Shown piece by piece: positions 1 through 64,000 of a stretch of 64,000 nucleotides of DNA; position 1 is the stretch's first letter; every line of letters begins with the position of its first letter. A program made the position numbers and the translations under genes. The DNA is from a virus. The notes under the pieces are model-generated. The model saw nothing but the letters and a program-made list of their open reading frames with translations, ran no database searches and was not told where the DNA came from. The DNA lies in IMG/VR virus record IMGVR_UViG_3300045120_000483, positions 1 through 64,000 of that record; one strand, given 5' to 3'.

Positions 1-275
1 AAATTGATAAGGAAATTGAGGAAGATCAGGCCAATCCGCAGTATCAGACCCCACCCGGAATGCCACCCGAAGACGGGGGAGATGATCAGGGAGAGGACGG
101 TGGCTCTTCGGTAATGGTAGACCCCAATAACATGGGGAACGTACCACAAGAGCCTATGAACGGGCCGAAAGACGACAAGAAAAATGACAAAAAAGGCGGA
201 AAAGACGCCAAATCTAAGAAGAAAAGTGACAAATCATTCAAATCCGTGGCTCAGCTACTTTCCAAAAATAGTTAA
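1..275 (+). CDS. 20: Portal vertex protein gp20, C-terminal end (partial)
   Basis: The frame is open from the left edge, so this is the tail of a longer gene. About 90 residues are visible: an acidic stretch beginning IDKEIEED, a Pro/Gly/Asp-rich linker, then a Lys-rich tail ending SVAQLLSKNS. Portal proteins of the T4 superfamily often end in an acidic segment of this type. The position fits too, since the T4 head operon runs portal, core proteins, protease, scaffold, capsid, and the last three lie downstream here. The portal forms the DNA entry ring of the capsid. The call rests on context and a weak C-terminal resemblance; another head protein cannot be excluded. Confidence 0.55.
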   Translation, partial: IDKEIEEDQANPQYQTPPGMPPEDGGDDQGEDGGSSVMVDPNNMGNVPQEPMNGPKDDKKNDKKGGKDAKSKKKSDKSFKSVAQLLSKNS

Positions 276-286
276 GTCAGGCTATT

Positions 287-294
287 GATAAATA
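287..294 (+). promoter_or_regulatory. T4-type late promoter box
   Basis: GATAAATA lies 21 nt before the start of the next gene, which has its own AGAGG ribosome site. The same box recurs before most virion genes of this window and resembles the T4 late consensus TATAAATA. Confidence 0.6.
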
Positions 295-315
295 TAGAAA
301 AATAAAGAGGAACCC

Positions 316-1269
316 ATGACACTCCTAGAAGCTAAAAAATCTGAATTTCCTATTGGTTCTAAAGTTGTCACAACTATGGGTGTTCGACGTAAAGGTACAA
401 TTACAAAACCTTTCCATTGGAAACAATCCGATGACGGTACCTATAAAGAACCTGGAAAGGGATATCATCCAGTTCAATGGAGTGATGGAACTAAAGGTTA
501 TCATCACAAACACCACATGAAAATTGAGGAAAACACCGATATGACCCTATTAGAAACCTTCGAAGAATTCCTATCTAACAAAGAATTTGAAACCCTTCAA
601 GAGGCATTTGACACCTTTGTCTCCGAAAATGAGATTTCTGAAGAAGATGCTGAAGCCCTTCAAGATGAGCTTGGAGACCTTGAGGACGAAGATGAGGAAG
701 TATCAGAACCGGAAGAAAATGACGATCCCATGGGCTCCCTTGTGGACCTAGCGGCTACTGAGAAGCCTTCGGAGTTTGCCGGTCTCTTTGCCGAATTGAT
801 GAAGAATAGAGTTGCAGATGCCGTCGCCGATGCCAAATCAGAAATCGCGGACGGTATCATGGAAGGTAAGTCCTGGAAGGGAGAGGAAGGGGCGCGCAAG
901 TCCTGGAAAGATAAGGACAGAGATAGCAAGCGGGCCGGTAAGAAGAAAGACCCGGAAGATGAAGCCAATGAGGAAGTCATTGGCGAAGCTATGACCCGCA
1001 AGCATTTCCAGATGGCGGCTGATACCATCAAGCAGATTGAAGACCCCAAGAAGCGCAAAGAACATGCGGAAATGCACGCAATCACCTTTGCAAAATCCAA
1101 TCCCCGTTTCGATCATCATCGCTTCTATAAGGCTTGTGGAGTAAAGGGCCTTAATGAAGGTAAGTCCGGAGACTCCGAAGATAACAAGAACAAGTTGAAT
1201 GTCTGGAGAACCCGTCAGAACAAGCGGCGGGAGAAGGAAGAAAAGAACGCAGAGAGCGGAGAAGCGTAA
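316..1269 (+). CDS. Putative prohead core / capsid-packaged modular protein
   Basis: 317 residues in the position where T4 has core genes 67/68. Residues about 10-70 look like a small SH3-like domain rich in Gly, His and Lys. A second start-like MTLLE segment follows near residue 76, then a very acidic helical stretch (about 80-145) and a Lys/Glu-rich tail. It contains several matches to the T4 prohead protease rule (L/I-x-E before a small residue), for example LLE/A near the N-terminus, LQE/A and LNE/G. I infer a protein built into the prohead and possibly cut by gp21. The function of the pieces is unknown. It overlaps the next gene by one base (TAATG), showing coupling. Confidence 0.5.
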   Translation: MTLLEAKKSEFPIGSKVVTTMGVRRKGTITKPFHWKQSDDGTYKEPGKGYHPVQWSDGTKGYHHKHHMKIEENTDMTLLETFEEFLSNKEFETLQEAFDTFVSENEISEEDAEALQDELGDLEDEDEEVSEPEENDDPMGSLVDLAATEKPSEFAGLFAELMKNRVADAVADAKSEIADGIMEGKSWKGEEGARKSWKDKDRDSKRAGKKKDPEDEANEEVIGEAMTRKHFQMAADTIKQIEDPKKRKEHAEMHAITFAKSNPRFDHHRFYKACGVKGLNEGKSGDSEDNKNKLNVWRTRQNKRREKEEKNAESGEA

Positions 1270-1688
1270 TGGGAAAGTTCAAGCAGCTTCTTTCCGACAA
1301 TAAGCTATCCGAAGAAGCTTTAGAGGAAGGCCATCATCCTAATATTGAGCGTAGTAAGTTTGCCGGAAGATCAAGTCACATAACACATATAGGTTATGGT
1401 CATAATGATGTCTTTCATATCACTAAGACCAACGGTCCTAAATCCAATTGGTATCAAGCCGTAGGTCAAAAGACCAAGAAGGTTTTTACTGGTAAAGGTC
1501 TAGGAGAAATCTCAAAGAAGCTTAGGGAAGAAGTCAACGAAGCCAAGGTAAAAATTCATCCCGAATTCATGTCTGATCTACTAAAAAGGGGATGGAAAAC
1601 AGACACCATCAAAAAAGCCGACAAAGAGCGAAAACAGTTTGCGGCCGGTAAAAGAGAAATCAATCGTCTAAAGAAACAAGGTAAGTAA
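1269..1688 (+). CDS. Hypothetical basic head-operon protein
   Basis: 139 residues, coupled to the preceding gene by a TAATG overlap. The N-terminal 20 residues are a short acidic segment ending in LEEG, a possible gp21 cleavage site. The middle is a small domain with aromatic and His residues (HITHIGYGHNDVFH), and the end is Lys/Arg-rich. No family was recognised. Short acidic leader plus basic body is the layout of T4 internal proteins that are packaged with DNA, so a packaged protein is a reasonable but unproven idea. Confidence 0.45.
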   Translation: MGKFKQLLSDNKLSEEALEEGHHPNIERSKFAGRSSHITHIGYGHNDVFHITKTNGPKSNWYQAVGQKTKKVFTGKGLGEISKKLREEVNEAKVKIHPEFMSDLLKRGWKTDTIKKADKERKQFAAGKREINRLKKQGK

Positions 1689-1692
1689 AGAA

Positions 1693-2775
1693 ATGGCAAA
1701 GTCCCTGAAGGCAATCACCAAGAGCGATGAGTACGATGATGAAAGCTATTCGGGCTATAAGTCTAACTCCAAGAAATTCGCTGATCTTCATACGGTCGTA
1801 GTCCATCAGATTCCGGGACGGTCCACAGATGCTGGATTTAAGCCGGATATCAAGAAAGCTACTTATCCCCGCGCCGATGAAGATACCATTAATGAAATCA
1901 ATGACTCAGTCAAAGCCCACGAAATCCTGAAGTCCCTGGGTATCAAGAGAGGGGAGAATGTTCATAAACTTCCTCTTTCTCAACTAGGTGCTTTGGCCGA
2001 TGCTGCCCGTAAGCACGGTTATAAGAAGCCCAAGAATGCTAATGGTTCGACCGGAAGGTATTTCCATGACCATCTTCAGAAGGTTGCGGCCAAAAGCCGT
2101 CTAAACGATGAAACTGATCTAAATGAAGGTCATGAAATGTCCCATGAGGCCCATGAACTGGTGCTTTATGCAGACAATGACCATCATCTTCACCGTACCT
2201 CCGAAGAACCTATTGTCAAGAACCTTCGACGTAAACACGCCAAGGGTGTCTATGACTCTGAAAAGGCCAAAAAGCTTTGGGGTTATCATGCGGACAGAGC
2301 CGCCCAAAAGTATGCCAAAGACCATGGTTCAAAGGATCATCCTTGGCATAAGATGTTTCCTCCGTCTGCCCGCAAGCAAGCCGCTGCCCATTGGGAATCT
2401 CAGAAGCGGCATGTGAATGAAGAAGTTCAGATTGATGAACTTAAAGGTATAAATCAGGCAGTTGATCGTCTGACTAAGGAAAATTTCGATCATCCCCAGA
2501 CTGCAATATGTCACCATATTGACGTAAATGATCACAAGGCTGCGGCCAACTGGCATCAAGCCCAGGCTCTACATCATTACTCCGAACATGGTAATTTTCA
2601 GAACTATGCGGATGATACTAAATCCGCCGGGGAAAAAGATTTATTTAATGAATATCAAGGGGCGGCGAATGATCATTTAAGTCTTCATATCAAACATACC
2701 AAATTGGCAAAATTACATAATGAAAAACATCTTAGTAAGGTTCTGGGAGAAGGAAGAATAAAGAATGGCCGATAA
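1693..2775 (+). CDS. Hypothetical modular basic head-operon protein
   Basis: 360 residues, strongly His/Lys-rich, with no recognised enzyme fold. It appears modular: an N-terminal block to about residue 135 ends near a DLNEG site, a His-rich block follows (about 140-245, with the run WGYHADRAAQKYAKDHG), then a segment beginning NEEVQIDELKG, a helical block, and a C-terminal VLGEG site. NEEVQIDEL-type acidic segments are, to my recollection, frequent in T4-like phage head proteins. L-N-E/G and L-G-E/G fit the prohead protease rule. Likely a capsid-internal protein. The last 11 bases overlap the next gene. Confidence 0.45.
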   Translation: MAKSLKAITKSDEYDDESYSGYKSNSKKFADLHTVVVHQIPGRSTDAGFKPDIKKATYPRADEDTINEINDSVKAHEILKSLGIKRGENVHKLPLSQLGALADAARKHGYKKPKNANGSTGRYFHDHLQKVAAKSRLNDETDLNEGHEMSHEAHELVLYADNDHHLHRTSEEPIVKNLRRKHAKGVYDSEKAKKLWGYHADRAAQKYAKDHGSKDHPWHKMFPPSARKQAAAHWESQKRHVNEEVQIDELKGINQAVDRLTKENFDHPQTAICHHIDVNDHKAAANWHQAQALHHYSEHGNFQNYADDTKSAGEKDLFNEYQGAANDHLSLHIKHTKLAKLHNEKHLSKVLGEGRIKNGR

Positions 2776-3511
2776 TGCAAGCGCAACAGCAGGCGATGGT
2801 TCTGTTATTGTCGGCACCGATAAAATTGGGGGTGTTGACTATCAAAGAATTAAAGCCAACTGGGGTCCGGATGGAACAATCAACGATACCGACGTTGCAT
2901 CGGGGATGTCCTTTCCGGTTCAGGTTCGTTCTGCAACCGGATTAATCCCGGTCGGAGAACCCACTGATGCCGCCAATACATCAACAGACACCACTTCCGT
3001 ATCTTTAATTAGCGTCAACAAACAAATCTCATCATCTATTCAGTCCCTGGCGGCTTCAGGAGCGGCGATTAAAACCATTGCAATGACTACCGATACGTCT
3101 CCCTATGCATCAGGTGATTTGGTTGCTGATACCCAACAGCTTGATGCGGCTTTTCGAAAGACCAATGGAACAGGCGTCCTGAACACTCTGACTATTATCG
3201 ATCAAGATGCCCAGGGTGTCGCTCTTTATGTCATGTTTCATTATTCAACAACATCAATGGGTACCGAAAATAATGCTCCCAGTATCTCTGATGCCAACCT
3301 CATCGCCGGACTTCAGGGTATCGTCGCAGTGGCTACAACCGATTATGTCACGATATCAGGCTCTAAAGTTGCTTGTATTCGAAACATTGGCCTGCCTTTG
3401 AAATCCGTCTCAGGAACAGACGATCTTTATATATCTATTGTGAATGGTACCGGGACCCCAACCTTTACGGCAACCGGTCTTTATCTTACTCTAGGTATCT
3501 TGCAGGATTAA
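2765..3511 (+). CDS. Putative virion structural protein
   Basis: 248 residues, Thr/Ser/Ala/Gly-rich with many predicted beta-strands and few charges, as is typical of phage decoration or fibre-attachment proteins. The N-terminus (ATAGDGSVIVGTDKIGG) resembles a kind of phage structural protein found beside tail genes. No catalytic motif is visible. It lies in the late operon between core-like proteins and the esterase/tailspike genes, and its stop overlaps the next start (TAATG). Exact place in the virion is unknown. Confidence 0.5.
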   Translation: MADNASATAGDGSVIVGTDKIGGVDYQRIKANWGPDGTINDTDVASGMSFPVQVRSATGLIPVGEPTDAANTSTDTTSVSLISVNKQISSSIQSLAASGAAIKTIAMTTDTSPYASGDLVADTQQLDAAFRKTNGTGVLNTLTIIDQDAQGVALYVMFHYSTTSMGTENNAPSISDANLIAGLQGIVAVATTDYVTISGSKVACIRNIGLPLKSVSGTDDLYISIVNGTGTPTFTATGLYLTLGILQD

Positions 3512-5310
3512 TGCCTAATTTTATGCATATGCGGATGCGGCCGGTGTTTTTTCGAACAACGACACACGGCAGCGCGATTTATGATGGGTTTGCATCCACA
3601 CGCGGGAATATACCCACAAATCTAAGTGGTATCACTCATGCAAACGTTCGGGCCGGACATTATGCCCGAACTGATATCACTCAATTAAAAATTGTCCTTT
3701 TCAACTATTATGGTATTGGGGAACTAGCTCCGGGAGCGACAATGGGCGTCACCGCCAGCGTCGAATATCCCCGGGGTACATTTACTCAAATCTTATTCAG
3801 TGGGTCTTCGTCTGGAACTGTTCCGGACGGCGGAACATTGTTTTCTGATTATGTCACAATCTCAATTCCAAACGGAGAAAGGTTTTGGATCAGACTACAT
3901 CAGACATGTAGTGCTGGTTTGGTCTATATATCAACTCCTACTTATGTTGATGCCAAAGATTGGATGATGGGAGACGCCTATCAAAATTCTGCAACTGATT
4001 TGACTATGACAGGGGAGATAACCCCTGATGAAGGAACATTAGCATATTATGCAGGGGTTATAGCCCCAATGACCGCTGATTCAGTTCTTGTTCTGGGGGA
4101 TAGCAACGGCATGGGTGTTACCGATGTCCTTGATACAACAGGTAATTTAGGTAGCATCGCCCGATCAATTGGTCCGCAGTTCGGTTATTTCAACGCCTCA
4201 ATGCCGGGGGACACTGCTTCCAACTTTGTCTCTAATCATACTCAAAGAGCCCTTTTAATTCCTTATTGTACCACAGTATATGTCATTTATGGTACCAATG
4301 ATATCTTTGCTTCCGATTCCGCCGCAACTATTGAAGGTCACCTAACTTCGATTTATAGTCTTTGTAGTGGCAAAAGAGTAAAACAAACAACAATCGTTCC
4401 CCGAACAACTGACGTAGTGGATGCCTGGACTACTACGGGAAACCAGACTGTTCTGGCGGGAGAAAGTGTTCGGGCCACTCTGAACAGCGATCTCCGTTCT
4501 ACCTTCGGTCCTCCCGGAGGAATATGTGATATTGCCGCCGCCGTTGAAATTTCAACCAAATGGATTGTATCTCCTGTTATATCAACGACAGATGGCATCC
4601 ATACCAATGCTAATGGTGTGCAGCTTGTTTTAACTAGTAACGCCGTCGATCCATCCCTTACGGGGACCCCCGCAACACCAACCACTGAAACCGGTAGTGC
4701 CTGGGGTGATCACGGAACTAAAATAGATATTGCTACATTGCGGCGGGCCAATGATCTGGCTTATGCCAATACAGCCGGAAACCCCGTAACATCGGTAAGA
4801 GGGGCGACCGGTAATAGTTCTGGTTTGAGGCGGTTCGAAATAGAACTAATGGGTACCCAGCCATCAGGAATGATCCTTGGGATAATGACCGGAACCGCCG
4901 GAAACGGCGCGCCCCTTGATGATTATCCGGGGAATATATCCGATAGTTTTGCTATCATCAGTGGTGATCATTATACATTCGTATCGGGAACTATGTTCAC
5001 TGCTGTCAATTCAACAACCCTAACTTATCTTTGTGGGGATGTATTCGGATGGTATCTAGATTTTACAAATAGGTTTGCATATTTGAGTCGTAATGGTGTT
5101 TTCTGCGTTGGAGCCGGGGGTGTAACTGGCGACCCAACCTCCGGAGCAACGGGCACCGGACATGTTGCTACATGGACTAACGTAACCCCCACCCTGTATC
5201 CCGTAGTAACATTATTTGGTTACCAAACCGGTTTACCGGTCCTTCCCGTCCGACTCCGAACAGCATCATTCTTAATACCGACTGTAGGTAGTTATACGCC
5301 GTGGGGATAA
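3511..5310 (+). CDS. SGNH/GDSL-type esterase virion protein
   Basis: About 599 residues. The start at 3511 was chosen because it overlaps the previous stop (TAATG); the frame stays open further upstream. Residues about 1-180 are a beta-rich module. An SGNH hydrolase domain follows, with block I GDSN (about 196-199), block III GTND (about 260-263) and a block V DGIH pair (Asp about 361, His about 364), giving the Ser-His-Asp set. The C-terminal ~200 residues look like a jelly-roll/SPRY-like lectin fold (FGWYLDF, YLSRNG). Such phage proteins usually remove acetyl groups from surface polysaccharide, and the neighbouring tailspikes support that. Substrate is not readable from sequence. Confidence 0.7.
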   Translation: MPNFMHMRMRPVFFRTTTHGSAIYDGFASTRGNIPTNLSGITHANVRAGHYARTDITQLKIVLFNYYGIGELAPGATMGVTASVEYPRGTFTQILFSGSSSGTVPDGGTLFSDYVTISIPNGERFWIRLHQTCSAGLVYISTPTYVDAKDWMMGDAYQNSATDLTMTGEITPDEGTLAYYAGVIAPMTADSVLVLGDSNGMGVTDVLDTTGNLGSIARSIGPQFGYFNASMPGDTASNFVSNHTQRALLIPYCTTVYVIYGTNDIFASDSAATIEGHLTSIYSLCSGKRVKQTTIVPRTTDVVDAWTTTGNQTVLAGESVRATLNSDLRSTFGPPGGICDIAAAVEISTKWIVSPVISTTDGIHTNANGVQLVLTSNAVDPSLTGTPATPTTETGSAWGDHGTKIDIATLRRANDLAYANTAGNPVTSVRGATGNSSGLRRFEIELMGTQPSGMILGIMTGTAGNGAPLDDYPGNISDSFAIISGDHYTFVSGTMFTAVNSTTLTYLCGDVFGWYLDFTNRFAYLSRNGVFCVGAGGVTGDPTSGATGTGHVATWTNVTPTLYPVVTLFGYQTGLPVLPVRLRTASFLIPTVGSYTPWG

Positions 5311-5324
5311 ATAAGTGATAAATA
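5306..5324 (+). promoter_or_regulatory. Tandem late promoter boxes
   Basis: Two GATAAATA boxes, 5306-5313 (overlapping the esterase stop) and 5317-5324, lie before the gene at 5355. The second leaves a leader of ordinary length. Confidence 0.55.
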
Positions 5325-5354
5325 TCAAAAAGTTAACTTTTAGGACAAATTTAC

Positions 5355-5618
5355 ATGGAATCCATTAAACCCCTTTCAAACGTCGTTACCCTGGGAGCAT
5401 CCGCCAATAACATCTACCTTTCAAAGGTAATTCGGGTGAATAATGCCAATTCTACAGTCGCGGCATTATTAACGATTACTGATGTGGATAATGGTAATGC
5501 CAACACTCAGTGTATTGTCGGACCCCTGGATAAGATCGCCGTCCTCAAAACAGCTAATTCCACCCTGATCAGTAACCTAACCTCTCTAGTTTTTGCATCT
5601 GCTGTCGGCCTAGGTTAG
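5355..5618 (+). CDS. Small virion structural protein, hypothetical
   Basis: 87 residues, nearly uncharged, rich in Asn, Thr, Ala, Val and Leu, so mostly beta. It starts a transcription unit with two late promoter boxes just upstream. Composition resembles the two structural proteins at 43477 and 43798. It may be a small capsid decoration or fibre-adaptor protein; no family was recognised. Confidence 0.5.
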   Translation: MESIKPLSNVVTLGASANNIYLSKVIRVNNANSTVAALLTITDVDNGNANTQCIVGPLDKIAVLKTANSTLISNLTSLVFASAVGLG

Positions 5619-5624
5619 GATTGA

Positions 5625-6968
5625 ATGACTAATATCCCATTTCCAACTTATGCCTTTAAGGCTCTAGGGACAAACACCGCCCGGACTATGCCAGAACGGT
5701 TGGCAGAAGAAAAAAACGTCCTGGATTATGGGGCTGATCCTTCCAGCGCAAACGATTCCACCGTTGCAATTCAAACAGCCATGAATGATGCCGTTTCCTC
5801 CGGGGCGGGAGTATATCTTCCGGTCGGGACATATAAAGTAACGAATACCGTTGGATCAAACTCTGCCCTTCATCTTAATCCCGACGCCGATTTTGGTTTC
5901 TATATGAGAGGCGCGGGCGGTTCAGCCTCTACTATTCTCTCTCAGACATGTACGGGATTTCTTATTGATAGGTCATTGGCCACCCCCAATAATAGTATTG
6001 GTCCCCGGGTATTTGAAAATATGTGTTTTCTAAATTCGGTTGGAGGGGGATTACGTATTGGTTCAAGTAAAGGGGTGGTGGTCCGTAATTGTAGATTTTC
6101 TTGTGCGGGAACCGGCTTGACTACTGAAGATTCCCCCGGAAATTCATCGGAAAACATCGTAATAGACACCTGTAATTTTGCGGCATCTCCCGCTTACCTT
6201 ACATCTACCGGCCTTATAATGGGCGGCAGTGGATCAGTAGTCTGTTCGGATTTTAATGGTATGGGCATCGGAGTGATCCTTTACGGGAAGGGTATCTCCC
6301 TAAATGGTAATCGTTGTGAAAGATGTGATGTGGCCTTTAAACTTGGTGTTGATTCGGCAAACACCGATCAAGGATTACATGGTTTTCTTCTTACTGCCCA
6401 AGAAATGGAAGGTCTTGTCACTTTTGTTGATATTATCGGTACAATGACAGGCTTCACCATTGGACCTCTGGGTTGTACCGGTCATGATATAGGTAACTCC
6501 GGTTTGGGTGGTTTCGAAGAAAATAGTCAATATGGAGTTAGAATCAGAGCAAATAAAGCCTACTATGGTGAATTTGTAGCTACGGGCTCAACCCAATTTA
6601 TGGATATTGGGGGTATCTATATGGAGGATTATGCAGCCACCGGTCTTGGAAAGCGATCATACATAACATTCAGTTCTTGTAATCCTAGTGTTGGGTTCGG
6701 GGGAGGAGTTCCCTGGCGTATTCCAACGGCTTCGGGTTGGCCCCGTCTCATTGAATGTAGTGCTATCGATTCGTCACAAATGGCCCCTTATGGTACCCGT
6801 TATACTTATAGCGGATTGCCGACCGGAGGTGATGTATTAGAAGGAGATGAATTCGATATATCCGATGGAAATAATGGAACAATTGGAGGTACCGTTACGG
6901 CGGGAGGGGGGTCCAATCGAATTAGAGTACGATGGAACGGTACTAACTGGATTTGTCTCCCGGGATAA
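5625..6968 (+). CDS. Tailspike, pectate-lyase-type beta-helix
   Basis: 447 residues. After a short N-terminal segment (PFPTYAF...ARTMPERLAE) comes the hallmark of the pectate lyase superfamily beta-helix, VLDYGADPSSANDST followed by AIQTAMNDA and GVYLPVGTYKV. The body shows repeated short strands with Gly, Asn and Cys, as in right-handed parallel beta-helices. The N-terminus resembles that of the next gene, so both probably use the same anchor on the virion. Proteins of this kind bind and often cut capsule or O-antigen. The active site cannot be assigned. Confidence 0.7.
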   Translation: MTNIPFPTYAFKALGTNTARTMPERLAEEKNVLDYGADPSSANDSTVAIQTAMNDAVSSGAGVYLPVGTYKVTNTVGSNSALHLNPDADFGFYMRGAGGSASTILSQTCTGFLIDRSLATPNNSIGPRVFENMCFLNSVGGGLRIGSSKGVVVRNCRFSCAGTGLTTEDSPGNSSENIVIDTCNFAASPAYLTSTGLIMGGSGSVVCSDFNGMGIGVILYGKGISLNGNRCERCDVAFKLGVDSANTDQGLHGFLLTAQEMEGLVTFVDIIGTMTGFTIGPLGCTGHDIGNSGLGGFEENSQYGVRIRANKAYYGEFVATGSTQFMDIGGIYMEDYAATGLGKRSYITFSSCNPSVGFGGGVPWRIPTASGWPRLIECSAIDSSQMAPYGTRYTYSGLPTGGDVLEGDEFDISDGNNGTIGGTVTAGGGSNRIRVRWNGTNWICLPG

Positions 6969-6971
6969 TAG

Positions 6972-9467
6972 ATGACAAATCCCTTTTCCTCTTATGCTTT
7001 TCCTTCGGCCACCGGGTTAGCTAATCGCAAAATGCCCTACCGTCTGCTTGATACTATCAACGTCAAGGATTTTGGAGCGGTTGGAGATGGGGTGACTGAT
7101 GATTGGGCCGCCATTATGGATGCCCTAAACTGGAATTCTATTTTAGTAACAGCCGCGCAAAAGGCCTATTCCGGAACTGTTCGAATTACTGCTTTGTCGT
7201 GGAACGCGGGGGCAGCAACCGCAACAACAGGCATTCCCCATGGCCTGACGACCGGTGATGAAATAATCCATTTCTTTACATTTTCAACGAACGCTGATTG
7301 GACCGGGGACTTCGTTGTAACTGTTATTGATTCTACAACCTTTACCTATCCCCTACCTACAAATCCAGGTCCCGCCAGCGCGGATATAGGATGCTTTACC
7401 GCTAAAATTCTAAGCGCCACATGGTCGGGAGATGTTGTAACAGTAAACTTTGGGGCTCCCCATCGATTGATCAGCGGGCTCTCCGTCAATATGTTTGGCT
7501 TCTCCTTCGGTGATCTCACTGGTAAAGTCATTACTGTCACAGGTCCCAGACAATTGACATTTCCACTTACGGGCTCCGGAGCCGTCACTCTTCACCCCTT
7601 TTCATGGTTAGCTCCTCCTGCCAAGCTCACAGTCGTGAATTGGCCGGGATTTCCCCCCACCTTCCCATACGCAATATATGGTATGTTTATGGGAGAATAT
7701 TATCCGCCGTGTCTTGCCGGTAGTTATTTTCACAGCGGGGCTGATGTAACCGGGAATGTTATAACTTTCAACTCCCCCTTTCACTGGAATGAAATTGAGG
7801 CAGGAGATAATATTCGACTAGTTACAGCCCTAACTGGTAAGGTTTTTTTTCCGGCCGGTACTTACTATGTCAGTAAGCAGATTCAATTACCAATGGTAGG
7901 GTCTTCCGGTGTTTTCTATGGTACCGGTAACTCCATCATACGCGGCTCATTCCCTGATTTTATCTTCTCAATCAATCAAAAAGCGGCCGGGGCCGGGCCC
8001 GTTCGATTTGATAATCTAACTTTTATCAATGACGATATCAATGGGGGAGGGATGCGATTTGTTAACAACAGCGGATTTTTCTCTGGATGTAAATTTACGG
8101 CCGGACATATCTGTCTTACCCTAGCAAGCACAGATACCCGAAATTCGGCGGCGTTTGACGTTGTAGTAACGGGATGTATGTTCTTTGCCACCCCCGGTTC
8201 GACCGGCTCTTGTGGATTGGCGGCTACGGCCAATAATGGGGAGTATAATGGAAATTATTTTGAAGGATTATACTCTGGCATCCGATGTCAAAATTTCTGT
8301 CAAAATATAGATGGTAGTAAATTTGTTAATTGTGGCACCGGTATAGCATTTGGATATGATCCTGAAGGGATACGTAGCTTCATGAGTTCGTTTTCTACTA
8401 GAGGAAATTATTTCCAAAATTGCGGGGCCGCTATAGATGGTTATAATTATGGGTCATCACGCGCCGAAGGTAATTATATCGTAGGGGGAGCCAACTCAGT
8501 TTATGGATTTTTTGGACAAAACTTCGCGTCTTCACTATTGCGGGGGTTGCATGTTACCGGACAATTTTCTAACACAGCCGTCTTTCCAGCCCCTACTCTA
8601 AGATATGATAGTAGTTTGTTGATATTTCGATCTGTCGGGGGCGAAAATTCCGGTTCCGGAACAGTATGGACAATGCCGATAAGTCAATCCTCAGTCTATA
8701 TGGATAATTGTAATTCACCTTTTATTATAACTTATGATAGGTTAAATGGAAGACGAATAACAAGCGCAACCTATGATTCTGGAACAGGTGTTGCTACCAT
8801 AACAACAGATTCAGACCATCACTTCGAAAATCATAGTCAAAATATCTCAGTAACAAATGTCCTAGTTGGGGGTTCAGCAAATAATAGCTATAATGGTATA
8901 TATGAGCCCATAACCCGTTCAGGAAATACTTTTTCCTATCATGTAAACTTTGCCCCCGGGACTGCTACCGCAAACACTGGAGCTATGTGTGGCGCTCTTC
9001 GGATAGGAACAGGGGGACCAATTAAAACTATGTCCTGGAATACCGGGACTGTGACAGTAGAAACATGGGCCCCCCACGGTATAGCTGATTATGGGACGGC
9101 CACTATTATTGCACAAGTGGGAGGTAATACCAGTAACGGTTATAACGGCACTTTTGGAGTAAGGGTGACCGATCTTACCCATTTTACTTATTCTGTTGTC
9201 TCTGACCCCGGCACAGTGGACCCTTTAAGCTTGACTACTAGTATGCCATCCTTTCAACATAGCCCCTCAACTTATTATCTTAACACATTCGATACAAGAG
9301 GAACAACATTTGATTCCCGGGAAGGTCATTCCAGGATCAATATTAGTGACGGACAAAAGTACACGGGGGGCTTCGCCTCTATTGGGGATTCGATAAAAGG
9401 CGGGGGAAGTCCAGGTCAGCATATGAGTGTCGTCTGGACCAAAAATGGCTTTATTCGAAGAGGATAG
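6972..9467 (+). CDS. Large tailspike with beta-helix and repeated modules
   Basis: 831 residues. The N-terminal anchor (SYAF...RKMPYRLLDT) matches the preceding tailspike and leads into NVKDFGAVGDGVTDD, the start of a pectate-lyase-type beta-helix. The helix is interrupted. A module of roughly 65-70 residues with the pattern W..G..T..T..PHGL...D and TFTY occurs about residues 71-138, a diverged copy at 143-207, and two more at about 595-670 and 683-752 after the main helix. The catalytic residues are not recognisable. The function is probably host surface polysaccharide binding or depolymerisation. Confidence 0.7.
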   Translation: MTNPFSSYAFPSATGLANRKMPYRLLDTINVKDFGAVGDGVTDDWAAIMDALNWNSILVTAAQKAYSGTVRITALSWNAGAATATTGIPHGLTTGDEIIHFFTFSTNADWTGDFVVTVIDSTTFTYPLPTNPGPASADIGCFTAKILSATWSGDVVTVNFGAPHRLISGLSVNMFGFSFGDLTGKVITVTGPRQLTFPLTGSGAVTLHPFSWLAPPAKLTVVNWPGFPPTFPYAIYGMFMGEYYPPCLAGSYFHSGADVTGNVITFNSPFHWNEIEAGDNIRLVTALTGKVFFPAGTYYVSKQIQLPMVGSSGVFYGTGNSIIRGSFPDFIFSINQKAAGAGPVRFDNLTFINDDINGGGMRFVNNSGFFSGCKFTAGHICLTLASTDTRNSAAFDVVVTGCMFFATPGSTGSCGLAATANNGEYNGNYFEGLYSGIRCQNFCQNIDGSKFVNCGTGIAFGYDPEGIRSFMSSFSTRGNYFQNCGAAIDGYNYGSSRAEGNYIVGGANSVYGFFGQNFASSLLRGLHVTGQFSNTAVFPAPTLRYDSSLLIFRSVGGENSGSGTVWTMPISQSSVYMDNCNSPFIITYDRLNGRRITSATYDSGTGVATITTDSDHHFENHSQNISVTNVLVGGSANNSYNGIYEPITRSGNTFSYHVNFAPGTATANTGAMCGALRIGTGGPIKTMSWNTGTVTVETWAPHGIADYGTATIIAQVGGNTSNGYNGTFGVRVTDLTHFTYSVVSDPGTVDPLSLTTSMPSFQHSPSTYYLNTFDTRGTTFDSREGHSRINISDGQKYTGGFASIGDSIKGGGSPGQHMSVVWTKNGFIRRG

Positions 9468-9474
9468 AAGAAAA

Positions 9475-9482
9475 GATAAATA
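9475..9482 (+). promoter_or_regulatory. Late promoter box before protease gene
   Basis: GATAAATA sits 32 nt upstream of the gp21 start and 7 nt after the tailspike stop. Confidence 0.6.
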
Positions 9483-9514
9483 AGATACAATCATTAGGGC
9501 ATAAAAATTAAAAA

Positions 9515-10186
9515 ATGAAACTTTTAACAGAACTTACCCATGAAGTTGAATACCTGAAAGAAGGTAAGGAAGGCTCCCCCCAAAAGCTTTATATCCGGGG
9601 ACCTTTTGCAGAAGCTGAAGTCGGTAACCGCAACAAGCGTTGGTATCCTCTTCCTATTCTGGAACGGGAATTTAATCGTTATCAGACCGAAAACATCAGT
9701 AAAAACAACGCTTTGGGCGAACTGAATCATCCGGCCGGTCCCAATATCAACCTGGATAGGGTTGCCATCAAGATCACTGAGGCCAAACGGGATGGTAACA
9801 AGTTCATTGGCAAGGCCTTAGTCACTGAAACCCCCATGGGGGATATCGTGAAAGGTTTGATTAACTCCGGTGTTCAGTTGGGGGTTTCTACCCGGGCCCT
9901 GGGTTCTTTAAAATACAATTCCCGGACTGAACTGAATGAGGTCCAGGACGATCTTAAACTTCTGGCCGTTGATGTCGTCTCCGATCCCTCCTGCCCATCA
10001 GCTTATGTGAGCGGGCTCCATGAAGGGGCTGAATGGATTTTCAATCCTGCCCTGGGGTCCTGGGTCATTAATACAGTCGAAACCCACAAAAAGGTCATAA
10101 AAGAGGTTTCCCGAAAGAAAATTACCCAGATTCAGACCCGATTATTTGAAGAATTCCTCTCCTCTCTCAAAAATCCTAAATCATAA
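9515..10186 (+). CDS. 21: Prohead core protease gp21
   Basis: 223 residues, the usual size. It matures the prohead by cutting scaffold, capsid and internal proteins after L/I-x-E. The sequence shows the herpesvirus-like serine protease layout of this family: GNRNKRWYP near residues 37-45, GELNHP with the probable catalytic His72, and GVSTRALGS with the probable catalytic Ser125. It is followed directly by scaffold and capsid genes, as in T4. The C-terminal ~60 residues are likely removed by self-cleavage in the family, but I cannot place the site. Confidence 0.9.
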   Translation: MKLLTELTHEVEYLKEGKEGSPQKLYIRGPFAEAEVGNRNKRWYPLPILEREFNRYQTENISKNNALGELNHPAGPNINLDRVAIKITEAKRDGNKFIGKALVTETPMGDIVKGLINSGVQLGVSTRALGSLKYNSRTELNEVQDDLKLLAVDVVSDPSCPSAYVSGLHEGAEWIFNPALGSWVINTVETHKKVIKEVSRKKITQIQTRLFEEFLSSLKNPKS

Positions 10187-10189
10187 ATA
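10182..10189 (+). promoter_or_regulatory. Late promoter box before scaffold gene
   Basis: CATAAATA overlaps the gp21 stop and lies 30 nt before the gp22 start, which has its own AGAAGGA ribosome site. Confidence 0.6.
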
Positions 10190-10219
10190 CATTCAACTAT
10201 CTAGAAGGACAGAAACTTA

Positions 10220-11368
10220 ATGGATAAAGAACTAATCAAGAAATTCGACAAGTTCATTGCTGAAAACGAACACGATTCCCTGGAAAACGCCGTTTCAGCG
10301 TTCGTTCAGACAGAGAAGTTGGATGAAACTGTCAAAGACGCTTTGATCGATCATATCAACACTTCCCTTGAAGAGGATGAAGTTGATGAATCAGCAGGCT
10401 CTGAGACCCTTCATGCCGGTTCGAAAGCCTATGACGATCCCAAGACCAAATTTGAGGTCATTACCGCCGCTATCGGGGCCATGGCCGCCGCAAAAGGCGA
10501 AGATTTGCCATTTTGGCAGGAAGCCCTAAAGCAGTCCATGGAAAACGGTAAAGGTCAGGGTATTCCGGACGGAGCAGCAGAGAAGAATAAGGCTACTATC
10601 AAGCCTCATGCTTCCGCCGCCGTAAAGGAAGCCACAAAGGAAGACCTGGGTAAGATTCTAGCGGAAGCAGAAGGTTTGACCCCCGAATTCAAGGCCAGGG
10701 CATCCACGCTCTTTGAAGCGGCTCTGGAAGCCCGAATTGTCCTGGAATCCACCCGTCTGGAAAGCGAATTTATTCAAAAGCTGGAAGAGGCCTCAGAGGG
10801 TATCCGGGCTGAATTGGTAGAAGGTCTGGATAAGTATCTGGATTGGGCCAAGGACGAATGGATGAAGGAAAATGAAGTCGCCATTCAATCTTCCCTAAAG
10901 TCTGAAATTGCGGAAGACGTAATCAACGGCCTTCGGGACCTTTTGACTGAAAATAACATTCATTTGAATGAGGAAGAAGTCGAAGTAGTCGATGCCATGG
11001 CGGCGAAGATCGATGAACTAGAATCCGCCCTGAATGATGCTATTTCTGCCAATGCAGAACTTCAAGAAGCTGTTGAAAACACTAAGAAAACTGAAGTAGT
11101 TAAGAAATTATCAGAGGGTTTAACCCAAATTGAAGCCGAAAAGCTTCAGACCCTTTCCGAAAACGTGGATTATGAAACTCTGGAAGACTTTTCTACCAAG
11201 GTTAAGACAATCAAGGAATCTCAGTTTGTGAAGGCCGCCAAGACTTCAAAGGTCGGGGAAGCTCTAGAACAGATTGACGAAGAGCGTCTTCCAACCAATC
11301 CAGAGACCTTTGTATCACCAGAAATGAAAGCTTACACACAAGCGATCAGTCGCAACATTGTAAAGTAA
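10220..11368 (+). CDS. 22: Prohead scaffold core protein gp22
   Basis: 382 residues, highly acidic and almost entirely helical with long coiled-coil-like Glu/Leu stretches, as expected for the major scaffold that fills the prohead and is destroyed by gp21. The N-terminal half carries an Ala-rich segment (AIGAMAAAKGEDLP), the middle is Glu-rich, and the C-terminus ends AISRNIVK. The order 21-22-23 is the T4 order. Scaffold proteins diverge fast, so the call depends on position, length and composition. Confidence 0.85.
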   Translation: MDKELIKKFDKFIAENEHDSLENAVSAFVQTEKLDETVKDALIDHINTSLEEDEVDESAGSETLHAGSKAYDDPKTKFEVITAAIGAMAAAKGEDLPFWQEALKQSMENGKGQGIPDGAAEKNKATIKPHASAAVKEATKEDLGKILAEAEGLTPEFKARASTLFEAALEARIVLESTRLESEFIQKLEEASEGIRAELVEGLDKYLDWAKDEWMKENEVAIQSSLKSEIAEDVINGLRDLLTENNIHLNEEEVEVVDAMAAKIDELESALNDAISANAELQEAVENTKKTEVVKKLSEGLTQIEAEKLQTLSENVDYETLEDFSTKVKTIKESQFVKAAKTSKVGEALEQIDEERLPTNPETFVSPEMKAYTQAISRNIVK

Positions 11369-11375
11369 TACTTTC

Positions 11376-11383
11376 TATAAATA
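11376..11383 (+). promoter_or_regulatory. Late promoter box of the major capsid gene
   Basis: TATAAATA here is an exact match to the T4 late promoter core, placed between gp22 and gp23 with a leader of about 36 nt. It is the best anchor for reading the other AAATA boxes as late promoters. Confidence 0.75.
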
Positions 11384-11424
11384 AGAAAAACAAGTCGTTG
11401 TAAAAACGGGAGAATTAAGATACC

Positions 11425-12837
11425 ATGACGAACAAGAAATATACTAATGACGAATTGATCACAAAGTGGATGCCGGTTCTAGAACATGCCGACCTTCCAC
11501 CGATTAAAGATTATCATCGTCGGGTGATTACAGCGACGTTGTTGGAAAACACCAGAGATGCCCTGGAAGTTACCAATCGCTATCAGCGTTTGACCCTTTT
11601 GGGAGAAGCGGCTCCGACCAACTCCATGGGAGCATCCTCTTCAACAGCCGGGGACGGTTCTCTTGATACGTTTGATCCGATCCTGATCTCCCTAATCCGA
11701 AGAGCCATGCCGAACCTTGTGGCTTACGATATCTGCGGCGTTCAGCAAATGAACGGTCCCACCGGACTAATCTTTGCTCTCCGCACCCGTTATGCAACTC
11801 AGTCTGGAGCGGAAGCTTATTATCTGGAAGCTAATTCCGGTCACTCCGCCAGAGGGGGTGCCAACGCCACCGCTGTGCAGGCTGGTTATTCCGCAGCTAA
11901 CGTTGTGGGTGGTCAGGCCGTAAACATCAATGCCAACTCCACGATTACAGGTATTCCGGGCGTTTCCAACAACGTCGGCGGAAACACCTATAACTTTGCG
12001 GGTGGTATGAGCCGAACTATTTCTGAAGGTTTGGGTGGTAATACCACTGCGATCTTCCCAGAAATGGCATTCTCCATTGAGAAGGTTTCCGTCACTGCGA
12101 TGGAAAGAGCTTTGAAGGCCGAATGGTCCATGGAAATGGCTCAGGACCTTAAGGCAATTCATGGTCTTGATGCCGAATCCCTTCTGTCCAATCTTCTTCA
12201 GACAGAATTGCTTGCGGAAATCAACAGAGAAGTTGTTCGAACCGTTAACGTAACGGCCGTCTCAGGTTCTCAGGTTGACGTTACCTCCGCCGGTACTTTC
12301 GACCTTGACGTTGATGCCAACGGTCGATGGATGATTGAAAAGTTCAAGGGCTTGCATTTCCAGCTTCAGCGTGAAGCCAACCAGATTGCAAAGGACACCC
12401 GTCGCGGGCGGGGCAACCTGATCATCTGTAGTTCTGACGTAGCTTCGGCTCTTCAGCAGACCGGTCAGTTGGACTACAAGACTGCCCTTACTGGTAACAG
12501 CCTGGAAGTCGATGATACTGGCAATACCTTTGTCGGTGTTTTGAACGGCCAATTTAAAGTTTTCATTGACCCTTACGCGATTGGTGCAAACTATATGACG
12601 GTCGGTTATAAGGGTAAGGACGCAATGGACGCCGGACTATTCTATTGTCCATACGTTCCGCTTCAGTTGTTGAAGGGTCAGAACCCCGATACGTTCCAAC
12701 CCAAACTGGGCTTTAAGACAAGATACGGTATGGTAGCGAATCCATTCTCTGATGGTTCAACTGCGGCCGGTACCGGTGCTCTTACTCAGGACTCTAACGT
12801 TTATTATCGGAGAACCATTGTAACACACATCGGCTAA
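11425..12837 (+). CDS. 23: Major capsid protein gp23
   Basis: 470 residues. The N-terminal ~61 residues form a helical delta domain ending LTLLGE/AAP, which fits the gp21 rule and sits where T4 gp23 is cut after Glu65. Family landmarks include LISLIRRAMPNLVAYDICG and MNGPTGLIFALR near residues 90-120 and RGRGNLIICSSDVASAL in the middle. The gene ends at a strong terminator, closing the head operon, and begins after a perfect late promoter box. Confidence 0.95.
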   Translation: MTNKKYTNDELITKWMPVLEHADLPPIKDYHRRVITATLLENTRDALEVTNRYQRLTLLGEAAPTNSMGASSSTAGDGSLDTFDPILISLIRRAMPNLVAYDICGVQQMNGPTGLIFALRTRYATQSGAEAYYLEANSGHSARGGANATAVQAGYSAANVVGGQAVNINANSTITGIPGVSNNVGGNTYNFAGGMSRTISEGLGGNTTAIFPEMAFSIEKVSVTAMERALKAEWSMEMAQDLKAIHGLDAESLLSNLLQTELLAEINREVVRTVNVTAVSGSQVDVTSAGTFDLDVDANGRWMIEKFKGLHFQLQREANQIAKDTRRGRGNLIICSSDVASALQQTGQLDYKTALTGNSLEVDDTGNTFVGVLNGQFKVFIDPYAIGANYMTVGYKGKDAMDAGLFYCPYVPLQLLKGQNPDTFQPKLGFKTRYGMVANPFSDGSTAAGTGALTQDSNVYYRRTIVTHIG

Positions 12838-12888
12838 AAATGCTATTTTTTAGCTCTTGACAAGATAAGTCTTTTCATATAGACTTAG

Positions 12889-12920
12889 AATTTAGGGGAT
12901 CAAACTCCCCTAAATTTTTT
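12889..12920 (+). terminator. Rho-independent terminator after gp23
   Basis: An 11-bp stem (12889-12899 with 12906-12916) and a 6-nt loop are followed by a T run to 12920. It ends the head operon. Confidence 0.85.
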
Positions 12921-12953
12921 GCCCAACATTTCAACCCAAGTTAGGATTTAAGA

Positions 12954-14321
12954 ATGACATTAAATGAAGTACGATCATTGATTCATGAAGGAAAATCTAT
13001 CTCCGAAATTGAAAAAATCATCAATGTCTCTAGATACCATATTGAACAACACATCAAACAACACAAAATCCCCTATCAAAAACAATCTACAACGGTCTCA
13101 GTTCTTTGCCCCGATCTCCCACACCTCAGGCAACTTATTGAGGTTGAAGGTAAACGATATCAAGACTGTGCAGAAATCTTTGGTGTTTCCCATTACAAAA
13201 TATGGAGATGGTGTGAAGCCAATAACATAAAAACCACTCACCAACCCCATATCAAGAAAGAAGCTCCTCCCATCGATACTCTCAAATCAGAGTATGAATC
13301 TGGTCTGACCTTTTTAGACCTGGGAAAAAAATATAATGTTTCAAATGTCACCGTTCGAAAATGGTTCAAGGAACATAACATTCCAATCCGCACTCATTCG
13401 GAAACTCAGAAAATTGGAAGAGTAAAGCTGGTCGAACGAACTGGTCAGACCTATTTTCCACCTGTTGATGGTTTCCAGCCTAAATGGACAAGTGCTGGGG
13501 AAACAGAAGTAAAAACCTTTCTGAATAATTTAGGGTTTGATTTCAAGAAAAGACGACTGAATAATGGTAAAATGGAAGTCGATCTTCTAGATGAAAATCT
13601 TAAGATTGGAGTGGAGTTTTGTGGTCTTCAATACCATCATGAAGGGCCCCCAAACTTTCGTACCCGAACCTACCATTATGAAAAGTGGAAAAATTGTCAG
13701 GATCAGGGAATCCGTCTGTTCACAATCTTTGATCATGAATGGGAAAAGAGAAAACCACAAATTCAAAATTTCCTGAAGTCCTCTTTAGGGAAATTCGAAC
13801 GTCGGTTCTATGCCAAAGACCTAGAAGTACGGACTTGTGAAGACACCAGCTTTCTTACAAATTATCACATCCAAGGTGCTCCGAATGTCCAAGAAATGTT
13901 CGGACTCTATACCAAGGAAGAAGAGTTAATGGGCGTAGTTGCCTTTGGTAGACACCCCCGTATTTCCACAATGACTGTGCTAAACAGGCTTTGCTTCAAA
14001 CCAGAAGTTCAAATTGTAGGGGGAGCCTCTAAACTAATTCAAAACGCCCTTACCCGAATGAACACACCCGAAATAATCACTTGGTCGGATAATCGCTGGT
14101 CAACCGGTGGAGTATATCAAAACTGTGGTTTTACCAAAGAGAAAGACCTAGGACCCGACTACTTCTATGTCAAAAACGGGGACAAAGTAAAATCCAAACA
14201 ATCCATGAAAAAGGGATTGATTGGATGTCCTCCAGATATCACTGAAAGGGAGTTTCTATTCAATCAAGGTTGGTACAGAGTTTGGGATTGTGGAAAAATT
14301 CGGTGGCGTTTGATCAAGTAA
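12954..14321 (+). CDS. Free-standing homing endonuclease, HTH repeats plus Vsr-like nuclease
   Basis: 455 residues. Three helix-turn-helix units of about 38 residues are repeated at the N-terminus (about 1-40, 55-95, 103-140), each ending in a short H/N-x-I-x motif. A Vsr-like / EDxHD nuclease domain follows (about 180-270), with MEVDLLDENLKIGVEFCG, a YHHE segment and LFTIFDHEW. The C-terminal part (about 285-420) resembles an acetyltransferase-like fold often seen beside such nucleases (GVVAFGRHPR, IVGGASKLI, SDNRWSTGGVYQNCGF). It sits between gp23 and its neighbour, on the head-gene strand, a classic site for a homing gene. It has no good late promoter. Confidence 0.75.
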   Translation: MTLNEVRSLIHEGKSISEIEKIINVSRYHIEQHIKQHKIPYQKQSTTVSVLCPDLPHLRQLIEVEGKRYQDCAEIFGVSHYKIWRWCEANNIKTTHQPHIKKEAPPIDTLKSEYESGLTFLDLGKKYNVSNVTVRKWFKEHNIPIRTHSETQKIGRVKLVERTGQTYFPPVDGFQPKWTSAGETEVKTFLNNLGFDFKKRRLNNGKMEVDLLDENLKIGVEFCGLQYHHEGPPNFRTRTYHYEKWKNCQDQGIRLFTIFDHEWEKRKPQIQNFLKSSLGKFERRFYAKDLEVRTCEDTSFLTNYHIQGAPNVQEMFGLYTKEEELMGVVAFGRHPRISTMTVLNRLCFKPEVQIVGGASKLIQNALTRMNTPEIITWSDNRWSTGGVYQNCGFTKEKDLGPDYFYVKNGDKVKSKQSMKKGLIGCPPDITEREFLFNQGWYRVWDCGKIRWRLIK

Positions 14322-14339
14322 TCGCCCTGGAAGATTACT
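14317..14339. terminator. Hairpin between convergent genes
   Basis: A 7-bp stem AGTAATC/GATTACT with a 9-nt loop spans the junction of the homing gene and the minus-strand operon. It lacks a T run, so termination is only likely. Confidence 0.35.
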
Positions 14340-14571
14340 GCTTCAGAATAACTTCCACTCCGGTCGGAACATCCCAACCGGCTATTAAATCTCTCACATA
14401 TGCCTCATCGGTCGCCAAATTACTCCGACTATAGCTATCCCCACCATCCTCTAGAACGATAACAGAATACCTCCCAACCAGACACAGACGATCCTTTCTG
14501 TCTACTATCAGAAAGGGATATTTCGACCGATCAGGTTTCTTTTCGGCATGTAAATTGATCTTAATTTCCAT
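14335..14571 (-). CDS. Small early protein, paralogue of 15079-15324
   Basis: 78 residues. The start at 14571 was chosen because a GGAGG ribosome site precedes it and it overlaps the upstream stop (TGATG). It shares the core YPFLIVDRKDRLCLVG...VIVL and a C-terminal P.G..V.L motif with the product at 15079-15324, so the two arose by duplication. It is the last gene of the early operon. Function unknown. Confidence 0.6.
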   Translation of the reverse strand: MEIKINLHAEKKPDRSKYPFLIVDRKDRLCLVGRYSVIVLEDGGDSYSRSNLATDEAYVRDLIAGWDVPTGVEVILKQ

Positions 14572-14885
14572 CACAGTTCCTCCCATTTCTCTTCAATGAT
14601 ATCTGCTATTTCGTCAAATGTGAAGCCATTATCATTCAGGGATACTAAAGCATCATCATCAAATCTACCGGTACGATTTTTAGGTTTCATTCCGGCTAGT
14701 TCAACGGCCTCCGAAGAAAGATACTTCCGTCTTGTATTATTCTTATTATCAACTGGTAACCCCAGGACGACGTGTAACCGTCCCAGGCAACAATAACCCC
14801 CCTCCATATCCTGTAGGTAACCTCTTCCCTGCTTGGGGCCGCTTCGAAGGTCTGCAATCCACTTGTCTGCTATTTCTTTCTTCAT
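14571..14885 (-). CDS. Early protein of the MKKEIADKW family, copy 1
   Basis: 104 residues from MKKEIADKW; this start forms an ATGA overlap with the upstream gene. Family landmarks are WIADLRSGPKQG, GYCCLGRLHVVLG, an LSSEAVELAG segment and a C-terminal LNDNGFTFDEIADIIE. Close relatives lie at 16720 and 17574 and a distant one at 15663. To my knowledge this family (YCCLG plus LND-G-x-x-F-EIA) is widespread in phages without a known role. Confidence 0.65.
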   Translation of the reverse strand: MKKEIADKWIADLRSGPKQGRGYLQDMEGGYCCLGRLHVVLGLPVDNKNNTRRKYLSSEAVELAGMKPKNRTGRFDDDALVSLNDNGFTFDEIADIIEEKWEEL

Positions 14886-15082
14886 GTAAAAGCGTGCCAT
14901 CCCATTCCATCTTCAAAGGCCCAACCTAGCTCTTCCAGCCGCCGACAGTCCTTCTCCGACATTTCCCCTTTCTCAACGGGACCGCACCAGAACTCATCAT
15001 GAGCCGCCGAAGTACAATAATCATCTTCATCCAGATATTTGCCTAGGATCGACAAACCCTCTGAAAATGCTCCGAAATTCAT
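14882..15082 (-). CDS. Small acidic early protein, hypothetical
   Basis: 66 residues, acidic, with a CTSAAHDEFWCGP segment followed by a DCRRLEELGW helix. It overlaps both neighbours by four bases (ATGA), so it is firmly part of the operon. Similar short proteins with HDxxW and LGW motifs occur in other phages, but no function is known. Confidence 0.6.
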   Translation of the reverse strand: MNFGAFSEGLSILGKYLDEDDYCTSAAHDEFWCGPVEKGEMSEKDCRRLEELGWAFEDGMGWHAFT

Positions 15083-15324
15083 TGACTTAACCTCACCGTT
15101 ATGCCGACCGGAACCCTCCAGAATCGCGCTACATTCTGGACAAAATCCTCCCTAGCAACAGAGGGGTAGCCTGCCATAGAGTACCCGTTCCCATTTGCCT
15201 TCTCATCCAGAATAATGATAGCATACTTCCCGACCAGACAAAGCTGATTAGAACGATCATAGGCCAGATAGGGATACTTCCGGGGGGCGTCTACAGATGG
15301 GTTTTGTTCAATTTCTATCTTCAT
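15079..15324 (-). CDS. Small early protein, paralogue of 14335-14571
   Basis: 81 residues from MKIEIEQ, 8 nt after a GGAG site; an ATG two codons earlier overlaps the upstream stop and is an alternative. The core YPYLAYDRSNQLCLVGKYAIIIL matches the gene at 14335, and the ends (VPVGITVRLSQ and VPTGVEVILKQ) match as well. Function unknown. Confidence 0.6.
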   Translation of the reverse strand: MKIEIEQNPSVDAPRKYPYLAYDRSNQLCLVGKYAIIILDEKANGNGYSMAGYPSVAREDFVQNVARFWRVPVGITVRLSQ

Positions 15325-15326
15325 GG

Positions 15327-15663
15327 TCATTTCTCCTTCTTTTGAGATTTAATCTTTTTCAGCACATCACTATAAGTCCAAGCGATCTCTGGTTCTAAGT
15401 GATAAGACTCCCTTGAAATTTCATTCAGAATCGGAGGATACTCAAACCACCAATTTATCCACCAATTACCCCTTACAATGTAATGATTAGTTACCCATGA
15501 AAACGGAATATCATGGGCCTTCAGGAACCGGGCCAGAAGACAATCCCTTCGGAGAAGCATACTTATACTCCGAAGGCGGACAACTTCGAACCCACGTTTC
15601 TAGGTTCTCCACAGTCATCAATTTTTCAAGCTTTTTTACCCAGATTTTCTTCCACCATCCCAT
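15327..15663 (-). pseudogene. Frameshifted copy of the 16052-16720 repeat protein
   Basis: The gene should start at 15663, where ATG overlaps the upstream stop (TGATG). The first frame reads KLEKLMTVENLETW...YKYASPKG and then runs out of homology. The next frame resumes CLLARFLKAHDIPF and continues to 15327. The paralogue at 16052 has the same two pieces joined (KLEKLMTVENLKAW...CLLSRFLMAHG). Removing one G from the GGG at about 15547-15549 restores one frame. Either the copy is broken, the base is a sequencing error, or frameshifting occurs. The function of the family is unknown. Confidence 0.65.
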
Positions 15664-16055
15664 CACAGGACCTCCCATTTCTCCCGAATGACTTGAGCAA
15701 TCTCCCTCAGGGGCATTCCGACATCATTCAGGGCCGCCAAAGACATCCAATATTCTCCCTTATAAAGAACCTCCGTTTTGTCCTGAAATAGCCCGATATC
15801 TGATTTCATCCCCAACAAATCCCGGGTTTCATGATCAAGCCACCGGGTCTGAAGACTGAACTCCTTTGTCACCGGATCATAGGGGGTAAGTTCATGAAGG
15901 CTGTTTTTCCTTTTGAATTTATTACCCAGCATGGCGTGGGCATGGCCCAGACAACACCGCGCCCTTCCATCGGGGGCACACAACATCCCCTTGGCTTGCC
16001 TCAGATTCGGATTCTCCAGATAAGTAGCCCATCGCATCGCCCATTGCTTATTCAT
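15663..16055 (-). CDS. Diverged MKKEIADKW-family early protein
   Basis: 130 residues. It is distantly related to the genes at 14571, 16720 and 17574: an N-terminal WATYLENP helix, ARCCLGHAHAMLG in place of GYCCLGRLHVVLG, a WLDHETRDLLGM segment and a C-terminal LNDVGMPLREIAQVIREKWE. It carries an insertion of about 20 residues relative to the close copies. ATGA overlap upstream, TGATG overlap downstream. Confidence 0.65.
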   Translation of the reverse strand: MNKQWAMRWATYLENPNLRQAKGMLCAPDGRARCCLGHAHAMLGNKFKRKNSLHELTPYDPVTKEFSLQTRWLDHETRDLLGMKSDIGLFQDKTEVLYKGEYWMSLAALNDVGMPLREIAQVIREKWEVL

Positions 16056-16720
16056 GAATATTTCTCCCTGAGTTGTGGATAAGTTAGTAGCAAAAGAGCA
16101 TTTCCATATGTGTGACCCAACGCATTATTTGATATCTTGTCCAAAATTTTCGGATACGTGAAATTTTCTTTATGCATAGGGGCATTGACTACCGTTCGAA
16201 CCGTCTGAGAATCAACATAAAATTTATGACCATGAGCCATCAGAAACCGGGATAAAAGACAACTCCGACCATCGATATAGCTATAATCTGTCCGGGGGTT
16301 CTGGGTCAGCAGCCATGCCTTCAGGTTCTCCACCGTCATGAGCTTTTCCAGCTTGTCATGAAGAGTTTCTTCCTTGATCTGTCTAATATGGCCCCGATAA
16401 TGCCTCTCAATGTACTTGATGGCATTACCATATGTTCTATGGGAAGCTCTTTCATGAGCATTTTGATGAGTTGTTCCTATTTCCCAACACCTATTACTAA
16501 TCCTATCCAACTCCCGGGGTATCGAAAAATAAACCCCCTCAGTTGTGTACCCAAAAGCAGGCCCCACATTGCTAATATTAACGCCGTTGGTCTTCAGGTA
16601 TCGGGTCAACAAACAACATCCACAAACACAACTATATCTCCGATTGGGAGACTTCTGCCTCTTCAGCCACGCATAAAGATTTGGAATGGTCAGAAGGGCT
16701 TCAATTTCTTGGGTATTCAT
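16052..16720 (-). CDS. Early protein with internal tandem duplication
   Basis: 222 residues, starting at an ATG that overlaps the upstream stop (TGATG). Two halves repeat the same plan: a helix ending NLYAWL or NLKAWL, a Tyr-rich stretch, a CLLTRYL or CLLSRFL motif, a segment ending in LDRISN or LDKISN, and a TYGNA motif. The product at 15327 is a single frameshifted unit of this family. No function is known; the Cys-rich CVCGCCLL segment in the first half could bind a metal but the second half lacks it. Confidence 0.6.
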   Translation of the reverse strand: MNTQEIEALLTIPNLYAWLKRQKSPNRRYSCVCGCCLLTRYLKTNGVNISNVGPAFGYTTEGVYFSIPRELDRISNRCWEIGTTHQNAHERASHRTYGNAIKYIERHYRGHIRQIKEETLHDKLEKLMTVENLKAWLLTQNPRTDYSYIDGRSCLLSRFLMAHGHKFYVDSQTVRTVVNAPMHKENFTYPKILDKISNNALGHTYGNALLLLTYPQLREKYS

Positions 16721-17025
16721 CACAATCTCTCCCAGTTCTCTTCGATGATATCTGCTATTTCTTCGAAGGTCAGACCTTCATCGTTGAATTGAGACAGACA
16801 AAACCCCCCATTACTATCACCAAAATAACCGGTGGAAGTTTTCACCCCGCTCAATTCCATGGCTTCAGCGGACAAATATCGATATCCATATGTCGAAAGT
16901 CCCAGGACGACATGCAACCGCCCCAGACAACAGTATCCTTTTTCATCGTCCCCCAAACGACCCGTTCTCTGCTTGGGGCCGCTTCGAAGGTCTGCGATCC
17001 ACATATCTGCTATTTCTTTTTTCAT
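16720..17025 (-). CDS. Early protein of the MKKEIADKW family, copy 2
   Basis: 101 residues with the complete family pattern: MKKEIADMWIADLRSG, GYCCLGRLHVVLG, YLSAEAMELSG and FNDEGLTFEEIADIIEENW. It is very similar to the copies at 14571 and 17574, which points to recent duplications inside one operon. Unknown function. Confidence 0.65.
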   Translation of the reverse strand: MKKEIADMWIADLRSGPKQRTGRLGDDEKGYCCLGRLHVVLGLSTYGYRYLSAEAMELSGVKTSTGYFGDSNGGFCLSQFNDEGLTFEEIADIIEENWERL

Positions 17026-17028
17026 TTC

Positions 17029-17265
17029 TCACCCTTTCCATAATACTGCGTTTGATACCCACCGCTCCCGGGCGACATCACTTACTTCCCAGGCAACTCT
17101 TGTCTTGTCCTTATCCAGATCAAAATCCACTACCAGCAACCGGATTCCTTCCCAACCCTTCATTTTAACAATGTCCCCAATCTGGAATTTATTGCGGCGG
17201 GGCGGAGGAGTGTTTAGGGAAACCGGGGGATTCGGAGGAGGTGTTTTGTTATCAGATGCCAACAT
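17029..17265 (-). CDS. Small early protein with Pro-rich N-terminus
   Basis: 78 residues. The first 24 are rich in Pro, Asn and Ser. The rest looks like a small beta-barrel (FQIGDIVKMKGWEGIRLLVVDFD) similar in pattern to SH3-like regulators, but no family could be named. Three bases separate it from the next gene downstream and three from the one upstream. Confidence 0.5.
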   Translation of the reverse strand: MLASDNKTPPPNPPVSLNTPPPRRNKFQIGDIVKMKGWEGIRLLVVDFDLDKDKTRVAWEVSDVARERWVSNAVLWKG

Positions 17266-17268
17266 GTT

Positions 17269-17577
17269 TCATCCCCAGGTAACTACACCCGTCTCCGCAA
17301 TCTTCCGAAGGGTTCGAACGGCCATCTCTCTGGTAATGTCCGATAAACGAAGTCCATTATCAGGAGCTAAAAAAAGAATGTCCCCTTGATAAGTGTCAAA
17401 ATCTAGCAATGGGTTAATATCCCTGGAATAAACGAAACCCTTGTTTTCTTCATATGCCGGAAGAAACAGGCGGGCGGCATAATCCAATAGACACGTTTCA
17501 TGTCGTGCCATATTAAATGGATAATCAGTTCGGGCCTCAACGAAATCCGCAAAACGAAGAAGACGTTCCTTGTTCAT
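17269..17577 (-). CDS. Early protein, hypothetical
   Basis: 102 residues from MNKERLLRFADFVE; the ATG at 17577 follows GGAGG and overlaps the upstream stop (ATGA), and an earlier in-frame ATG overlaps that ribosome site so is unlikely. The sequence has an N-terminal helix, a CLLDYAARLFL segment and a C-terminal LSDITREMAVRTLRKI helix. It may be a distant cousin of phage proteins with the CxxGxA helix, but that is weak. Confidence 0.55.
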   Translation of the reverse strand: MNKERLLRFADFVEARTDYPFNMARHETCLLDYAARLFLPAYEENKGFVYSRDINPLLDFDTYQGDILFLAPDNGLRLSDITREMAVRTLRKIAETGVVTWG

Positions 17578-17888
17578 AGTTCCTCCCAAAAATATTCGAT
17601 CAGGTCCGCAATTTGGTCGAAAGTCAGGCCCGAATCATTAACGGACGCCAAATGATCCTGATACAAATCAAACGGGGACCCGAAGTTTCCCATCGTTGAA
17701 CTCATACCAGCCGCGATCATATGTTCTTCCGAAAGAAAAGCAGAAACCGGCATGAAATCCATATTCAAGACAACACAGAGTCGTCCCAAACAACAATATC
17801 CTTTTTCATCGTCTCCCAAAGCATTTTTTCCCTGCTTGGGGCCGCTTCGAAGGTCTGCAACCCACTTATCTGCTATTTCTTTCTTCAT
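17574..17888 (-). CDS. Early protein of the MKKEIADKW family, copy 3
   Basis: 104 residues: MKKEIADKWVADLRSG, GYCCLGRLCVVLN, FLSEEHMIAAG and VNDSGLTFDQIADLIE. The third close copy of the family in this operon. A short spacer with AGGA precedes the start. Unknown function. Confidence 0.65.
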   Translation of the reverse strand: MKKEIADKWVADLRSGPKQGKNALGDDEKGYCCLGRLCVVLNMDFMPVSAFLSEEHMIAAGMSSTMGNFGSPFDLYQDHLASVNDSGLTFDQIADLIEYFWEEL

Positions 17889-17897
17889 AAGAAATCC

Positions 17898-18365
17898 TCA
17901 AAAGTCGTATTGTTTGTTCATCGTCTTTTTGAAGGCCACAAATTCCCGAATTCGTCGGGCCGCGTATCTTTCCGACTTGGCACCTTTGCGATATTTGTGC
18001 GGATAAAACAGGGGAAGAAACAAATAATCTGCTTCCTCTTCCGTCAGACCAAAAAACTCCTTGGCGGCTTCAAAACCATCAAACGTATCCCAACCGTTGT
18101 CATAGACGATTTCAAACACATTATCAAAATCCTCATTCTTTTTGATCTTAACTCCTTCCTTTTCGAAGATACCGGAGAGAACCATGGACCCCCAGGCACA
18201 AGCCGTCGTACCGCATGAGTTTTCGGGTTCCTCTTCCTTAGAGAGAATCCAATTATGCATATCAAATTTATTGCTCTTAGGATTTTTAGAATTCTTGATC
18301 AAGAGAGCCGCCCCCTTCAGAAGCCGGGGACCATGAAGATAAACATCGAACGTATAGTTAGCCAT
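17898..18365 (-). CDS. First gene of the early operon, hypothetical
   Basis: 155 residues from MANYTFDVYL; the ATG at 18365 sits 6 nt after AAGGAGG, better than the ATG one codon upstream. The middle has GTTACAWGSMVL and the C-terminal half WDTFDGFEAAKEFFGLTEEEADYLF. This pair of motifs (C-G-T-x-AC-x-G and FFGL-T-x-x-x-A-x-x-LF) is known in many phage and bacterial proteins of unknown function. A sigma-70-like promoter lies directly upstream. Confidence 0.65.
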   Translation of the reverse strand: MANYTFDVYLHGPRLLKGAALLIKNSKNPKSNKFDMHNWILSKEEEPENSCGTTACAWGSMVLSGIFEKEGVKIKKNEDFDNVFEIVYDNGWDTFDGFEAAKEFFGLTEEEADYLFLPLFYPHKYRKGAKSERYAARRIREFVAFKKTMNKQYDF

Positions 18366-18397
18366 CATAAACCTCCTTCATTTCGTTCATAAATCAG

Positions 18398-18426
18398 ACT
18401 GTAAGTGATAAGAGAGAACATGTCAA
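18398..18426 (-). promoter_or_regulatory. Early promoter of the 14335-18365 operon
   Basis: TTGACA at 18426-18421, a 17-nt spacer and TACAGT at 18403-18398. The transcript start would fall about 25 nt before the first start codon. Confidence 0.7.
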
Positions 18427-18461
18427 GACGTATTTTCGAAATAAAAATGACAGAATGGGGG

Positions 18462-18484
18462 AAGAGGGGGAGTTACCCCCTCTT
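18462..18484 (-). terminator. Hairpin after the DUF932 gene
   Basis: A perfect 9-bp stem AAGAGGGGG/CCCCCTCTT with a 5-nt loop lies 9 nt past the stop. No T run follows, so it may terminate weakly or protect the 3' end. Confidence 0.5.
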
Positions 18485-18492
18485 TCGGTCCT

Positions 18493-19608
18493 TTACCGGG
18501 GCCGCAAGGGCTGCTTAAGTAGGTCATTGATGTACTTGCTATCCTGGGTCTTTTCGCTGACGGCCTTCAGCAATTCACCATCCGTCATGGCATAAAGAAC
18601 CTGAACAGCTTCCGCCTTCATTTTCGCCCCGGTGCCGAACTGAGTGGCGTAGAGGCGGGCCTCTTGCTCTCCATAACCGGTATCCCGGGTACCCCGGTCA
18701 TGATCGACATAGCGGGTCGCGGCATTCAACGCCGTCCAGACCGTTCCGGTCTCCGTCCCTTCCACGACGGTCGCCTTGTAAGCTGCATTAAGCATTTCAA
18801 ACTGGTTCACCTTCCGGGTGCCGACCTCCGAAGCGGGCGTGTCAAAGGGAATATCCAGGAGGGTCTTGAAGAACTTGGAGACCTGATCCTTGGAGAAATG
18901 GGTTTGCGACATGGCGTCCCCCATCGCTTTGAAGTTGGCGAAACCTTTAATGATTTCAGCCAGTTCCTTACCAACAGCTTCGGCGTTGAAGTTGGTGTTG
19001 TGACGGGTCTTGACGATGCCACCCTTACCGGCCAGAGCGGCAGAGAGGGTATTTCGGCAAACCACCCGAACCACCGTCGCCATATTGACGGTAGCGGCCG
19101 TCTGATCGAAAGAGGTCGTCATCAACAAACGGGCCCGGTGGGCATCTCCCCCGACCGTATAATCCGTCCCGTCATCAAAAACAGCCGTCGCCCAAATCTG
19201 CTTACCGCCCCGGAGATTTCCGGCAACATCAAGCTTGAAGCGGGAATCGACGCTGATATAATCATCAAAAAATTCCAGCGTCTCAATGGGCTGGACCGGC
19301 TTATAGGAGTCGGTGGCATATCCCAGGCAAAAACCGGTATCGCCCCGGACGATATGCTTCTGACCGTCCACAAGAAGCAGACCGTCCGCCAGCTTGTTGG
19401 CCAGAGTGGTTTCCAACTGCGTACCGCGAAGGTCCGCATAGGCCGGGACCAGAAGAGCCGTCCAATCCAGACCAGAGGCCCGGGCCCAATCCTCAATGGA
19501 CATGCCCTCTTGCATTTGCTGGCCCAGCTTGTGCCAGATGTCCTTGCGATCTCCCAGGAAAGCGATTGCGTTCCGGCCGTCCGCCGTCGTTGCGATATTG
19601 TGCGACAT
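18493..19608 (-). CDS. DUF932-domain protein
   Basis: 371 residues from MSHNIATTADGR; this ATG follows a GGAGG site, whereas the longer frame has none. The pattern DIWHKLGQQMQEG near the N-terminus, a GYATDSYKPVQPIETLEFFDDY stretch split over the first third, and VRVVCRNTL in the middle are landmarks of DUF932, a family found on phages, plasmids and in some cases next to CRISPR or recombination genes. Its role is not settled. It has its own promoter and hairpin, so it is a single-gene unit. A 345-codon antisense frame over it is a shadow. Confidence 0.8.
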   Translation of the reverse strand: MSHNIATTADGRNAIAFLGDRKDIWHKLGQQMQEGMSIEDWARASGLDWTALLVPAYADLRGTQLETTLANKLADGLLLVDGQKHIVRGDTGFCLGYATDSYKPVQPIETLEFFDDYISVDSRFKLDVAGNLRGGKQIWATAVFDDGTDYTVGGDAHRARLLMTTSFDQTAATVNMATVVRVVCRNTLSAALAGKGGIVKTRHNTNFNAEAVGKELAEIIKGFANFKAMGDAMSQTHFSKDQVSKFFKTLLDIPFDTPASEVGTRKVNQFEMLNAAYKATVVEGTETGTVWTALNAATRYVDHDRGTRDTGYGEQEARLYATQFGTGAKMKAEAVQVLYAMTDGELLKAVSEKTQDSKYINDLLKQPLRPR

Positions 19609-19643
19609 TTCATAATCCTCCGTTTCTGTGGAACTGATGATTA

Positions 19644-19672
19644 TGTATCGCACTTTAGGACTAAGATGTCAA
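19644..19672 (-). promoter_or_regulatory. Early promoter of the DUF932 gene
   Basis: TTGACA (19672-19667), 17-nt spacer, GATACA (19649-19644). The -35 box is flanked by an inverted repeat, ACTAAGA at 19660-19666 and TCTTAGT at 19674-19680, a possible operator. The box overlaps the end of the upstream gene. Confidence 0.65.
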
Positions 19673-19956
19673 GTCTTAGTTTCCTTCAAAACGATTTTTA
19701 GCTCCGTTTTGCAAACTCCTTCCCTAACGGCATCCTCCGACATAATGTTGTCGGTACGGATCAGCGCCTCTGACCAGAACATCAGCTTGTCGGCATCGTC
19801 CTGACAAAGGGAGAAGATCATGCGGTGGGCCTCAACATAGGCGATGCGCACGTTGGCGAAATTGATCAACACATCCTGGGGGGTCAAAGAAGTCTGTTCG
19901 ACTTCATCAATAAAAACCTTGTTTTTGTGAAAATCAACCTCAATAACTTGTCCCAT
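19669..19956 (-). CDS. Early protein, hypothetical
   Basis: 95 residues: an N-terminal strand-rich segment (VIEVDFHKNKVFIDEV), then two helices (VRIAYVEAHRMIFSLCQ and KLMFWSEALIRTDN). AGGGAGG lies a little far (about 12 nt) upstream of the start. No family was recognised and no clear promoter is visible in the 183-base gap upstream. Confidence 0.5.
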   Translation of the reverse strand: MGQVIEVDFHKNKVFIDEVEQTSLTPQDVLINFANVRIAYVEAHRMIFSLCQDDADKLMFWSEALIRTDNIMSEDAVREGVCKTELKIVLKETKT

Positions 19957-20139
19957 CCCTTTTATGCCTCCCTGAAATGTGAGCTATATTGACCAACTTC
20001 GGAACCGGTACCATAGTCCCGGGACAACCACAAGCTTTATTAATGCCATTTTTACCCCATTTCTACCGGAGGGGGTGATTTTCCATAAAAAAAGGACCGG
20101 AAAATCCGGTCCCTTTCTCAAATCCCCAAAAACTTAAGA
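19957..20139. other. Intergenic gap
   Basis: 183 bases holding the terminator of the upstream gene at 20087-20112. A 21-codon minus-strand frame beginning MALIKLVVV is present near 20050 with a GGGG site, but nothing else supports it. Confidence 0.4.
20087..20112 (-). terminator. Rho-independent terminator
   Basis: GGACCGGA/TCCGGTCC stem (20094-20112) followed on the minus strand by seven T at 20093-20087. It ends the one-gene unit of 20140-20409. Confidence 0.85.
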
Positions 20140-20409
20140 TTAAGCCACCTTGCGGAGGCGTCCCGGTCCATTCTTTACGGCCTTTGTCGTATTGAATGGG
20201 ATTGAGTCAGCAGAGGGTTGAACAGGGACTAGTCCCTCCGACCCCATTTGAGACAGGGCCTTCTTGACAGTCTCAACACCGTAGCGTTTAACTAGGTTCT
20301 TGGACTGTTCCAGTTCAGCAGCAAGTTGCTGAAGGTGAGGATTCAAAATACCGGCTTGCAACCTCTTGGTTGTCAACTTGAAGCCCGTCTTTGCAATACC
20401 TTTAGGCAT
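20140..20409 (-). CDS. Small basic early protein, hypothetical
   Basis: 89 residues, Lys/Leu-rich in the first half (KRLQAGILNPHLQQLAAELEQ) and Pro/Asn-rich at the C-terminus ending GPGRLRKVA. A helical stretch of 40 residues suggests a dimer or nucleic acid binder, but no family was recognised. The gene has its own promoter, a leader of about 50 nt, an AAGGAG site and a strong terminator, so it is expressed alone. Confidence 0.6.
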   Translation of the reverse strand: MPKGIAKTGFKLTTKRLQAGILNPHLQQLAAELEQSKNLVKRYGVETVKKALSQMGSEGLVPVQPSADSIPFNTTKAVKNGPGRLRKVA

Positions 20410-20468
20410 GGTCCTTCACTCCTTCTCTCTGTCGATGACACTCATCCGTTGAACCTCCCTACAACATG

Positions 20469-20496
20469 TGTATAGATGAAAGGTTCCTATTGTCAA
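20469..20496 (-). promoter_or_regulatory. Early promoter of 20140-20409
   Basis: TTGACA (20496-20491), 16-nt spacer and TATACA (20474-20469). The only annotated copy with a 16-nt spacer. Confidence 0.7.
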
Positions 20497-20511
20497 GAGA
20501 AAAAATGTAAA

Positions 20512-20751
20512 TTAGAGATATCCCTGAACCAATTGGTAAATTGCCGCCCAGGTGTGATCGTCAATTGAATCCAGGTCCGCCTTTGTCAGGACTAACTCCG
20601 AATGACTTTCGGCGGCATTATACATCGTCCATTTTACCGAATTCGGTAATGGGTCCCATAACTTAGCTTCCTGAAGCTTGCCTGGAACAAAGCCTGCATA
20701 AAAACCAGAAATATGAACGGGGACCTCAAAATTGTAATGTCTTGAACTCAT
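20512..20751 (-). CDS. Last gene of the 28311 operon, hypothetical
   Basis: 79 residues, with aromatic residues spread through the N-terminal half (NFEVPVHISGFYAGFVPG) and a C-terminal DDHTWAAIYQLVQGYL helix. It overlaps the exonuclease gene by 26 bases and no promoter lies between, so it is co-transcribed with it. Function unknown. Confidence 0.5.
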   Translation of the reverse strand: MSSRHYNFEVPVHISGFYAGFVPGKLQEAKLWDPLPNSVKWTMYNAAESHSELVLTKADLDSIDDHTWAAIYQLVQGYL

Positions 20752-21388
20752 GAAAGATTTTCCTTACTTGGTCACGATATGTTGATGCCCGGGTGATATC
20801 AACCTGGGGCTTTTCCAGAGTATTTAGCACAATCACCATGTTGTAAGGAACCTCTATCTGGTAGAGTTCTTCAATCATCATACCATATGTAGTGGCTTGC
20901 AGTCTGTATTTGAGCCATCTATCATCCCCCGGCTTAAGTTTGGCCCGGGCCGTCTTGTAGTCCGTCACGGCATTAAATTTGGAGTTCCAGCGGGCAAAAA
21001 GATCGGCAGTTCCGGCCGTTTCCAGAGTTGCAGAATACAGGGGTAGCTCTATTCCATAAACCGTCAGATCAGCCCTTTCAAAAATCGGTTTGGCCTTATG
21101 GAATAAAGCATAATTGATGGCATCGACTTTTTTAAGGGACTGTCCTTCTAGGTAGTCCTCAAACATTTTATGGACGGCCGTACCTCTGGTTCGGGCGGAT
21201 TGTGATATTTGACCGGCCTCATCCTCCCCAATGTCAGCAATCCATTGATCTAGCTTCTTACTGGATAGCATCCGACCCAGAACAGTTGTGACAGACGGGA
21301 ACTTTCCGGATGGAGTATCATAGACCCGACCCCCCTTAGTCAGGACAGCCGGAAGAGGAACGAACGGCAATCGTTCATGAGTGATCAC
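20726..21388 (-). CDS. PD-(D/E)XK exonuclease, RecB/Cas4-like
   Basis: 220 residues. The start is GTG, coupled to the upstream gene by a GTGA overlap. Visible motifs are FPSVTTVLG near the N-terminus, RGTAVHKMFEDYL (about 68-80), GTADLFARW (about 125-133) and VTDYKTARAKL (about 140), which supply the His, Asp and D-x-K residues of the PD-(D/E)XK fold. A QATTYGMMIEEL helix closes the core. Proteins of this layout are encoded by many T4-like phages and are thought to act in DNA degradation or recombination. Confidence 0.8.
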   Translation of the reverse strand: MITHERLPFVPLPAVLTKGGRVYDTPSGKFPSVTTVLGRMLSSKKLDQWIADIGEDEAGQISQSARTRGTAVHKMFEDYLEGQSLKKVDAINYALFHKAKPIFERADLTVYGIELPLYSATLETAGTADLFARWNSKFNAVTDYKTARAKLKPGDDRWLKYRLQATTYGMMIEELYQIEVPYNMVIVLNTLEKPQVDITRASTYRDQVRKIFHEFKTLQF

Positions 21389-21627
21389 ACTTCCCCCAGG
21401 CCGGGTATATTCATGCCACTTCCCGGGTTGGCCTTCTTGATGGATTTTAGTTTGTTAACAAAATGATTATCAGGCTTGATCGAATAAACATTGTATCCCG
21501 GGATGGGCGCGCCGCACGCAATCTCCCATGCCGGGTTATCCTTTTCCCATTGGATCGATTCAGAGATAGACATTGTTAGGGTCTTCTCTTTCTTGGTTTT
21601 CAAATTTCGTACTGTATATGTTGGCAT
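21385..21627 (-). CDS. Small conserved T4-like protein, MPTY family
   Basis: 80 residues. The start at 21627 is fixed by a TAATG overlap with the gene before it. It begins MPTYTVRNLKTKKEKT and ends in KSIKKANPGSGMNIP. To my recollection, T4-like phages carry a short protein with this MPTY-R-N start and KSIKKAN end, often annotated as FmdB/zinc-ribbon-like; the ribbon cysteines are absent here. Role unknown. Confidence 0.6.
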   Translation of the reverse strand: MPTYTVRNLKTKKEKTLTMSISESIQWEKDNPAWEIACGAPIPGYNVYSIKPDNHFVNKLKSIKKANPGSGMNIPGLGEV

Positions 21628-21785
21628 TAGAATATTGTTACCTCTATCTCTTCTACTTCCGGCCATTCGTTCGCAATCATTTCTTTAATTGCAATCTTGG
21701 TCAGGCTTTCTTCTAAATCGGTGAAATTTTCCACCATCAACGAATTAAACAACTCCCGACTAAACCGCATTTCCAGGCTCTTCAT
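21627..21785 (-). CDS. 52-residue acidic protein
   Basis: A short frame beginning MKSLEMRFSRELFNSL and ending EIEVTIF. It is supported by overlaps on both sides: its start lies inside the upstream gene and its stop overlaps the next ATG (TAATG). Probably a helical protein; no family known. Confidence 0.55.
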   Translation of the reverse strand: MKSLEMRFSRELFNSLMVENFTDLEESLTKIAIKEMIANEWPEVEEIEVTIF

Positions 21786-21924
21786 CGGGCTCCTTTTTCT
21801 TTTCCTCTAGGACGGCATGTTTGACGTGAATCTTCTCATGTCGCTTGCGACGAAGTTCCCCCAGGCGGCGGCGTTCCGCCACGTCATCAATATCGTCATC
21901 CCGGTGTTTAAAGCTTTTGCTCAT
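21760..21924 (-). CDS. 54-residue highly charged protein
   Basis: Begins MSKSFKHRDDDIDD and continues with an Arg/Lys-rich stretch and an acidic tail. Short proteins with RxxDDD and basic tails occur in the same neighbourhood of other T4-like phages. It overlaps both neighbours, and its start lies inside the DUF6433-like gene. Confidence 0.5.
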   Translation of the reverse strand: MSKSFKHRDDDIDDVAERRRLGELRRKRHEKIHVKHAVLEEKKKEPDEEPGNAV

Positions 21925-22711
21925 TTGCTATTTTTCTGGCTGATTTCTCTAACAGCTTTTTCTCTTTTCGGGCCCTTGCCTTGGCGGCATTCGTCTCCCG
22001 TCCCTTTGCCAAAGCCGCCAAAGATGCAGCGGAGACAGGTTTCTTTTCCTTAGGTACCTTAAGGACCGGGGCGACATTTTTCGGGGTATCGAAGGGTATA
22101 TCCGGAATATTATAATTTTTTTCAGTCATAATATCTTTAACGGGAGCCGGTTTGTCATCATTTGTCATCGGAGGGGGATTTAAAGGATGAACAACCTCCG
22201 AAGGAACGACTGTTGATACCTTCTTTTTATACTTATCCAGAGCCCCTACGGAAGGCACTGAGGCCTTTTGGGGCCGGGGAGCTATCGGAACCTCTATTAG
22301 GCCCGGAAACGCTTCCTGGACAATCTCTAGGGTCAGGCCGTAGTCCTTTTCTAGCCTCTGGTCCTTAACAGAAATGACAAATTTAGCATCTTCCCCATCC
22401 AGGGACTCCAAAAATTGCACAAATTTAATCTCACGCCGAAGCTGGTCCATCTCCGGGGCATTCTGGCCCTCCAGGAAAATATACAAAAGACGGGCATTGC
22501 TATATAGCATTCCCTCAACATTGGCATTGGTAGGAGCGGGCTTATAGGGAATGAAAACATCCCGGGGAAGCAACCACTGAGGGCGGGCGTCGAATGCCAA
22601 CTGTAGCAACTTGACTAAGGGAATGCTGTGATGCTTTTGAAGATAAGGGACCCGTTCCGGACCCGGTAGTCTCATGGCATTACGAACGATTTCAGATATT
22701 CCTAATTGCAT
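21908..22711 (-). CDS. DUF6433-like conserved T4-type protein
   Basis: 267 residues. The first 140 show a pattern conserved in T4-like phages: LGISEIVRNAMRL, HSIPLVKLLQLAFD, WLLPRDVFIPYKP, LYIFLEGQNAPEM and KDYGLTLEIVQEAFPGL. I believe this is the family called DUF6433. The C-terminal half is a low-complexity Pro/Lys tail. The TAATG overlap fixes the start. The biochemical role is unknown. Confidence 0.65.
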   Translation of the reverse strand: MQLGISEIVRNAMRLPGPERVPYLQKHHSIPLVKLLQLAFDARPQWLLPRDVFIPYKPAPTNANVEGMLYSNARLLYIFLEGQNAPEMDQLRREIKFVQFLESLDGEDAKFVISVKDQRLEKDYGLTLEIVQEAFPGLIEVPIAPRPQKASVPSVGALDKYKKKVSTVVPSEVVHPLNPPPMTNDDKPAPVKDIMTEKNYNIPDIPFDTPKNVAPVLKVPKEKKPVSAASLAALAKGRETNAAKARARKEKKLLEKSARKIANEQKL

Positions 22712-23070
22712 TATTCTTCAACTTTCTTGAATGTAATTTTACCATTTTCCCCTTCTTCGAAAAACTCAGAGGCTAACTGTTGAAAGGGATGTTTCATTTC
22801 AAACCGTTTCATAATCATAGACTTTAAAGCTTCCCCGTAGAAGCTCTCTTCTTTGTTGATCGCCGGACACCGAACATGATGCCGCTCCAATATTTCAACA
22901 GCAGAAGTCAGAACCTCTGTCAGAATGTTATCGACCCGGGCCCCTTTATCCAATTCAATCTTGGGACTTAGGTCTGATAGCTTTGGAAGTTTTCCGACCC
23001 TCTTGGGGTATTTAATGCGGGCTTTCGGAAAAATGATAACATTTCCAACTTTTTCAACTCTATTTGTCAT
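22711..23070 (-). CDS. Hypothetical early protein upstream of DUF6433-like gene
   Basis: 119 residues, with IIFPKARIKYPKR near the N-terminus, a helix (VDNILTEVLTSAVEILERH) and an acidic tail. The conserved position just before the DUF6433-like gene and the TAATG overlaps at both ends support it. Possibly a partner of that protein; function unknown. Confidence 0.55.
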   Translation of the reverse strand: MTNRVEKVGNVIIFPKARIKYPKRVGKLPKLSDLSPKIELDKGARVDNILTEVLTSAVEILERHHVRCPAINKEESFYGEALKSMIMKRFEMKHPFQQLASEFFEEGENGKITFKKVEE

Positions 23071-24071
23071 TAGTAATTATACACGAATTCTGAGTTCGGT
23101 ATACCCTTGCTTTCATTAGAGGACAGGACGGAACGGAGGAAGGCTTCCCACTGCATGGCCCGGGAATTCCAATTGTACATCGAATCAGCATAATTTTTTT
23201 GGACTTGGATTTTAGCCTTCAAAGCATCATTGGTTGATAAATTGGTAATGATGTCCTTTAGGATTATATACAACATTTTCGCATGTTCATTCAGGTCTTC
23301 ATGAAAATGATACATATGGGTCCAATTAGATGCCGTCTCAAAAAGGGCCCCATAATTGGGATGAATACAAACCAGACCGGCGCTCATCGCTTCCATTAGA
23401 CAAAGACAAGACGTTTCTGGCCAAATGGAGGGGTAAGCAAAGATATGAGATTGCGAAAGAGCATTTCGAACCAGGGCCTGATCGACAGAACCATGATTAG
23501 TGATTTTGGGATTTTTGGCTGCTTGATCAAACAATTCCTTAAAATGGGCATCCCGCTCTTCCCATCCATACAAACGGAAAGACGAAAATATATCAAGAGT
23601 GATATTATCAAATTCTTGGGATAAGCGATCAAACACCGGCACAAGAAGATTTAGCCCCCTATGCGGAGTCGTATGATAGATGATCCGGATAGGACCGCTA
23701 TCGAACCTGTTGATATCAGAGGTCAGGGGCTCAATGGAATTAAGAATGACAACTACCCTAGACCAAGGAATATCATATTTCTCAATGAATCTTTGAGCTT
23801 GCCAGTTACTCACAAAGACAATTCTGTGAAAATTACGCCACCCCCGGTGAGCAAGATGCTGAACGGCGGGGTCCTCTGGCAAATCATGACAGTATAGGAT
23901 TCTATACTTATCCGGCTTAAGCTCCCCTACTCTAGTCGGGATAATCTGAAATTGTTCCAGAATGTCCCGGGGCACTTTACCATCGTAAAGCCGCCGCATA
24001 AGAAGCTCTGTACCCCCCATCGCATTCTTGGCAATTTCGGGGGTTTCGATCAAATCGTAATTATCTGTCAT
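23070..24071 (-). CDS. Glycosyltransferase, GT-B fold (GT4-like)
   Basis: 333 residues. A Rossmann-like N-terminal half includes GGTELLMRRLY and ILYCHDLPEDPAVQHL. The C-terminal half carries RIIYHTTPHRGLNLLVPVF, FAYPSIWPETSCLCLMEAMSAGLVCI, the E-x7-E type donor-sugar motif of GT4 enzymes, here E in WPETSC and E in LMEAMS. Could modify phage DNA, virion proteins or the host surface. The start and stop both overlap neighbours, so it is expressed with the early operon. Confidence 0.75.
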   Translation of the reverse strand: MTDNYDLIETPEIAKNAMGGTELLMRRLYDGKVPRDILEQFQIIPTRVGELKPDKYRILYCHDLPEDPAVQHLAHRGWRNFHRIVFVSNWQAQRFIEKYDIPWSRVVVILNSIEPLTSDINRFDSGPIRIIYHTTPHRGLNLLVPVFDRLSQEFDNITLDIFSSFRLYGWEERDAHFKELFDQAAKNPKITNHGSVDQALVRNALSQSHIFAYPSIWPETSCLCLMEAMSAGLVCIHPNYGALFETASNWTHMYHFHEDLNEHAKMLYIILKDIITNLSTNDALKAKIQVQKNYADSMYNWNSRAMQWEAFLRSVLSSNESKGIPNSEFVYNY

Positions 24072-24247
24072 ATAACATATTCCTTACCCTTATCAGTTAA
24101 GTGCCACGTCCATGGATATTCTGTCTCACGATATACCAAACCTTTATGTTTCAGCCTCACACGTTGTTTCTCTGAAGTCATATCATAAGGAGGAAGCCCC
24201 GCCTGAATCTCATTCAATTCAGAAATTTCAGAAAGGGTTGGTTTCAT
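24068..24247 (-). CDS. 59-residue winged-helix-like protein
   Basis: A short frame, coupled by ATGA overlaps on both sides. The second half (QRVRLKHKGLVYRE...WHLTDKGKEYV) has the pattern of the recognition helix and wing of MarR-like DNA-binding domains. A DNA-binding role is an inference only. Confidence 0.55.
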   Translation of the reverse strand: MKPTLSEISELNEIQAGLPPYDMTSEKQRVRLKHKGLVYRETEYPWTWHLTDKGKEYVI

Positions 24248-24429
24248 ATCGGATAGCCCAGAGCATAGTTTTCCGCTACATTCTCAGCGGCAAATTCATT
24301 GTTATAAGGTCCAGACATATCCCATTCTTCCAGACCATCAACGTAGCATTCAACATAGTATTGTTTCTTGACTTCATCAAATAGGACGCGGGACTTCTCC
24401 AGGTCCTGAAATTCACTCAGGATTTTCAT
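24244..24429 (-). CDS. 61-residue acidic protein, hypothetical
   Basis: Rich in Glu, Tyr and Val, with FDEVKKQYYVECYVDG and NEFAAENVAENYALG; the latter looks like a helix. ATGA overlaps on both sides. Unknown function. Confidence 0.5.
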   Translation of the reverse strand: MKILSEFQDLEKSRVLFDEVKKQYYVECYVDGLEEWDMSGPYNNEFAAENVAENYALGYPI

Positions 24430-24683
24430 GATATCTCCGTAATGTAATAGCCGCTAGGATCGTAAGCCTCACTTCCGGCTTTAGCAAACCGTTTAGACAA
24501 TTGTCCTTTGGTAATGTCATCCACTCCGGAAATTCGCTCATCCGACTTTTGGTATTCCAAAGGAGGACACATCTTTTTGGATGAGATCAGGTCTTGTGCT
24601 CTCCCATTCGGGGGTCCTTCACTCTGGACGACATAGATTCGACGTTCGACCACAATGGTTTCAACCAGATAGAATTTCTTCAT
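24426..24683 (-). CDS. 85-residue protein, hypothetical
   Basis: Begins with a strand-rich segment (FYLVETIVVERRIYVV) and ends in YDPSGYYITEIS. Coupled to both neighbours by four-base overlaps. No family recognised. Confidence 0.5.
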   Translation of the reverse strand: MKKFYLVETIVVERRIYVVQSEGPPNGRAQDLISSKKMCPPLEYQKSDERISGVDDITKGQLSKRFAKAGSEAYDPSGYYITEIS

Positions 24684-24919
24684 GGAGTGTACATCGCCTG
24701 TACTGATGTGATTTCTTCAAGTTTGATATCAAGAAAACGTTGGGCATCCATATCCCAGATATTCAACATCGTTTGATCTTCAATTGGAGCCCACTTTTCC
24801 CTGAGATATCCCTGTGCCAAAGTCGCTCTTATTCTCCAATGTTTACCTTCGTGAAGCACAATAATTTCAGCCACACAAGATTTCAGGTCTGTGATCAATT
24901 GGCGGCGATCTACCATCAT
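24680..24919 (-). CDS. 79-residue protein, hypothetical
   Basis: Helix plus beta layout (LITDLKSCVAEIIVLHEG, then LDIKLEEITSVQAMY). AGGAG lies upstream of the paired ATG codons. A 37-base gap separates it from the glutaredoxin gene. Unknown function. Confidence 0.5.
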   Translation of the reverse strand: MMVDRRQLITDLKSCVAEIIVLHEGKHWRIRATLAQGYLREKWAPIEDQTMLNIWDMDAQRFLDIKLEEITSVQAMYTP

Positions 24920-24956
24920 CGGAGGACTCCTGGCACCATCATTGCAATCGTCATAA

Positions 24957-25184
24957 TCAGGCCTTTTCGGTTAGGATTTGAATTTCAAGAGGGGAGCGAA
25001 CTTGACGACCGTCCACTAGGACAACCGGAAAGGTCCGGGCCGTTGGAAACTTCGCCTTCATATCTTCCAGAGATATATCCTCCGGACATCGGATTTCCAT
25101 AAATGTCAGTTGTCGTTCGTTCAGTTGTCGCTTCGCTACGTCACAAGCCCCACAACCATTTTTTGTATAAACCTGGATCAGCAT
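24957..25184 (-). CDS. Glutaredoxin / NrdC-like thioredoxin
   Basis: 75 residues, a full short glutaredoxin fold. The N-terminal strand VYTKNGCGACDVAKRQL carries the active-site C-G-A-C, and TFPVVLVDG supplies the cis-Pro loop. In T4, NrdC donates electrons to ribonucleotide reductase. Here the phage has a class II reductase at 33767, whose C-terminal cysteine pair needs such a reductant, so the pairing is plausible. Confidence 0.85.
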   Translation of the reverse strand: MLIQVYTKNGCGACDVAKRQLNERQLTFMEIRCPEDISLEDMKAKFPTARTFPVVLVDGRQVRSPLEIQILTEKA

Positions 25185-25193
25185 GATTTTCCT

Positions 25194-25355
25194 TTATTTC
25201 ATTCCCATTCCGGTACGTAGAGCCCGGGAAAGGGATTCCAAGATGTCGGCGGCCATTAGCAGATGGGGTCTTCTATTTAGAGCGGAAGTTTTAGCTTCCG
25301 TCCGTTTGGCCTTGGCTTCTTCATTTAATTTTAAGGCGACTTTATACCAGTTCAT
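25194..25355 (-). CDS. 53-residue basic protein
   Basis: Begins MNWYKVALKLNEEAKAKR and ends LSRALRTGMGMK; mainly helical and positively charged. Fixed by an ATGA overlap with the gene before it. Unknown function. Confidence 0.5.
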   Translation of the reverse strand: MNWYKVALKLNEEAKAKRTEAKTSALNRRPHLLMAADILESLSRALRTGMGMK

Positions 25356-25516
25356 TTCTTACTCTTTCTAGGACAATCCTCATGAGGACAATCGGGTCCT
25401 TCACACCCAAGACCATAAGAACAAGCATAAGTGTTGATTATCTTTTTAGGTTCTGTAGGACCACCGCCATATCTCCAGATAATATCATTTGCAGTTAATT
25501 TTTCTGTAGGTCTCAT
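25352..25516 (-). CDS. 54-residue Cys-rich protein
   Basis: Contains CSYGLGCEGPDCPHEDCP, with four Cys and one His in 18 residues, a likely zinc-binding knuckle, followed by a basic end. ATGA overlaps with the aminopeptidase gene before it and the small gene after it support expression. Function unknown. Confidence 0.55.
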   Translation of the reverse strand: MRPTEKLTANDIIWRYGGGPTEPKKIINTYACSYGLGCEGPDCPHEDCPRKSKK

Positions 25517-26280
25517 TTTGTAAAAATCTCCGGTTGATCATCTGTCACCCCTATCGTTTCTTCCCATTGTGCTGAATACGAACCATCTTGGCTCATCACC
25601 GCCCATCCGTCTTCAAACAAGAAAGATTCTTTTTTACCTAAAGTCAGCATCGGCTCCACAGTAAATGTCATTCCGGGTTCTAATACAACATCAGGTACCC
25701 TTGGATCAAAATAATGAGGGACCTGTGGTTCCTGATGCATGACCCGCCCGATACCATGCCCGGTATATTCCTCTACAACCGACATTCCCTGAGAATGGAC
25801 ATAAGTCTCAATAGCCCGGGAAATATCACTAACTCTGTTTCCCGGAAGGGCGTAGGCAATGCCCCTCATCATAGCTTCATGAGTTACTGACATCAGTTGG
25901 TGGGCCCTATGATCCTTAAGGTCGAAACCAGAACAATCCTCTGAACCAACATAGAATGTCCGGCAGGCGTCCCCATGCCAACCCGCTTTATTAAAGGTCA
26001 CATCGACTTTAACAATATCCCCCTCTTCCAGAATAGCATTATGACAGGGGATACCATGACAAATCACTTCATTAACGGATGTACAACACCATCCGGGAAA
26101 CCCTCTATAACCATGCTGGGAATTTTTTAACTGATGATCGGCCTGAAATCCCCGAACCAGATATTCAATATCCTTGGTAGTAATCCCGGGTTTGATAATA
26201 GCCTCAACCCTTCTCAGGCACTCCGCGACTAATCCCCCGATCAGACGCATTCCCTCAAATTTATGATCCCATTCGTTCAT
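25513..26280 (-). CDS. map: Methionine aminopeptidase type I
   Basis: 255 residues, the normal size of bacterial MetAP, which removes the initiator Met from new proteins. All five metal ligands are visible in order: VKVDVTF (Asp), HGDACRTF (Asp), YTGHGIG (His), FTVEPML (Glu) and AQWEETIGVT (Glu). The substrate-side His is in VICHGIP. An intact, apparently functional MetAP is uncommon in phages, where peptide deformylase is the more usual processing gene. It lies in the middle of the early operon. Confidence 0.9.
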   Translation of the reverse strand: MNEWDHKFEGMRLIGGLVAECLRRVEAIIKPGITTKDIEYLVRGFQADHQLKNSQHGYRGFPGWCCTSVNEVICHGIPCHNAILEEGDIVKVDVTFNKAGWHGDACRTFYVGSEDCSGFDLKDHRAHQLMSVTHEAMMRGIAYALPGNRVSDISRAIETYVHSQGMSVVEEYTGHGIGRVMHQEPQVPHYFDPRVPDVVLEPGMTFTVEPMLTLGKKESFLFEDGWAVMSQDGSYSAQWEETIGVTDDQPEIFTK

Positions 26281-26657
26281 TTATTAGTCTCAAAAACCAC
26301 TACAGGAGAAGAGACTTCGGAACCCGGACAATAGGGAAATGTAATTGGGGGGCGACCTTCTACATCAATATCATAGGCTGGTCCATCTTTTGTCGCCTTA
26401 AAAACCGTACTGCAACGCAGATTTTGAGCATACATCCCGTCGCAGTCATGAATGAACCATTCAGAATCTTCCCCCGTAAGAGGACCCAACGGCTTTCCCG
26501 CTATCAGCCTTTGTAAGGCCGGGGCAACAAAAGACACCGCCCCTCCACTGTCCCATTGATCAAAAAACTTCTCCAAAATCTCAATCATGACCCGAACATC
26601 TTCTTCTTCCCATTTAGACGCAGCTAGTTCCGCCTTTGCTTGATCAATAATACTCAC
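26277..26657 (-). CDS. Conserved phage protein, GPLTGEDSEW family
   Basis: 126 residues starting at GTG. The C-terminal part, KPLGPLTGEDSEWF...QNLRCSTVFK, then PAYDIDVEGRPPITFPY, matches a family common in phages whose function is unknown to me. The N-terminal helix has many acidic residues. ATGA overlap with map. Confidence 0.6.
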   Translation of the reverse strand: MSIIDQAKAELAASKWEEEDVRVMIEILEKFFDQWDSGGAVSFVAPALQRLIAGKPLGPLTGEDSEWFIHDCDGMYAQNLRCSTVFKATKDGPAYDIDVEGRPPITFPYCPGSEVSSPVVVFETNK

Positions 26658-26987
26658 TTAAACCGCCCTCCATTTCTTTTTCTTAAACCGCTTCATCCTT
26701 TGACGACTCCGGTCAAACCATTTATCCAGAAAGAGCTTACCTTCCTCTGAGATAAGGAAACCGTCTCCCACCGGCCGCACCAGACGTAAGGGAGCTAGTT
26801 TTGCCATGGAGAGGGGAGAACCCTTATCCACCATTCCCTTGCGGCCCGACGCCTCACAATAGAAGAGGTTCAATAGGTCCATCTCTGATACCGGACAATT
26901 TTCGACGGGTGTCGTGTCCAGTTCATCTTCATCATCGACGGCATTCTGATGCATTTCCAACATTTCCTTCAAGACAGTTCTAGACAT
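26658..26987 (-). CDS. Hypothetical protein, possible winged helix
   Basis: 109 residues. After an acidic N-terminus, a segment SEMDLLNLFYCE...LAPLRLVRPVGDGFLISEEGKLFLDKW has the rhythm of a winged-helix domain, and a very basic tail (RQRMKRFKKKKW) follows. DNA binding is possible but unproven. It overlaps the gene before it by eight bases. Confidence 0.5.
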   Translation of the reverse strand: MSRTVLKEMLEMHQNAVDDEDELDTTPVENCPVSEMDLLNLFYCEASGRKGMVDKGSPLSMAKLAPLRLVRPVGDGFLISEEGKLFLDKWFDRSRQRMKRFKKKKWRAV

Positions 26988-27288
26988 ACTCTTTTTCCTT
27001 CACAGGTGTAGGATTTAGTAATTTAGTGAAAACATCAATATTGGTGGGTTTGACTGGTTTGAATCTTGTAGAAAAGAATGAGACTTCCCCAAACCCATCA
27101 GTATACTGTCTTTGTTCATTAACAATTTCTTCTAGTAAGAAGGAACATCTGTTTTCTGAATGATGTATTTTGATACGACGAATAGTATAAACACCATCTA
27201 TAACAGGTTGAATCTCATTTTCGAAAGGTAACCGTTCGGGACCCTCAATACAGACAACCTGCTTTTTAACTGCAAATTCAATGCTCAT
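26980..27288 (-). CDS. Tandem paralogue A of a conserved small phage protein
   Basis: 102 residues sharing with the next gene the start MSIEF-VKKQVVCI, the middle YTIR-I and LEEIVN, and the end SRFKPVK-TNIDVF. Similar small proteins (VVC..., YTVREI) are frequent in alphaproteobacterial phages and plasmids, in my recollection. The pair arose by tandem duplication. Unknown function. Confidence 0.6.
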   Translation of the reverse strand: MSIEFAVKKQVVCIEGPERLPFENEIQPVIDGVYTIRRIKIHHSENRCSFLLEEIVNEQRQYTDGFGEVSFFSTRFKPVKPTNIDVFTKLLNPTPVKEKEYV

Positions 27289-27604
27289 ATTCCAGTTCCT
27301 TTTTCTTCTCTTTCTCTTTCGTTGGGGAGGGATTCAGAATTTCGGTGAAAACATCGATATTGGTGAGTTTGACTGGTTTAAATCTTGAAGCATTAAATGA
27401 AATTTCACCAAAGGAGTCACAATACTGATAAGGTTTATTGACAATTTCTTCAAGGAAGAGACCGATCTCTCCATCCGGATGGACCTCTATTGAACGAATC
27501 GTATAGATAGTATTTAAGATGGGAAGGATTTCCCAAGGAAATCTTTTTCCATGTTCAGCATTAATGCAAACAACCTGCTTTTTAACCTCAAATTCAATGC
27601 TCAT
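27278..27604 (-). CDS. Tandem paralogue B of a conserved small phage protein
   Basis: 108 residues, about half identical to paralogue A by eye, with an additional charged C-terminus (KEKEKKKELEYEH). It overlaps the metallophosphoesterase gene by four bases and paralogue A by eleven. Unknown function. Confidence 0.6.
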   Translation of the reverse strand: MSIEFEVKKQVVCINAEHGKRFPWEILPILNTIYTIRSIEVHPDGEIGLFLEEIVNKPYQYCDSFGEISFNASRFKPVKLTNIDVFTEILNPSPTKEKEKKKELEYEH

Positions 27605-28311
27605 AGCTCTATCACCTTTACTTCATAATCAGAATCACACCAATAAATTTCTTCGGGGTAACCTAATTGGTTGGCGATCACCCGACAGTCCCCAATCATG
27701 TAATCCACCGGATTATGTGTGTGCCCATGAAACCAGTATTTGATATTCGGATTGGCCCGAATGAAATTATCTTCATTAGAGACAAAACTGTAATTAATCA
27801 TCCCGGCTGCTTTATATTGCTCCGCTACCGACAGAAAAGAAGGAGCATGATGGGTCACAACGATATCAGGCTTTTCCTTCGAAATTACATCCAGATTGGC
27901 CTTATGAATTTCTTTCATTCGCTCTACTAAGGCAACTGACCCCGGCTTGATTTGAAAATTATCCACTATCTGATGCCGAAAAGCCATTTCAGCGGCGGGG
28001 TCTCCGGAGTTGAAGTCCGTCCAAAAGGTACACCCCAACAGCTTCATCCCATTGGGGAGGACCATGATTTGGATACCGTCCTGGATCATTTGACCCCCAT
28101 AGAAATCATGGTTTCCCAGAACCTCAAAATAGAATTGTTTTCCTTCTCTTAACTGGGAAGAGAAGTAACCCCGCATCGACAGATTGGGGTGTGTATCCCC
28201 GGCATTGATCAGTAAATCACATTCCGTCTTTTGAATCTTCTCTAGAACCGAAACGGCAGCTTCGGCCTTCCTAAATTCCATATGTAAATCGCTGCAAATT
28301 CCAATTTTCAT
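27601..28311 (-). CDS. Calcineurin-like metallophosphoesterase
   Basis: 236 residues with the five family blocks: SDLHMEF (residues 7-13), NAGDTHP, EVLGNHDFYGG, VVTHHAPS and FHGHTH. All expected metal ligands are present. Substrates in this superfamily include nucleic acids, nucleotides and dinucleotides, so the exact role is open. It is the first gene of the early operon that runs to 20512. The promoter -10 ends 5 nt before the ATG and there is no ribosome site, so the mRNA should be leaderless. Confidence 0.85.
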   Translation of the reverse strand: MKIGICSDLHMEFRKAEAAVSVLEKIQKTECDLLINAGDTHPNLSMRGYFSSQLREGKQFYFEVLGNHDFYGGQMIQDGIQIMVLPNGMKLLGCTFWTDFNSGDPAAEMAFRHQIVDNFQIKPGSVALVERMKEIHKANLDVISKEKPDIVVTHHAPSFLSVAEQYKAAGMINYSFVSNEDNFIRANPNIKYWFHGHTHNPVDYMIGDCRVIANQLGYPEEIYWCDSDYEVKVIEL

Positions 28312-28316
28312 AATAA

Positions 28317-28345
28317 ATATTACCCGTTTTCCTAAATGTTGTCAA
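28317..28345 (-). promoter_or_regulatory. Early promoter, leaderless, for the 20512-28311 operon
   Basis: TTGACA (28345-28340), 17-nt spacer, TAATAT (28322-28317). The predicted transcript start falls at the ATG of the metallophosphoesterase gene. Confidence 0.75.
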
Positions 28346-28347
28346 GA

Positions 28348-28355
28348 GATAAATA
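28348..28355 (+). promoter_or_regulatory. Late promoter box of the endolysin gene
   Basis: GATAAATA, 35 nt before the endolysin start and directly back to back with the early promoter of the opposite strand. Confidence 0.6.
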
Positions 28356-28390
28356 GTAGCAAAAGTCGGTAAAAAAATAGGATTTTAGCC

Positions 28391-29305
28391 ATGGCACAGT
28401 ATAAATTTGAGACTCTTGAAAAGGACTACAATAAAAAGTGGGGGTCTATGGTCGTAACCAAGACCAAGGCCGCCAGGGCTCAAGCCGAAAAGATTATTTA
28501 TTACAAGGCCCGGTACAAGAAAGTCGAAAAAGCGACCGGAGTACCCTGGTTTGTAGTGGGTTGTATGCACCAAAGGGAATCCAGTGGAAACTTCAACACA
28601 TGGCTACATAATGGGGACCCAATGCAACGGGGTGGGGTTCCGGTTCGAACTGTCCAGGTCCCGAAGGGACGGCCGCCAAATCCCGACTGTACCTGGGAAG
28701 AGGGGGCCTATGATGCCCTGGTATCTGTAGAGCATCTTAATTCTGTTAAAGTGTGGAACGCCGCCAGAGTTGCCTATGCTCTGGAGCTATTCAATGGTTT
28801 TGGTTATCGTCATCCTTCCCGGGATATTCCATCGCCTTATCTTTGGGGTGGTACCAACATCCAAGAACTGGGTAAATTTGTAAAAGACGGCGTTTACGAC
28901 GCCAATACAATGGACACCCAGATTGGTGGTATGGCAGTTCTTAAACTGATTATGGACCTGGATTCTGATGCCCGATTTGAAGTTGAAAATGCCCCTCCTA
29001 TTGAGGTTCCGGTAGACCCTCCTGTTCCTACCCTTCCTAAGCCGGATGTCATAATCCCTGACAAACCTTCTCCGAAGGCCGAAGATACCGAAAAGAACAT
29101 CCCCCCTCTTACTCATTCCAAGTCTATCTGGGGTGGTATTCTAACGGCCTTTACGGCTGTTGCGGGAGCTATCGGGCAGGCCAATCCATGGGTTGTTCTG
29201 ATCCTTGTTGTCGCAGCGGGAGCCGGTCTATTCTTTGTACTAAAGGGCCGAAAGGATGCTCAAGATATTATCAAGCATCTAAGCGACGACGATAGCGGAG
29301 AATAA
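28391..29305 (+). CDS. Endolysin with C-terminal membrane segments
   Basis: 304 residues. The first ~195 form a lysozyme-like muralytic domain: Glu in CMHQRESSGNF is the likely catalytic residue, with TWLHNGDPM, WNAARVAYALELFNGFGYR and SPYLWGGTNIQ as family landmarks. A Pro-rich linker (about 195-240) leads to two hydrophobic segments (about 250-266 and 272-290) and an acidic tail. The membrane part could act as an anchor, export signal or holin-like unit. It stands alone between opposing operons with its own late promoter and terminator. Confidence 0.8.
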   Translation: MAQYKFETLEKDYNKKWGSMVVTKTKAARAQAEKIIYYKARYKKVEKATGVPWFVVGCMHQRESSGNFNTWLHNGDPMQRGGVPVRTVQVPKGRPPNPDCTWEEGAYDALVSVEHLNSVKVWNAARVAYALELFNGFGYRHPSRDIPSPYLWGGTNIQELGKFVKDGVYDANTMDTQIGGMAVLKLIMDLDSDARFEVENAPPIEVPVDPPVPTLPKPDVIIPDKPSPKAEDTEKNIPPLTHSKSIWGGILTAFTAVAGAIGQANPWVVLILVVAAGAGLFFVLKGRKDAQDIIKHLSDDDSGE

Positions 29306-29325
29306 AGGTTTTAATGTTCACTCTC

Positions 29326-29356
29326 ATGGACACTATTGACCCTAGTGTCCATTTTT
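29326..29356 (+). terminator. Rho-independent terminator after endolysin
   Basis: ATGGACACTA/TAGTGTCCAT, a perfect 10-bp stem with a 7-nt loop, then TTTTT. Confidence 0.85.
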
Positions 29357-29370
29357 ATGGGCATTAATCC

Positions 29371-29901
29371 TTAAACGCCGCCGGTCGGCTCATAACAGTA
29401 CACATCCCCTCCGGAATTTAGAAAAATCACACCATGACCGGTCGGATTTCCAATTGGATTTCCGTCCTTGTCTTTGGGAAGTCCAAGAGTGTCTTTTCGA
29501 AGTTTGTAATTCGGAACAATAAACTTTGAACCAACCTCCCGGTGTTGTCTTCCCAGGGGTTTATCGTCCCGCTTATCAGTGATAATAGCTACATAACAAA
29601 CTTGCTTTTCCGGAAAAGGGTCCTCTTCACTTGCAGTATAAGAACAATCAACGGTTTCATATGAATCAGCCCAATAAGCATCGGCCTCTCCACAACAGGA
29701 GACCCGGGGTTGATCCGGCATTTTCAATTCTCTGATCCACATCTTTTCTTCCAGACTAAGTTCTATATCAGACCATTGAATTCGGCTACCATCAATCACA
29801 GAAAACTCTCTGGCCTGTGACTGTTTGACGCAGTATAATCCGGCCGCAAATAGCAAAGCTGCTGCTACCAGACCAGTGACTAATTTTCTCTTGTTACTCA
29901 T
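29371..29901 (-). CDS. Exported protein, hypothetical
   Basis: 176 residues with an N-terminal signal or anchor (LVTGLVAAALLFAAGLYCV) and a mature part rich in acidic residues. The RVSCCGEADAYWADSYE and GHGVIFLN segments recall a family seen in rhizobial genomes and phages, unnamed to my knowledge. It should act in the periplasm. It ends the minus-strand operon opposite the endolysin, which might suggest a lysis-related role. Confidence 0.6.
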   Translation of the reverse strand: MSNKRKLVTGLVAAALLFAAGLYCVKQSQAREFSVIDGSRIQWSDIELSLEEKMWIRELKMPDQPRVSCCGEADAYWADSYETVDCSYTASEEDPFPEKQVCYVAIITDKRDDKPLGRQHREVGSKFIVPNYKLRKDTLGLPKDKDGNPIGNPTGHGVIFLNSGGDVYCYEPTGGV

Positions 29902-29996
29902 CGCTTGTTTGCCCTTCTCTTACGCGCCGCTTTGCGCTTACCTGATCCAATTTTACGTCTGCCGGTTCTTGGCCGATTTTTATGGGGATGTGGAAT
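29898..29996 (-). CDS. Possible 32-residue Arg/Lys-rich peptide with ATT start
   Basis: Directly after the stop of 29997-30191, a frame of 32 codons runs to a TGA that overlaps the next ATG (ATGA). It encodes 15 Lys/Arg residues (for example RRKIGSGKRKAARKRRANKR). The only start candidate is ATT, placed 5 nt after GAGGAGG. Alternatively the preceding gene reads through its TAA in the same frame. Both overlaps make it likely that the segment is translated, but an AUU start is rare. Confidence 0.35.
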   Translation of the reverse strand: MPHPHKNRPRTGRRKIGSGKRKAARKRRANKR

Positions 29997-30191
29997 TTAA
30001 TCCTCCTCTGGTTGGTACCCAACTAAGTTACATACCTGTTCAATAAAGCCATAAGCATTTTCGATTACCTTATCAGTTTGATATACCGCTTCCTCACAAG
30101 AAATGCGATTGTCTTTAATAAACTTTTGACAGAGGGTAAAAAGCGCCTCTTTTCGTTCATAAAGAGAAAGAGTTTCAAACTGATAAGACAT
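29997..30191 (-). CDS. Small protein, hypothetical
   Basis: 64 residues from MSYQFETLSL; the start at 30191 overlaps the upstream stop (TAATG). Acidic, helical, with SCEEAVYQTDKVIENAYG. Unknown function. Confidence 0.5.
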   Translation of the reverse strand: MSYQFETLSLYERKEALFTLCQKFIKDNRISCEEAVYQTDKVIENAYGFIEQVCNLVGYQPEED

Positions 30192-30427
30192 TATGCATCC
30201 TGACCCGAAGGAATACACTGAATGGCGATCTCAACACGGTTCGCATCGGGATGGTACTCAAGCTCTTCCTTCAGAATTTCATTAGCCTCTTCAGTGACCT
30301 TTTTTTCATTCTGAATATAGAAAGTAGCACAGGCCGCTTCAGTATCAAACTTCTTACCGGGGACAGTCTCTGTCTCAGACACCATCCCCCCAACGATAAC
30401 AGAAATAACCAGGGCAATCATCCACAT
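30191..30427 (-). CDS. Small exported protein, paralogue of 30432-30704
   Basis: 78 residues from MWMIALVISVIVGG, a signal-like hydrophobic start; the longer upstream frame overlaps the neighbouring gene and is unlikely. The mature part KKFDTEAACATFY...EYHPDANRVEIAIQC matches the next gene in plan: an FDT-A-C core and a C-terminal Cys. Probably periplasmic, with a disulphide. Unknown function. Confidence 0.55.
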   Translation of the reverse strand: MWMIALVISVIVGGMVSETETVPGKKFDTEAACATFYIQNEKKVTEEANEILKEELEYHPDANRVEIAIQCIPSGQDA

Positions 30428-30431
30428 GGTT

Positions 30432-30704
30432 TTAATCCTTTCTTTCGGTACATTCCTTGCGGACCTTTTCCGGTAGAATAGTAGCTCCGGGATGCTCTTC
30501 CTTCTCTTGTTCAACAATAATAAGAACATCAGCATCAATTGCACTTTTATTGACCTCAAGCCACTTGAGACATTCGGCTTGTGTATCAAAACGGGCTGAA
30601 TGTGTTAGGATTTCTTCAACCCCGGTTACTTGTCGTCCGGGGAGGGTAGTTTCTTGCATGGTAATAACCAGTACAAGAATGGGAGCCCAACTAAAAAGTC
30701 TCAT
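30432..30704 (-). CDS. Small exported protein, paralogue of 30191-30427
   Basis: 90 residues with an N-terminal hydrophobic segment (LFSWAPILVLVITM), then ARFDTQAECLKWLEV and a C-terminal ECTERKD. The two Cys align with those of the following gene, suggesting a tandem duplication of a small periplasmic protein. Unknown function. Confidence 0.55.
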   Translation of the reverse strand: MRLFSWAPILVLVITMQETTLPGRQVTGVEEILTHSARFDTQAECLKWLEVNKSAIDADVLIIVEQEKEEHPGATILPEKVRKECTERKD

Positions 30705-30716
30705 TTGTTTAATCCT

Positions 30717-31223
30717 CTATATTTTGGGTGATCTTCTAGGAATGATACGGACATTGATCTCCATATCTTCCGTCACAACGGGTTCAAGTTTGGCTAATCT
30801 TTTTTCTTCCTTTTTCTGAAGGTGTGCCAAAGCCACCCCCCGGAAGTATTCTTCGGCTCTTATCTTCCAATCCTGGAAGCGAAACTGCAATTCAGTAATA
30901 TCACCTTCCCCATATCTCATAGCCAAGTCTTCGACCCGCCGCCAGCGAATTTTCTTGGTGGTGTTTCGCTCAATATTCTTGTATTCATGACCTCTCAAAA
31001 ATCCATAGGCGATATTGGTCACCCGGGCTTCATTGCGAACATCCCAAATACGATGCCACTGAAGACCCTTGAAAATGGCCTCTTGTTTTTCCGCAATCTT
31101 ACTCTTGCCTTTGGCGGCAGATTCCATTGAAGCCTTCAGCATCTTAATCTCATCCTTTCGGATCAGTTTAGCTTCGGCAGTAAGGCTTACCGCCTTTATT
31201 TTAAGGTATTGCTTGTAGGGCAT
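30717..31223 (-). CDS. Conserved phage protein, hypothetical
   Basis: 168 residues, very basic and helical. The centre, WHRIWDVRNEARVTNIAYGFLRG followed by YKNIERNT, is a pattern I associate with a conserved phage protein of unknown function. A Lys/Glu-rich coiled region flanks it. Possibly nucleic-acid binding. Confidence 0.55.
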   Translation of the reverse strand: MPYKQYLKIKAVSLTAEAKLIRKDEIKMLKASMESAAKGKSKIAEKQEAIFKGLQWHRIWDVRNEARVTNIAYGFLRGHEYKNIERNTTKKIRWRRVEDLAMRYGEGDITELQFRFQDWKIRAEEYFRGVALAHLQKKEEKRLAKLEPVVTEDMEINVRIIPRRSPKI

Positions 31224-31226
31224 AAA

Positions 31227-31580
31227 TCAAATCTCCATCGCAATTCCATAAATCGCACTCAAATAGTTAAAAAGCTCCATCCGGGGTTCAGGTCCCGTGA
31301 CCTTTTCTTCAGATTTAGATGTTCGTTTATGGGTCAGGGTAAAAATCTGTTCATTGATCTTCTCCCGCCAAAATAGAATATGGTCAGGATGCCTTATGTT
31401 GGAGTAATCCAACAAACAAGCCGCATGAACACAGAAGCTTTCGACCAAACAATTCAATTGAGCCTGTGTCGTTCCAAGCGGCTGAGGTTGATTAAGCCAG
31501 TAATACAACTGAAGTAGCATGGTCTTTTCATAATCTAGGTGCTCTTTAATCTTCGCCTCATAATCCAGATAATCAATCAT
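31227..31580 (-). CDS. Hypothetical helical protein
   Basis: 117 residues, mainly helical with aromatic residues (KTMLLQLYYWLNQPQPLG, then FCVHAACLLDYS). The pattern HAACLLDY before a conserved Phe/Trp is like HEPN-type or four-helix proteins, but the HEPN RxxxxH motif is absent. Function unknown. Confidence 0.5.
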   Translation of the reverse strand: MIDYLDYEAKIKEHLDYEKTMLLQLYYWLNQPQPLGTTQAQLNCLVESFCVHAACLLDYSNIRHPDHILFWREKINEQIFTLTHKRTSKSEEKVTGPEPRMELFNYLSAIYGIAMEI

Positions 31581-31581
31581 T

Positions 31582-31996
31582 TCAAACCTTTCCTAAAACA
31601 TGCTTTCGGTGAATTCGGGCTCCGACATAATTGTTATAATACAGGGCCGGGTTTAGCAGAACATCGGCTTCCATCTGAGCCTTAAGTTCATAGTATGTTG
31701 CGACGGCGGGTGTCTCACAAAAACGCAGGATTTCCCGCTTGAAATGCTCTTTTCCCAGGCTAGCAATATCCTTGGCTAACTCCTTTGAAGAGCCATAATA
31801 ATCTTCCCAGTCAGATTTCTTCACTATAGTTCGTTTATATCGGCTGTTTTTTACAGGTTTTTTTCTAGTAAAGAATAGCTTTTTTTTTTCCTACGTACTT
31901 CTTCCCGTTTATTGTATTTGTAATAATATACACGAAAGCCTTATAATTGTCAAGCCCGTTTTCACCTAAAGGAAGACCTTTATAAGTCCAAGTCAT
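31582..31996 (-). pseudogene. GIY-YIG-type small protein split by an A10 frameshift
   Basis: Start at 31996 (MTWTYKGLPLG) after GCGGAGAGG. The first part has AFVYIITNTINGKKYVGKKK, the GIY-YIG N-terminal motif, and then stops at TAG after a run of ten A (31880-31889). With nine A the frame continues LFFTRKKPVKN...KSDWEDYYGSSKEL...HFKREILRFCE...YYNNYVG to 31582, giving a complete member of a small T4-like GIY-YIG family. So a single base separates two halves. It may be a sequencing error, a real break, or a slippage site that restores the frame in some transcripts. Confidence 0.75.
31925..31953 (-). promoter_or_regulatory. Sigma-70-like promoter inside the GIY-YIG gene
   Basis: TTGACA (31953-31948), 17-nt spacer, TATATT (31930-31925). 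It would start transcription inside the first half, just before the A10 run, and feed the downstream operon to 29371. Confidence 0.55.
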
Positions 31997-32086
31997 AAAA
32001 TCCTCTCCGCTATAAATACCCTTATCAGTCGCGGTGTTCAGACCCACTGATTCTAGTTTAACCGCTTTTAAGGGAAAACCAGCTAC

Positions 32087-32734
32087 ATGGATATTTATTG
32101 CGTCTATCTTACGATCTACTCCGGAAACCTCCTACCCCCATTTTACATAGGATTTTCAAAACTTGAAAATATAGCCAAAGGATATCATGGTTCAGTAGTA
32201 TCAAAACGTTATCGGGACATCTGGGAAAAGGAACTAATCAAACACCCAGAACATTTCAAAAGTATCATTTTAACAACTCATCCAACCCGTAGAGCAGCCA
32301 ATGAAAGGGAATCTAGTTTTCAAAAATCCCTCAACGCTGCCAGGAACCCTCTTTACACAAATAGAGCCCATGGAGCACGCTTCTTTAATACTAAAGGTTA
32401 TAAAATGTCTGAAGAGACACGAAAAGTTTATCGAAAACCTAAATCAGCCGACCATAGAGCCAACATTAGTAAAGGGAGGATGGGGATCAAATTTTCCAAA
32501 AAACAAATTGAAAAAATTAGAGAAGCGGTTCGACATCAAGTTCATACAGATGAATCCAGACGAAAGCGTCGTCAAATCATGTCACAATTAAAATGGTGGA
32601 ACAACGGTTCAATATGTAAAAGGGCACAACAACCCCCAGATGATACTTGGCAAACAGGTAGGATAAAATGGAAAAAACCCAAAACATCTAACTATCTCAC
32701 ACCTTCATTTCTCCAATATCTCCCTAAAAACTAA
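32087..32734 (+). CDS. GIY-YIG homing endonuclease
   Basis: 215 residues on the strand opposite to its neighbours, inserted next to the GIY-YIG relative. The N-terminal domain has VYLTIYSGNLLPPFYIGFS (GIY-YIG variant), a Glu in NERESSFQ and other catalytic-site positions. The C-terminal part has KMSEETRKV, DHRANISKGRMGIKFSKKQ and repeats typical of NUMOD3-like DNA-binding modules. No late or early promoter is visible; the region is AT-rich. A mobile element of the Seg type. Confidence 0.75.
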   Translation: MDIYCVYLTIYSGNLLPPFYIGFSKLENIAKGYHGSVVSKRYRDIWEKELIKHPEHFKSIILTTHPTRRAANERESSFQKSLNAARNPLYTNRAHGARFFNTKGYKMSEETRKVYRKPKSADHRANISKGRMGIKFSKKQIEKIREAVRHQVHTDESRRKRRQIMSQLKWWNNGSICKRAQQPPDDTWQTGRIKWKKPKTSNYLTPSFLQYLPKN

Positions 32735-32871
32735 TCCAACAGTTTATCATCCATGAACATGGCGGCGATATAACCAAAGACCCAAATAAGAGCCAATAGA
32801 ATAAGAACCGTCTGTAGGATATGAGTAGCAGTGCTATCGGCTCTTGTCAGAAATTCAATAATCTCAGTCAT
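32731..32871 (-). CDS. 46-residue single-pass membrane protein
   Basis: Begins MTEIIEFLTRADSTATH, then an uninterrupted hydrophobic stretch LQTVLILLALIWVFGYIAAM and a short acidic end. Its start overlaps the stop of the gene before it (ATGA). Its last four bases overlap the end of the homing gene on the other strand. Function unknown. Confidence 0.5.
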   Translation of the reverse strand: MTEIIEFLTRADSTATHILQTVLILLALIWVFGYIAAMFMDDKLLD

Positions 32872-32951
32872 AGTTTCCAAACTTTCCAAAAAACGAAACC
32901 GACAAAAAACAAAAATGGTACAGAGAATATAAGACCGGCGGCGTCACCCAT
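32868..32951 (-). CDS. 27-residue membrane peptide
   Basis: Frame MGDAAGLIFSVPFLFFV plus a basic end (WKVWKL), after a GGAG site, coupled by ATGA to the next small membrane gene. Too short to classify; the pair could be accessory membrane peptides. Confidence 0.4.
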   Translation of the reverse strand: MGDAAGLIFSVPFLFFVGFVFWKVWKL

Positions 32952-33034
32952 TACCCCACTCTCCATTATCTAGAACCAAAATGATCGACAGAAACAACAC
33001 CCGAAGGTACCAGATGTGTAAATAGGGGTCTGTT

Positions 33035-33328
33035 TCAGTCGGCTTTTGGTGGTGCCCCCGAAACCCCCACGCAAACGGGTTCAGGTCCACACTTAGCTTC
33101 AGATTGCTGTACCTGAGATATCTCATTAATAACCGCCGCCACTATCCTTGCATCTTCTTCTTCAAGAAATTTCTCATTGAATTCATCTATCAACTTATCA
33201 CACGTAGCAGCATTAGTAGCATTAGTAGCATTGAAACAAATCTCCTCTATCAAAGCCTTACTGATTTCCTCAATAATGTCTTGAGATATCTCATTCAATT
33301 CTCTCTTACGTTTCGTACTCTTTTTCAT
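33035..33328 (-). CDS. Acidic protein with a tandem NAT repeat
   Basis: 97 residues: a basic start, long acidic helices (EISQDIIEEISKALIEE), a Cys, then NATNATNAAT, encoded by 9-bp repeats, and acidic helices again. Low complexity; no family. ATG follows the stop of the phosphoribosyltransferase gene region with a short spacer. Confidence 0.45.
   Translation of the reverse strand: MKKSTKRKRELNEISQDIIEEISKALIEEICFNATNATNAATCDKLIDEFNEKFLEEEDARIVAAVINEISQVQQSEAKCGPEPVCVGVSGAPPKAD
33207..33233. repeat. Three 9-bp tandem units
   Basis: GCAGCATTA, GTAGCATTA, GTAGCATTG in a row, inside the acidic protein gene. Probably a slippage-prone microsatellite. Confidence 0.6.
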
Positions 33329-33332
33329 TTGA

Positions 33333-33737
33333 TCACCACTTGGTGTGCATCCAGCAATCTACCCAAAACGGTAGTTTCTGGTTTCGGGCGAAGGCCACAA
33401 ACCCCCTGATATTAGCGGCGCGGGGGTCATGTTTATCAATTGCATCTTTCATTGATTTACCGGTTGTCCAAACATCATCAACGAAGAGAACTGTAGTCGA
33501 AAAGGGAGTTTTATATTTCTCAAAAGCTCTAGCTAATTTCTCCCCTCCGGTCGGAACACCATAAACTGAATTGAATGGCACTAGCTGAGGACCACAAATA
33601 TCAGCAATGGTTTGCCAATCTTCATCAGTCATGGCATCACATTCAATCTTCCAAGTCAGATAGATACCAGCCGCCGAAACAAATGATTTCTTTTTAAAAA
33701 GCGCCAAATCCGGAGCCGGGTAATCATTATTAAACAT
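33333..33737 (-). CDS. Phosphoribosyltransferase-like protein
   Basis: 134 residues from MFNNDYPAPDLALF; the longer frame starts inside the reductase gene and lacks a ribosome site. The motif TVLFVDDVWTTGKSM is the PRPP-binding loop of type I phosphoribosyltransferases, and VPFNSVYGVPTGGEKLA fits the substrate-binding side. It lies downstream of the ribonucleotide reductase, so it may act in pyrimidine or purine salvage. Substrate is unknown. Confidence 0.7.
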   Translation of the reverse strand: MFNNDYPAPDLALFKKKSFVSAAGIYLTWKIECDAMTDEDWQTIADICGPQLVPFNSVYGVPTGGEKLARAFEKYKTPFSTTVLFVDDVWTTGKSMKDAIDKHDPRAANIRGFVAFARNQKLPFWVDCWMHTKW

Positions 33738-33766
33738 CTTCAATACACGCTTTCCATAATCACTGG

Positions 33767-35731
33767 TCAAAGAATTTCGCAGCCGCCTGAGGCGGAACAA
33801 GCCAATTCCTGGCTACCCACAGTCATATCGTTTTTCTCATATTCAGAGAGACGGCTCCAGTCAATTTGGGGGGTCTTCGCACACCATTTTTCATAATCTT
33901 CTTCACTAACCTCCTGGAACGGGGCCTGTTGATAAACATGATCCGAATAGGGGAGGAAGGAGACCCCACTCATCCATTCGAAATGATCATAAACCCAGGC
34001 ACCTACAGTAAACCACTCATCTTCCTTAACTGAGACAGTAATGGAGGGCTTATGATCGGTCCAATACTTCTGATACATCAACCACAAATTAAGTTGATCT
34101 AGGGCGGTGGCATCCGCCCGGATTAATGCATCCTTCGGGCTCTTAAGCGGAAACGAAAATACGTCCACATCATTGGGCCTCATCACATCCGTTTCATGGT
34201 AAAGACCCTGATCCTTTAGCATCTGCCCCAGAGGGTCTTTTTTGTCTGATCGGGCCGTTCGAATATAGTATGGTGAATGTCTCCGATGCAAGCCACTGGC
34301 TGAGTTGACCAGGGCTGAAACGGTGCCGCTAGGCTTGACACACGTCGAAGCTGTTGAAACTGGAATGCCAAGAATATTGGCCATTTCCATATTAGTTATG
34401 ATAACTTTTTTCCGAATTGTTGTCAAGGCATTTTTTAGAGGTTCTTCCCCCATTTGACCGGATAAAAGAGCATTATCACAAGGCCCGGTTAGAGAGACGC
34501 CCAGAAGTCTTTCATCTTCGGTATTATTTTTCCATTTCTTGGAAAGAAATTTGAAGTCAGTCAGGGTCGATTGGAAAGTCCCCAAAATAGCAGCAAGTCG
34601 GGCTTTTCGAATAAGATCATCAACGGTGTCCGTCGAACGCACCACAATTTCTGTCAGATTACAGACTTGATCCTTCCTGAGAATAATCTCTGAACAGGGA
34701 TTACACCCCCACTCATAATCAACCTCCCGGTATCGAACGTCCGGATGATCCCCAAAATGTGTCTTTCGAAAAGCATTAGAATTATCAATAACATGCTTAC
34801 AAGCGGCTCTAGAGAAAATCCCTCTTTCTCCCGACTTGGATTCATATAAAGAATGCCACTCCGCCATGAACGTGCCCATGGCGGGCTTCTTATCAGTATA
34901 GACCGCAGAATTATTTGAATTTGACAAATACGGCTTTAATAGCCACCACTGGCCGTTTTTGGCCCCCCTCATTCGATCATCCGACAAATTACTTAGAGAG
35001 ATCAAGGCACTACGGCGAACGCCCCCGACGACAACACATTCCCCGATGAAACAAGCAATCTCATGACAATCCAGGGATGATAATTTCTGACCCTTATTGG
35101 CCTCAAAAACCGAAACAATAAACTTGAAAAGACGGTTCAGGGGTTCGGGACCGGCGGACCTTCCCCCAAAGGTCTTCAGGATCGCTCCGGAAGGCCGTAG
35201 CTTGCTCAAATCCCACTTGGGTATCAAACCAGTGTAGAGCAGGGAAATCAACTCATTGAGCCCCGCTGCCCATCCCAACTTAGAATCCTTTACAACGATT
35301 GTAGTATCAGTAGGATGCAACTCATCCGGGACCTCCGGAAGCTTGTTGGTATATTGTCGCTCCACCGAAAATCCCACCCCGGTGCCATTCATGAGAATAT
35401 AAAGTTCTTCCCCAAAAGCCTTGGGGTTATCGATGGCCAAATAAGAGCAGTTGAAACCCGCCATGTTCTCCTTAGCCAGGGCAGGACCGGCCGTCATGAC
35501 CGCTCTCATCGATGGCATTACTTCCAGATTGAGAACTGCGGTCTCTAGCTCCTTTCGCAATTCCTTCGGAAGTTTATAATTACATTTTTCCTTCAAATGG
35601 GTAGTGAAAAAATCAAAATATCGGGCGACTGTTTCGGGCCACAACTCCCTTCGATTTTCTTCCGGTAGAAACCGGCTATAACGGGAAATATAGATATATT
35701 GTTGAAATTGTGTTGAATTACTAGGTAGCAT
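33767..35731 (-). CDS. nrdJ: Adenosylcobalamin-dependent ribonucleotide reductase, class II
   Basis: 654 residues, close in size and motifs to the single-chain class II enzyme. FNCSYLAI (first redox Cys, about residue 115), ECVVVGGVRRSALIS, NPCSEI (radical-site Cys with Glu, about 344-350), QVCNLTEI, and STCVKPSGTVSALV are in the expected order. The C-terminus CSASGGCEIL gives the Cys pair that hands electrons to the active site. B12 dependence suits phages of hosts that grow with or without oxygen. A terminator-like hairpin sits right before its ribosome site. Confidence 0.9.
   Translation of the reverse strand: MLPSNSTQFQQYIYISRYSRFLPEENRRELWPETVARYFDFFTTHLKEKCNYKLPKELRKELETAVLNLEVMPSMRAVMTAGPALAKENMAGFNCSYLAIDNPKAFGEELYILMNGTGVGFSVERQYTNKLPEVPDELHPTDTTIVVKDSKLGWAAGLNELISLLYTGLIPKWDLSKLRPSGAILKTFGGRSAGPEPLNRLFKFIVSVFEANKGQKLSSLDCHEIACFIGECVVVGGVRRSALISLSNLSDDRMRGAKNGQWWLLKPYLSNSNNSAVYTDKKPAMGTFMAEWHSLYESKSGERGIFSRAACKHVIDNSNAFRKTHFGDHPDVRYREVDYEWGCNPCSEIILRKDQVCNLTEIVVRSTDTVDDLIRKARLAAILGTFQSTLTDFKFLSKKWKNNTEDERLLGVSLTGPCDNALLSGQMGEEPLKNALTTIRKKVIITNMEMANILGIPVSTASTCVKPSGTVSALVNSASGLHRRHSPYYIRTARSDKKDPLGQMLKDQGLYHETDVMRPNDVDVFSFPLKSPKDALIRADATALDQLNLWLMYQKYWTDHKPSITVSVKEDEWFTVGAWVYDHFEWMSGVSFLPYSDHVYQQAPFQEVSEEDYEKWCAKTPQIDWSRLSEYEKNDMTVGSQELACSASGGCEIL
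34398..34426 (-). promoter_or_regulatory. Promoter-like site inside nrdJ
   Basis: TTGACA (34426-34421), 17-nt spacer and TATCAT (34403-34398), with an in-frame ATG 7 nt further on (34390). It has the same geometry as the DNA polymerase promoter. It could be a coding coincidence. Confidence 0.35.
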
Positions 35732-35740
35732 TTTTACTCC

Positions 35741-35769
35741 AAAAAATAAGGGAAGCCCGATGGCTCCCC
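35741..35769 (-). terminator. Terminator or attenuator just before nrdJ
   Basis: On the minus strand GGGGAGCC and GGCTTCCC pair (8 bp, one G-U) around a 4-nt loop, then TTATTTTTT. The nrdJ ribosome site GGAG begins immediately after the T run. Confidence 0.7.
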
Positions 35770-35818
35770 GGAACTGTTTAAACTGATTTGTTGTGAGGAT
35801 ATTTAGTTAAATCGCTAT

Positions 35819-35992
35819 TCAGTTCTCTCCCGCCATGAACACTGTTCCGATGCTAAGAAAATATAAAAACATTGTCCCGGCCATCCAGGGTTTTCCATCA
35901 AAAAAGAAAGATATGGCCGAACCCAGATAACCAATGGACGCCCAAGTCATGAAGAATTGGGTGGGGGAAATTTGAAATCCCAGAATTATCAT
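35819..35992 (-). CDS. 57-residue membrane protein
   Basis: From MIILGFQISP; the start overlaps the upstream stop (ATGA). Two hydrophobic segments (TWASIGYLGSAISFFF and GTMFLYFLSIGTVFM). Unknown function. Confidence 0.55.
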   Translation of the reverse strand: MIILGFQISPTQFFMTWASIGYLGSAISFFFDGKPWMAGTMFLYFLSIGTVFMAGEN

Positions 35993-36567
35993 CCATCCGC
36001 CCATCTTTGTCCGGTAACTTCATAAGGATCAGTCACCAAGTCTTTACCAACAGTTGAATCATTTCCAAAGAATTCAGGTTTCTTTCCTTCCCGAATCTCA
36101 TTGGGCATTGGTAGCATTGATAGACCCGGAAGCATCCAATCATATCTGACAAGTGTCGGAACCGACACCTCAAAATAACCATCAATGAATTTAAAAGCTT
36201 CCGACCAACTATCAAAAATCTTCGTAGAATGATACTTCAGCCAGGGTGATAAATGAGAACTAGGAATATCAGAATTATTCACAATGACAACAAGCTTCCC
36301 CATTTGATGACCCAACATTGCTTCCATGGGGGTGCCGTTGGAATTCTTGAAATAATTCAGAAGAATAAAGTCACTTCGGGCAATATCTACCTTATCCAGT
36401 TCAACAATCTCTTTCCAGCGGGGGTCGGCATCGGCATAATACCGTCGAACTGGATCAAGGTAGTCATATTCTGTAAAAGAACCCTTGATATAGGTTCTCC
36501 AATTGCTCATTTCCTCTTTGGAACATTGGGCTATGGGACCGCTCAGATAGCCAACATATCTTTTCAT
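35989..36567 (-). CDS. Nucleoside 2-deoxyribosyltransferase-like protein
   Basis: 192 residues from MKRYVGYLSGP; the earlier ATG lacks a ribosome site. YLSGPI at the N-terminus, DPRWKEIVELDKVDIARSDFILLN in the middle and GTPMEAMLGHQMGKLVVIV fit the deoxyribosyltransferase fold, with the catalytic Glu in PMEAM. The last ~60 residues are an addition of unknown role. Such enzymes exchange bases on deoxynucleosides, consistent with the nucleotide genes around it. Confidence 0.7.
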   Translation of the reverse strand: MKRYVGYLSGPIAQCSKEEMSNWRTYIKGSFTEYDYLDPVRRYYADADPRWKEIVELDKVDIARSDFILLNYFKNSNGTPMEAMLGHQMGKLVVIVNNSDIPSSHLSPWLKYHSTKIFDSWSEAFKFIDGYFEVSVPTLVRYDWMLPGLSMLPMPNEIREGKKPEFFGNDSTVGKDLVTDPYEVTGQRWADG

Positions 36568-36571
36568 AGTG

Positions 36572-36784
36572 CTATTTCCTTTTGTCATAACGTTTCACAT
36601 TACCACTTGAATCAACACAAAACCAACCCGCCTGGATACGATAGACATCCAAGCCATAACTTTGACAAATCTCTTCTTGTTCTTTTTGTACCTTATTGTA
36701 ATAATAATATGATGCTATTAACACCCCCGCCACTATGGAGACAAGGAAAACAACAAAAACCCCAATTAACCACTCAATTTTCAT
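36572..36784 (-). CDS. 70-residue membrane protein
   Basis: One N-terminal membrane segment (LIGVFVVFLVSIVAGVLIA) followed by a Tyr/Lys-rich cytoplasmic or periplasmic tail with two Cys. Co-transcribed with thyX upstream. Unknown function. Confidence 0.5.
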   Translation of the reverse strand: MKIEWLIGVFVVFLVSIVAGVLIASYYYYNKVQKEQEEICQSYGLDVYRIQAGWFCVDSSGNVKRYDKRK

Positions 36785-37827
36785 AGCCCGATCATCTTTC
36801 TGTGTTGACGCCAGCCGATAAAGTTACCATGGTCTCTAAGGTTCATCCATTTTCCTACATTCATAGAAAATCCTTTACCTTTAAAATCAGGAGTAGCCTG
36901 ATGTTCACAAGGAGATGCATGGGCTGGTTTCGAAACAATCAATTTATCATATAGATCAATGTCTTTCGCAATGACCGGGGGCTTTGCATCATGAGTTAAG
37001 TAGGAAACTCTTGCACACCTAGCCACTGAGCACTTGATTGCTTTCTTAACATATTCCCTTTCAATTATAACACCCCTATCATCAACTTTCGTTATAACCT
37101 TTCCATCATCAAAACAAGGAAACGGGATTGTCATTAGAATATCTTTTCGATCTTGTTCAGAAATATATGGTAGATGCCATTCCCCATCCTTCAAAAGATT
37201 AGGCGTGCTTTCCGCCATGGCTTTCTTCATCGCTTGAGCCAGGACCATAATCTCCGGTTGGGCATCGGAATGATCTCTAAGCTCAAAAAAGTTAGACCAC
37301 TCCGTTGCAGTCACCACCACATTTATGTGGCAAAACGGTTCCAATAACCGATTGACAATCTGCTTATGATATCCCGCTTCATAAAAACGCTTAGCCCATT
37401 TAACAGCTTCATCCCTAGCTTTCTTCCAAGCCTCTTCTCTTGATATATTAAACGGAAGTGAATAAGCGCCATGATAGTTTTGATAAGGATTATAACCACC
37501 CAACACCCCGGCGTCACACTCTTCCCGGGCCTGCATACCGGGTTGGTTCTTACCCCAAAATAGGGGCATAGCAGTATCTTCCATAACATCCTTGATCAGA
37601 CGTTCCACCGGTATCGCCCTTGAAGAAGATGCATTTCTTGATAGATTTCGATCATACATCACCCCATCAGCAATTTGTTGGACCACAATCTCTTCCGGTG
37701 TGCTACTAAGGATACGATGAGTAAGTTCCTCCGCATGAATAAAACGGGGGTACCTAAGCTGCATAGTAGTTAATCGTACACCAGCTTCAGAGATAGAATC
37801 ACAAATGATTTTAGCTGTTATTGTCAT
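36781..37827 (-). CDS. thyX: FAD-dependent thymidylate synthase
   Basis: 348 residues. The flavin-dependent enzyme makes dTMP from dUMP. Its signature RHR-x7-S-x-R appears as a diverged NLSRNASSSRAIPV, and NFFELRDHSDAQPEIMVLAQAMKKAM plus RCARVSYLTHD match the long ThyX-like phage branch. The C-terminal WMNLRDHGNFIGWRQHRKM is also typical. It lies in one operon with the deoxyribosyltransferase-like and P-loop genes. Phage ThyX usually replaces or supports a host ThyA. Confidence 0.85.
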   Translation of the reverse strand: MTITAKIICDSISEAGVRLTTMQLRYPRFIHAEELTHRILSSTPEEIVVQQIADGVMYDRNLSRNASSSRAIPVERLIKDVMEDTAMPLFWGKNQPGMQAREECDAGVLGGYNPYQNYHGAYSLPFNISREEAWKKARDEAVKWAKRFYEAGYHKQIVNRLLEPFCHINVVVTATEWSNFFELRDHSDAQPEIMVLAQAMKKAMAESTPNLLKDGEWHLPYISEQDRKDILMTIPFPCFDDGKVITKVDDRGVIIEREYVKKAIKCSVARCARVSYLTHDAKPPVIAKDIDLYDKLIVSKPAHASPCEHQATPDFKGKGFSMNVGKWMNLRDHGNFIGWRQHRKMIGL

Positions 37828-38024
37828 GATTTATACCATGGTTGATCTGGACAAATACTCTGGTGAGCTACATGTTCTGGAACGAAGGTTGTTGTTATAA
37901 GAGGATAATAAAAAACTCTATATAACCATCCATTCGGAACCTTTAAACGCTTTGTTTCAAAATACTTTTCTCCGGTATAAACCGATTCCCATTTTTCCGG
38001 CTTATCTACGCTTCCGACCGTCAT
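37824..38024 (-). CDS. 66-residue protein, hypothetical
   Basis: Strand-rich with many aromatic residues (GWLYRVFYYPLITTTF). ATGA-type overlaps on both sides. Its place between a P-loop kinase-like gene and thyX hints at nucleotide metabolism, but no family was recognised. Confidence 0.5.
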   Translation of the reverse strand: MTVGSVDKPEKWESVYTGEKYFETKRLKVPNGWLYRVFYYPLITTTFVPEHVAHQSICPDQPWYKS

Positions 38025-38572
38025 ATTCCTAGGTCCTTTATGATGTCTTCATAACTGTTGATTTGCTTATAGGGGAGCCCGTACCACTCCAGAAAATACA
38101 GACAGGAAACGTCAATGGCTTCCGCTTCAACTTTATTCTGAATCCGCCCCTTCTGAATATACTCTCTATCCCCTCTATGAAGATAATAGTTGATGTTATC
38201 GTATTGAATGAAGGTTCGATAGCAGAAATCCTCAAAAGCGGAATTCCAGCGTTCCCGATCAACCTTAAAATGCTTCGAAGCAGTCCGGAGATATACTGCC
38301 GTCAATAGGATTGGGGAATCCGTTACAATGTAATCCAAACCTTTATCAATCATGGAGTAAAGACGACGGTTTTGTTCGGAAAATATCTTAACCTGATCAT
38401 CCAGGGGGTCTTTGGGGTCCAGAGGAGGGTAGGACTGCCAATTCAACTCATCAGCTACCTCCGGAGTAAGTTTAACATTCATCCTCTTGGATTTCATGTG
38501 ACCATAAAGCTGAATGGAATTGGTCGTTTTTCCGGCGGACGGACCCGCAAAGATATTAATTACTTTCGTCAT
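38021..38572 (-). CDS. P-loop ATPase / nucleoside kinase-like protein
   Basis: 183 residues. IFAGPSAGKTTNSIQLY is a Walker A loop at the N-terminus, and DYIVTDSPILLTAVYL has the DSP feature of nucleoside and NadR-type kinases. The family is widespread in T4-like phages and resembles AAA_28/NadR kinases. The substrate is unknown; the neighbours suggest a deoxynucleoside or nicotinamide riboside. Confidence 0.7.
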   Translation of the reverse strand: MTKVINIFAGPSAGKTTNSIQLYGHMKSKRMNVKLTPEVADELNWQSYPPLDPKDPLDDQVKIFSEQNRRLYSMIDKGLDYIVTDSPILLTAVYLRTASKHFKVDRERWNSAFEDFCYRTFIQYDNINYYLHRGDREYIQKGRIQNKVEAEAIDVSCLYFLEWYGLPYKQINSYEDIIKDLGI

Positions 38573-38580
38573 AAATTTTT

Positions 38581-39243
38581 CTAACCATCATGTTTCTCCC
38601 GGGGAATAAACAAAGTGTCTGACACGTTACGACCCACTTCCTTATAATTCAATTCCTCAAAAAGCTCCTGAAGGGGAAGATGTAGAGTTTCAACAGAAAT
38701 AGCTGGTCGGTACTTCTTAATCGTCTCCAGACCCCCCGAAATGATTTGGTATTCCGCCCCCTCCGTATCCAATTGAATGGCATCCAGACCATGAGCCCAC
38801 GCAAAATCATCGATAGCAACGGTCGGAACCGGAACCTCCGTTTCCTTCTTTTCATGAACAAGGGAATGCTCCCCCGAATTCAGATAAGAGGTACGTCTTA
38901 ATATAGCCATTCCGACTTTATCAAAAAGAGCCTTGTTGTGAGGAAAGATATTTCGCCCAAAACAATTCTGTTGAAGACAATAGAAATTCAGGGCTTCCGG
39001 CTCATAGGTAATCACTTCGGAAAACACTTCCGACCACAACCTGGGATACATCCCACATCCTCCCCCGGCCTGGAGGAGGACGCCCTTCGGCATCTTTGTC
39101 ATGTTGTTTAAAAAAAGCTTCTTTAGGCCCGGAAATTCGTTGGAGGGACCATCCCAAAGCCCATTATCTTCCTTAATCCAGGTCCAGGGGCCGACCCCCT
39201 CAATTTGTTGTTCTCTTACCGTCACTAAATCTCTAAAATTCAT
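38581..39243 (-). CDS. FkbM-family SAM methyltransferase
   Basis: 220 residues. Motif I is VLLQAGGGCGMYP, motif II VITYEPEALNFYCL, and LDAIQLDTEGAEYQIISGG is the FkbM landmark. FkbM enzymes methylate sugar hydroxyls or small molecules. In a phage this may cap a glycan on DNA, the virion or the host surface. The start overlaps the stop of the upstream small gene (ATGA). Confidence 0.75.
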   Translation of the reverse strand: MNFRDLVTVREQQIEGVGPWTWIKEDNGLWDGPSNEFPGLKKLFLNNMTKMPKGVLLQAGGGCGMYPRLWSEVFSEVITYEPEALNFYCLQQNCFGRNIFPHNKALFDKVGMAILRRTSYLNSGEHSLVHEKKETEVPVPTVAIDDFAWAHGLDAIQLDTEGAEYQIISGGLETIKKYRPAISVETLHLPLQELFEELNYKEVGRNVSDTLFIPREKHDG

Positions 39244-39401
39244 ATCTTAATATCTTCCTCCAAATAGTATACCTGTCCTTCTTTTATCATCATAGGCTTT
39301 TCCACCATCGGATATATCCTTATCCCCGTCCCATTGCTTATTATGATTTCTTGTTTACCCGGAGATATGTAAACCACATCTTTACTTTCGCTCTTGAACA
39401 T
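39240..39401 (-). CDS. 53-residue protein, hypothetical
   Basis: Begins MFKSESKDVVYISPG and ends VYYLEEDIKI; strand-rich. Its start overlaps the primase end by 20 bases and its stop overlaps the methyltransferase start. Probably a real gene of the operon; unknown function. Confidence 0.5.
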   Translation of the reverse strand: MFKSESKDVVYISPGKQEIIISNGTGIRIYPMVEKPMMIKEGQVYYLEEDIKI

Positions 39402-40410
39402 TTACTTTACTCCAAAAAGCTAATTTAGCTTGAGCCATCATACCTGAGTAGGTATTTTCCAAAAGAATAGTCTCAATCTGAGACGGAGAATGCCCGTCCA
39501 GAACCATCGCATTGATATCTTTGGGTTTTAGGCCGGGGGGCCAAATGACCACCGAAAATCCCGTCGAAATAGCCTTAAGGATTTTTTCCTTAAGGTGAGG
39601 ACTTCGGGGTTCATTATCATAACAAACAACAAGTTTAACAGAGGGAAGATGCTTTGTCAAGGAAGAAAAGTTAGCTCCCGCAATTGCTACTGAGTTAGAA
39701 AGAAAGGCACAATCTAGAGGTCCTTCCAGGGCGTAGATCGTCTGAGAGAAATCAACCTTTTCCAGGTTGTAAATCATCGCATGAGAATCATCCAGATTGA
39801 TGGAAATGTAGCGAACTCCATCCGGCTCTAGGCTTCGGCCCTGATAAGCAAAAAGTTTCTTTTCCCGGGAAAAGAACGGAATGATAACCCGACCATGCTC
39901 ATATCCCATTGATTCCGGAGAGAATTTACCCGGCATCAAATTATTCGTCCAGGCCTGAAAATTAGGAACCCACCGAAATTCCTCCAGATAATCCGCAGGA
40001 ATCTTTCGGCCTCTCAGGTATTTAACTGCTTCATGGTTCGGCGGCAAATGGGTGATTTTCTTCGCTCTAGAATAGGCTTCAAATGCTCTCTCCAAATCGT
40101 TCTTAACAGCAATCTCCTCCGGGGTCTTGATCTCTGCTTGCCGGGGTCCATACTTTTCGAACTTCAATTGAGACCAAAGCACGGGATCAATCCGGTATAA
40201 AAAGACCTCAAAAGGAAGGTCAACGGAACAGTTGAAGCACCGGAAGCGATAGTCTCCTTCCTTTTCATAGATATACCCCCGCTTCTTTCGTTTATTCGCA
40301 GAATCACCACATAGCGGGCAAGAAAAATTGACTAGCTTCGGGGACTTACGCTTGAACCCCTCTAACCGTACAGCTACCAGATTGATATATTTTTGGTGAA
40401 AAAACGACAT
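39382..40410 (-). CDS. 61: DNA primase gp61
   Basis: 342 residues, the T4 primase size. The N-terminal zinc ribbon is CPLCGDSANKRKKRGYIY with CFNC further on. TIYALEGPLDCAFL and KLVVCYDNEPRSP form the TOPRIM-like core with the catalytic Glu and Asp pair. It makes RNA primers for lagging-strand synthesis with the gp41 helicase. It heads the nucleotide operon. The promoter -10 ends 8 nt before the ATG and no ribosome site is seen, so a leaderless or nearly leaderless mRNA is expected. Confidence 0.9.
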   Translation of the reverse strand: MSFFHQKYINLVAVRLEGFKRKSPKLVNFSCPLCGDSANKRKKRGYIYEKEGDYRFRCFNCSVDLPFEVFLYRIDPVLWSQLKFEKYGPRQAEIKTPEEIAVKNDLERAFEAYSRAKKITHLPPNHEAVKYLRGRKIPADYLEEFRWVPNFQAWTNNLMPGKFSPESMGYEHGRVIIPFFSREKKLFAYQGRSLEPDGVRYISINLDDSHAMIYNLEKVDFSQTIYALEGPLDCAFLSNSVAIAGANFSSLTKHLPSVKLVVCYDNEPRSPHLKEKILKAISTGFSVVIWPPGLKPKDINAMVLDGHSPSQIETILLENTYSGMMAQAKLAFWSKVNVQERK

Positions 40411-40418
40411 TCGGTTTC

Positions 40419-40447
40419 AGAATACACCCAACTCCCTGAGTTGTCAA
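40419..40447 (-). promoter_or_regulatory. Early promoter of the primase operon
   Basis: TTGACA (40447-40442), 17-nt spacer, TATTCT (40424-40419). Leader of 0-2 nt. Confidence 0.75.
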
Positions 40448-40471
40448 CGAAAAAGAAATAGCATTTTCCTG

Positions 40472-40500
40472 TTGACAGAATCAAAACAAAATGCGATAAC
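40472..40500 (+). promoter_or_regulatory. Early promoter of 40525-41083
   Basis: TTGACA (40472-40477), 17-nt spacer, GATAAC (40495-40500), back to back with the primase promoter. Confidence 0.7.
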
Positions 40501-40524
40501 TAATCATCGAAACAGGAGGACCCC

Positions 40525-40857
40525 ATGGCCAAGACGAAGGAAAAGGTTCCGGAACTGAGGATCACTGAGGCAAATCAGTCGGAAATGATCAACCGCTTTG
40601 CGGAGATCAAGGCCTTCAAGGCCAGCATCGAAGCCGAAGAAAAGCTGATTCGGGACGCCTTTGTGAAGCTGGGAGGTCAGACCCTAATCGACAACGATGA
40701 GTTCGAAGTCTCTAATGAACTCTTTGTGGTCCGGGCCATTATCACCGATACCGATCGATTCGACACCAAACGCTTCAAGGAAGAGCACCCGGACCAGTAC
40801 AAAGCTTATCTGAAGGCCGGGACGACCACTACCGTCACCTGTTGCAACCGCAAGTAA
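40525..40857 (+). CDS. Conserved small early protein
   Basis: 110 residues after AGGAGG. Lys/Glu-rich helices (EMINRFAEIKAFKASIEAEEKLIRD), then DRFDTKRFKEEHPDQYKAYLKAG, a pattern seen in other phage proteins. Two Cys near the end. It has no named family. First gene of a short + strand early unit. Confidence 0.6.
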   Translation: MAKTKEKVPELRITEANQSEMINRFAEIKAFKASIEAEEKLIRDAFVKLGGQTLIDNDEFEVSNELFVVRAIITDTDRFDTKRFKEEHPDQYKAYLKAGTTTTVTCCNRK

Positions 40858-40870
40858 GGGAGGAAATATC

Positions 40871-41083
40871 ATGAGCGAACAAGAATATCTCCCCTATGCC
40901 GTTCGAACAATTGATCATATCAACGGCCCCCTGATAGCCCGATTTCATTCAATGTCAGTAGCCGAAGATTTTGCGTTAGAGAGGTCTAGGCGCTATCGAA
41001 ATCACACATATTTTGTCATCGATACCAACTATAAAGACCCCCATATAACAACGATATTCCGAAATGGAGAAAGCATAACTTAA
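40871..41083 (+). CDS. 70-residue early protein, hypothetical
   Basis: GGGAGG precedes the start. Features include PYAVRTIDHINGPLIARF, SVAEDFALERSRRYRNHTYFVIDTN, a layout like small WYL- or DUF-type domains but unassigned. Same unit as the preceding gene. Confidence 0.5.
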   Translation: MSEQEYLPYAVRTIDHINGPLIARFHSMSVAEDFALERSRRYRNHTYFVIDTNYKDPHITTIFRNGESIT

Positions 41084-41091
41084 AATAACAC

Positions 41092-41120
41092 TTGACTTAA
41101 GATGCCGAATTTTGTATTCT
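41092..41120 (+). promoter_or_regulatory. Early promoter of 41160-41495
   Basis: TTGACT (41092-41097), 17-nt spacer, TATTCT (41115-41120). Confidence 0.65.
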
Positions 41121-41159
41121 CTCATTATCGGAAACGGGATGCAACGGAGGAACAAAATC

Positions 41160-41495
41160 ATGGCAAATCATCTGGTTACCCGCGACACGATGCAGACCCT
41201 GGTGAACAACCCGGCTCTTCGGGATCAGGTCATCGGGCGGGCCTTGGTTGTGATCTTCAAAAACCAGACTGCCTCAGAGCGGATGGTCAATACCACTGAG
41301 GTAGACAACGGGGTGGGTTTCACCGGAGCGGACGCCAAGTCGGGCTCTATCACCGCCAAGTATTTCATCAAGCATGGAACTTTGTTGGAGTGGCAGGTTG
41401 AAAGGTGGATGAAGCCCGGAAAGTCCGGCTTTGCGCGGATCACCAAATACTGGGCCCAATTGGATGAGGCCGCCAAGGCTAAAGCGGCGGCTTAA
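41160..41495 (+). CDS. Conserved phage early protein, hypothetical
   Basis: 111 residues from MANHLVTRDTM, after CGGAGG; a longer frame is upstream of the promoter start and not used. VIGRALVVIFKNQT, NGVGFTGADAKSG and HGTLLEWQVERWMKP form a pattern that I recognise from many phage proteins of unknown role. Its own promoter and shared terminator region make it a separate unit. Confidence 0.65.
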   Translation: MANHLVTRDTMQTLVNNPALRDQVIGRALVVIFKNQTASERMVNTTEVDNGVGFTGADAKSGSITAKYFIKHGTLLEWQVERWMKPGKSGFARITKYWAQLDEAAKAKAAA

Positions 41496-41536
41496 AAAAG
41501 GAACCGGGTCAGGGAGAACTTACCCCCACCCGGTTC
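41494..41536 (-). terminator. Terminator at the end of the 42257-41509 genes
   Basis: GAACCGGGT/ACCCGGTTC, a 9-bp stem (41501-41509 and 41528-41536), then TTTTTT on the minus strand at 41499-41494. The stop of the minus-strand gene lies in the stem. Confidence 0.75.
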
Positions 41537-42009
41537 ACTTCTGGCCCTAATATTGTAATCGAAACATTGATATCCTCTTCCTGGATAGGCCAGATGTACT
41601 GTTGGAAAACATTACACCAGCGGGTCACTTTCGACCTGTAAATGGCCTGTCCAGGTTCGGCATCCTTCGGAATTGAAAACTTAGTTTGAAAAGATTGTGG
41701 AGTGTGCTGCATCGCATAATGATAGGTCGTTGGAGCTTGTTCAAATTGTTGAACGATTGGCAGCATTCCAGGTTTATTCACATTAGTAATTAAAAAGCGA
41801 CGAACGATTCCATCACAATTACGATGTTCTGTGGCCAACCATTTGAAGGTTACTTCTGACCCGGGATAAATCTCCTTGGGAAAAATATCAACAGAATGAA
41901 TTGTAATGGCGGGATGTCGATCCGCCAACATGAGAATAGGAGCGGCGATTACACTAATCGAAAATAATGCCGCCAAAATATGACACATGATATAACGGGG
42001 AATCTTCAT
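41509..42009 (-). CDS. Exported or membrane-anchored protein, Ig-like
   Basis: 166 residues from MKIPRYIMCHILAALF; start chosen from the ATGA overlap. A single N-terminal hydrophobic segment (ALFSISVIAAPILML), then a domain with YPGSEVTFKWLATEHRNCDG and AEPGQAIYRSKVTRWCN that looks like an Ig-like beta-sandwich with a disulphide. It should sit in the periplasm. Role unknown. Confidence 0.55.
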   Translation of the reverse strand: MKIPRYIMCHILAALFSISVIAAPILMLADRHPAITIHSVDIFPKEIYPGSEVTFKWLATEHRNCDGIVRRFLITNVNKPGMLPIVQQFEQAPTTYHYAMQHTPQSFQTKFSIPKDAEPGQAIYRSKVTRWCNVFQQYIWPIQEEDINVSITILGPEVNRVGVSSP

Positions 42010-42257
42010 TTTCCTACCCCCATAAAATGCTGAAGGGCCTCCCATGCTGCATAAAGAGCAACAGGAGCGCCAACAATCCAACCAGCCCAGATTCTAACTG
42101 AGGCCCATAACCACTCCATTCTTGCATCCGACTCCATAATCTTTCGAAGCTGTTCAACCTCTTTATGGGTAAGTGGCCGGTGATCATCGGGGTCTCCCTC
42201 ATATTTGTAGAATGGCCGATGAATTTCCGGATCGATACCCTTCTGTTCCTCAGTCAT
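42006..42257 (-). CDS. Small membrane protein, possible holin
   Basis: 83 residues from MTEEQKGIDPEIHRP. A charged N-terminal half, then one hydrophobic segment (VRIWAGWIVGAPVALYAAW) and a short C-terminus. A one-segment layout like this fits class III holins or accessory membrane proteins; the late-gene context and the exported partner next to it suggest lysis, but this is inference. A few bases of overlap with both neighbours. Confidence 0.45.
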   Translation of the reverse strand: MTEEQKGIDPEIHRPFYKYEGDPDDHRPLTHKEVEQLRKIMESDARMEWLWASVRIWAGWIVGAPVALYAAWEALQHFMGVGK

Positions 42258-42453
42258 CCTGCGCATCCCCCTTAACAAAGGAAATGCCATTTTGTTCCAT
42301 AACTTTCTTTCTTTTTAAAAGAAAAGATGAAAACTTTCTACGCTTACCCAAAGCAGGATCATACATAGTCACCGGACCAGATGTGGAGGAACTAGCCCCG
42401 GCACTACAAGTTGGGGCGTCTTCGTTGATTTCTTTAGATTCGTCTAAGTGCAT
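42250..42453 (-). CDS. Small basic late protein, hypothetical
   Basis: 67 residues starting at ATG 42453. An acidic, Ser-rich first half with CSAGASSSTSGPVTMYDPALGKRRKFSSFLLKRKK in pieces: a GPVTMYDP block followed by a basic patch. Unknown role in the virion operon. Confidence 0.5.
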   Translation of the reverse strand: MHLDESKEINEDAPTCSAGASSSTSGPVTMYDPALGKRRKFSSFLLKRKKVMEQNGISFVKGDAQDD

Positions 42454-42826
42454 CAATGATCCCCTGATCCATCCCGATTTCGTCGGTCCTTATTATTCCC
42501 TCTTCCGAAACATTCCTAATAAGCTCCACCATGATCCCCAAATAGACTAAGAAGGGTTTCAGAAGAGACATATGCTGAACCATTTTTAGGTAGAGAATTC
42601 TACATAATACCTCCGGAGAGAAGACATTATGTAGAACAATCAAATGGTTCAGTATCAGCCTATCTTTCAGTTCTCCTCTTTCTTGCCACCGGGTTAATAG
42701 TTTTTTAATGTACTTTATTCGGTTAACGTCTTCTAAAAATTCCTCCGTTGAGTGACACTGAGGATTGGAGTAGTTCTTGGCACAGTATAAAAGAAAATTA
42801 CGATCATTAAGGACTTCCATAATCAT
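42434..42826 (-). CDS. Conserved T4-type protein (DUF7207-like)
   Basis: 130 residues. NFLLYCAKNYSNPQCHSTEEFLEDVNRIKYIKKLL, split over the first 45 residues, then RLILNHLIVLHNVFSPEVLCRIL and LKPFLVYLG, is a helical pattern found in T4-like and cyanophage genomes, I believe DUF7207. Its role is unknown. Start 42826 overlaps the homing gene stop (ATGA); MEVLND at 42820 is an alternative. Confidence 0.6.
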   Translation of the reverse strand: MIMEVLNDRNFLLYCAKNYSNPQCHSTEEFLEDVNRIKYIKKLLTRWQERGELKDRLILNHLIVLHNVFSPEVLCRILYLKMVQHMSLLKPFLVYLGIMVELIRNVSEEGIIRTDEIGMDQGIIDALRRI

Positions 42827-43476
42827 GTAACTTTAATATGTAAAAGATCAACTCTATTAGAATATTCAGCTTTTGAGACTCTCAAAAAATTACCATTAAG
42901 GTCATGACAAGGTACTTTACCTTTGTATTTCAAACTATTTCCAGGTTTTAATTTTCCTTTATTACTATTACTAAGCTTAATCCGAAGTTCATCAGGACAA
43001 GCTTTCCCTTTTAAGGCTTTCGAAAGGTTTAAACAATGTATAATCGACCTCTCTTTTCCTTTCAGTTTATTTGCATATTTGTTAACCCTTTCGTCTTTTT
43101 CTTTTGTCAATCCTTTATTCCAAGGAATTTTTCCTTTATTCACCACCCCTTTGCTTGAAGCACTAATTTTTCTTTTTGTACTTTCATCACATTTTGCAAA
43201 ATTTCCACCACCAGCTAATCGTGTTAAATTATAGTATTTTTTTCCAAGTTCATTCGGATGTATCAGATTAAGCCATTTTTGTTCAATCTCTCTTATAGTA
43301 TCTTTTGTTTCAACGTATAATACTATCTTTCTCCTAAAGTCACTGGGTCTTCTTCTATATGAATTTAACATCCATTTTGAACTACATACATAACCATCAT
43401 TTTCCTCCCCCCAATGAGAACCTACATAATACATTCTTCGCTTCTTATCAAACCAAATATACACAAACCCGGACAT
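42823..43476 (-). CDS. GIY-YIG homing endonuclease with NUMOD3 motifs
   Basis: 217 residues, AT-richer than its neighbours. GFVYIWFDKKRRMYYVGSH is the GIY-YIG start, and NKGKIPWNKGLTKE, LSKALKGKACPDE and LSNSNKGKLKPG are NUMOD3-like DNA-binding repeats. It interrupts the late virion operon between the 43477 gene and the DUF7207-like gene, with both ends fused tightly to the neighbours. A homing gene that probably cuts phage lacking the insertion. Confidence 0.8.
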   Translation of the reverse strand: MSGFVYIWFDKKRRMYYVGSHWGEENDGYVCSSKWMLNSYRRRPSDFRRKIVLYVETKDTIREIEQKWLNLIHPNELGKKYYNLTRLAGGGNFAKCDESTKRKISASSKGVVNKGKIPWNKGLTKEKDERVNKYANKLKGKERSIIHCLNLSKALKGKACPDELRIKLSNSNKGKLKPGNSLKYKGKVPCHDLNGNFLRVSKAEYSNRVDLLHIKVT

Positions 43477-43794
43477 TTAAAAATCACTTAATGCTACACG
43501 CTTAAGAACGTTATTTCCAGTAGCAAAATAAAGATAGGCATCACTGAATAACAAAGTCCCGGCCCCCACATTTAAAGCCGTGGAATTAGCCGGGTCTGAA
43601 ATGGTGTTGGTAAAACCTAGATTGGCCGCTCTGATTTGAAGATTAGGGGTATTTGCCAGAAGATTGGCTAAGGTGATAATAGCCGTCTGAGCGGTAACAG
43701 AGTTGGCCGCATTATAGACAAAAAGGATTTTATCGGAAGTGTTTGCCGATGTCTTAACCGGCAACTCACTTGTTTTCTTGGTTGAGTCGGCCAC
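43477..43794 (-). CDS. Virion structural protein, hypothetical
   Basis: 105 residues starting at GTG (43794) after GAGG. Thr/Ala/Asn-rich with few charges (SANTSDKILFVYNAANSV, NSTALNVGAGTLLF). Composition is like the decoration or tail-tube-type proteins of this phage. It follows a larger protein of the same kind. Confidence 0.55.
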   Translation of the reverse strand: MADSTKKTSELPVKTSANTSDKILFVYNAANSVTAQTAIITLANLLANTPNLQIRAANLGFTNTISDPANSTALNVGAGTLLFSDAYLYFATGNNVLKRVALSDF

Positions 43795-43797
43795 GTA

Positions 43798-44652
43798 TTA
43801 TGCCTCAGGCAAAATAGAATTTGCCGACGATGCGGTGTTGTTGCTCTGCAATGAAGACATTTCTACTAGGCATTCGTAATGAACTCTACCCGCACGTCCT
43901 CCCAGGACAGAGACGTTTGCAGCCCCGCCAGTGGACGCCTGAAGATTAGCTAGCAAAGTAGCCGATGAACCGTTGGAAGCACCACCGTTGGCCGCCAGAA
44001 CCGCAATAACAACATCCGTATTCGCTTTGGTATTTGCGAAAAGTCCGACGTTGGTCAGAGTAATATCGACATTACCAAAGCCCCCAATGGAGTTAGTCAC
44101 CAAGGTGGCAGTGGCATTCACCGTTGCGTTACTTACTCTGATAGTATCGGTATTGTCATAACCCGAACCCCCAGTGACAGTCAGGTTCTTTAGAAGCTTC
44201 TCCCGCTGAAAAGCATAAACCAAACTGGAGTTGTTTGAAAAGATACCGGCCGCTCCGGTATTAACTGCCGCAGAGACAAGATTTCCGGTTGCATTGGTTG
44301 TTAGAACCACCGTTGCATCAGAAGTGCCGCCACTAATCTTAAGAGTGCTACCATTCGCAAAAAGAGCGCCGTTGGCGACCACTACCGTAACAATCGGGCC
44401 CTGACCTACCCGCCGAAGGTTCCAGCCCGGAGCGGTCACTTTTGACCCTTCTCCCGTAGTATTTGCCATTTTTGTCGGTGTTGCCGCCATCACCCCAATT
44501 GTCTGGGTATTAACAAAAGCATTAATGGTTGAATTAGCATACAATGCATCGTTATTGGCGCTTTGGTTTGTACGGCCCGAACCCTTATTCAGGCTCATTG
44601 CGACGAACTTTGGGGCGTTATTAACTAAATCTACACCTTTATAAATTGGCAT
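43798..44652 (-). CDS. Virion structural protein, beta-rich
   Basis: 284 residues, extremely rich in Ala, Asn, Thr, Val and Gly, almost without charges: a sequence of beta-strands with repeated SNAT and ANGS-type loops. It starts MPIYKGVDLVNNAPKF. The first gene after a late promoter box. A major or minor virion protein is likely; no known family was recognised. Confidence 0.6.
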   Translation of the reverse strand: MPIYKGVDLVNNAPKFVAMSLNKGSGRTNQSANNDALYANSTINAFVNTQTIGVMAATPTKMANTTGEGSKVTAPGWNLRRVGQGPIVTVVVANGALFANGSTLKISGGTSDATVVLTTNATGNLVSAAVNTGAAGIFSNNSSLVYAFQREKLLKNLTVTGGSGYDNTDTIRVSNATVNATATLVTNSIGGFGNVDITLTNVGLFANTKANTDVVIAVLAANGGASNGSSATLLANLQASTGGAANVSVLGGRAGRVHYECLVEMSSLQSNNTASSANSILPEA

Positions 44653-44657
44653 TTTTC

Positions 44658-46403
44658 TTAAACTCCTGATTTCTTTTGTGTATTTATCATTTTGGATTCT
44701 ACATTTAGGGTACTAGCCGACTTCCCCGTCTTATGGACATGGGCAATGGCATCATCCTGATTCTTAAAGACTTTGACCGGTCCCCCTCCGCCCGGAACGG
44801 CATGATACTTACCCTTCCGAAGATGAACATGACCAATCAGAAGACGACCCTTTCGGATACCTAGCTCATTGAGAGTTTCTTCCTTAGTCAGAAGGGGATG
44901 ATGAAGACCATAGGTTCCATCGCGGCCTTTGGTAAGCTTTCCCCCTGATACCGGTTTGGGGCGGGCTCTTTTGACAATCGGCCCATGACCTTTCAACTTA
45001 TCCCGGGCATCCTTATAGGTCTTGTACTGTTGGGCGTGATCTTTCATCTCCGCTTCAGCATCTCTTTTTTCCTTGGCGGCGTCCGCATAACGACCCAGAT
45101 GATAGGCCCTCTGAGCCTGATTATGATGATAATCAGCAACTTTCTTTAGCTTATGATATTCATTTCCAGCCCTTCCGGTTGCCGCCCGGGCCTTATCACT
45201 AGCAGCTTCATACTTGTCTTCATGATGATTTTCGATATCACTTAATCGGCCCTTGCCGGTTAACTCCGAAAGGACATCCTCCTTCACATACTTCATTGCT
45301 TTTTCGTCCCATCTCTTACCCGGGAGTTTAGGCATAGCAAACGGGGGCTTGTCTTCTTTCTTATCATCTAACCGTTGGTTTTTGAAAGCATTATGAGCGG
45401 GCGTTACCTTCAGAAATAATCTCCGACCTTCTTCTAGCTCTTCCTTATTCAACCTCATGACATTCTGAGAATTCTGCTTCTGATGAGCCATCAACTTCAT
45501 CAGTTTCTTACTGATAACCGGAGGCTTCTTTGGGGTGATCCAGGAAGGCTTCTTCAGAAGACTTTCATCCACTGCTTCATCAAAATATCTTTTCTCCAGG
45601 TACTTCTTAATCACCGGTAGATGTTCCTTTAGTTTTTTAACTTCATGGTCGGGTGCTTTGTGAATATAATTGGCAAGATGTTTTTGAGCAAAAGTATGGT
45701 GTAAGGATGCAGCTTCCAAAGCCGCCTTATGCTCTGACTCCTTTTTCTGACGGGCCCTATCACTCATTTTTTTAGTATTAAGTTCATGGTGAATATACTT
45801 GGCAAGACCATGCATCTCTTCGGATTGGGTGTTATGTTTCTCAAATTCTTTGACATGTTCATCGGACGTATAGCTACCCATCTTCTTGGAGTTTAGAGCG
45901 GACTCCGAAAGCCGGTAGTGTTCCATGACCCGCTCAACGACGGTTTTCTTTTTGTCAAGAAGGACTTCCGAATCCTTTGCGGTCGGGTCAAGGATCACCG
46001 GGGTCTTACCTCCCAACTTAACCTTATCATCCTTTTTGGCTTCTTCTTCTTTCATCGTATTCTTTGTCATCTTTCGTAAGGCTAAGTTCATGGAATTCTT
46101 TCGTTTATTTAGCTTTTGGGCGGCATATTCCGGGTTGTCCTTCAGGTTCTTATTCCGCAGACCGGCATGAACGATATAGGGACCCAACCGCTGATTTGAC
46201 ATTTCATTGATATTTTCGGCTGTTTTATGAGTTTTCACCAACCATTCAACGGCATCTTTTTTGGATGGATGATCCCTTTTTAAATTCCAATGAATAGACC
46301 GGGCATCCCAACCTTTTTTTCTAGGTTCAAAAATATTTCCTATATGCTTTCCATTGTATCTGACATTATGGACCGACCCGTCTTGTACTATCTTTACACT
46401 CAT
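44658..46403 (-). CDS. Large modular capsid-internal protein, hypothetical
   Basis: 581 residues, extremely Lys/His/Glu-rich. It seems to be a chain of units separated by candidate gp21 sites: NINE/M near residue 68, LSE/S near 166, LEE/G near 336, LSE/L and LNE/L later on. One unit begins LFLKVTPAHNAF, another RKGRLLIGHVHLRKGKYHA, and the middle has long helical His/Ala-rich stretches. Several unit types resemble those of the 316-2775 genes. It is likely packaged in the capsid and perhaps cut there. Start overlaps the upstream stop (ATGA). Confidence 0.5.
   Translation of the reverse strand: MSVKIVQDGSVHNVRYNGKHIGNIFEPRKKGWDARSIHWNLKRDHPSKKDAVEWLVKTHKTAENINEMSNQRLGPYIVHAGLRNKNLKDNPEYAAQKLNKRKNSMNLALRKMTKNTMKEEEAKKDDKVKLGGKTPVILDPTAKDSEVLLDKKKTVVERVMEHYRLSESALNSKKMGSYTSDEHVKEFEKHNTQSEEMHGLAKYIHHELNTKKMSDRARQKKESEHKAALEAASLHHTFAQKHLANYIHKAPDHEVKKLKEHLPVIKKYLEKRYFDEAVDESLLKKPSWITPKKPPVISKKLMKLMAHQKQNSQNVMRLNKEELEEGRRLFLKVTPAHNAFKNQRLDDKKEDKPPFAMPKLPGKRWDEKAMKYVKEDVLSELTGKGRLSDIENHHEDKYEAASDKARAATGRAGNEYHKLKKVADYHHNQAQRAYHLGRYADAAKEKRDAEAEMKDHAQQYKTYKDARDKLKGHGPIVKRARPKPVSGGKLTKGRDGTYGLHHPLLTKEETLNELGIRKGRLLIGHVHLRKGKYHAVPGGGGPVKVFKNQDDAIAHVHKTGKSASTLNVESKMINTQKKSGV
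44681..44688 (-). promoter_or_regulatory. Late promoter box before 43798-44652
   Basis: GATAAATA on the minus strand, 28 nt before the start, inside the 3' end of the large modular protein gene. Confidence 0.55.
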
Positions 46404-46939
46404 TGTTTCTTAATCAACTTTCGTATTGTTTTCAAGGTCTTAGAGCCTTGTCCGGGGGTGTCGTTTCGGTAATTCTTTAGAAGTTCGGGACTACCGGTCA
46501 TGCGACGGGAGGACATCATTTCCATCTCTGTTAAGTCCCGATCAATATCCGCCCCGGCCAAAAAGCTATTGACCCGGTTGAATGCCACATTTTCAGGTGT
46601 TAAATGGGAGGGACAATCTTGATTCAGACCCCTATTATAAACTTCCATAATGATTTCAAGAGGATAACCATGCTTATCCGCCTTGGCTTTTAGATTATCC
46701 AGGGCTTCCCGACGCATGTTATCCGCAAGCAAATCAACCCGCAGTCGCGAATACAACTGAGGGTCCTTCAGGACATATTTTACAAGAGTTTCAAGGACCT
46801 CCGCCGCAAGGTCCCGGGTATAGGAATTGTTAAAAGATGAGCGGGGGTTGGTCAGAACTTGCCGATAATAGGCAATTCGGGAAATATTTTTTGCAAGTCC
46901 AGCCTGAAGTAATGCCGTTATTTTACCGTCTTGTGCCAT
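46400..46939 (-). CDS. Conserved late protein, hypothetical
   Basis: 179 residues. It has a helical N-terminus with YYRQVLTNPRSSF, then LRVDLLADNMRREALDNLK and EVYNRGLNQDCPS...FNRVNSFLAGADIDRDL. The NRG...A-x-x-RVNSFL pattern occurs in several T4-like phage proteins, to my recollection, without a known role. Start and late promoter suggest a virion or packaging role. Confidence 0.5.
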   Translation of the reverse strand: MAQDGKITALLQAGLAKNISRIAYYRQVLTNPRSSFNNSYTRDLAAEVLETLVKYVLKDPQLYSRLRVDLLADNMRREALDNLKAKADKHGYPLEIIMEVYNRGLNQDCPSHLTPENVAFNRVNSFLAGADIDRDLTEMEMMSSRRMTGSPELLKNYRNDTPGQGSKTLKTIRKLIKKQ

Positions 46940-46983
46940 CTCTAGGGTTGCCGTAGCCTTATCTAGGGGGTCAAATTTCCTAT

Positions 46984-46991
46984 TATTTATG
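46984..46991 (-). promoter_or_regulatory. Late promoter box before 46400-46939
   Basis: CATAAATA on the minus strand, 44 nt before the start codon. Confidence 0.55.
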
Positions 46992-46993
46992 AA

Positions 46994-47014
46994 ATCTAGC
47001 CTTTTCAGCTAGAT
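46994..47014 (-). terminator. Short hairpin after the 47009-47104 gene
   Basis: ATCTAGC/GCTAGAT, 7-bp stem with a 7-nt loop, followed on the minus strand by TTTC. Weak; it sits between two late transcription units. Confidence 0.4.
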
Positions 47015-47104
47015 ACCATGGATAACTAAGAAAATTACGACAACCCAAAGAGCTACTATTGCTAGTTGCAAAGCCCACTGAGGATCATTTGGACGTGTAC
47101 TCAT
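47009..47104 (-). CDS. 31-residue single-pass membrane peptide
   Basis: Frame MSTRPNDPQWALQLAI then VALWVVVIFLVIHGI, a complete membrane helix at the C-terminus. It has an AGGG site and a late promoter box 23 nt upstream. A holin-like or accessory membrane peptide is possible. Confidence 0.5.
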   Translation of the reverse strand: MSTRPNDPQWALQLAIVALWVVVIFLVIHGI

Positions 47105-47126
47105 TTCACCCTATCCCTTTTTTAAT

Positions 47127-47134
47127 TATTTATG
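47127..47134 (-). promoter_or_regulatory. Late promoter box before 47009-47104
   Basis: CATAAATA on the minus strand, facing the early promoter at 47146-47174 on the plus strand. Confidence 0.55.
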
Positions 47135-47145
47135 GCATTTTGCTA

Positions 47146-47174
47146 TTGACAGGGAAATGGCATTTCTGTATAGT
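47146..47174 (+). promoter_or_regulatory. Early promoter of 47204-48008
   Basis: TTGACA (47146-47151), 17-nt spacer, TATAGT (47169-47174), followed by CAGGAGGA at the first gene. Confidence 0.75.
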
Positions 47175-47203
47175 CGGGAAATCGGAAACAGGAGGAACAC
47201 CCC

Positions 47204-47479
47204 ATGGCTCTCAAGGTACCGACCATTCACCTCAATGGCACTTCCAAGAAAGACCTGTTGGATGGCTATAAGGCGGCCTATCTGGCAGTCGGGGAAGCCC
47301 TTGATAAGCTTCAACAAACGGTCCCGCATGGTCGGGATTACTACGTCCAGGGTTCAGCAAGTTCTATCCAAGAGGCAATTGCTGAACATGTGGTCCGTTG
47401 GACCAAGCTGGATGATGTTCGGAAGGAGTTACTGGAGATCGCCATCGCCATTCAAGACCAGGGAAAGGACCGGTCATGA
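47204..47479 (+). CDS. Conserved small early protein
   Basis: 91 residues. VPTIHLNGTSKKDLLDGYKAA and HGRDYYVQGS are conserved features of a small phage family that I have seen in many genomes, function unknown. Helical, slightly acidic. First gene of a three-gene early unit. Confidence 0.65.
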   Translation: MALKVPTIHLNGTSKKDLLDGYKAAYLAVGEALDKLQQTVPHGRDYYVQGSASSIQEAIAEHVVRWTKLDDVRKELLEIAIAIQDQGKDRS

Positions 47480-47742
47480 ACAAGTTCCCGATGAAGCTCA
47501 AGGTCACAGAACTGAAGCTGGGAGATGTTGTTGCCCTGGAATTCAATGGGGGGCCCTGGAACCATGCCATCGTGAGAAACATAACCAAAACTGATGTGGT
47601 CCTTTGGCGGCCCTACGGGACTACCACCAATTTCTCCTATACGGGAGGGGTCATCTGCCTTATCGGGGTGGAGGATAATATCGACTATTCTCTGACAACT
47701 GACCAAATCTTTGAAGTTGTCCAGCGGACGGAGTTGAAATAA
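47476..47742 (+). CDS. Small early protein, hypothetical
   Basis: 88 residues. Strand-rich, with KVTELKLGDVVALEFNGGPWNHAIV and VVLWRPYGTTTNFSYTGG. ATGA overlap with the previous gene. Similar short proteins occur in rhizobial phages, to my recollection. Unknown role. Confidence 0.55.
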   Translation: MNKFPMKLKVTELKLGDVVALEFNGGPWNHAIVRNITKTDVVLWRPYGTTTNFSYTGGVICLIGVEDNIDYSLTTDQIFEVVQRTELK

Positions 47743-48008
47743 TGATCGTGATTCTCAATAAAGAAAATTTATTGAAAGAACTACAAAAGCCCTATCGGGT
47801 CTTCGTAGAGGTCAAGAATGTGTGGATGGAAAGTAGATTTACTGGGTTAGGGGCGAAATATCCGCTAGGGTTTCAGGTTCCGAAAGGAGCAACAATTGAG
47901 CTAATTAAAACACACGTCCTTGACGATGCTCTATTCCGGGTCTGCATCGAAAATAATATCTATGTTCGCGTACCCAAAGATACCCTTACGTTCCTGGGAC
48001 ACATCTAG
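47742..48008 (+). CDS. Small early protein, hypothetical
   Basis: 88 residues, coupled to the preceding gene (TAATG). A helix then strands with VRVPKDTLTFLG. Ends overlapping a minus-strand gene by 23 bases. Function unknown. Confidence 0.5.
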   Translation: MIVILNKENLLKELQKPYRVFVEVKNVWMESRFTGLGAKYPLGFQVPKGATIELIKTHVLDDALFRVCIENNIYVRVPKDTLTFLGHI

Positions 48009-48207
48009 ACACCCGCTTCCGAAATTCAAAAATGGAGTTCCGGAGGGCCCGGAAGGCATCATTAAGACTGTCCCGGTCCCCATCATCAAGGTCCAGGACC
48101 TCTTCGTGAGTCCGCAGGACAGTATCAAAAACCTTCATCAGGTGTTCGGCATCAATTGCCAGATATTCAGCAAATTCAAGGGCATAGTCTTTGTTGTCTC
48201 TTGACAT
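47986..48207 (-). CDS. Small acidic protein, hypothetical
   Basis: 73 residues, acidic helices (YALEFAEYLAIDAEHLMKVFDTVLR). It overlaps the upstream gene by 32 bases, so both belong to the minus-strand unit behind the packaged ligase-like gene. Unknown function. Confidence 0.45.
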   Translation of the reverse strand: MSRDNKDYALEFAEYLAIDAEHLMKVFDTVLRTHEEVLDLDDGDRDSLNDAFRALRNSIFEFRKRVSRCVPGT

Positions 48208-48394
48208 AATTTAATTTTTTCCTAATCTCTTTTCGGTCAATTTCCCAGGAGGAAACAGCCTCTTCAACCTCTGAATTATCGGGGTACTTTTCTCTCAGGT
48301 CTATGATTGCTTCATCAATCTCTCTAAGAGTTTGTTCGGCCCGGACAATCCGTTGTTTCCGGGTCAGGACATAATCATCAAGACAGACCACCAT
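48176..48394 (-). CDS. Small helical protein, hypothetical
   Basis: 72 residues, charged coiled-coil-like helix (RIVRAEQTLREIDEAIIDLREKY). It begins one base after the stop of the large gene upstream. Unknown function. Confidence 0.45.
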   Translation of the reverse strand: MVVCLDDYVLTRKQRIVRAEQTLREIDEAIIDLREKYPDNSEVEEAVSSWEIDRKEIRKKLNYVKRQQRLCP

Positions 48395-50227
48395 TTACTT
48401 CTTTCCTTTGGCCTGTTTCAGAGCAGTTCGCATTGTGACAAACATCCTCTTGGCCTTATTGTCATCTAGGTTAGCCGGGGCATTCTTTCGGAAAGCTGGG
48501 AAGTCATTAGCCGCTACGGCCCGACGCTGTTTACTGGCGGACACTCCCCCAATTTCCTTGCTAGCCGGGTCTCTGTCCCCTCCGGAGACAATATTAATCT
48601 TTGAAAAATGGAACAATTTACCGGGCTCCGGTCCATTATATTTCGCCACAAGCTTCTTATAGTCCGCAACCCGGTCGGAACCCGCCATAATCGTCAAATG
48701 TTTAACCCCCGAATGATGCATATGCTTCAACTGGGCGACAAGAGTGGCTTTATCGGGACCTGCGACCGCAACATCAGCCTTCGGAAACATACTTTTAAGC
48801 CATTTCAGTTTATCGGCCGGGGACAAGGGGTTTTTCTTATCTCCCTGAGAGCCTGAGGCGACCACTGATAACTTTCCGCCGGTTTTGGTAGCTATCCTAC
48901 CCCCCTGATCAATTAATTGCCTGTGGCCCTCTGTGGGCGGATTAAAACGGCCCCAAACCAGGACGGTCGGGTTATCGGATGGATTGACCTTCGCATTCCA
49001 GTCAAAATTAGCCGCAGAGAAATGATTTCGATCCACCAGCTTGACGGGCTCATGATTTAGAGAAGCAACAAACCCCTCTGGTTTTGACTTGTTTCCTAGG
49101 ATAGTCTCATCGTAAGGAGACTTGTGAGATAAAGTATCCACAAGCACGTTTTTAGCATTTTGAAGGTGTTTATGAGCCATAAACAGAGATTTGAAAGTAT
49201 CTTCATTCCCCAAAACATTCTTAATCTCCGTATTCAAGTTAGATTTCAAGTTAGATTTACCTGAATCGGTCTTCAGGTCCTCCATTTTACTATTCATTTG
49301 CTTTCGAAGGAAGCTGATATAGCCTGAAACTGTATTTTCTTTCCGATTCTTTACCGCATCATTGATATAGGCCAGAAGGGTCTTTTCATGGTTCCGAACC
49401 GGCTCATGATCCGGAATTTTAGAAAAGACCTTTCGGGCCTTGGTCAGAGCATCACTGAACTTCTTCTGATCCCCGGGCGGATAGTAAAAATTCCCCCCCA
49501 CCTTGGTATTGAACAAATGGACATCTGGAGAATCCTTAAAAGCCCCATGATCAAATTTATATTTGGCTTTTAGAGTTCCATCCATTTCGGGTTCATAAGT
49601 GGTATGGGGGGCAATCCCGATCTTCGAATCAGCTATTTTCCTGCCCTCCGCTGAGCCCTTCGGAACATGATAGGAAAGGGTATTGGGAGAGAATGAATAA
49701 TGGGAATTGTTAGCAACACCAACATCCTCCGCCGTGTACATCAGATCACCCTGATAAACGCCTTCCTTGGGGGTTATCCCCTTCAGGTGCTTCAGAGCAT
49801 TCTTGAGCTTCTTAACCAGACCCGGGCTCTTTCCATGATTGGCCTCAATATCCTTATCCGAAAAGTTGATTTTTGGGCTCTTGTTGAAAAAAGCCTTGGT
49901 GCCTACAAAGAACTTTTTAGTTTCGGGGTGATGTCCCCAGACCAAAGAAGGGCTTCCGTCCATCTTTGTCGTCAAATTAAACTTATCGTTCTTCTTGCCG
50001 GTCAGAAAATTATGAGTATGGGTCAGAAATTCTGAAGCCTTACTCAGACCATCGGGGTGACGGATTAGCAGGTCTTCAGCATGATCTAAGTGCTGGTTTT
50101 TGGAAGATTTCTTCTCTTCCCTGGCTCCTTCGGTGAGAAGTTCGGCATCCTCAAAGATAGCCGAAAAATCCGGATCGACTAGAACGCCCTCCGGGAATAA
50201 ATGGGTGATTTCATGTAATAATTTCAT
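48395..50227 (-). CDS. Late ligase-like / nucleotidyltransferase fusion (DUF6267-like)
   Basis: 610 residues from ATG 50227. The first 33 residues (MKLLHEITHLFPEG...AELLTE/G) look like a capsid-targeting leader ending in a gp21 site. Residues about 45-200 match the phage DUF6267-like domain, with HLDHAEDLLIRH and TTKMDGSPSLVWG, the latter like the KxDG motif of nucleotidyl ligases. The C-terminal ~180 residues have VLVWGRFNPPTEGHRQLID and VSASKQRRAV, the HxGH-type nucleotidyltransferase (NMNAT/cytidylyltransferase) fold. The late box lies 4 nt before the ATG. Probably packaged and injected; substrates unknown. Confidence 0.65.
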   Translation of the reverse strand: MKLLHEITHLFPEGVLVDPDFSAIFEDAELLTEGAREEKKSSKNQHLDHAEDLLIRHPDGLSKASEFLTHTHNFLTGKKNDKFNLTTKMDGSPSLVWGHHPETKKFFVGTKAFFNKSPKINFSDKDIEANHGKSPGLVKKLKNALKHLKGITPKEGVYQGDLMYTAEDVGVANNSHYSFSPNTLSYHVPKGSAEGRKIADSKIGIAPHTTYEPEMDGTLKAKYKFDHGAFKDSPDVHLFNTKVGGNFYYPPGDQKKFSDALTKARKVFSKIPDHEPVRNHEKTLLAYINDAVKNRKENTVSGYISFLRKQMNSKMEDLKTDSGKSNLKSNLNTEIKNVLGNEDTFKSLFMAHKHLQNAKNVLVDTLSHKSPYDETILGNKSKPEGFVASLNHEPVKLVDRNHFSAANFDWNAKVNPSDNPTVLVWGRFNPPTEGHRQLIDQGGRIATKTGGKLSVVASGSQGDKKNPLSPADKLKWLKSMFPKADVAVAGPDKATLVAQLKHMHHSGVKHLTIMAGSDRVADYKKLVAKYNGPEPGKLFHFSKINIVSGGDRDPASKEIGGVSASKQRRAVAANDFPAFRKNAPANLDDNKAKRMFVTMRTALKQAKGKK

Positions 50228-50231
50228 CAAA

Positions 50232-50239
50232 TATTTATC
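50232..50239 (-). promoter_or_regulatory. Late promoter box, leaderless
   Basis: GATAAATA ends 4 nt before the ATG, directly after the helicase stop, and no ribosome site is visible. Confidence 0.55.
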
Positions 50240-51601
50240 TCATTTGATCCCGGCAAATAACCCTTTCAGGACTTCCTTCCCGGCATCCATTACCGGGACA
50301 CTATCCTTTTCGGGTTTAATGTCGGCAGAAACATCAAAAAGTCGCATCTTATCCAGGTCCAAACCCAGATGAAACCTCAAATAGTAGTCCTTACGATTGT
50401 AGCGATTCTTAATTTGTTTGATAAAAACCTGTTTCAGAGCATCAAGCTCTTCCGTTCGAACAATTGCCAGAATAATATCAGCGGCGGCGGCAAGACCAAA
50501 GGATTCAGAGATATGATGCATCTCCGGTTCAGAACTCTTAAACCCCTCCCTATTGAACTGAGTGGCAGAAACAATGGGAACGTTAAACTCCTTGGCCAAC
50601 CCCCTGATCTCTTGAGCAATGGCCTGAACATATTCATAGAGACCGACGTTACCAGAAAGTTTAATTCGGGAGGACTTGCAGATATTTAGATAGTCGATGT
50701 AGATGATATCCGGAACAAACTTCTTCTTCAACTTCAATTCATTGAGAAGATGACGAAAATTATCGGCCCCCGCCGTTGCTTCATTGTACTCCTGAATAAT
50801 CAGCTTACCGGGAGTCTTGTCCCACACCTTCTTGATCTTATTATGAAAAGCCGCCTTATCCAGCTTAACAAGATCATTCAGGGCAACATCCATCAGATTG
50901 GCATCGATACGCTCCGCAATAAGCTGTTCGGCCATCTCCATAGTAATGTAGAGGACATTAAATCCCCTGACCAAATTAGCAGCCGCCATATGACACATGA
51001 ACAGCGACTTACCGAAACCAACACCCCCCATAAGAATATTAAGGGTCTTTCGAATCAGACCCCCCTTGGTAATCTTGTTCATAATCTCTAAATCAAAGGG
51101 GATACGAACATGCTTTTCATGAAAAAATGAGTGTCGATCTTCCCAATCTTCAAAATAGTCATGACCAATATGAGAATCAAAAGAAACAGCTAGAGCATCC
51201 GACAAGATTTGGGGGATAGCTCCCCGCCCCAGCGTGTTACCCTTTTTGTTCTCCATAATCGACATGGCCTTGTACAGACCATTCTCAATCGCCTTATCCT
51301 GACAGAACTTCTCTGAGGCATTGACCAACCAATCCAACTCAAGCTTCTTACCGTCATAGGTGTCAACAATAACCTGACAACCCTTGGCGGTTTCTTCCGT
51401 CAGGTCCCGTCGATTATCAATTTCAATCTTGACGGCCTGAAGCTCCGGAGACTTATTATACTTATTGACATAATCCCGGATGACCTCAAAGGCTATCCGT
51501 TCGGAACGATCATGAAAATATTCCGGTTGAATATGAGGAAGAACTTTTCGGGAGAAATCTTCATTCGAAATCAGATTGTGAAGTATAGTTTGTTCGATCA
51601 A
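50240..51601 (-). CDS. 41: Replicative DNA helicase gp41
   Basis: 453 residues, DnaB-type. Walker A GGVGFGKSL (about residues 192-200), Walker B IIYIDYLNIC and the motif IVSATQFNREG, then KNRYNRKDYYLRF near the C-terminus, all expected. It unwinds the fork with the gp61 primase. The start is TTG at 51601, overlapping the upstream stop (TTGA). It is in one unit with the macro domain and UvsX genes. Confidence 0.9.
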   Translation of the reverse strand: MIEQTILHNLISNEDFSRKVLPHIQPEYFHDRSERIAFEVIRDYVNKYNKSPELQAVKIEIDNRRDLTEETAKGCQVIVDTYDGKKLELDWLVNASEKFCQDKAIENGLYKAMSIMENKKGNTLGRGAIPQILSDALAVSFDSHIGHDYFEDWEDRHSFFHEKHVRIPFDLEIMNKITKGGLIRKTLNILMGGVGFGKSLFMCHMAAANLVRGFNVLYITMEMAEQLIAERIDANLMDVALNDLVKLDKAAFHNKIKKVWDKTPGKLIIQEYNEATAGADNFRHLLNELKLKKKFVPDIIYIDYLNICKSSRIKLSGNVGLYEYVQAIAQEIRGLAKEFNVPIVSATQFNREGFKSSEPEMHHISESFGLAAAADIILAIVRTEELDALKQVFIKQIKNRYNRKDYYLRFHLGLDLDKMRLFDVSADIKPEKDSVPVMDAGKEVLKGLFAGIK

Positions 51602-52095
51602 TTTTGGGGAATTTCCTCTCTAGAAAGAACATAAACAACCGGTTCGGCATGAAACATCGACTCCTGAATGATCTCTGAAATGATCTTCCAATCGCCGCCC
51701 CCTAGACCGGCCCCGATCTTTGGCATTGCCACGGCCGTAAAAGCGGGACCTCCAAAGTTTCCATCATAACAGAACGTGTTCAAACGCCTCATACATTCCC
51801 GAATGGCATTGTAATCAACATACTGTTTGTTTTGACGACCATAGAATTCTTGTGTGATGCAGTTCGCAATTGCCTTACCGCCCGAATAAGCAAAGATGAT
51901 ATCCCCCGGAACGAAAGGAGTTGTATCTTTAAATTCCATTATTTTTTGGGCGTAAGTTCTATAGGCAGATGGAAAAGCTTGTTTGATAGCTAAGGCGACT
52001 CCGGCCCCCATCACACCTTGAGCATTACAGCCATGAGCTATTATCGGCTCCGGAGCTTTTGTCAAATTCCCCACAACATATCGAATATTTGTCAT
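51598..52095 (-). CDS. Macro domain protein
   Basis: 165 residues from MTNIRYVVGNL; the ATG follows GGAGAAG and the longer frame starts with TTG. PIIAHGCNAQGVMGAGVALAIKQAFPSAY is the ADP-ribose-binding pattern, and GDIIFAY and AVAMPKIGAGLGGGDW complete it, close to Poa1p-type ADP-ribose-1''-phosphate phosphatases. It may remove ADP-ribose from nucleic acid or protein, or act on tRNA-splicing by-products. It has its own promoter within the replication region. Confidence 0.8.
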   Translation of the reverse strand: MTNIRYVVGNLTKAPEPIIAHGCNAQGVMGAGVALAIKQAFPSAYRTYAQKIMEFKDTTPFVPGDIIFAYSGGKAIANCITQEFYGRQNKQYVDYNAIRECMRRLNTFCYDGNFGGPAFTAVAMPKIGAGLGGGDWKIISEIIQESMFHAEPVVYVLSREEIPQN

Positions 52096-52114
52096 ACACT
52101 TCTCCAAAACGACA

Positions 52115-52143
52115 AGTGTAGATCACTCTACTGGGGTTGTCAA
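52115..52143 (-). promoter_or_regulatory. Early promoter of macro domain and helicase genes
   Basis: TTGACA (52143-52138), 17-nt spacer, TACACT (52120-52115), overlapping the 3' end of uvsX. Confidence 0.65.
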
Positions 52144-53145
52144 GTTTCCCTCCAAACAATATTTCTTCCGAATATGTTCCTTGAATTTCTCATTTTTGAT
52201 TAGAACCTCCCAAAAGGAATCATCCTCTTCCAGAGTCTTGCGTTGAGACTTCTTCTCCATTCCTTCACATTGATACCAAGCCCCCGATTGAGTAATCAGC
52301 CCGGACTCTACCCCCTCTTCCAACAAACCCGACCACTTGAAGATGCCAGATTCAAATGAAACTGTAATCGGAATTTTGCTCTTTTCGCGAACCGTTCGGG
52401 ATTTATCGATATTAATAATAAACTCATATCCAGACAATTCCTTGCCATCCTTATCCTGTTTACGTCCAATGACCCAAATATCATTGCCGTTGTAGTAGCC
52501 GCCCCGGCCGCCGCTCACTACTTCTTTGGAATAGGTTTCCTGGGTCTGATAAGTGTGATTGACACAAATCAGAGGAATACCCTTGAGGGTCAATGACGGC
52601 CCAATAATTCGAAACACCGATTTAATTTGTTTTGCCCGGGTCATATCAGCCGCATCATTACCCTTCAGGGCATCGTCAACCTCTTTCTTTGAGGCGATAT
52701 TTCCCAGAGAATCCACAAAGATAAAGACCTCATCCCCCTTTTTCATACTCTCAAGCTGAACAGCAATATCATGCTTGAACATTTCGATATTAGTAATCGG
52801 GGTGTGAATAACCTTATCCATATTGATCTGAAGGGAATTGAAATACCCCTCCGGAGAACCAAACTCCGAATCATAAAACAAGCAGACCCCTTCGGGATAC
52901 TTCCGTTGAAACGACTGTAGCATCAAAAGAGCAAAAATCGTTTTGAAATGTTTTGGGGGGCCCGCAATAATGGTCACCCCCGGTAGCAACCCGCCATCAA
53001 GTTCTCCACACAAGGCGACGTTGACCATGGGGACGACCGTTGATATTCGTTCCCGATCAGCAAAGACCGTTGATTCCGATAGAACGGAGGTCAGTTCGAT
53101 AGTGGATGCTTTTAAAATACGATCCCGCAGGGTTGTATTAATCAT
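52123..53145 (-). CDS. uvsX: Recombinase UvsX
   Basis: 340 residues, the phage RecA/Rad51 homologue that builds filaments on single-stranded DNA for strand exchange and fork restart. The Walker A is the UvsX type TIIAGPPKHFKTIFAL, FYDSEFGSPEGYF and VFIFVDSLGNIASKKE (Walker B) follow, and IPLICVNHTYQTQETYSKEVVSGGRGG holds the L2 region. A C-terminal acidic tail is present. AAGGA lies upstream. Gene order polymerase, small genes, uvsX, helicase. Confidence 0.92.
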   Translation of the reverse strand: MINTTLRDRILKASTIELTSVLSESTVFADRERISTVVPMVNVALCGELDGGLLPGVTIIAGPPKHFKTIFALLMLQSFQRKYPEGVCLFYDSEFGSPEGYFNSLQINMDKVIHTPITNIEMFKHDIAVQLESMKKGDEVFIFVDSLGNIASKKEVDDALKGNDAADMTRAKQIKSVFRIIGPSLTLKGIPLICVNHTYQTQETYSKEVVSGGRGGYYNGNDIWVIGRKQDKDGKELSGYEFIINIDKSRTVREKSKIPITVSFESGIFKWSGLLEEGVESGLITQSGAWYQCEGMEKKSQRKTLEEDDSFWEVLIKNEKFKEHIRKKYCLEGNLTTPVE

Positions 53146-53344
53146 GATTTTTTTCCTTGTATATCTCTATGTCTGTTTGTGTTTTTTTGAGTTGAATGAA
53201 AAGTAAACTTTCTAGCTGTTGAAGGGTCACCTTCAGGGCTTCCGACCCTTTACATTCGGAATATAATGATTGCCAAAGTTGACTTTGTAAGTCCAGAGCC
53301 GTTTGAAGCCGTTTTTCTTTCTTTACCAAAATATCATATATCAC
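53138..53344 (-). CDS. Small helical protein between polymerase and uvsX
   Basis: 68 residues with GTG start coupled to a short upstream peptide (GTGA), and overlapping uvsX by eight bases. A long helix (LVKKEKRLQTALDLQSQLWQSLY). No family; maybe a replication accessory protein. Confidence 0.5.
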   Translation of the reverse strand: MIYDILVKKEKRLQTALDLQSQLWQSLYSECKGSEALKVTLQQLESLLFIQLKKTQTDIEIYKEKNHD

Positions 53345-53421
53345 AGTATGACTACTCCTGTTAGGACTCCTGTTAAAATGAATACAACTGCTATCATTAG
53401 CAGTAATTTGAGATTATCCAA
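53341..53421 (-). CDS. Possible 26-residue membrane peptide
   Basis: Frame beginning TTG (LDNLKLLLMIAVVFILTG...VVIL), overlapping the polymerase stop and ending in TGA inside the GTG start of the next gene. The two overlaps suggest coupling, but the start has no strong ribosome site. Confidence 0.35.
   Translation of the reverse strand: MDNLKLLLMIAVVFILTGVLTGVVIL
53354..53375. repeat. 10-bp direct repeat
   Basis: ACTCCTGTTA occurs twice, separated by GG, inside the possible membrane peptide (it encodes LTGV-LTGV). Confidence 0.5.
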
Positions 53422-55933
53422 GAGCCGCGCCCAGTGTTGCTTTCTTCTCCGTATTCCAACCAATAACGCTGGTAATTGACTGGACCGGGTTTAGAAAAGT
53501 CTTCTCCCATTGGGTCACTCTGTCTACATACTTATCGACATTGATTTGCTTGGGAAGAAAGCCCTCATCCGGGAGGGTAAGAACGTGCGACCGAAAAATG
53601 TTGGGCTCTTTCAAATAGACAAACCGTATCTTGTCCCGGGACTTGATCTTGTTGAATTTGTTTTTCAGTTCATACTTATCGATTTGTTCGTTATAGACAA
53701 TTGCCCCTCTGACATGAATGGGGCAATGCGGTTTGAACCGAAACACCGGGTCAAAATAATCCTCAATCCCGTTGACGGTCTTGGGAAGAGCAATGTCCAT
53801 AACGGACAATCTCATAAACTCCAGTTTAAACTTCTTCACAAGATCGTGAAGGGCTTTTTCATCCTTGAACATAATGATATTCAGGGCTTCTTTCATATGG
53901 TCCCGACAGGCCTTGGGTTTATCGGAACGGGCAACTTCAATACCCTTATAAAGGAGCTTGGGAGGATCATACCTAACCCCCTCCTTATCCAGAACGGACA
54001 TCACATACATCTTCTTGCCGCGCCAAATCGCTTTGGCCGCGATCACTTCCCTCTTCATCTTTACAACATTATTGTAGCTGTTTAGCATTCGGGCCAAATC
54101 AGCACACTGTTTATCGATAAAGGGTTCTAGCTTTTTCTTACAAAGAGCATCAATAAAATCCAATTTCTTTTCCGGAGCAATCTCCAGGGCCTTGGTAATA
54201 GCTTCGACTTTGATATACAAGCTATCCGTATCCCCCGCGACAATAAAATCCTGTCCCTCTGTCTTCAGAACCTTATTCAGATAGATATTGATATTTCGCA
54301 TTACCCACTTGATATACAACTGACCGGTCAAAGTCACCGACTCAGCCAAATTGATATCAAACCACCGGCAATATTCATTGCTCAAAGCGCCGTACAAACC
54401 ATTAGTCAAAATTTTCAATGCATTCTGATAACTATCCAATTGTCCAATTTTGTTCTTGTCGGGATTATCAGACTTTTGCATTTCCAGCATTTCTTGTTTA
54501 ACCACATCTCTATCAGAGATAAACTGATCAACGATGGCCGGGATGAAGCCCCGAATATCTCTCCGATAGACACACTTATTTGCACATAATGTGAGGTTTT
54601 TGTCTTGGAGATATTCGGTAGCTCCATCCCAATTCTCTACGTCGAACTTAGTAAACTCCGGTATTCGATTGAAACCCGCCGTCAGAAACGTTTCCGGAGA
54701 AATGTTATGCTGAGAAATAAGAGAAGGATACAGGGACCTAAAGTCAAAAGAAATCACGTCATGGGAAAGACCAATCTGGGGGTCCAGAACGAAACCCCCA
54801 CTAAAGTCCCGAACAGTCTGGGGTTTGTTCTGAGGGATAACAATTCCCCGCTCCAAAAGATAATTGTGAAGGATCACGTCCCAAGGTTTCACCGTCACAA
54901 AGGCATCATTCAAATTGACCTTGGCCTTGTAAGCCATGGCAAAAATCTGTCGAAGAAACCCCAACTTCTCTTCTAATTTTTGAACCAACACCGCATCATG
55001 AATATTGTAGTCATAGTAGCGTTCGGGGTCCTTCTCATACAAGTCATTCAGACTTTCAAACTCTGAATAATCCAGCTTGCGTTCCCCTAACTCCAGAAAG
55101 GCGATGTTGTCTAGTCGATAGGAATCCCGGGAAGAAGACGTGAATTTCTTGTAAAGCTGAATATAGTCAAGCTGACTGATCCCGGCAATCTCATAGATTT
55201 TATCCGTTCGATTCTCAATATTCTTCGAAGAATTAGACGTTGATTTGCCTCTAACCACATCCTTTTCATCTACAATCCGCCAGGGACTGAGCCGTAACAT
55301 GGCATCCGTCCCAAGAATTCGTTCAATTCTATTAATAAGATAGGGCATGTCAAAACGGTCGGAATACCAACCGCTTACCACATCACAAACCCATTCATCC
55401 GACTCCCAGACATTTAGGAAATCATTCAACATCCTCCTTTCATCCTCATAGAGGACATAGACCACCTTAGGATTCTTCGGGAGATAATATTTGGTTCCGA
55501 AGGTAATAATCTTATCCCCCCGGACTAGAGTGATGGCCGTTACCTCATCCTCCCCTTTCATGGGGTTCGGCATTCCGTTCTTGGAATCGACCTCAATATC
55601 GATAAAATTAATTCGGATCAACCGGGGGTCATAATCCACCTTTCCCGGAAAATGATCGTTGATGAAGGGGTATTTAAAGTTCGTCATTCCATAGAATGGG
55701 ATGTTCGAAACCCCTTCGTAATGCTTAATAAAGTCGCGGGCGGCTCCCAGACTATCGAATTCAACCTTTTGAGCGGAGGTCCCTTCAAGGGTCTTGAATG
55801 GCCCGGGGCCCGGTAAGAAGAGGTAGGGCTTATAATCAATTGTCTCTACAATACGCTTGTCCCCAAGGTATCCGATGAGACAGATTTTATCACGTTTCTG
55901 ATAAACGTTGGTATAAAAATACTTACTTGTCAT
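53414..55933 (-). CDS. 43: DNA polymerase gp43, family B
   Basis: 839 residues, undivided. The 3'-5' exonuclease has NFIDIEVDSKNG (ExoI), CDVVSGWYSDRFDMPYL (ExoII) and YNIHDAVLVQ (ExoIII). The polymerase has ISFDFRSLYPSLISQ (motif A), KILTNGLYGALSNEYCRWFD (motif B) and VAGDTDSLYIK (motif C). All catalytic Asp residues are in place. The C-terminal end is short, close to the clamp-binding tail. The promoter lies 7 nt before the ATG, so the mRNA should be leaderless. Confidence 0.95.
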   Translation of the reverse strand: MTSKYFYTNVYQKRDKICLIGYLGDKRIVETIDYKPYLFLPGPGPFKTLEGTSAQKVEFDSLGAARDFIKHYEGVSNIPFYGMTNFKYPFINDHFPGKVDYDPRLIRINFIDIEVDSKNGMPNPMKGEDEVTAITLVRGDKIITFGTKYYLPKNPKVVYVLYEDERRMLNDFLNVWESDEWVCDVVSGWYSDRFDMPYLINRIERILGTDAMLRLSPWRIVDEKDVVRGKSTSNSSKNIENRTDKIYEIAGISQLDYIQLYKKFTSSSRDSYRLDNIAFLELGERKLDYSEFESLNDLYEKDPERYYDYNIHDAVLVQKLEEKLGFLRQIFAMAYKAKVNLNDAFVTVKPWDVILHNYLLERGIVIPQNKPQTVRDFSGGFVLDPQIGLSHDVISFDFRSLYPSLISQHNISPETFLTAGFNRIPEFTKFDVENWDGATEYLQDKNLTLCANKCVYRRDIRGFIPAIVDQFISDRDVVKQEMLEMQKSDNPDKNKIGQLDSYQNALKILTNGLYGALSNEYCRWFDINLAESVTLTGQLYIKWVMRNINIYLNKVLKTEGQDFIVAGDTDSLYIKVEAITKALEIAPEKKLDFIDALCKKKLEPFIDKQCADLARMLNSYNNVVKMKREVIAAKAIWRGKKMYVMSVLDKEGVRYDPPKLLYKGIEVARSDKPKACRDHMKEALNIIMFKDEKALHDLVKKFKLEFMRLSVMDIALPKTVNGIEDYFDPVFRFKPHCPIHVRGAIVYNEQIDKYELKNKFNKIKSRDKIRFVYLKEPNIFRSHVLTLPDEGFLPKQINVDKYVDRVTQWEKTFLNPVQSITSVIGWNTEKKATLGAALG

Positions 55934-55940
55934 TCATTCC

Positions 55941-55969
55941 ATGATATCTGAAAACGTCTTCTCTGTCAA
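55941..55969 (-). promoter_or_regulatory. Early promoter of DNA polymerase, leaderless
   Basis: TTGACA (55969-55964), 17-nt spacer, TATCAT (55946-55941), 7 nt before the ATG, predicted leader 0-1 nt. Confidence 0.75.
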
Positions 55970-55972
55970 GAC

Positions 55973-56194
55973 CTAATGTAACTTTCTCTCATTAGAAGTT
56001 TCGGCGGACGATACCACAAACCGATAACCATCCGGAGAGACCATATAAACCGGTTCCAGACCCGCCTTCTTGAAAATCTCCCCCCGAATCAGGAGGTTCT
56101 TGACATTCAACTCACATGTATAAATGTCCATCTTGGACTTCAACCAATCCTCCGTAACGATATCGTAAGTCGTAAAAACTTCGTAGGGTATCAT
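55973..56194 (-). CDS. Small protein, hypothetical
   Basis: 73 residues from MIPYEVFTTYD, after GGGAG. Strand-rich, with one Cys near the middle and VYMVSPDGYRFVVSSAE at the end. It follows a late-type palindromic box and ends just before the polymerase promoter. Function unknown. Confidence 0.5.
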   Translation of the reverse strand: MIPYEVFTTYDIVTEDWLKSKMDIYTCELNVKNLLIRGEIFKKAGLEPVYMVSPDGYRFVVSSAETSNERKLH

Positions 56195-56218
56195 TGCTAC
56201 TCCCTCATTCTCACTTCT

Positions 56219-56234
56219 GTATTTAGCTAAATAC
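56219..56234. promoter_or_regulatory. Palindromic late promoter box, divergent
   Basis: GTATTTAGCTAAATAC is a perfect 16-bp palindrome; each strand reads GCTAAATA. It serves the spanin gene (+) and perhaps 55973-56194 (-). Confidence 0.5.
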
Positions 56235-56238
56235 ATGT

Positions 56239-56607
56239 ATGTTCGGTCTAAGCATCGGTACCAAGCTCATCATCATCTTAGGTCTTGTCCTTTCCCTTCT
56301 GGGAGCGGCGGGAGGAGGCTATCTGTTCATTCAGCATCAGGCCGCCCAAACTCAACTCTTGAAAGACCAAAAAGCTCAATTGGAACAAATCGTTGCCCAA
56401 CAAAACAAAGTCATCGAACAAAATAATGCCATCATGGAACTGGGGGACGCCTCCACCAAGAAATTCTCCGAAGTCATTGATACTCTTAGCTTAAATCATG
56501 AAGCCCTGAAGGAATTTCTATCCTCCCCCGAAGCCAACAAAATGGATAGAGGGTCATCCGACCTACTTAAGAAAACCATAGAAGAATTATCTAAAAAGGG
56601 AAAATAA
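56239..56607 (+). CDS. Inner-membrane spanin (Rz-like)
   Basis: 122 residues. One N-terminal hydrophobic segment (LIIILGLVLSLLGAAGGGYLFI), then a periplasmic helical part rich in Gln, Lys and Ala (QLEQIVAQQNKVIEQNNAIME) that predicts a coiled coil. The lipoprotein partner follows one base later (overlap). Inner and outer spanins together span the periplasm and fuse the membranes at lysis. The late box ends 5 nt before the ATG. Confidence 0.75.
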   Translation: MFGLSIGTKLIIILGLVLSLLGAAGGGYLFIQHQAAQTQLLKDQKAQLEQIVAQQNKVIEQNNAIMELGDASTKKFSEVIDTLSLNHEALKEFLSSPEANKMDRGSSDLLKKTIEELSKKGK

Positions 56608-56912
56608 TGAGAAAAACTATTCTAGCATCTATTTTGGGAACTTCCCTGCTACTTGCCGGTTGTAACGAAAATGACATGGTTCAACTTCAGACCCAATACA
56701 AGGTCGTAATCGCCCCCAACTCCTTGTATAATTGTCCTCAGGTCACTAAATGGCCAAAGGTAAAGACCCTGACAGACTTGCAGGTCGCCCGGGTCATGGT
56801 GCAATTGGCCGAAAGCAATAAGATTTGCGCGGCTAGCCTAAATGCCGTCAAGCAGTTCTATGCTGATGCCAAGGTTCGAATTGAGGGTTCCAACCCTACT
56901 AAACGAAAGTAG
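56607..56912 (+). CDS. Outer-membrane lipoprotein spanin (Rz1-like)
   Basis: 101 residues with a signal peptide and a lipobox (SLLLAGC; Cys about residue 19). The mature chain is about 82 residues with one Cys pair. It overlaps the inner spanin and ends on a small minus-strand gene. The pairing with a coiled-coil membrane protein is the typical two-component spanin. Confidence 0.75.
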   Translation: MRKTILASILGTSLLLAGCNENDMVQLQTQYKVVIAPNSLYNCPQVTKWPKVKTLTDLQVARVMVQLAESNKICAASLNAVKQFYADAKVRIEGSNPTKRK

Positions 56913-57057
56913 CCTCTTCGATGAGGGGTTTGTCTGCTAGCTGCATTCCCCGTAGGGACTTCAGAAAGTCGATCACTTCCTTCATGGAGGTAAAGAGCTT
57001 GGACTGATTAATCAGTTGCTTTTGCTCATTTCGATATTGATACGATACCTGAATCAT
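56896..57057 (-). CDS. 53-residue early protein
   Basis: Frame beginning MIQVSYQYRNEQKQL and ending DKPLIEEATFV. A promoter lies just upstream. It overlaps the spanin end on the other strand by 17 bases. The pattern IQVSYQYR...DKPLIEE recalls small phage proteins of unknown role. Confidence 0.55.
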
Positions 57058-57092
57058 CCAAATCCCCTATTTCTCTCTCATTTAATGCTAAA

Positions 57093-57121
57093 ATTGTACA
57101 GCATCTTCAATGAGTTGTCAA
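57093..57121 (-). promoter_or_regulatory. Early promoter of 56896-57057
   Basis: TTGACA (57121-57116), 17-nt spacer, TACAAT (57098-57093). Confidence 0.7.
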
Positions 57122-57158
57122 GGGGATTAATTTAACACAAATTCTACCAAAAATGGCA

Positions 57159-57187
57159 TTGACATCCTCCCAGAAATGAACTATTAT
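57159..57187 (+). promoter_or_regulatory. Early promoter of 57239-57625
   Basis: TTGACA (57159-57164), 17-nt spacer, TATTAT (57182-57187), divergent from the 57093 promoter. Confidence 0.75.
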
Positions 57188-57238
57188 TTGCAATACTGAG
57201 GGCGACCGCCTTTCAGAGACAACAACCAGGGAGATATC

Positions 57239-57625
57239 ATGACTACATCAAGATTGGCCAAAAAGGCCGGAATTTCCGTGCAGAACGGAGAGGTTATCAA
57301 GCTGAACGTGATCACCACCGGACGCGATAAAGGGGGTGTTCCCATGCAACTTTCCGAAGTGGCGGGAGAAACGACCACTTGTTTCTACACCTTCACGCAT
57401 CTTCCCAAGCCAATGAATAAGCTGGATGCCGCGAAGTACCTTCTGACCCTGCGGGAATATCAGGACCCCGCTACCGTTGCGTACCTACAGGCTGAAATTG
57501 CCAAACGGTCCAAGACGGAAATTACGATAAGAGTGGCGACCGACCCGGATACTACTTCTTCCGGTATTGATGCCATCAAGCAAGCCGTCAAGCAAGTTGT
57601 GAGAGAAGCCGCCCGAAAGGATTAA
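57239..57625 (+). CDS. Early protein, hypothetical
   Basis: 128 residues after GGGAG. A strand-rich N-terminal half with KAGISVQNGEVIKLNVITTG, then GETTTCFYTFTHLPKPMNKLDAAKYLLTL and a C-terminal Lys/Val helix. No family was recognised. One-gene early unit. Confidence 0.55.
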   Translation: MTTSRLAKKAGISVQNGEVIKLNVITTGRDKGGVPMQLSEVAGETTTCFYTFTHLPKPMNKLDAAKYLLTLREYQDPATVAYLQAEIAKRSKTEITIRVATDPDTTSSGIDAIKQAVKQVVREAARKD

Positions 57626-57662
57626 TCCTTATGGCAAATTTGCCCTTCGGGAGCCAAAATGT

Positions 57663-57685
57663 AAGGGGGTCTAATCGGCCCCCTT
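57663..57685. terminator. Hairpin between convergent genes
   Basis: AAGGGGG/CCCCCTT with a 9-nt loop, between the 57239 gene and regA. A weak T-rich tail follows on the plus strand. Confidence 0.5.
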
Positions 57686-57697
57686 CATCATTCATTT

Positions 57698-58123
57698 TTA
57701 CTTCTTTCCGCCAATGTTATATTTCGCTACAAGAGTATATTCCGACTTTTGGCTGTAGGGGAGAACCTTAATTTGATTGAGGGGAAGCTTATCCTTCACA
57801 AGCTCCGGATTGATAATCTTCAAAAGCCCCCAATCCTCCAGAAGAGAAACAACCAGATTGCGGCGTAACCGGTCCTCTTCGGAAAAATTGGTAGGCTTTC
57901 CATCAATACCAAACAATTCCTTAAAGTGCAGAATAGCATACTTCCCCTTCTTATGAAGGATATGACAGGACTGACATAGGGTCTTACTCTGAGTGGAGGG
58001 AATACCTACTCTTGTCAATGTTTCTCTGATTTTGAGAAAGGCGTCTCTTAGTTGGTCTTCAGCGGCGGCGTTTTGTGGTAGGGAAACCGGTACCCCATAT
58101 CCCCGAAAAGTATCATTTTCCAT
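57698..58123 (-). CDS. regA: Translational repressor RegA
   Basis: 141 residues, with an N-terminal extension of about 20 over T4 RegA (122). The core matches: FLKIRETLTRVGI, TLCQSCHILHKKGKYAILHFKELFGIDGK in parts, LRRNLVVSLLEDWGLLKI and SEYTLVAKYNIG. RegA binds AU-rich sites near the start codons of early mRNAs and blocks translation. It is next to gp62, as in T4. Confidence 0.9.
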   Translation of the reverse strand: MENDTFRGYGVPVSLPQNAAAEDQLRDAFLKIRETLTRVGIPSTQSKTLCQSCHILHKKGKYAILHFKELFGIDGKPTNFSEEDRLRRNLVVSLLEDWGLLKIINPELVKDKLPLNQIKVLPYSQKSEYTLVAKYNIGGKK

Positions 58124-58145
58124 GATGTATTTCCTTTTATTGTTT

Positions 58146-58535
58146 TTATCCGCCCAACTCCATTGAGGTCTTGATTTGGGCCAGATCGTTCTTACTCAGT
58201 ATATTTAGATACTCTTCGGCCTTCTTTCGGTTGACCTGATAATAAGTCATAAGCATTTCAGCCTGTTCAGTTTTTGGCTTCTTGGGCCATTTGGGATAGC
58301 CCCTCTTCATCCTTCGAATGGAATGCCAAAAGTAATCATATTCTTGCTTACCCGGGAGGGGAGCATAGAGGTTCATTTCATTGGCGTAGAAGATAGCATC
58401 TAGATGCTGGGATAGCCCCCGTCTAGTCAGGAAGGCCATTTTCTCATAATCGGCGGCGTCCTGAGGGGTTTGAACCAGATGCTCTTTCTTATCGAAAATG
58501 GAGTTCAGGAACCGAAAGGGTTTATCATCTGTCAT
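58146..58535 (-). CDS. 62: Clamp loader small subunit gp62
   Basis: 129 residues, shorter than T4 (187) but like the short forms of other T4-like phages. KPFRFLNSIFDKKEHL, FLTRRGLSQHLDAIFYANEMNLY and KKAEEYLNILSKNDLAQIK follow the family order. With gp44 it loads the gp45 clamp. ATGA overlap with the gene upstream, regA directly downstream. Confidence 0.85.
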   Translation of the reverse strand: MTDDKPFRFLNSIFDKKEHLVQTPQDAADYEKMAFLTRRGLSQHLDAIFYANEMNLYAPLPGKQEYDYFWHSIRRMKRGYPKWPKKPKTEQAEMLMTYYQVNRKKAEEYLNILSKNDLAQIKTSMELGG

Positions 58536-58819
58536 GAGGGGGGGTGCTTGGTCTGAACTATTGCATCATAGACGGCATCTCTCATTTCATGAGAAAGTCC
58601 GAAATCCCATACTTCTTTAGATACTAGAGCAAATCGGTTTATCTCTAGATAATAAAAATCCCTACCATCCAGAGCATCACTACCCGGATTGGTGACATCC
58701 AGTTTAGTTACACCTATGATATCTGACCAATTTATAGGTCCGGGCCCTCTTCCAACATAATCGTATGGGGCCCTTACAATATATCCCGGTACAAGATATT
58801 GTGAAACATGATCTGTCAT
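58532..58819 (-). CDS. Hypothetical protein between gp44 and gp62
   Basis: 95 residues, strand-rich, with VPGYIVRAPYDYVGRGPGPINWSD and RDFYYLEINRFALVSKEVWD. No family known. T4 has no gene here. It is an insertion in the clamp loader operon. Confidence 0.5.
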   Translation of the reverse strand: MTDHVSQYLVPGYIVRAPYDYVGRGPGPINWSDIIGVTKLDVTNPGSDALDGRDFYYLEINRFALVSKEVWDFGLSHEMRDAVYDAIVQTKHPPS

Positions 58820-59008
58820 TTAACCCTCTTTCACAATCTCTCTCTTTTCAAGATCAACAACATGCCACCAGCGTTCTCTCCGGGAGAATTTCTTTACTAT
58901 AATAGGATCAAGCATCGCTTCTTCAAGACTATCATAATCTTGATGGAGGTTATCCCATCCTCCCATACTTGATTCATAGACACCCACAAAAAGCAAATAT
59001 CTCTTCAT
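58820..59008 (-). CDS. Small hypothetical protein in the clamp loader operon
   Basis: 62 residues from MKRYLLFVGVYESSMGGWD, placed after GGAGG; the upstream ATG lies inside gp44. The short YSLEEAM helix and RRERWWHVVDLEKREIV are similar in type to small phage proteins of the DUF-only kind. Unknown function. Confidence 0.5.
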   Translation of the reverse strand: MKRYLLFVGVYESSMGGWDNLHQDYDSLEEAMLDPIIVKKFSRRERWWHVVDLEKREIVKEG

Positions 59009-59010
59009 TT

Positions 59011-59946
59011 CTACCTCCATGAGGATTGTATCATTATTTCGACTAGACAAGATGCAAGATTGATCTCTTGATCGACCACAAAAACCGCCATGTGTTGGTA
59101 TTTAGCCAGAATTGTCACAAGCTCTGCCACAAAAGACGGGGCGAAATGCTCCGCAGCCGTATCATAGAACTCCCGAAAGATTGTTTGAGCATCATTCTGA
59201 ACATTCTCTCCGACCCATTTCCGGACATTAGTGAAATCCTTATCCTTGAGGAAAGGAATAAGGGCGGTAATACTAGCTCCCTTCAGATTATTCAGAATGC
59301 CGCTGTCAATAGTCCCCGACATAGAATACTTCTGAAGTTCATTCAGGATACGTCGAAAATCAGGAAAGTGTTTATTGATAACCCCAATTACCGCTTCCTT
59401 TTGGAAGGGAATATTCTCCAGAGTAAGGATTTCACAAACCCGCTTGAAAAAACGGGCGGCGATCTTTGGGCGATCCACTTTACGATTGGTAAACTCAACG
59501 ACAGAACATCGACTCTGAAGGGGAAGAATGATCTTGTTCTGAAAATTAGCTGTTAGGATGAAACCACAATTCTTGGCATACCGCTCCATGAAGTTTCGAA
59601 GAGCACCTTGAGCCACATACGTAATGGAATCGGCCTCATCCAAGATGACGTATTTTCGTTTTCCTTTAAAAGAAACAGAAGAGGCAAACTGAGTGATTTG
59701 ATTTCGGATGGTGTCAATATTGCCATCCAGACCACACGGCACAAAGATGTAATCACAATCCAGTTCCTCCAGAAGGGCTCTGGCGACTGTGGTCTTCCCC
59801 AATCCCGGAGGCCCCACTAAAAGCAGATTGGGGATATTTCCCTGAACAACCATCTGCTTGAAAATCTGGGTAAGGTCTACCGGTAGAATACACTCTTCAA
59901 TTGTATGTGGTCTGTATTTTTCCGGCCAGACGAACTGTTCTCTCAT
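59011..59946 (-). CDS. 44: Clamp loader large subunit gp44
   Basis: 311 residues, AAA+ ATPase. YRPHTIEECILP at the start, Walker A LLVGPPGLGKTTVARALL, Walker B KYVILDEADSI, and the sensor-1 region CGFILTANFQNKI plus LPLQSRCSVVEF with the SRC arginine finger. It opens gp45 for loading on DNA. GGAAAG precedes the start. Confidence 0.92.
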   Translation of the reverse strand: MREQFVWPEKYRPHTIEECILPVDLTQIFKQMVVQGNIPNLLLVGPPGLGKTTVARALLEELDCDYIFVPCGLDGNIDTIRNQITQFASSVSFKGKRKYVILDEADSITYVAQGALRNFMERYAKNCGFILTANFQNKIILPLQSRCSVVEFTNRKVDRPKIAARFFKRVCEILTLENIPFQKEAVIGVINKHFPDFRRILNELQKYSMSGTIDSGILNNLKGASITALIPFLKDKDFTNVRKWVGENVQNDAQTIFREFYDTAAEHFAPSFVAELVTILAKYQHMAVFVVDQEINLASCLVEIMIQSSWR

Positions 59947-59952
59947 AATCTA

Positions 59953-60138
59953 TCACTTTCCTATATCACCAACTTCTAGATATACTCCCGAAGCCTTAAC
60001 ATCAATCGGAAGAATAAAATCTACATGAGGACTAATACCAAAATCAGATACTATATTAGCACAAGGCCCGACCACCCTAACATCAATAATTTGTAGGCTG
60101 TGTTTATCGATTGTCAAACTCAAATACTGTTTACTCAT
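59953..60138 (-). CDS. Small MSKQYL protein, copy A
   Basis: 61 residues from MSKQYLSLTIDKH; GGAG lies upstream. It shares MSKQYL--TI and further strand positions with the preceding gene, so the two are tandem paralogues inserted between gp45 and gp44. Function unknown. Confidence 0.5.
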   Translation of the reverse strand: MSKQYLSLTIDKHSLQIIDVRVVGPCANIVSDFGISPHVDFILPIDVKASGVYLEVGDIGK

Positions 60139-60140
60139 TA

Positions 60141-60326
60141 TCAATCTCCAAGGGTAACAATTCCATTTACCAATTCAACAGATTTCAAAATCTTTAAATT
60201 TGACGAATATCCCATATTTGGATGGGTATTGGAAACAGGTAAATCAGATAGAAGACGAACAGACGAAAAACCACCACAAGTATTACTAATCCTAGGAATC
60301 GTAAATTCCAAATATTGTTTACTCAT
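60141..60326 (-). CDS. Small MSKQYL protein, copy B
   Basis: 61 residues from MSKQYLEFTIPRI; the earlier ATG overlaps gp45. It ends VNGIVTLGD. Its start lies eight bases inside the end of gp45. Paralogue of copy A. Function unknown. Confidence 0.5.
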   Translation of the reverse strand: MSKQYLEFTIPRISNTCGGFSSVRLLSDLPVSNTHPNMGYSSNLKILKSVELVNGIVTLGD

Positions 60327-61005
60327 AGACGCTAGTATCCTCCGTCGCAATGAAATACTTCACATCCTGGGTAGTGAAGACCCCAATTCCGACATCCACC
60401 CCCTTGATCGGGCCGTAGGTGATATCAATCTGATACTCCCCGGGAATGAGCTTCAGAAACTTATCGGCATTAATAAAGACATTAAATTCCTTCTCAGAGG
60501 TTCCAACCTGACAAGTATAAGAGTCCCCCGTAGGATTTTCCGGATTGATACCCTCCACATTAACCTTCCCGTCATTAGCTCTGAGGGAGATTGTTGGAAC
60601 TTTTAGAAAATTGGCCGCCTTGTTTAAGGCCGTGAAATCCTTTTCAAACAGCTTGAAAGAAGTAATAACCGGGGGTAGCGTTAGAGTATTTTCCGGATAG
60701 GCCGTCACTGCTTCCATATCGGCATAGACAAAGTTCAGCTTACGGGTTTCTTCATAGATCGTCAACATTGTATCAAAGAACTCTACCCGGGGGTTCTTAA
60801 ACAATGATAGCGCCCCCAATAGCCGGGAAAGCTCCCCCACCGCAAATTCCTGCGGAATGGTTTCTACAATAGAGGCTTCCGCAATAATATCCTGATGATC
60901 GGTTATAGTCTTCAGAAGGTTACCCGGCTTAAAGTGTAGAGACGGGTTGATTGCGGAGAAATTCGAAATGATATCCTTGGTTCTAGAAGAAAATTCAAAT
61001 GTCAT
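60319..61005 (-). CDS. 45: Sliding clamp gp45
   Basis: 228 residues, as in T4. PCNA-like, with NFSAINPSLHFKPGNLLKTI at the start, IVETIPQEFAVGELSRLLGALSLFKNP in two pieces and ISLRANDGKVNVEGINPENPT in the last third. It tethers gp43 to DNA and in T4 also activates late transcription, which suits the late-promoter boxes here. GAGG precedes the start. Confidence 0.92.
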   Translation of the reverse strand: MTFEFSSRTKDIISNFSAINPSLHFKPGNLLKTITDHQDIIAEASIVETIPQEFAVGELSRLLGALSLFKNPRVEFFDTMLTIYEETRKLNFVYADMEAVTAYPENTLTLPPVITSFKLFEKDFTALNKAANFLKVPTISLRANDGKVNVEGINPENPTGDSYTCQVGTSEKEFNVFINADKFLKLIPGEYQIDITYGPIKGVDVGIGVFTTQDVKYFIATEDTSVYE

Positions 61006-61007
61006 AA

Positions 61008-61391
61008 TTATGTCCTCACATGTTCAATGGCTTTATCAATCGGTTGAGTTCGCCAATCCGGCCACTCCCGATTTTCATTCTTGGTCTGTTTGTATTGTAG
61101 CTTTGCTACAATCTCTTCCGGAGAATGTCCGCTTCTCCAGGCAGCATCACAAGCCAGGATGATGACATCAATCCATTCTTCCAGGTCTTGGCCGTTGACA
61201 TCCTCAATCTCTTTCAATTCTTTTCGGATATGATCAAGAATTCCCTTGGTTCTATCTCCGGGTCCAAAGGTCTTCTCCGAATGAGCTTTCTGACGGTAAA
61301 GATGGGCAACCAAATCAAAAACTGGCCTCACAGGATTAAATCCCCCACAATAATAAGTATCTAATACATCAGGGCTTATAGCAAACGACAT
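61008..61391 (-). CDS. DUF550-like dATP/dGTP pyrophosphohydrolase
   Basis: 127 residues from MSFAISPDVLD, after AAGG. The pattern DRTKGILDHIRKELKEIED, LEEWIDVIILACDAAWRSGHSPEEIV and KQTKNENREWPDWR is the DUF550 / MazG-like fold with four acidic metal ligands (E-x2-E...E-x2-D). It probably hydrolyses purine dNTPs. Relatives (MazZ) act in diaminopurine DNA synthesis, but no purZ is in this window. Confidence 0.7.
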   Translation of the reverse strand: MSFAISPDVLDTYYCGGFNPVRPVFDLVAHLYRQKAHSEKTFGPGDRTKGILDHIRKELKEIEDVNGQDLEEWIDVIILACDAAWRSGHSPEEIVAKLQYKQTKNENREWPDWRTQPIDKAIEHVRT

Positions 61392-61411
61392 AATCAAACC
61401 TTTCTTTTCCT

Positions 61412-61627
61412 CTAATACGTATAATTGTTAAATCTCTCAAAGAACGGATCATTCTTTCCTTGAATAGAGACTTCCATTAAGACAGTATAATCCTCTCCAA
61501 ATAGAGTAAAACTCAATTGAGGTTGGCATAATTCATGACAAACCCCTCTCCTAAAGTCCTTAATATCTTCAGGATTTGCATCTTTCAATATCTCTTTAAA
61601 ATGGTCTATCGTTTCAATTTTTGTCAT
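61412..61627 (-). CDS. 71-residue protein, hypothetical
   Basis: Begins MTKIETIDHFKEILKDA, contains two Cys (VCHELCQPQLSF) and ends NDPFFERFNNYTY. ATGA overlap with the glycosyltransferase gene. Function unknown. Confidence 0.5.
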   Translation of the reverse strand: MTKIETIDHFKEILKDANPEDIKDFRRGVCHELCQPQLSFTLFGEDYTVLMEVSIQGKNDPFFERFNNYTY

Positions 61628-62487
61628 TTTTTACTCTTGTTCACTTCTTCGGGATCAGCAGTGGGATTCGCTCCCGCCGCCGCTAGATCAGCCAAAGACC
61701 CACTGAAAATATAGGTCCCGGTGTGTTGAAGCTTCATCCAGGGACAAAGCCATGTCTTCAATCCAATTTCATGGGCTTTCTGAGAAAACCAATAATCTTC
61801 ACTCAGATAACGTTCCGTAGCAGGATCAACTTCCGCCTGAAAATACTGCATAATATAACGGGAACCATCGAAAGCCGCCGTCCGAATATGATCGGGCCGA
61901 TATTTGTACCGTTCAAAATAAGCATCATGAAACTTATCCATGGTACGGCGGGGCACCATCATAAATCCCGTACCAATCTCCCGAACCTCCGCAGGCTCAT
62001 TAATATTGATCGTCTGTTGTCCCGCCGCTGGATTGAATACAAAGTCTCCCACATACTTCTCTAGGTCATTGGGAGTACCTTTGGGAGGTTCCGCCAACCC
62101 CTTATTGACCGCTTGGACGACCTTCTCCCAGGCAATACATTTTTTGGGATAGGCCGCTCCAATAATATCGTAGTTGGGATTACGATCAGTCAGGACCATC
62201 AAGGCCAAAATATCTCTGGGATTGAAGGTAATGTCCGCATCAATCCACATCAGATGTGTGGCGTCTGACCTCATAAACTCATCGGCAATATAATTGCGGG
62301 CCCGGGTGATCAACGATTCATTGAACAAAAAATACAATGAAAGGGGGATGCTATATGCCGTACAAATCGCTGTTAGGTCAGCGGTTGACTTAGTAAATGT
62401 CCCGGTACACATACCCCCGAACATCGGGGTTCCAACAAATAACTTGAATTTCTTCAGTTCATCTGCATCAATCTGAATTTGCGCCAT
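61624..62487 (-). CDS. Glycosyltransferase, GT-A fold
   Basis: 287 residues. Family features are KLFVGTPMFGGMCTG, FNESLITRARNYIADEFM, THLMWIDADITF (the DxD motif), IGAAYPKKCIAWE, GTGFMMVPRRTMDKF and LSEDYWFSQKAHEIGL, then LQHTGTYIFSG. This enzyme is widespread in T4-like phages. It may glycosylate DNA, virion or host glycans. It begins the clamp operon and has its own promoter. Confidence 0.8.
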   Translation of the reverse strand: MAQIQIDADELKKFKLFVGTPMFGGMCTGTFTKSTADLTAICTAYSIPLSLYFLFNESLITRARNYIADEFMRSDATHLMWIDADITFNPRDILALMVLTDRNPNYDIIGAAYPKKCIAWEKVVQAVNKGLAEPPKGTPNDLEKYVGDFVFNPAAGQQTININEPAEVREIGTGFMMVPRRTMDKFHDAYFERYKYRPDHIRTAAFDGSRYIMQYFQAEVDPATERYLSEDYWFSQKAHEIGLKTWLCPWMKLQHTGTYIFSGSLADLAAAGANPTADPEEVNKSKK

Positions 62488-62507
62488 TTGTCTCCATTAA
62501 AAGGTAA

Positions 62508-62536
62508 AGAATATCAGAATTAGTTCTTATTGTCAA
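62508..62536 (-). promoter_or_regulatory. Early promoter of the 57698-62487 operon
   Basis: TTGACA (62536-62531), 17-nt spacer, TATTCT (62513-62508). Leader about 20 nt with GGAG. It overlaps the 3' end of the gene upstream. Confidence 0.75.
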
Positions 62537-62840
62537 GCTCAATTTGTTGTTTTTCGTTAATTTCTTTTTTGTAAAGATAGAGCAGAAGAAGACCATAATG
62601 GAGAACCTTCATGATGTCCCCATACTCTTCGCCCTTTTTCTGCTTCCACCGGGAAGCATATTTCAACATGTTTCCAATTGTGAAACCTTCCCCATGGCCG
62701 GTAGCAAAAATCAGGTCAAGAGTCTGAATATTGTCCTTTCCAACATAATGCTTGCCATAGGTTCCGGCAATGTAATTATGTAATTCCTTGATGAGGTTTG
62801 GCTCATCGTACTTGGCAGGAAAATCCTTGAATTCTGTCAT
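62520..62840 (-). CDS. DUF3310-like protein
   Basis: 106 residues from MTEFKDFPAKYDEPNL; the start follows the upstream stop closely. YIAGTYGKHYVGKDNIQTLDLIFATGHGEGFTIGNMLKYASRW, in parts, then KGEEYGDIMKVLHYGLLLL matches the helical DUF3310 family (annotated 'nucleotide kinase' in phages without proof). It is often found with nucleotide metabolism genes. Confidence 0.6.
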   Translation of the reverse strand: MTEFKDFPAKYDEPNLIKELHNYIAGTYGKHYVGKDNIQTLDLIFATGHGEGFTIGNMLKYASRWKQKKGEEYGDIMKVLHYGLLLLYLYKKEINEKQQIELDNKN

Positions 62841-62841
62841 T

Positions 62842-63183
62842 TTATCCACCCGCTCCATTGTTGTCGCCATAAGTAATAACCACCGGGACTTCTTGTCCAA
62901 AAGGTCCGGGATTAGTAATGGTAATGCTAGTAATCCGATTATTCAGAAGTCCAATATAATCGGCCTTATTGGGCTCACAGGGACACCCAATCTTATCTTC
63001 CATTTCCTTGATCTCTTTCAGAAGATCACGATACTCCTTCAACTGTTCCAGGGTCCATTTAGGATGAGGGCCGGGTGTAACTGGTTGGGGAATAGTGGGA
63101 TAAACCGTTGGGTCTACATAAAAGGGGGGATTATGACGGAACGCCCAATCTCCCATACTACAATATGCACAAATAATTTTCAC
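62842..63183 (-). CDS. Hypothetical protein with Cys pairs
   Basis: 113 residues. The start is GTG, overlapping the upstream stop (GTGA). CAYC at the N-terminus and CPC near the middle could form a zinc site; a Pro-rich stretch and a helix (YRDLLKEIKEMEDKI) lie between. Unknown function. Confidence 0.5.
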   Translation of the reverse strand: MKIICAYCSMGDWAFRHNPPFYVDPTVYPTIPQPVTPGPHPKWTLEQLKEYRDLLKEIKEMEDKIGCPCEPNKADYIGLLNNRITSITITNPGPFGQEVPVVITYGDNNGAGG

Positions 63184-63722
63184 TCCCTATATAAATCAGT
63201 TATAGCTTGAATTGCCTCTGGGGATAAATTCTTGGGACGACTGCCAATTCCGGTGTACTTCCCCTGAGGCCTTGTTGGTTTATTTATCTCCCAAATCAGC
63301 CGATTCTTATCCAAATGAGAAAATTTCTTCCAAACCGTATCGAAGACGTATATTTCGGGCACAGATAGCTGTATAGCCATTACAACGGCCCAGGCCGTGC
63401 CTCCCTTGGGTCTCCCCTTCTCATCCAACTCAGTGGCGGCATAAACCCGTTCTGTGTCATAGACCTGATAATAATTCCGACGAAGTAGGTTATTCACATC
63501 AGAGGTCTTGGTCGGAAACGTTCGCTGTAGGAGCTTATTAGCATCCTGAAGGTAGGTATCTGCCACCAACAGGTTTCGAATGCTGAGAGGAAAACGATTT
63601 TCTATACCTTCATGATGTCCTTCAAAGGAAAAATGAACAACCTTATGACCGGCAGCTTTAGCTAGTTTTCCAAAAAGCTGATCGGCCCCCGGGGCTCCTC
63701 CTGAAAATAGAATATCAGTCAT
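63180..63722 (-). CDS. SLOG-family Rossmann-fold protein
   Basis: 180 residues from MTDILFSGGAPGADQL, chosen for an AGGATG-type site; longer ATGs lie in the upstream gene. FSGGAPGADQLFGKLAKAAGH, in two parts, is the SLOG/YspA-type nucleotide-binding loop, and NLLRRNYYQVYDTERVYAATEL and GGTAWAVVMAIQ complete a T4-like family. SLOG domains bind nucleotide-type signals; the phage role is unknown. Confidence 0.7.
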   Translation of the reverse strand: MTDILFSGGAPGADQLFGKLAKAAGHKVVHFSFEGHHEGIENRFPLSIRNLLVADTYLQDANKLLQRTFPTKTSDVNNLLRRNYYQVYDTERVYAATELDEKGRPKGGTAWAVVMAIQLSVPEIYVFDTVWKKFSHLDKNRLIWEINKPTRPQGKYTGIGSRPKNLSPEAIQAITDLYRE

Positions 63723-63834
63723 CCCAATCATCCTTTTTCCTAAAAACATTCATAATAATAGCCCCCGTAGCTACCAAAATTGGAAACACCACAAAAATCA
63801 CCAATATTAGTGCCCCTAAATTAAGCCAGCCCAT
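63715..63834 (-). CDS. 39-residue membrane peptide
   Basis: Begins MGWLNLGALILVIFVVFPIL and continues to a KKDDWDD end: one membrane helix. Its end overlaps the SLOG gene start by eight bases. GAGAGG lies upstream. Function unknown. Confidence 0.5.
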   Translation of the reverse strand: MGWLNLGALILVIFVVFPILVATGAIIMNVFRKKDDWDD

Positions 63835-63846
63835 AATAATCCTCTC

Positions 63847-64000
63847 CTACTGAATAAGATGGGAACCCGAAGACGTGGGTTCCGGGAGCCTTTCTTCCTC
63901 TTCGGGTTTGAAAGGAATTGAAAGATCAAACCCCCCAATAATCTGCTTATCCGCCGCCTGAACAGTCACCATGTTACTCACATTATGAAACAACTTACCA
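63847..64000 (-). CDS. C-terminal end of a gene running off the window (partial)
   Basis: About 50 residues visible, ending SSGSHLIQ. A short acidic Pro/Glu-rich tail (PFKPEEEERLPEPT) is preceded by a strand-rich segment. The rest lies beyond the right edge. No family can be given. Confidence 0.5.
   Translation of the reverse strand, partial: GKLFHNVSNMVTVQAADKQIIGGFDLSIPFKPEEEERLPEPTSSGSHLIQ

What the first reader, a model, noticed from the sequence alone, without database searches (positions are those of the whole stretch)
48395..50227. A late, apparently packaged ligase-like plus nucleotidyltransferase fusion
The N-terminus carries a 33-residue leader ending LLTE/G, a late box lies directly before the start, a KMDG motif resembles the lysine motif of nucleotidyl ligases, and the C-terminal half has an NPPTEGH nucleotidyltransferase fold. 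A leader with a gp21 site implies that the enzyme is put into the capsid and injected with the DNA. An injected enzyme of this kind could repair genome ends, charge a cofactor or rebuild NAD at the moment of infection.
Basis: partly seen in the sequence, partly recalled or inferred. Interest (0 to 1): 0.7.

Follow-up and report, generated by a model that had tools for sequence, protein, structure and literature searches.

The report
Packaged two-domain phage nucleotidyltransferase
A T4-like phage from a metagenome encodes a two-part, cysteine-free enzyme whose start looks like a 'load me into the head' tag, so it is probably carried inside the virus particle and injected to repair RNA ends or rebuild NAD at the start of infection; the substrate is still unknown.

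Summary
ORF 48398-50227(-), 610 aa, is DUF6267 (res. 44-409) plus a HIGH-type nucleotidyltransferase (res. 418-604). The LLTE/G site alone is weak evidence (LxE is common). But Glu33 is invariant in 54/54 aligned relatives, and 55/63 distinct relatives begin with a ~10-residue leader like the T4 capsid-targeting sequence (MKTYQEFIAE/A of ipII and ipIII). Homologous cytidylyltransferases with this leader were found by mass spectrometry in four cyanophage virions; S-PM2's fused homologue lacks the leader and was not found. In S-CREM2 all four proteins with a strict leader match are in the virion (p=0.003). Leader-bearing DUF6267 domains contain no cysteine (52/52); T4 internal proteins contain none either. 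The ligase hint gains support: K88xDG, D161, EG384-385 and K396 are invariant, and the model's top PDB neighbours are T4 RNA ligase 2, though no single match is significant and profile comparison is negative. Related phages add a leader-bearing HAD phosphatase. Best reading: a T4-internal-protein-type packaged enzyme, injected and catalytically live, probably for RNA-end repair and/or NAD recovery. Packaging is well supported by homologues, untested in this phage; the substrate is unproven.

The parts
48395..50227 (-). whole gene, 610 aa plus stop (P0001): leader, DUF6267, HIGH-type nucleotidyltransferase
50129..50227 (-). predicted capsid-targeting leader, residues 1-33, acidic (pI 4.2), cut after E33 (LLTE/GA)
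   Evidence: E33 invariant in 54/54; disordered in the model, residues 1-26 and 36-44 with pLDDT below 50; pI
50189..50191 (-). E13, possible alternative cut FPE/G (LQE/G at residue 12 in L002)
49001..50098 (-). DUF6267 domain, residues 44-409
   Evidence: PF19782 E=2e-86; model of residues 34-412 with pLDDT 93.2, pTM 0.90
49955..49966 (-). K88-M-D-G91, candidate motif I (nucleotidyl-lysine)
   Evidence: K88, D90, G91 in 54/54
49745..49753 (-). Q159-G-D161, candidate motif III
   Evidence: Q159 and D161 in 54/54
49127..49477 (-). helical insertion, residues 251-367, between candidate motifs III and IV
   Evidence: model
49073..49078 (-). E384-G385, candidate motif IV
   Evidence: 54/54
49040..49042 (-). 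K396, candidate motif V lysine
   Evidence: 54/54
48416..48976 (-). HIGH-type nucleotidyltransferase domain, residues 418-604
   Evidence: PF01467 E=0.002, below its cut-off; PHROG 3041 and 395; NadD, FAD synthetase and PPAT fold hits
48923..48934 (-). T432-E-G-H435, HxGH-type motif
   Evidence: G434 and H435 in 26/26 fused rows
48524..48541 (-). S563-A-S-K-Q-R568, ISxTxxR-type motif
   Evidence: K566 and R568 in 26/26
50232..50239 (-). late-type box GATAAATA, 4 nt before the ATG
   Evidence: enriched upstream of genes, but the spacing here is anomalous
9515..10186 (+). gp21 prohead protease, own leader MKLLTELTHEVEYLKE/G
   Evidence: Peptidase_S77 E=4e-36; PHROG 207
10220..11368 (+). gp22-type scaffold
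   Evidence: T4_CASP E=5e-56
11425..12837 (+). gp23 major head protein with LLGE/AAP near residue 61
   Evidence: PHROG 138; sequence

Best explanation
A packaged, injected two-domain nucleotidyltransferase of the T4 internal-protein type. The acidic N-terminal leader puts the precursor into the prohead core; gp21 cuts after Glu33 (or Glu13); the basic, cysteine-free ~64 kDa enzyme stays with the DNA and enters the cell with it. In the cell the DUF6267 domain forms a nucleotidyl-lysine at K88 and uses it in a ligase- or guanylyltransferase-type transfer. My first choice is sealing of broken RNA, for example tRNA cut by host defence nucleases, since related phages package a HAD phosphatase (polynucleotide-kinase family) from the same operon. 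The C-terminal HIGH domain makes a dinucleotide, most likely NAD from NMN, giving back a cofactor. Shown here: leader conservation, intact catalytic motifs, predicted fold, association of the leader with virion presence in homologous phages. Inferred: cleavage and injection in this phage, enzyme activity, substrates.
For: Leader: Glu33 in 54/54 aligned relatives; T4-like leader in 55/63 distinct relatives; T4 ipII and ipIII MKTYQEFIAE/A, ipI longer, MKTFKEFTSTTTPVSTITE/A; a 10-aa T4 leader suffices to load a foreign protein and is cut by gp21 (PMC10229621). Virions: homologous cytidylyltransferases detected in S-SM1 (PMC3037559), S-SZBM1 (PMC9146016), S-SCSM1 (PMC9602691) and S-CREM2 (PMC10665884); all four start with such a leader. 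S-PM2's fused homologue lacks it and its cytidylyltransferase cluster was not detected. S-CREM2: 4/4 strict leader proteins in the virion against 47/213 others, p=0.0028 (loose pattern 5/8, p=0.019). Composition: no Cys in 52/52 leader-bearing DUF6267 domains, 2-9 Cys in five leaderless homologues; T4 internal proteins have none. Catalysis: K88, D90, G91, D161, E384, G385, K396 invariant; G434, H435 and R568 in all fused rows. Fold: T4 RNA ligase 2 is the top PDB neighbour of the N domain, NadD of the C domain. Partner HAD.
Against: No proteome of this phage. DUF6267 itself is not reported in a virion in the tables I could read: in S-SZBM1 and S-CREM2 it lacks the leader and is not listed. The target's own leader is atypical (33 residues, does not match the short pattern). 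Ligase fold matches are individually not significant (best E=0.1, probability at most 0.44, low TM-scores); profile comparison with T4 RNA ligase 2 negative. No HAD homologue found in this contig. Cysteine and leader counts are not corrected for shared ancestry; the family-level cysteine test was not significant (p=0.45, n=4).
Confidence: 0.62

Rival explanations
1. NAD-centred enzyme: the C-terminal domain is an NMN adenylyltransferase that restores NAD after host NADase defence or for phage ADP-ribosyltransferases; the N domain prepares or regulates the nucleotide substrate rather than sealing nucleic acid.
For: C domain fold nearest NadD, FAD synthetase and PPAT; weak NadR, NadD and NMNAT family hits; cyanophage papers name the homologues NMNAT (PMC9602691); NAD synthesis is a known phage counter-defence (PMC7824862); a macro domain lies two genes upstream.
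Against: All family hits are far below curated cut-offs, so substrate specificity is unresolved; does not explain the conserved KxDG domain or the HAD partner.
Confidence: 0.27
2. DNA-end or nick repair of the incoming genome by an injected DNA ligase-like enzyme.
For: T4 DNA ligase and bacterial NAD-dependent DNA ligases are among the fold neighbours; an enzyme packed with DNA is placed for this.
Against: RNA ligases rank first; no DNA-binding or OB domain detected; T4-like phages encode separate DNA end protection and ligase (own knowledge; T4 gp2 and gp30).
Confidence: 0.1
3. Not packaged: an early or middle intracellular enzyme co-transcribed with gp41; the LLTE/G match is chance.
For: Gene order gp43-uvsX-gp41-DUF6267 is conserved; leaderless cyanophage DUF6267 proteins are not in virion tables; late-box spacing is odd.
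Against: Invariant Glu33 and leader in most relatives, virion detection of homologues, absence of cysteine.
Confidence: 0.13
4. Structural or DNA-condensing internal protein whose enzyme domains are relics.
For: Basic (pI about 9.7), homologues found in virions of relatives.
Against: Catalytic residues of both domains are invariant across divergent sequences.
Confidence: 0.05

Closest known systems
T4 internal proteins ipI, ipII, ipIII and Alt (capsid-targeting leader, gp21-cleaved, injected)
   Same: N-terminal leader ending in (L/I)xE/(A/G), gp21/gp22/gp23 in the same genome, basic, no cysteine (as ipI-III), counter-host role likely
   Different: sequence unrelated after the leader; carries two nucleotidyltransferase domains; the target's leader is 33 residues, longer than those of ipII, ipIII and ipI
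Cyanophage DUF6267 (T4-GC 71) and cytitidyltransferase (T4-GC 190)
   Same: homologous domains in the same order and the same genomic place after uvsX and gp41
   Different: mostly two genes; in the cyanophages checked only the cytidylyltransferase bears the leader; here one fused protein with one leader
T4 RNA ligase 2 (Rnl2) and the covalent nucleotidyltransferase superfamily
   Same: KxDG, acidic motif III, EG motif IV and Lys motif V in order; best fold neighbours
   Different: about 117-residue helical insertion before motif IV, QGD instead of GE in motif III, single Lys in motif V, no significant sequence or profile match
NMN/NaMN adenylyltransferases (NadD, NadM, NadR)
   Same: HxGH and ISxTxxR-type motifs, fold
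   Different: below all family cut-offs; substrate residues not established

Membership tests
T4-type capsid-targeted internal protein | N-terminal leader with gp21 site (L/I)xE/(A/G) | tested here: met
   LLTE/G at 33, Glu invariant in 54/54
T4-type capsid-targeted internal protein | phage encodes gp21 protease and gp22 core, gp23 with the same kind of site | tested here: met
T4-type capsid-targeted internal protein | short leader of about 10 aa (typical, not universal: ipI has 19) | tested here: inconclusive
   33 residues in the target, with an alternative site at 13; relatives do have 10
T4-type capsid-targeted internal protein | found cleaved inside virions | not testable with these tools
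   only homologues in cyanophage virions, cleavage not reported
T4-type capsid-targeted internal protein | late expression | tested here: inconclusive
   enriched late-type box but 4 nt from the ATG
DUF6267 (PF19782) | profile match above cut-off | tested here: met
   291 bits against cut-off 27
covalent nucleotidyltransferase (ligase/capping) superfamily | motifs I, III, IV, V in order and conserved | tested here: met
   K88xDG, QGD161, EG384-385, K396 all 54/54
covalent nucleotidyltransferase (ligase/capping) superfamily | ligase-type catalytic fold | tested here: inconclusive
   16 of the 50 best PDB neighbours are ligases or capping enzymes, T4 Rnl2 first, but E at least 0.1 and TM-score low
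covalent nucleotidyltransferase (ligase/capping) superfamily | profile-level homology to a known member | tested here: not met
   hhalign with the Rnl2 family: probability 0.1%
covalent nucleotidyltransferase (ligase/capping) superfamily | forms nucleotidyl-lysine | not testable with these tools
   needs an assay
HIGH-type nucleotidyltransferase | HxGH and (I/V)SxTxxR-type motifs with the Rossmann-like fold | tested here: met
NMN adenylyltransferase | curated family score | tested here: not met
   17.4 bits against 341 for NadR; below all cut-offs

The most novel reading that the evidence does not exclude
Many T4-like phages of marine and other environments load a cysteine-free enzyme kit into the head through T4-type capsid-targeting leaders: a KxDG ligase-type transferase (DUF6267), a HAD phosphatase, a HIGH nucleotidyltransferase and, in this phage, a SAM lyase. 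These are injected so that counter-defence (RNA repair, NAD recovery, SAM removal) acts before any phage gene is expressed; the leader together with absence of cysteine predicts the whole cargo from sequence.
Probability: 0.45. Interest if true: 0.8.

Novelty: new variant of a known kind. Interest (0 to 1): 0.64.

Why it matters
Cyanophage papers have repeatedly found cytidylyltransferase/NMNAT-like enzymes in virions and could only guess whether they are cargo or contamination. A T4-type capsid-targeting leader on exactly those proteins gives a mechanism and a sequence rule that can be tested, and gives DUF6267 a predicted activity. If right, T4-like phages inject repair or cofactor enzymes at time zero, in parallel to T4 Alt and the internal proteins.

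Tried and rejected
Sequence search of solved structures: nothing for the protein; the profile's best hits (amyloid-like protein 1, E=0.002) fall on the helical insertion and are taken as coiled-helix noise. Pfam and PHROG scans of 52-54 relatives gave no ligase family. Profile-profile comparison with nine T4 Rnl2-family proteins was negative, with and without the helical insertion. The full-length fold search was swamped by the C domain, so the N domain was modelled alone. LxE near the N-terminus as evidence by itself: rejected, too common. Late box as a clean promoter: rejected for spacing. Cellular origin: the seven loci in bacterial/archaeal assemblies are all MAG contigs, most with the same leader, so probably phage. 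Cysteine test by family: not significant. Papers naming DUF6267: none in the library; 'capsid targeting' with cyanophage: one incidental paper.

Full report
Observation. The gene is at 48395-50227 on the minus strand, 610 aa. It lies just after gp41 (50240-51601) in the order gp43-uvsX-macro-gp41-target, the same place where cyanophages keep DUF6267 and 'cytitidyltransferase' as two neighbouring genes. Pfam gives DUF6267 at residues 44-409 (2e-86) and a sub-threshold CTP_transf_like match; PHROGs give family 455 plus cytidyltransferases. Relatives occur in 558 phage records, mostly T4-like cyanophages. A scan of bacterial and archaeal genomes gave seven loci, all metagenome-assembled contigs.

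Leader. An LxE site by itself is common: 141 of 342 control ORFs have one within 16 residues. What lifts it above chance is conservation. In 54 aligned proteins (fused and split) Glu33 is invariant, preceded by L/I at 31 in 53 and F/Y/L at 30 in 52. In 55 of 63 distinct environmental relatives the protein begins with a short leader such as MKTFTRFIYE, MRSFITFITE or MLNFYSFLAE, ending in that Glu. T4's ipII and ipIII begin MKTYQEFIAE/A, and ipI has a longer leader ending ITE/A; T4's 10-residue leader is enough to load a foreign protein and is cut by gp21 (PMC10229621). The target has a longer version, with possible cuts at 13 and 33. The genome encodes gp21, gp22 and a gp23 with LLGE/A. The leader is unstructured in the model.

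Virions. Cytidylyltransferase homologues were detected by mass spectrometry in S-SM1 (PMC3037559), S-SZBM1 (PMC9146016), S-SCSM1 (PMC9602691) and S-CREM2 (PMC10665884). Reading their sequences, all four begin with a leader: MKKFSAFLNE/A, MRFRQFIIE/A, MKSFLQFLKE/A, MKNFSSFLTE/A. The S-PM2 protein is a DUF6267-cytidylyltransferase fusion without a leader (MATQNKHLEHLED), and its cytidylyltransferase cluster is named among proteins not detected in the S-PM2 virion. In S-SZBM1 and S-CREM2 the separate DUF6267 protein has no leader and is not in the virion tables. Genome-wide in S-CREM2, four proteins match a strict leader pattern and all four are in the virion, against 47 of 213 others (Fisher p=0.0028; looser pattern 5 of 8, p=0.019). 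They include the SAM hydrolase and the APH-like kinase that the authors called non-structural. The strict pattern was written after the survey of the IMG/VR loci and before seeing the genome-wide S-CREM2 result, but in the same script as the test, and after part of that genome had been read.

Composition. The target has no cysteine in 610 residues and the predicted mature form has pI 9.75. All 52 DUF6267 domains of the alignment have no cysteine; five leaderless cyanophage homologues have 2 to 9. T4 ipI, ipII and ipIII have none. The four strict-leader S-CREM2 virion proteins have 0, 1, 0 and 2 cysteines, while 19 intracellular enzymes average 1.17 per 100 residues. In the IMG/VR loci, leader-bearing ORFs are cysteine-free in 73 of 83 cases against 72 of 209 others. 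These counts are not corrected for ancestry and the family-level test is not significant (p=0.45).

Enzyme. K88, D90, G91, Q159, D161, E384, G385, K396 and R400 are invariant in 54 of 54. Their order and rough spacing fit motifs I, III, IV and V of covalent nucleotidyltransferases once a 117-residue helical insertion (251-367) is set aside; in T4 Rnl2 the corresponding invariant residues are K35, E99, E204, K225 and K227. The isolated domain models at pLDDT 93, pTM 0.90. Its best PDB neighbours are T4 RNA ligase 2 (four of the first five), and 16 of the first 50 are RNA/DNA ligases or capping enzymes, yet no single match is significant (E at least 0.1) and profile comparison with Rnl2 is negative. 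I therefore say it works like a ligase-type transferase and do not file it as an RNA ligase. The C domain has complete HxGH-type and SxSKxR-type motifs in the fused rows and resembles NadD, FAD synthetase and PPAT in fold, but it is below every curated family cut-off.

Context. In several related phages an operon with overlapping ends holds a HAD phosphatase (weak match to PHROG 415 polynucleotide kinase, 5e-9), DUF6267 and the cytidylyltransferase, each with its own leader (L004, L005, L071, L073). This leans toward RNA-end repair; the macro domain near the target and the NMNAT-like C domain lean toward NAD. No HAD homologue was found in this contig.

Late box. ATAAATA is strongly enriched upstream of genes, including gp21-gp23. 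For the target it is 4 nt before the only usable ATG and no ribosome site is seen, so a leaderless late message or read-through from gp41 must be considered.

Verdict. Packaging and injection: likely (about 0.85 by inference from homologues; not shown in this phage). Both domains active: likely. Substrate: open, RNA-end repair first, NAD second. Known kind (T4 internal protein), new variant by content.

Noticed in passing
contig G000:77321-77971(+), outside the window (L099:13822-14472): A 205-aa protein with a clear T4-type leader (MTRKFSSFLNE/AA), late box and good ribosome site, no cysteine, matching the S-adenosylmethionine lyase family (PF23780, 5e-10): a second predicted packaged enzyme; a SAM hydrolase with such a leader is in S-CREM2 virions.
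   Followed up: partly
window 44658-46403(-): 581-aa protein of unknown family, no cysteine, pI 9.8, 6% His: compositionally like packaged cargo but without an evident leader.
   Followed up: no
loci L004, L005, L007, L008, L020, L023, L028, L037, L055, L065, L071, L073, L095: HAD phosphatase genes (DxDxT), most with capsid-targeting leaders, next to DUF6267; nearly free of cysteine.
   Followed up: partly
loci L032-L053 (e.g. L032:1699-2919): A ~410-aa family (DDKGKLHELLLAKHLH) with leader MLNFKSFLKE and almost no cysteine just upstream of the fused gene; no Pfam or PHROG match.
   Followed up: no
window 51598-52107(-): Macro domain protein (PF01661, 3e-10) between uvsX and gp41.
   Followed up: no
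S-CREM2 gp12 (OR473000 7704-10313): Virion protein annotated as Cas9-like, 869 aa, no cysteine, with LRFASFMAE/AA near its N-terminus: the leader may start further in.
   Followed up: no
S-PM2: AJ630128 against LN828717: DUF6267 and cytidylyltransferase are two ORFs in the first record but one 591-aa fused ORF in the later one, so the first may contain a sequence error or a real mutation.
   Followed up: no
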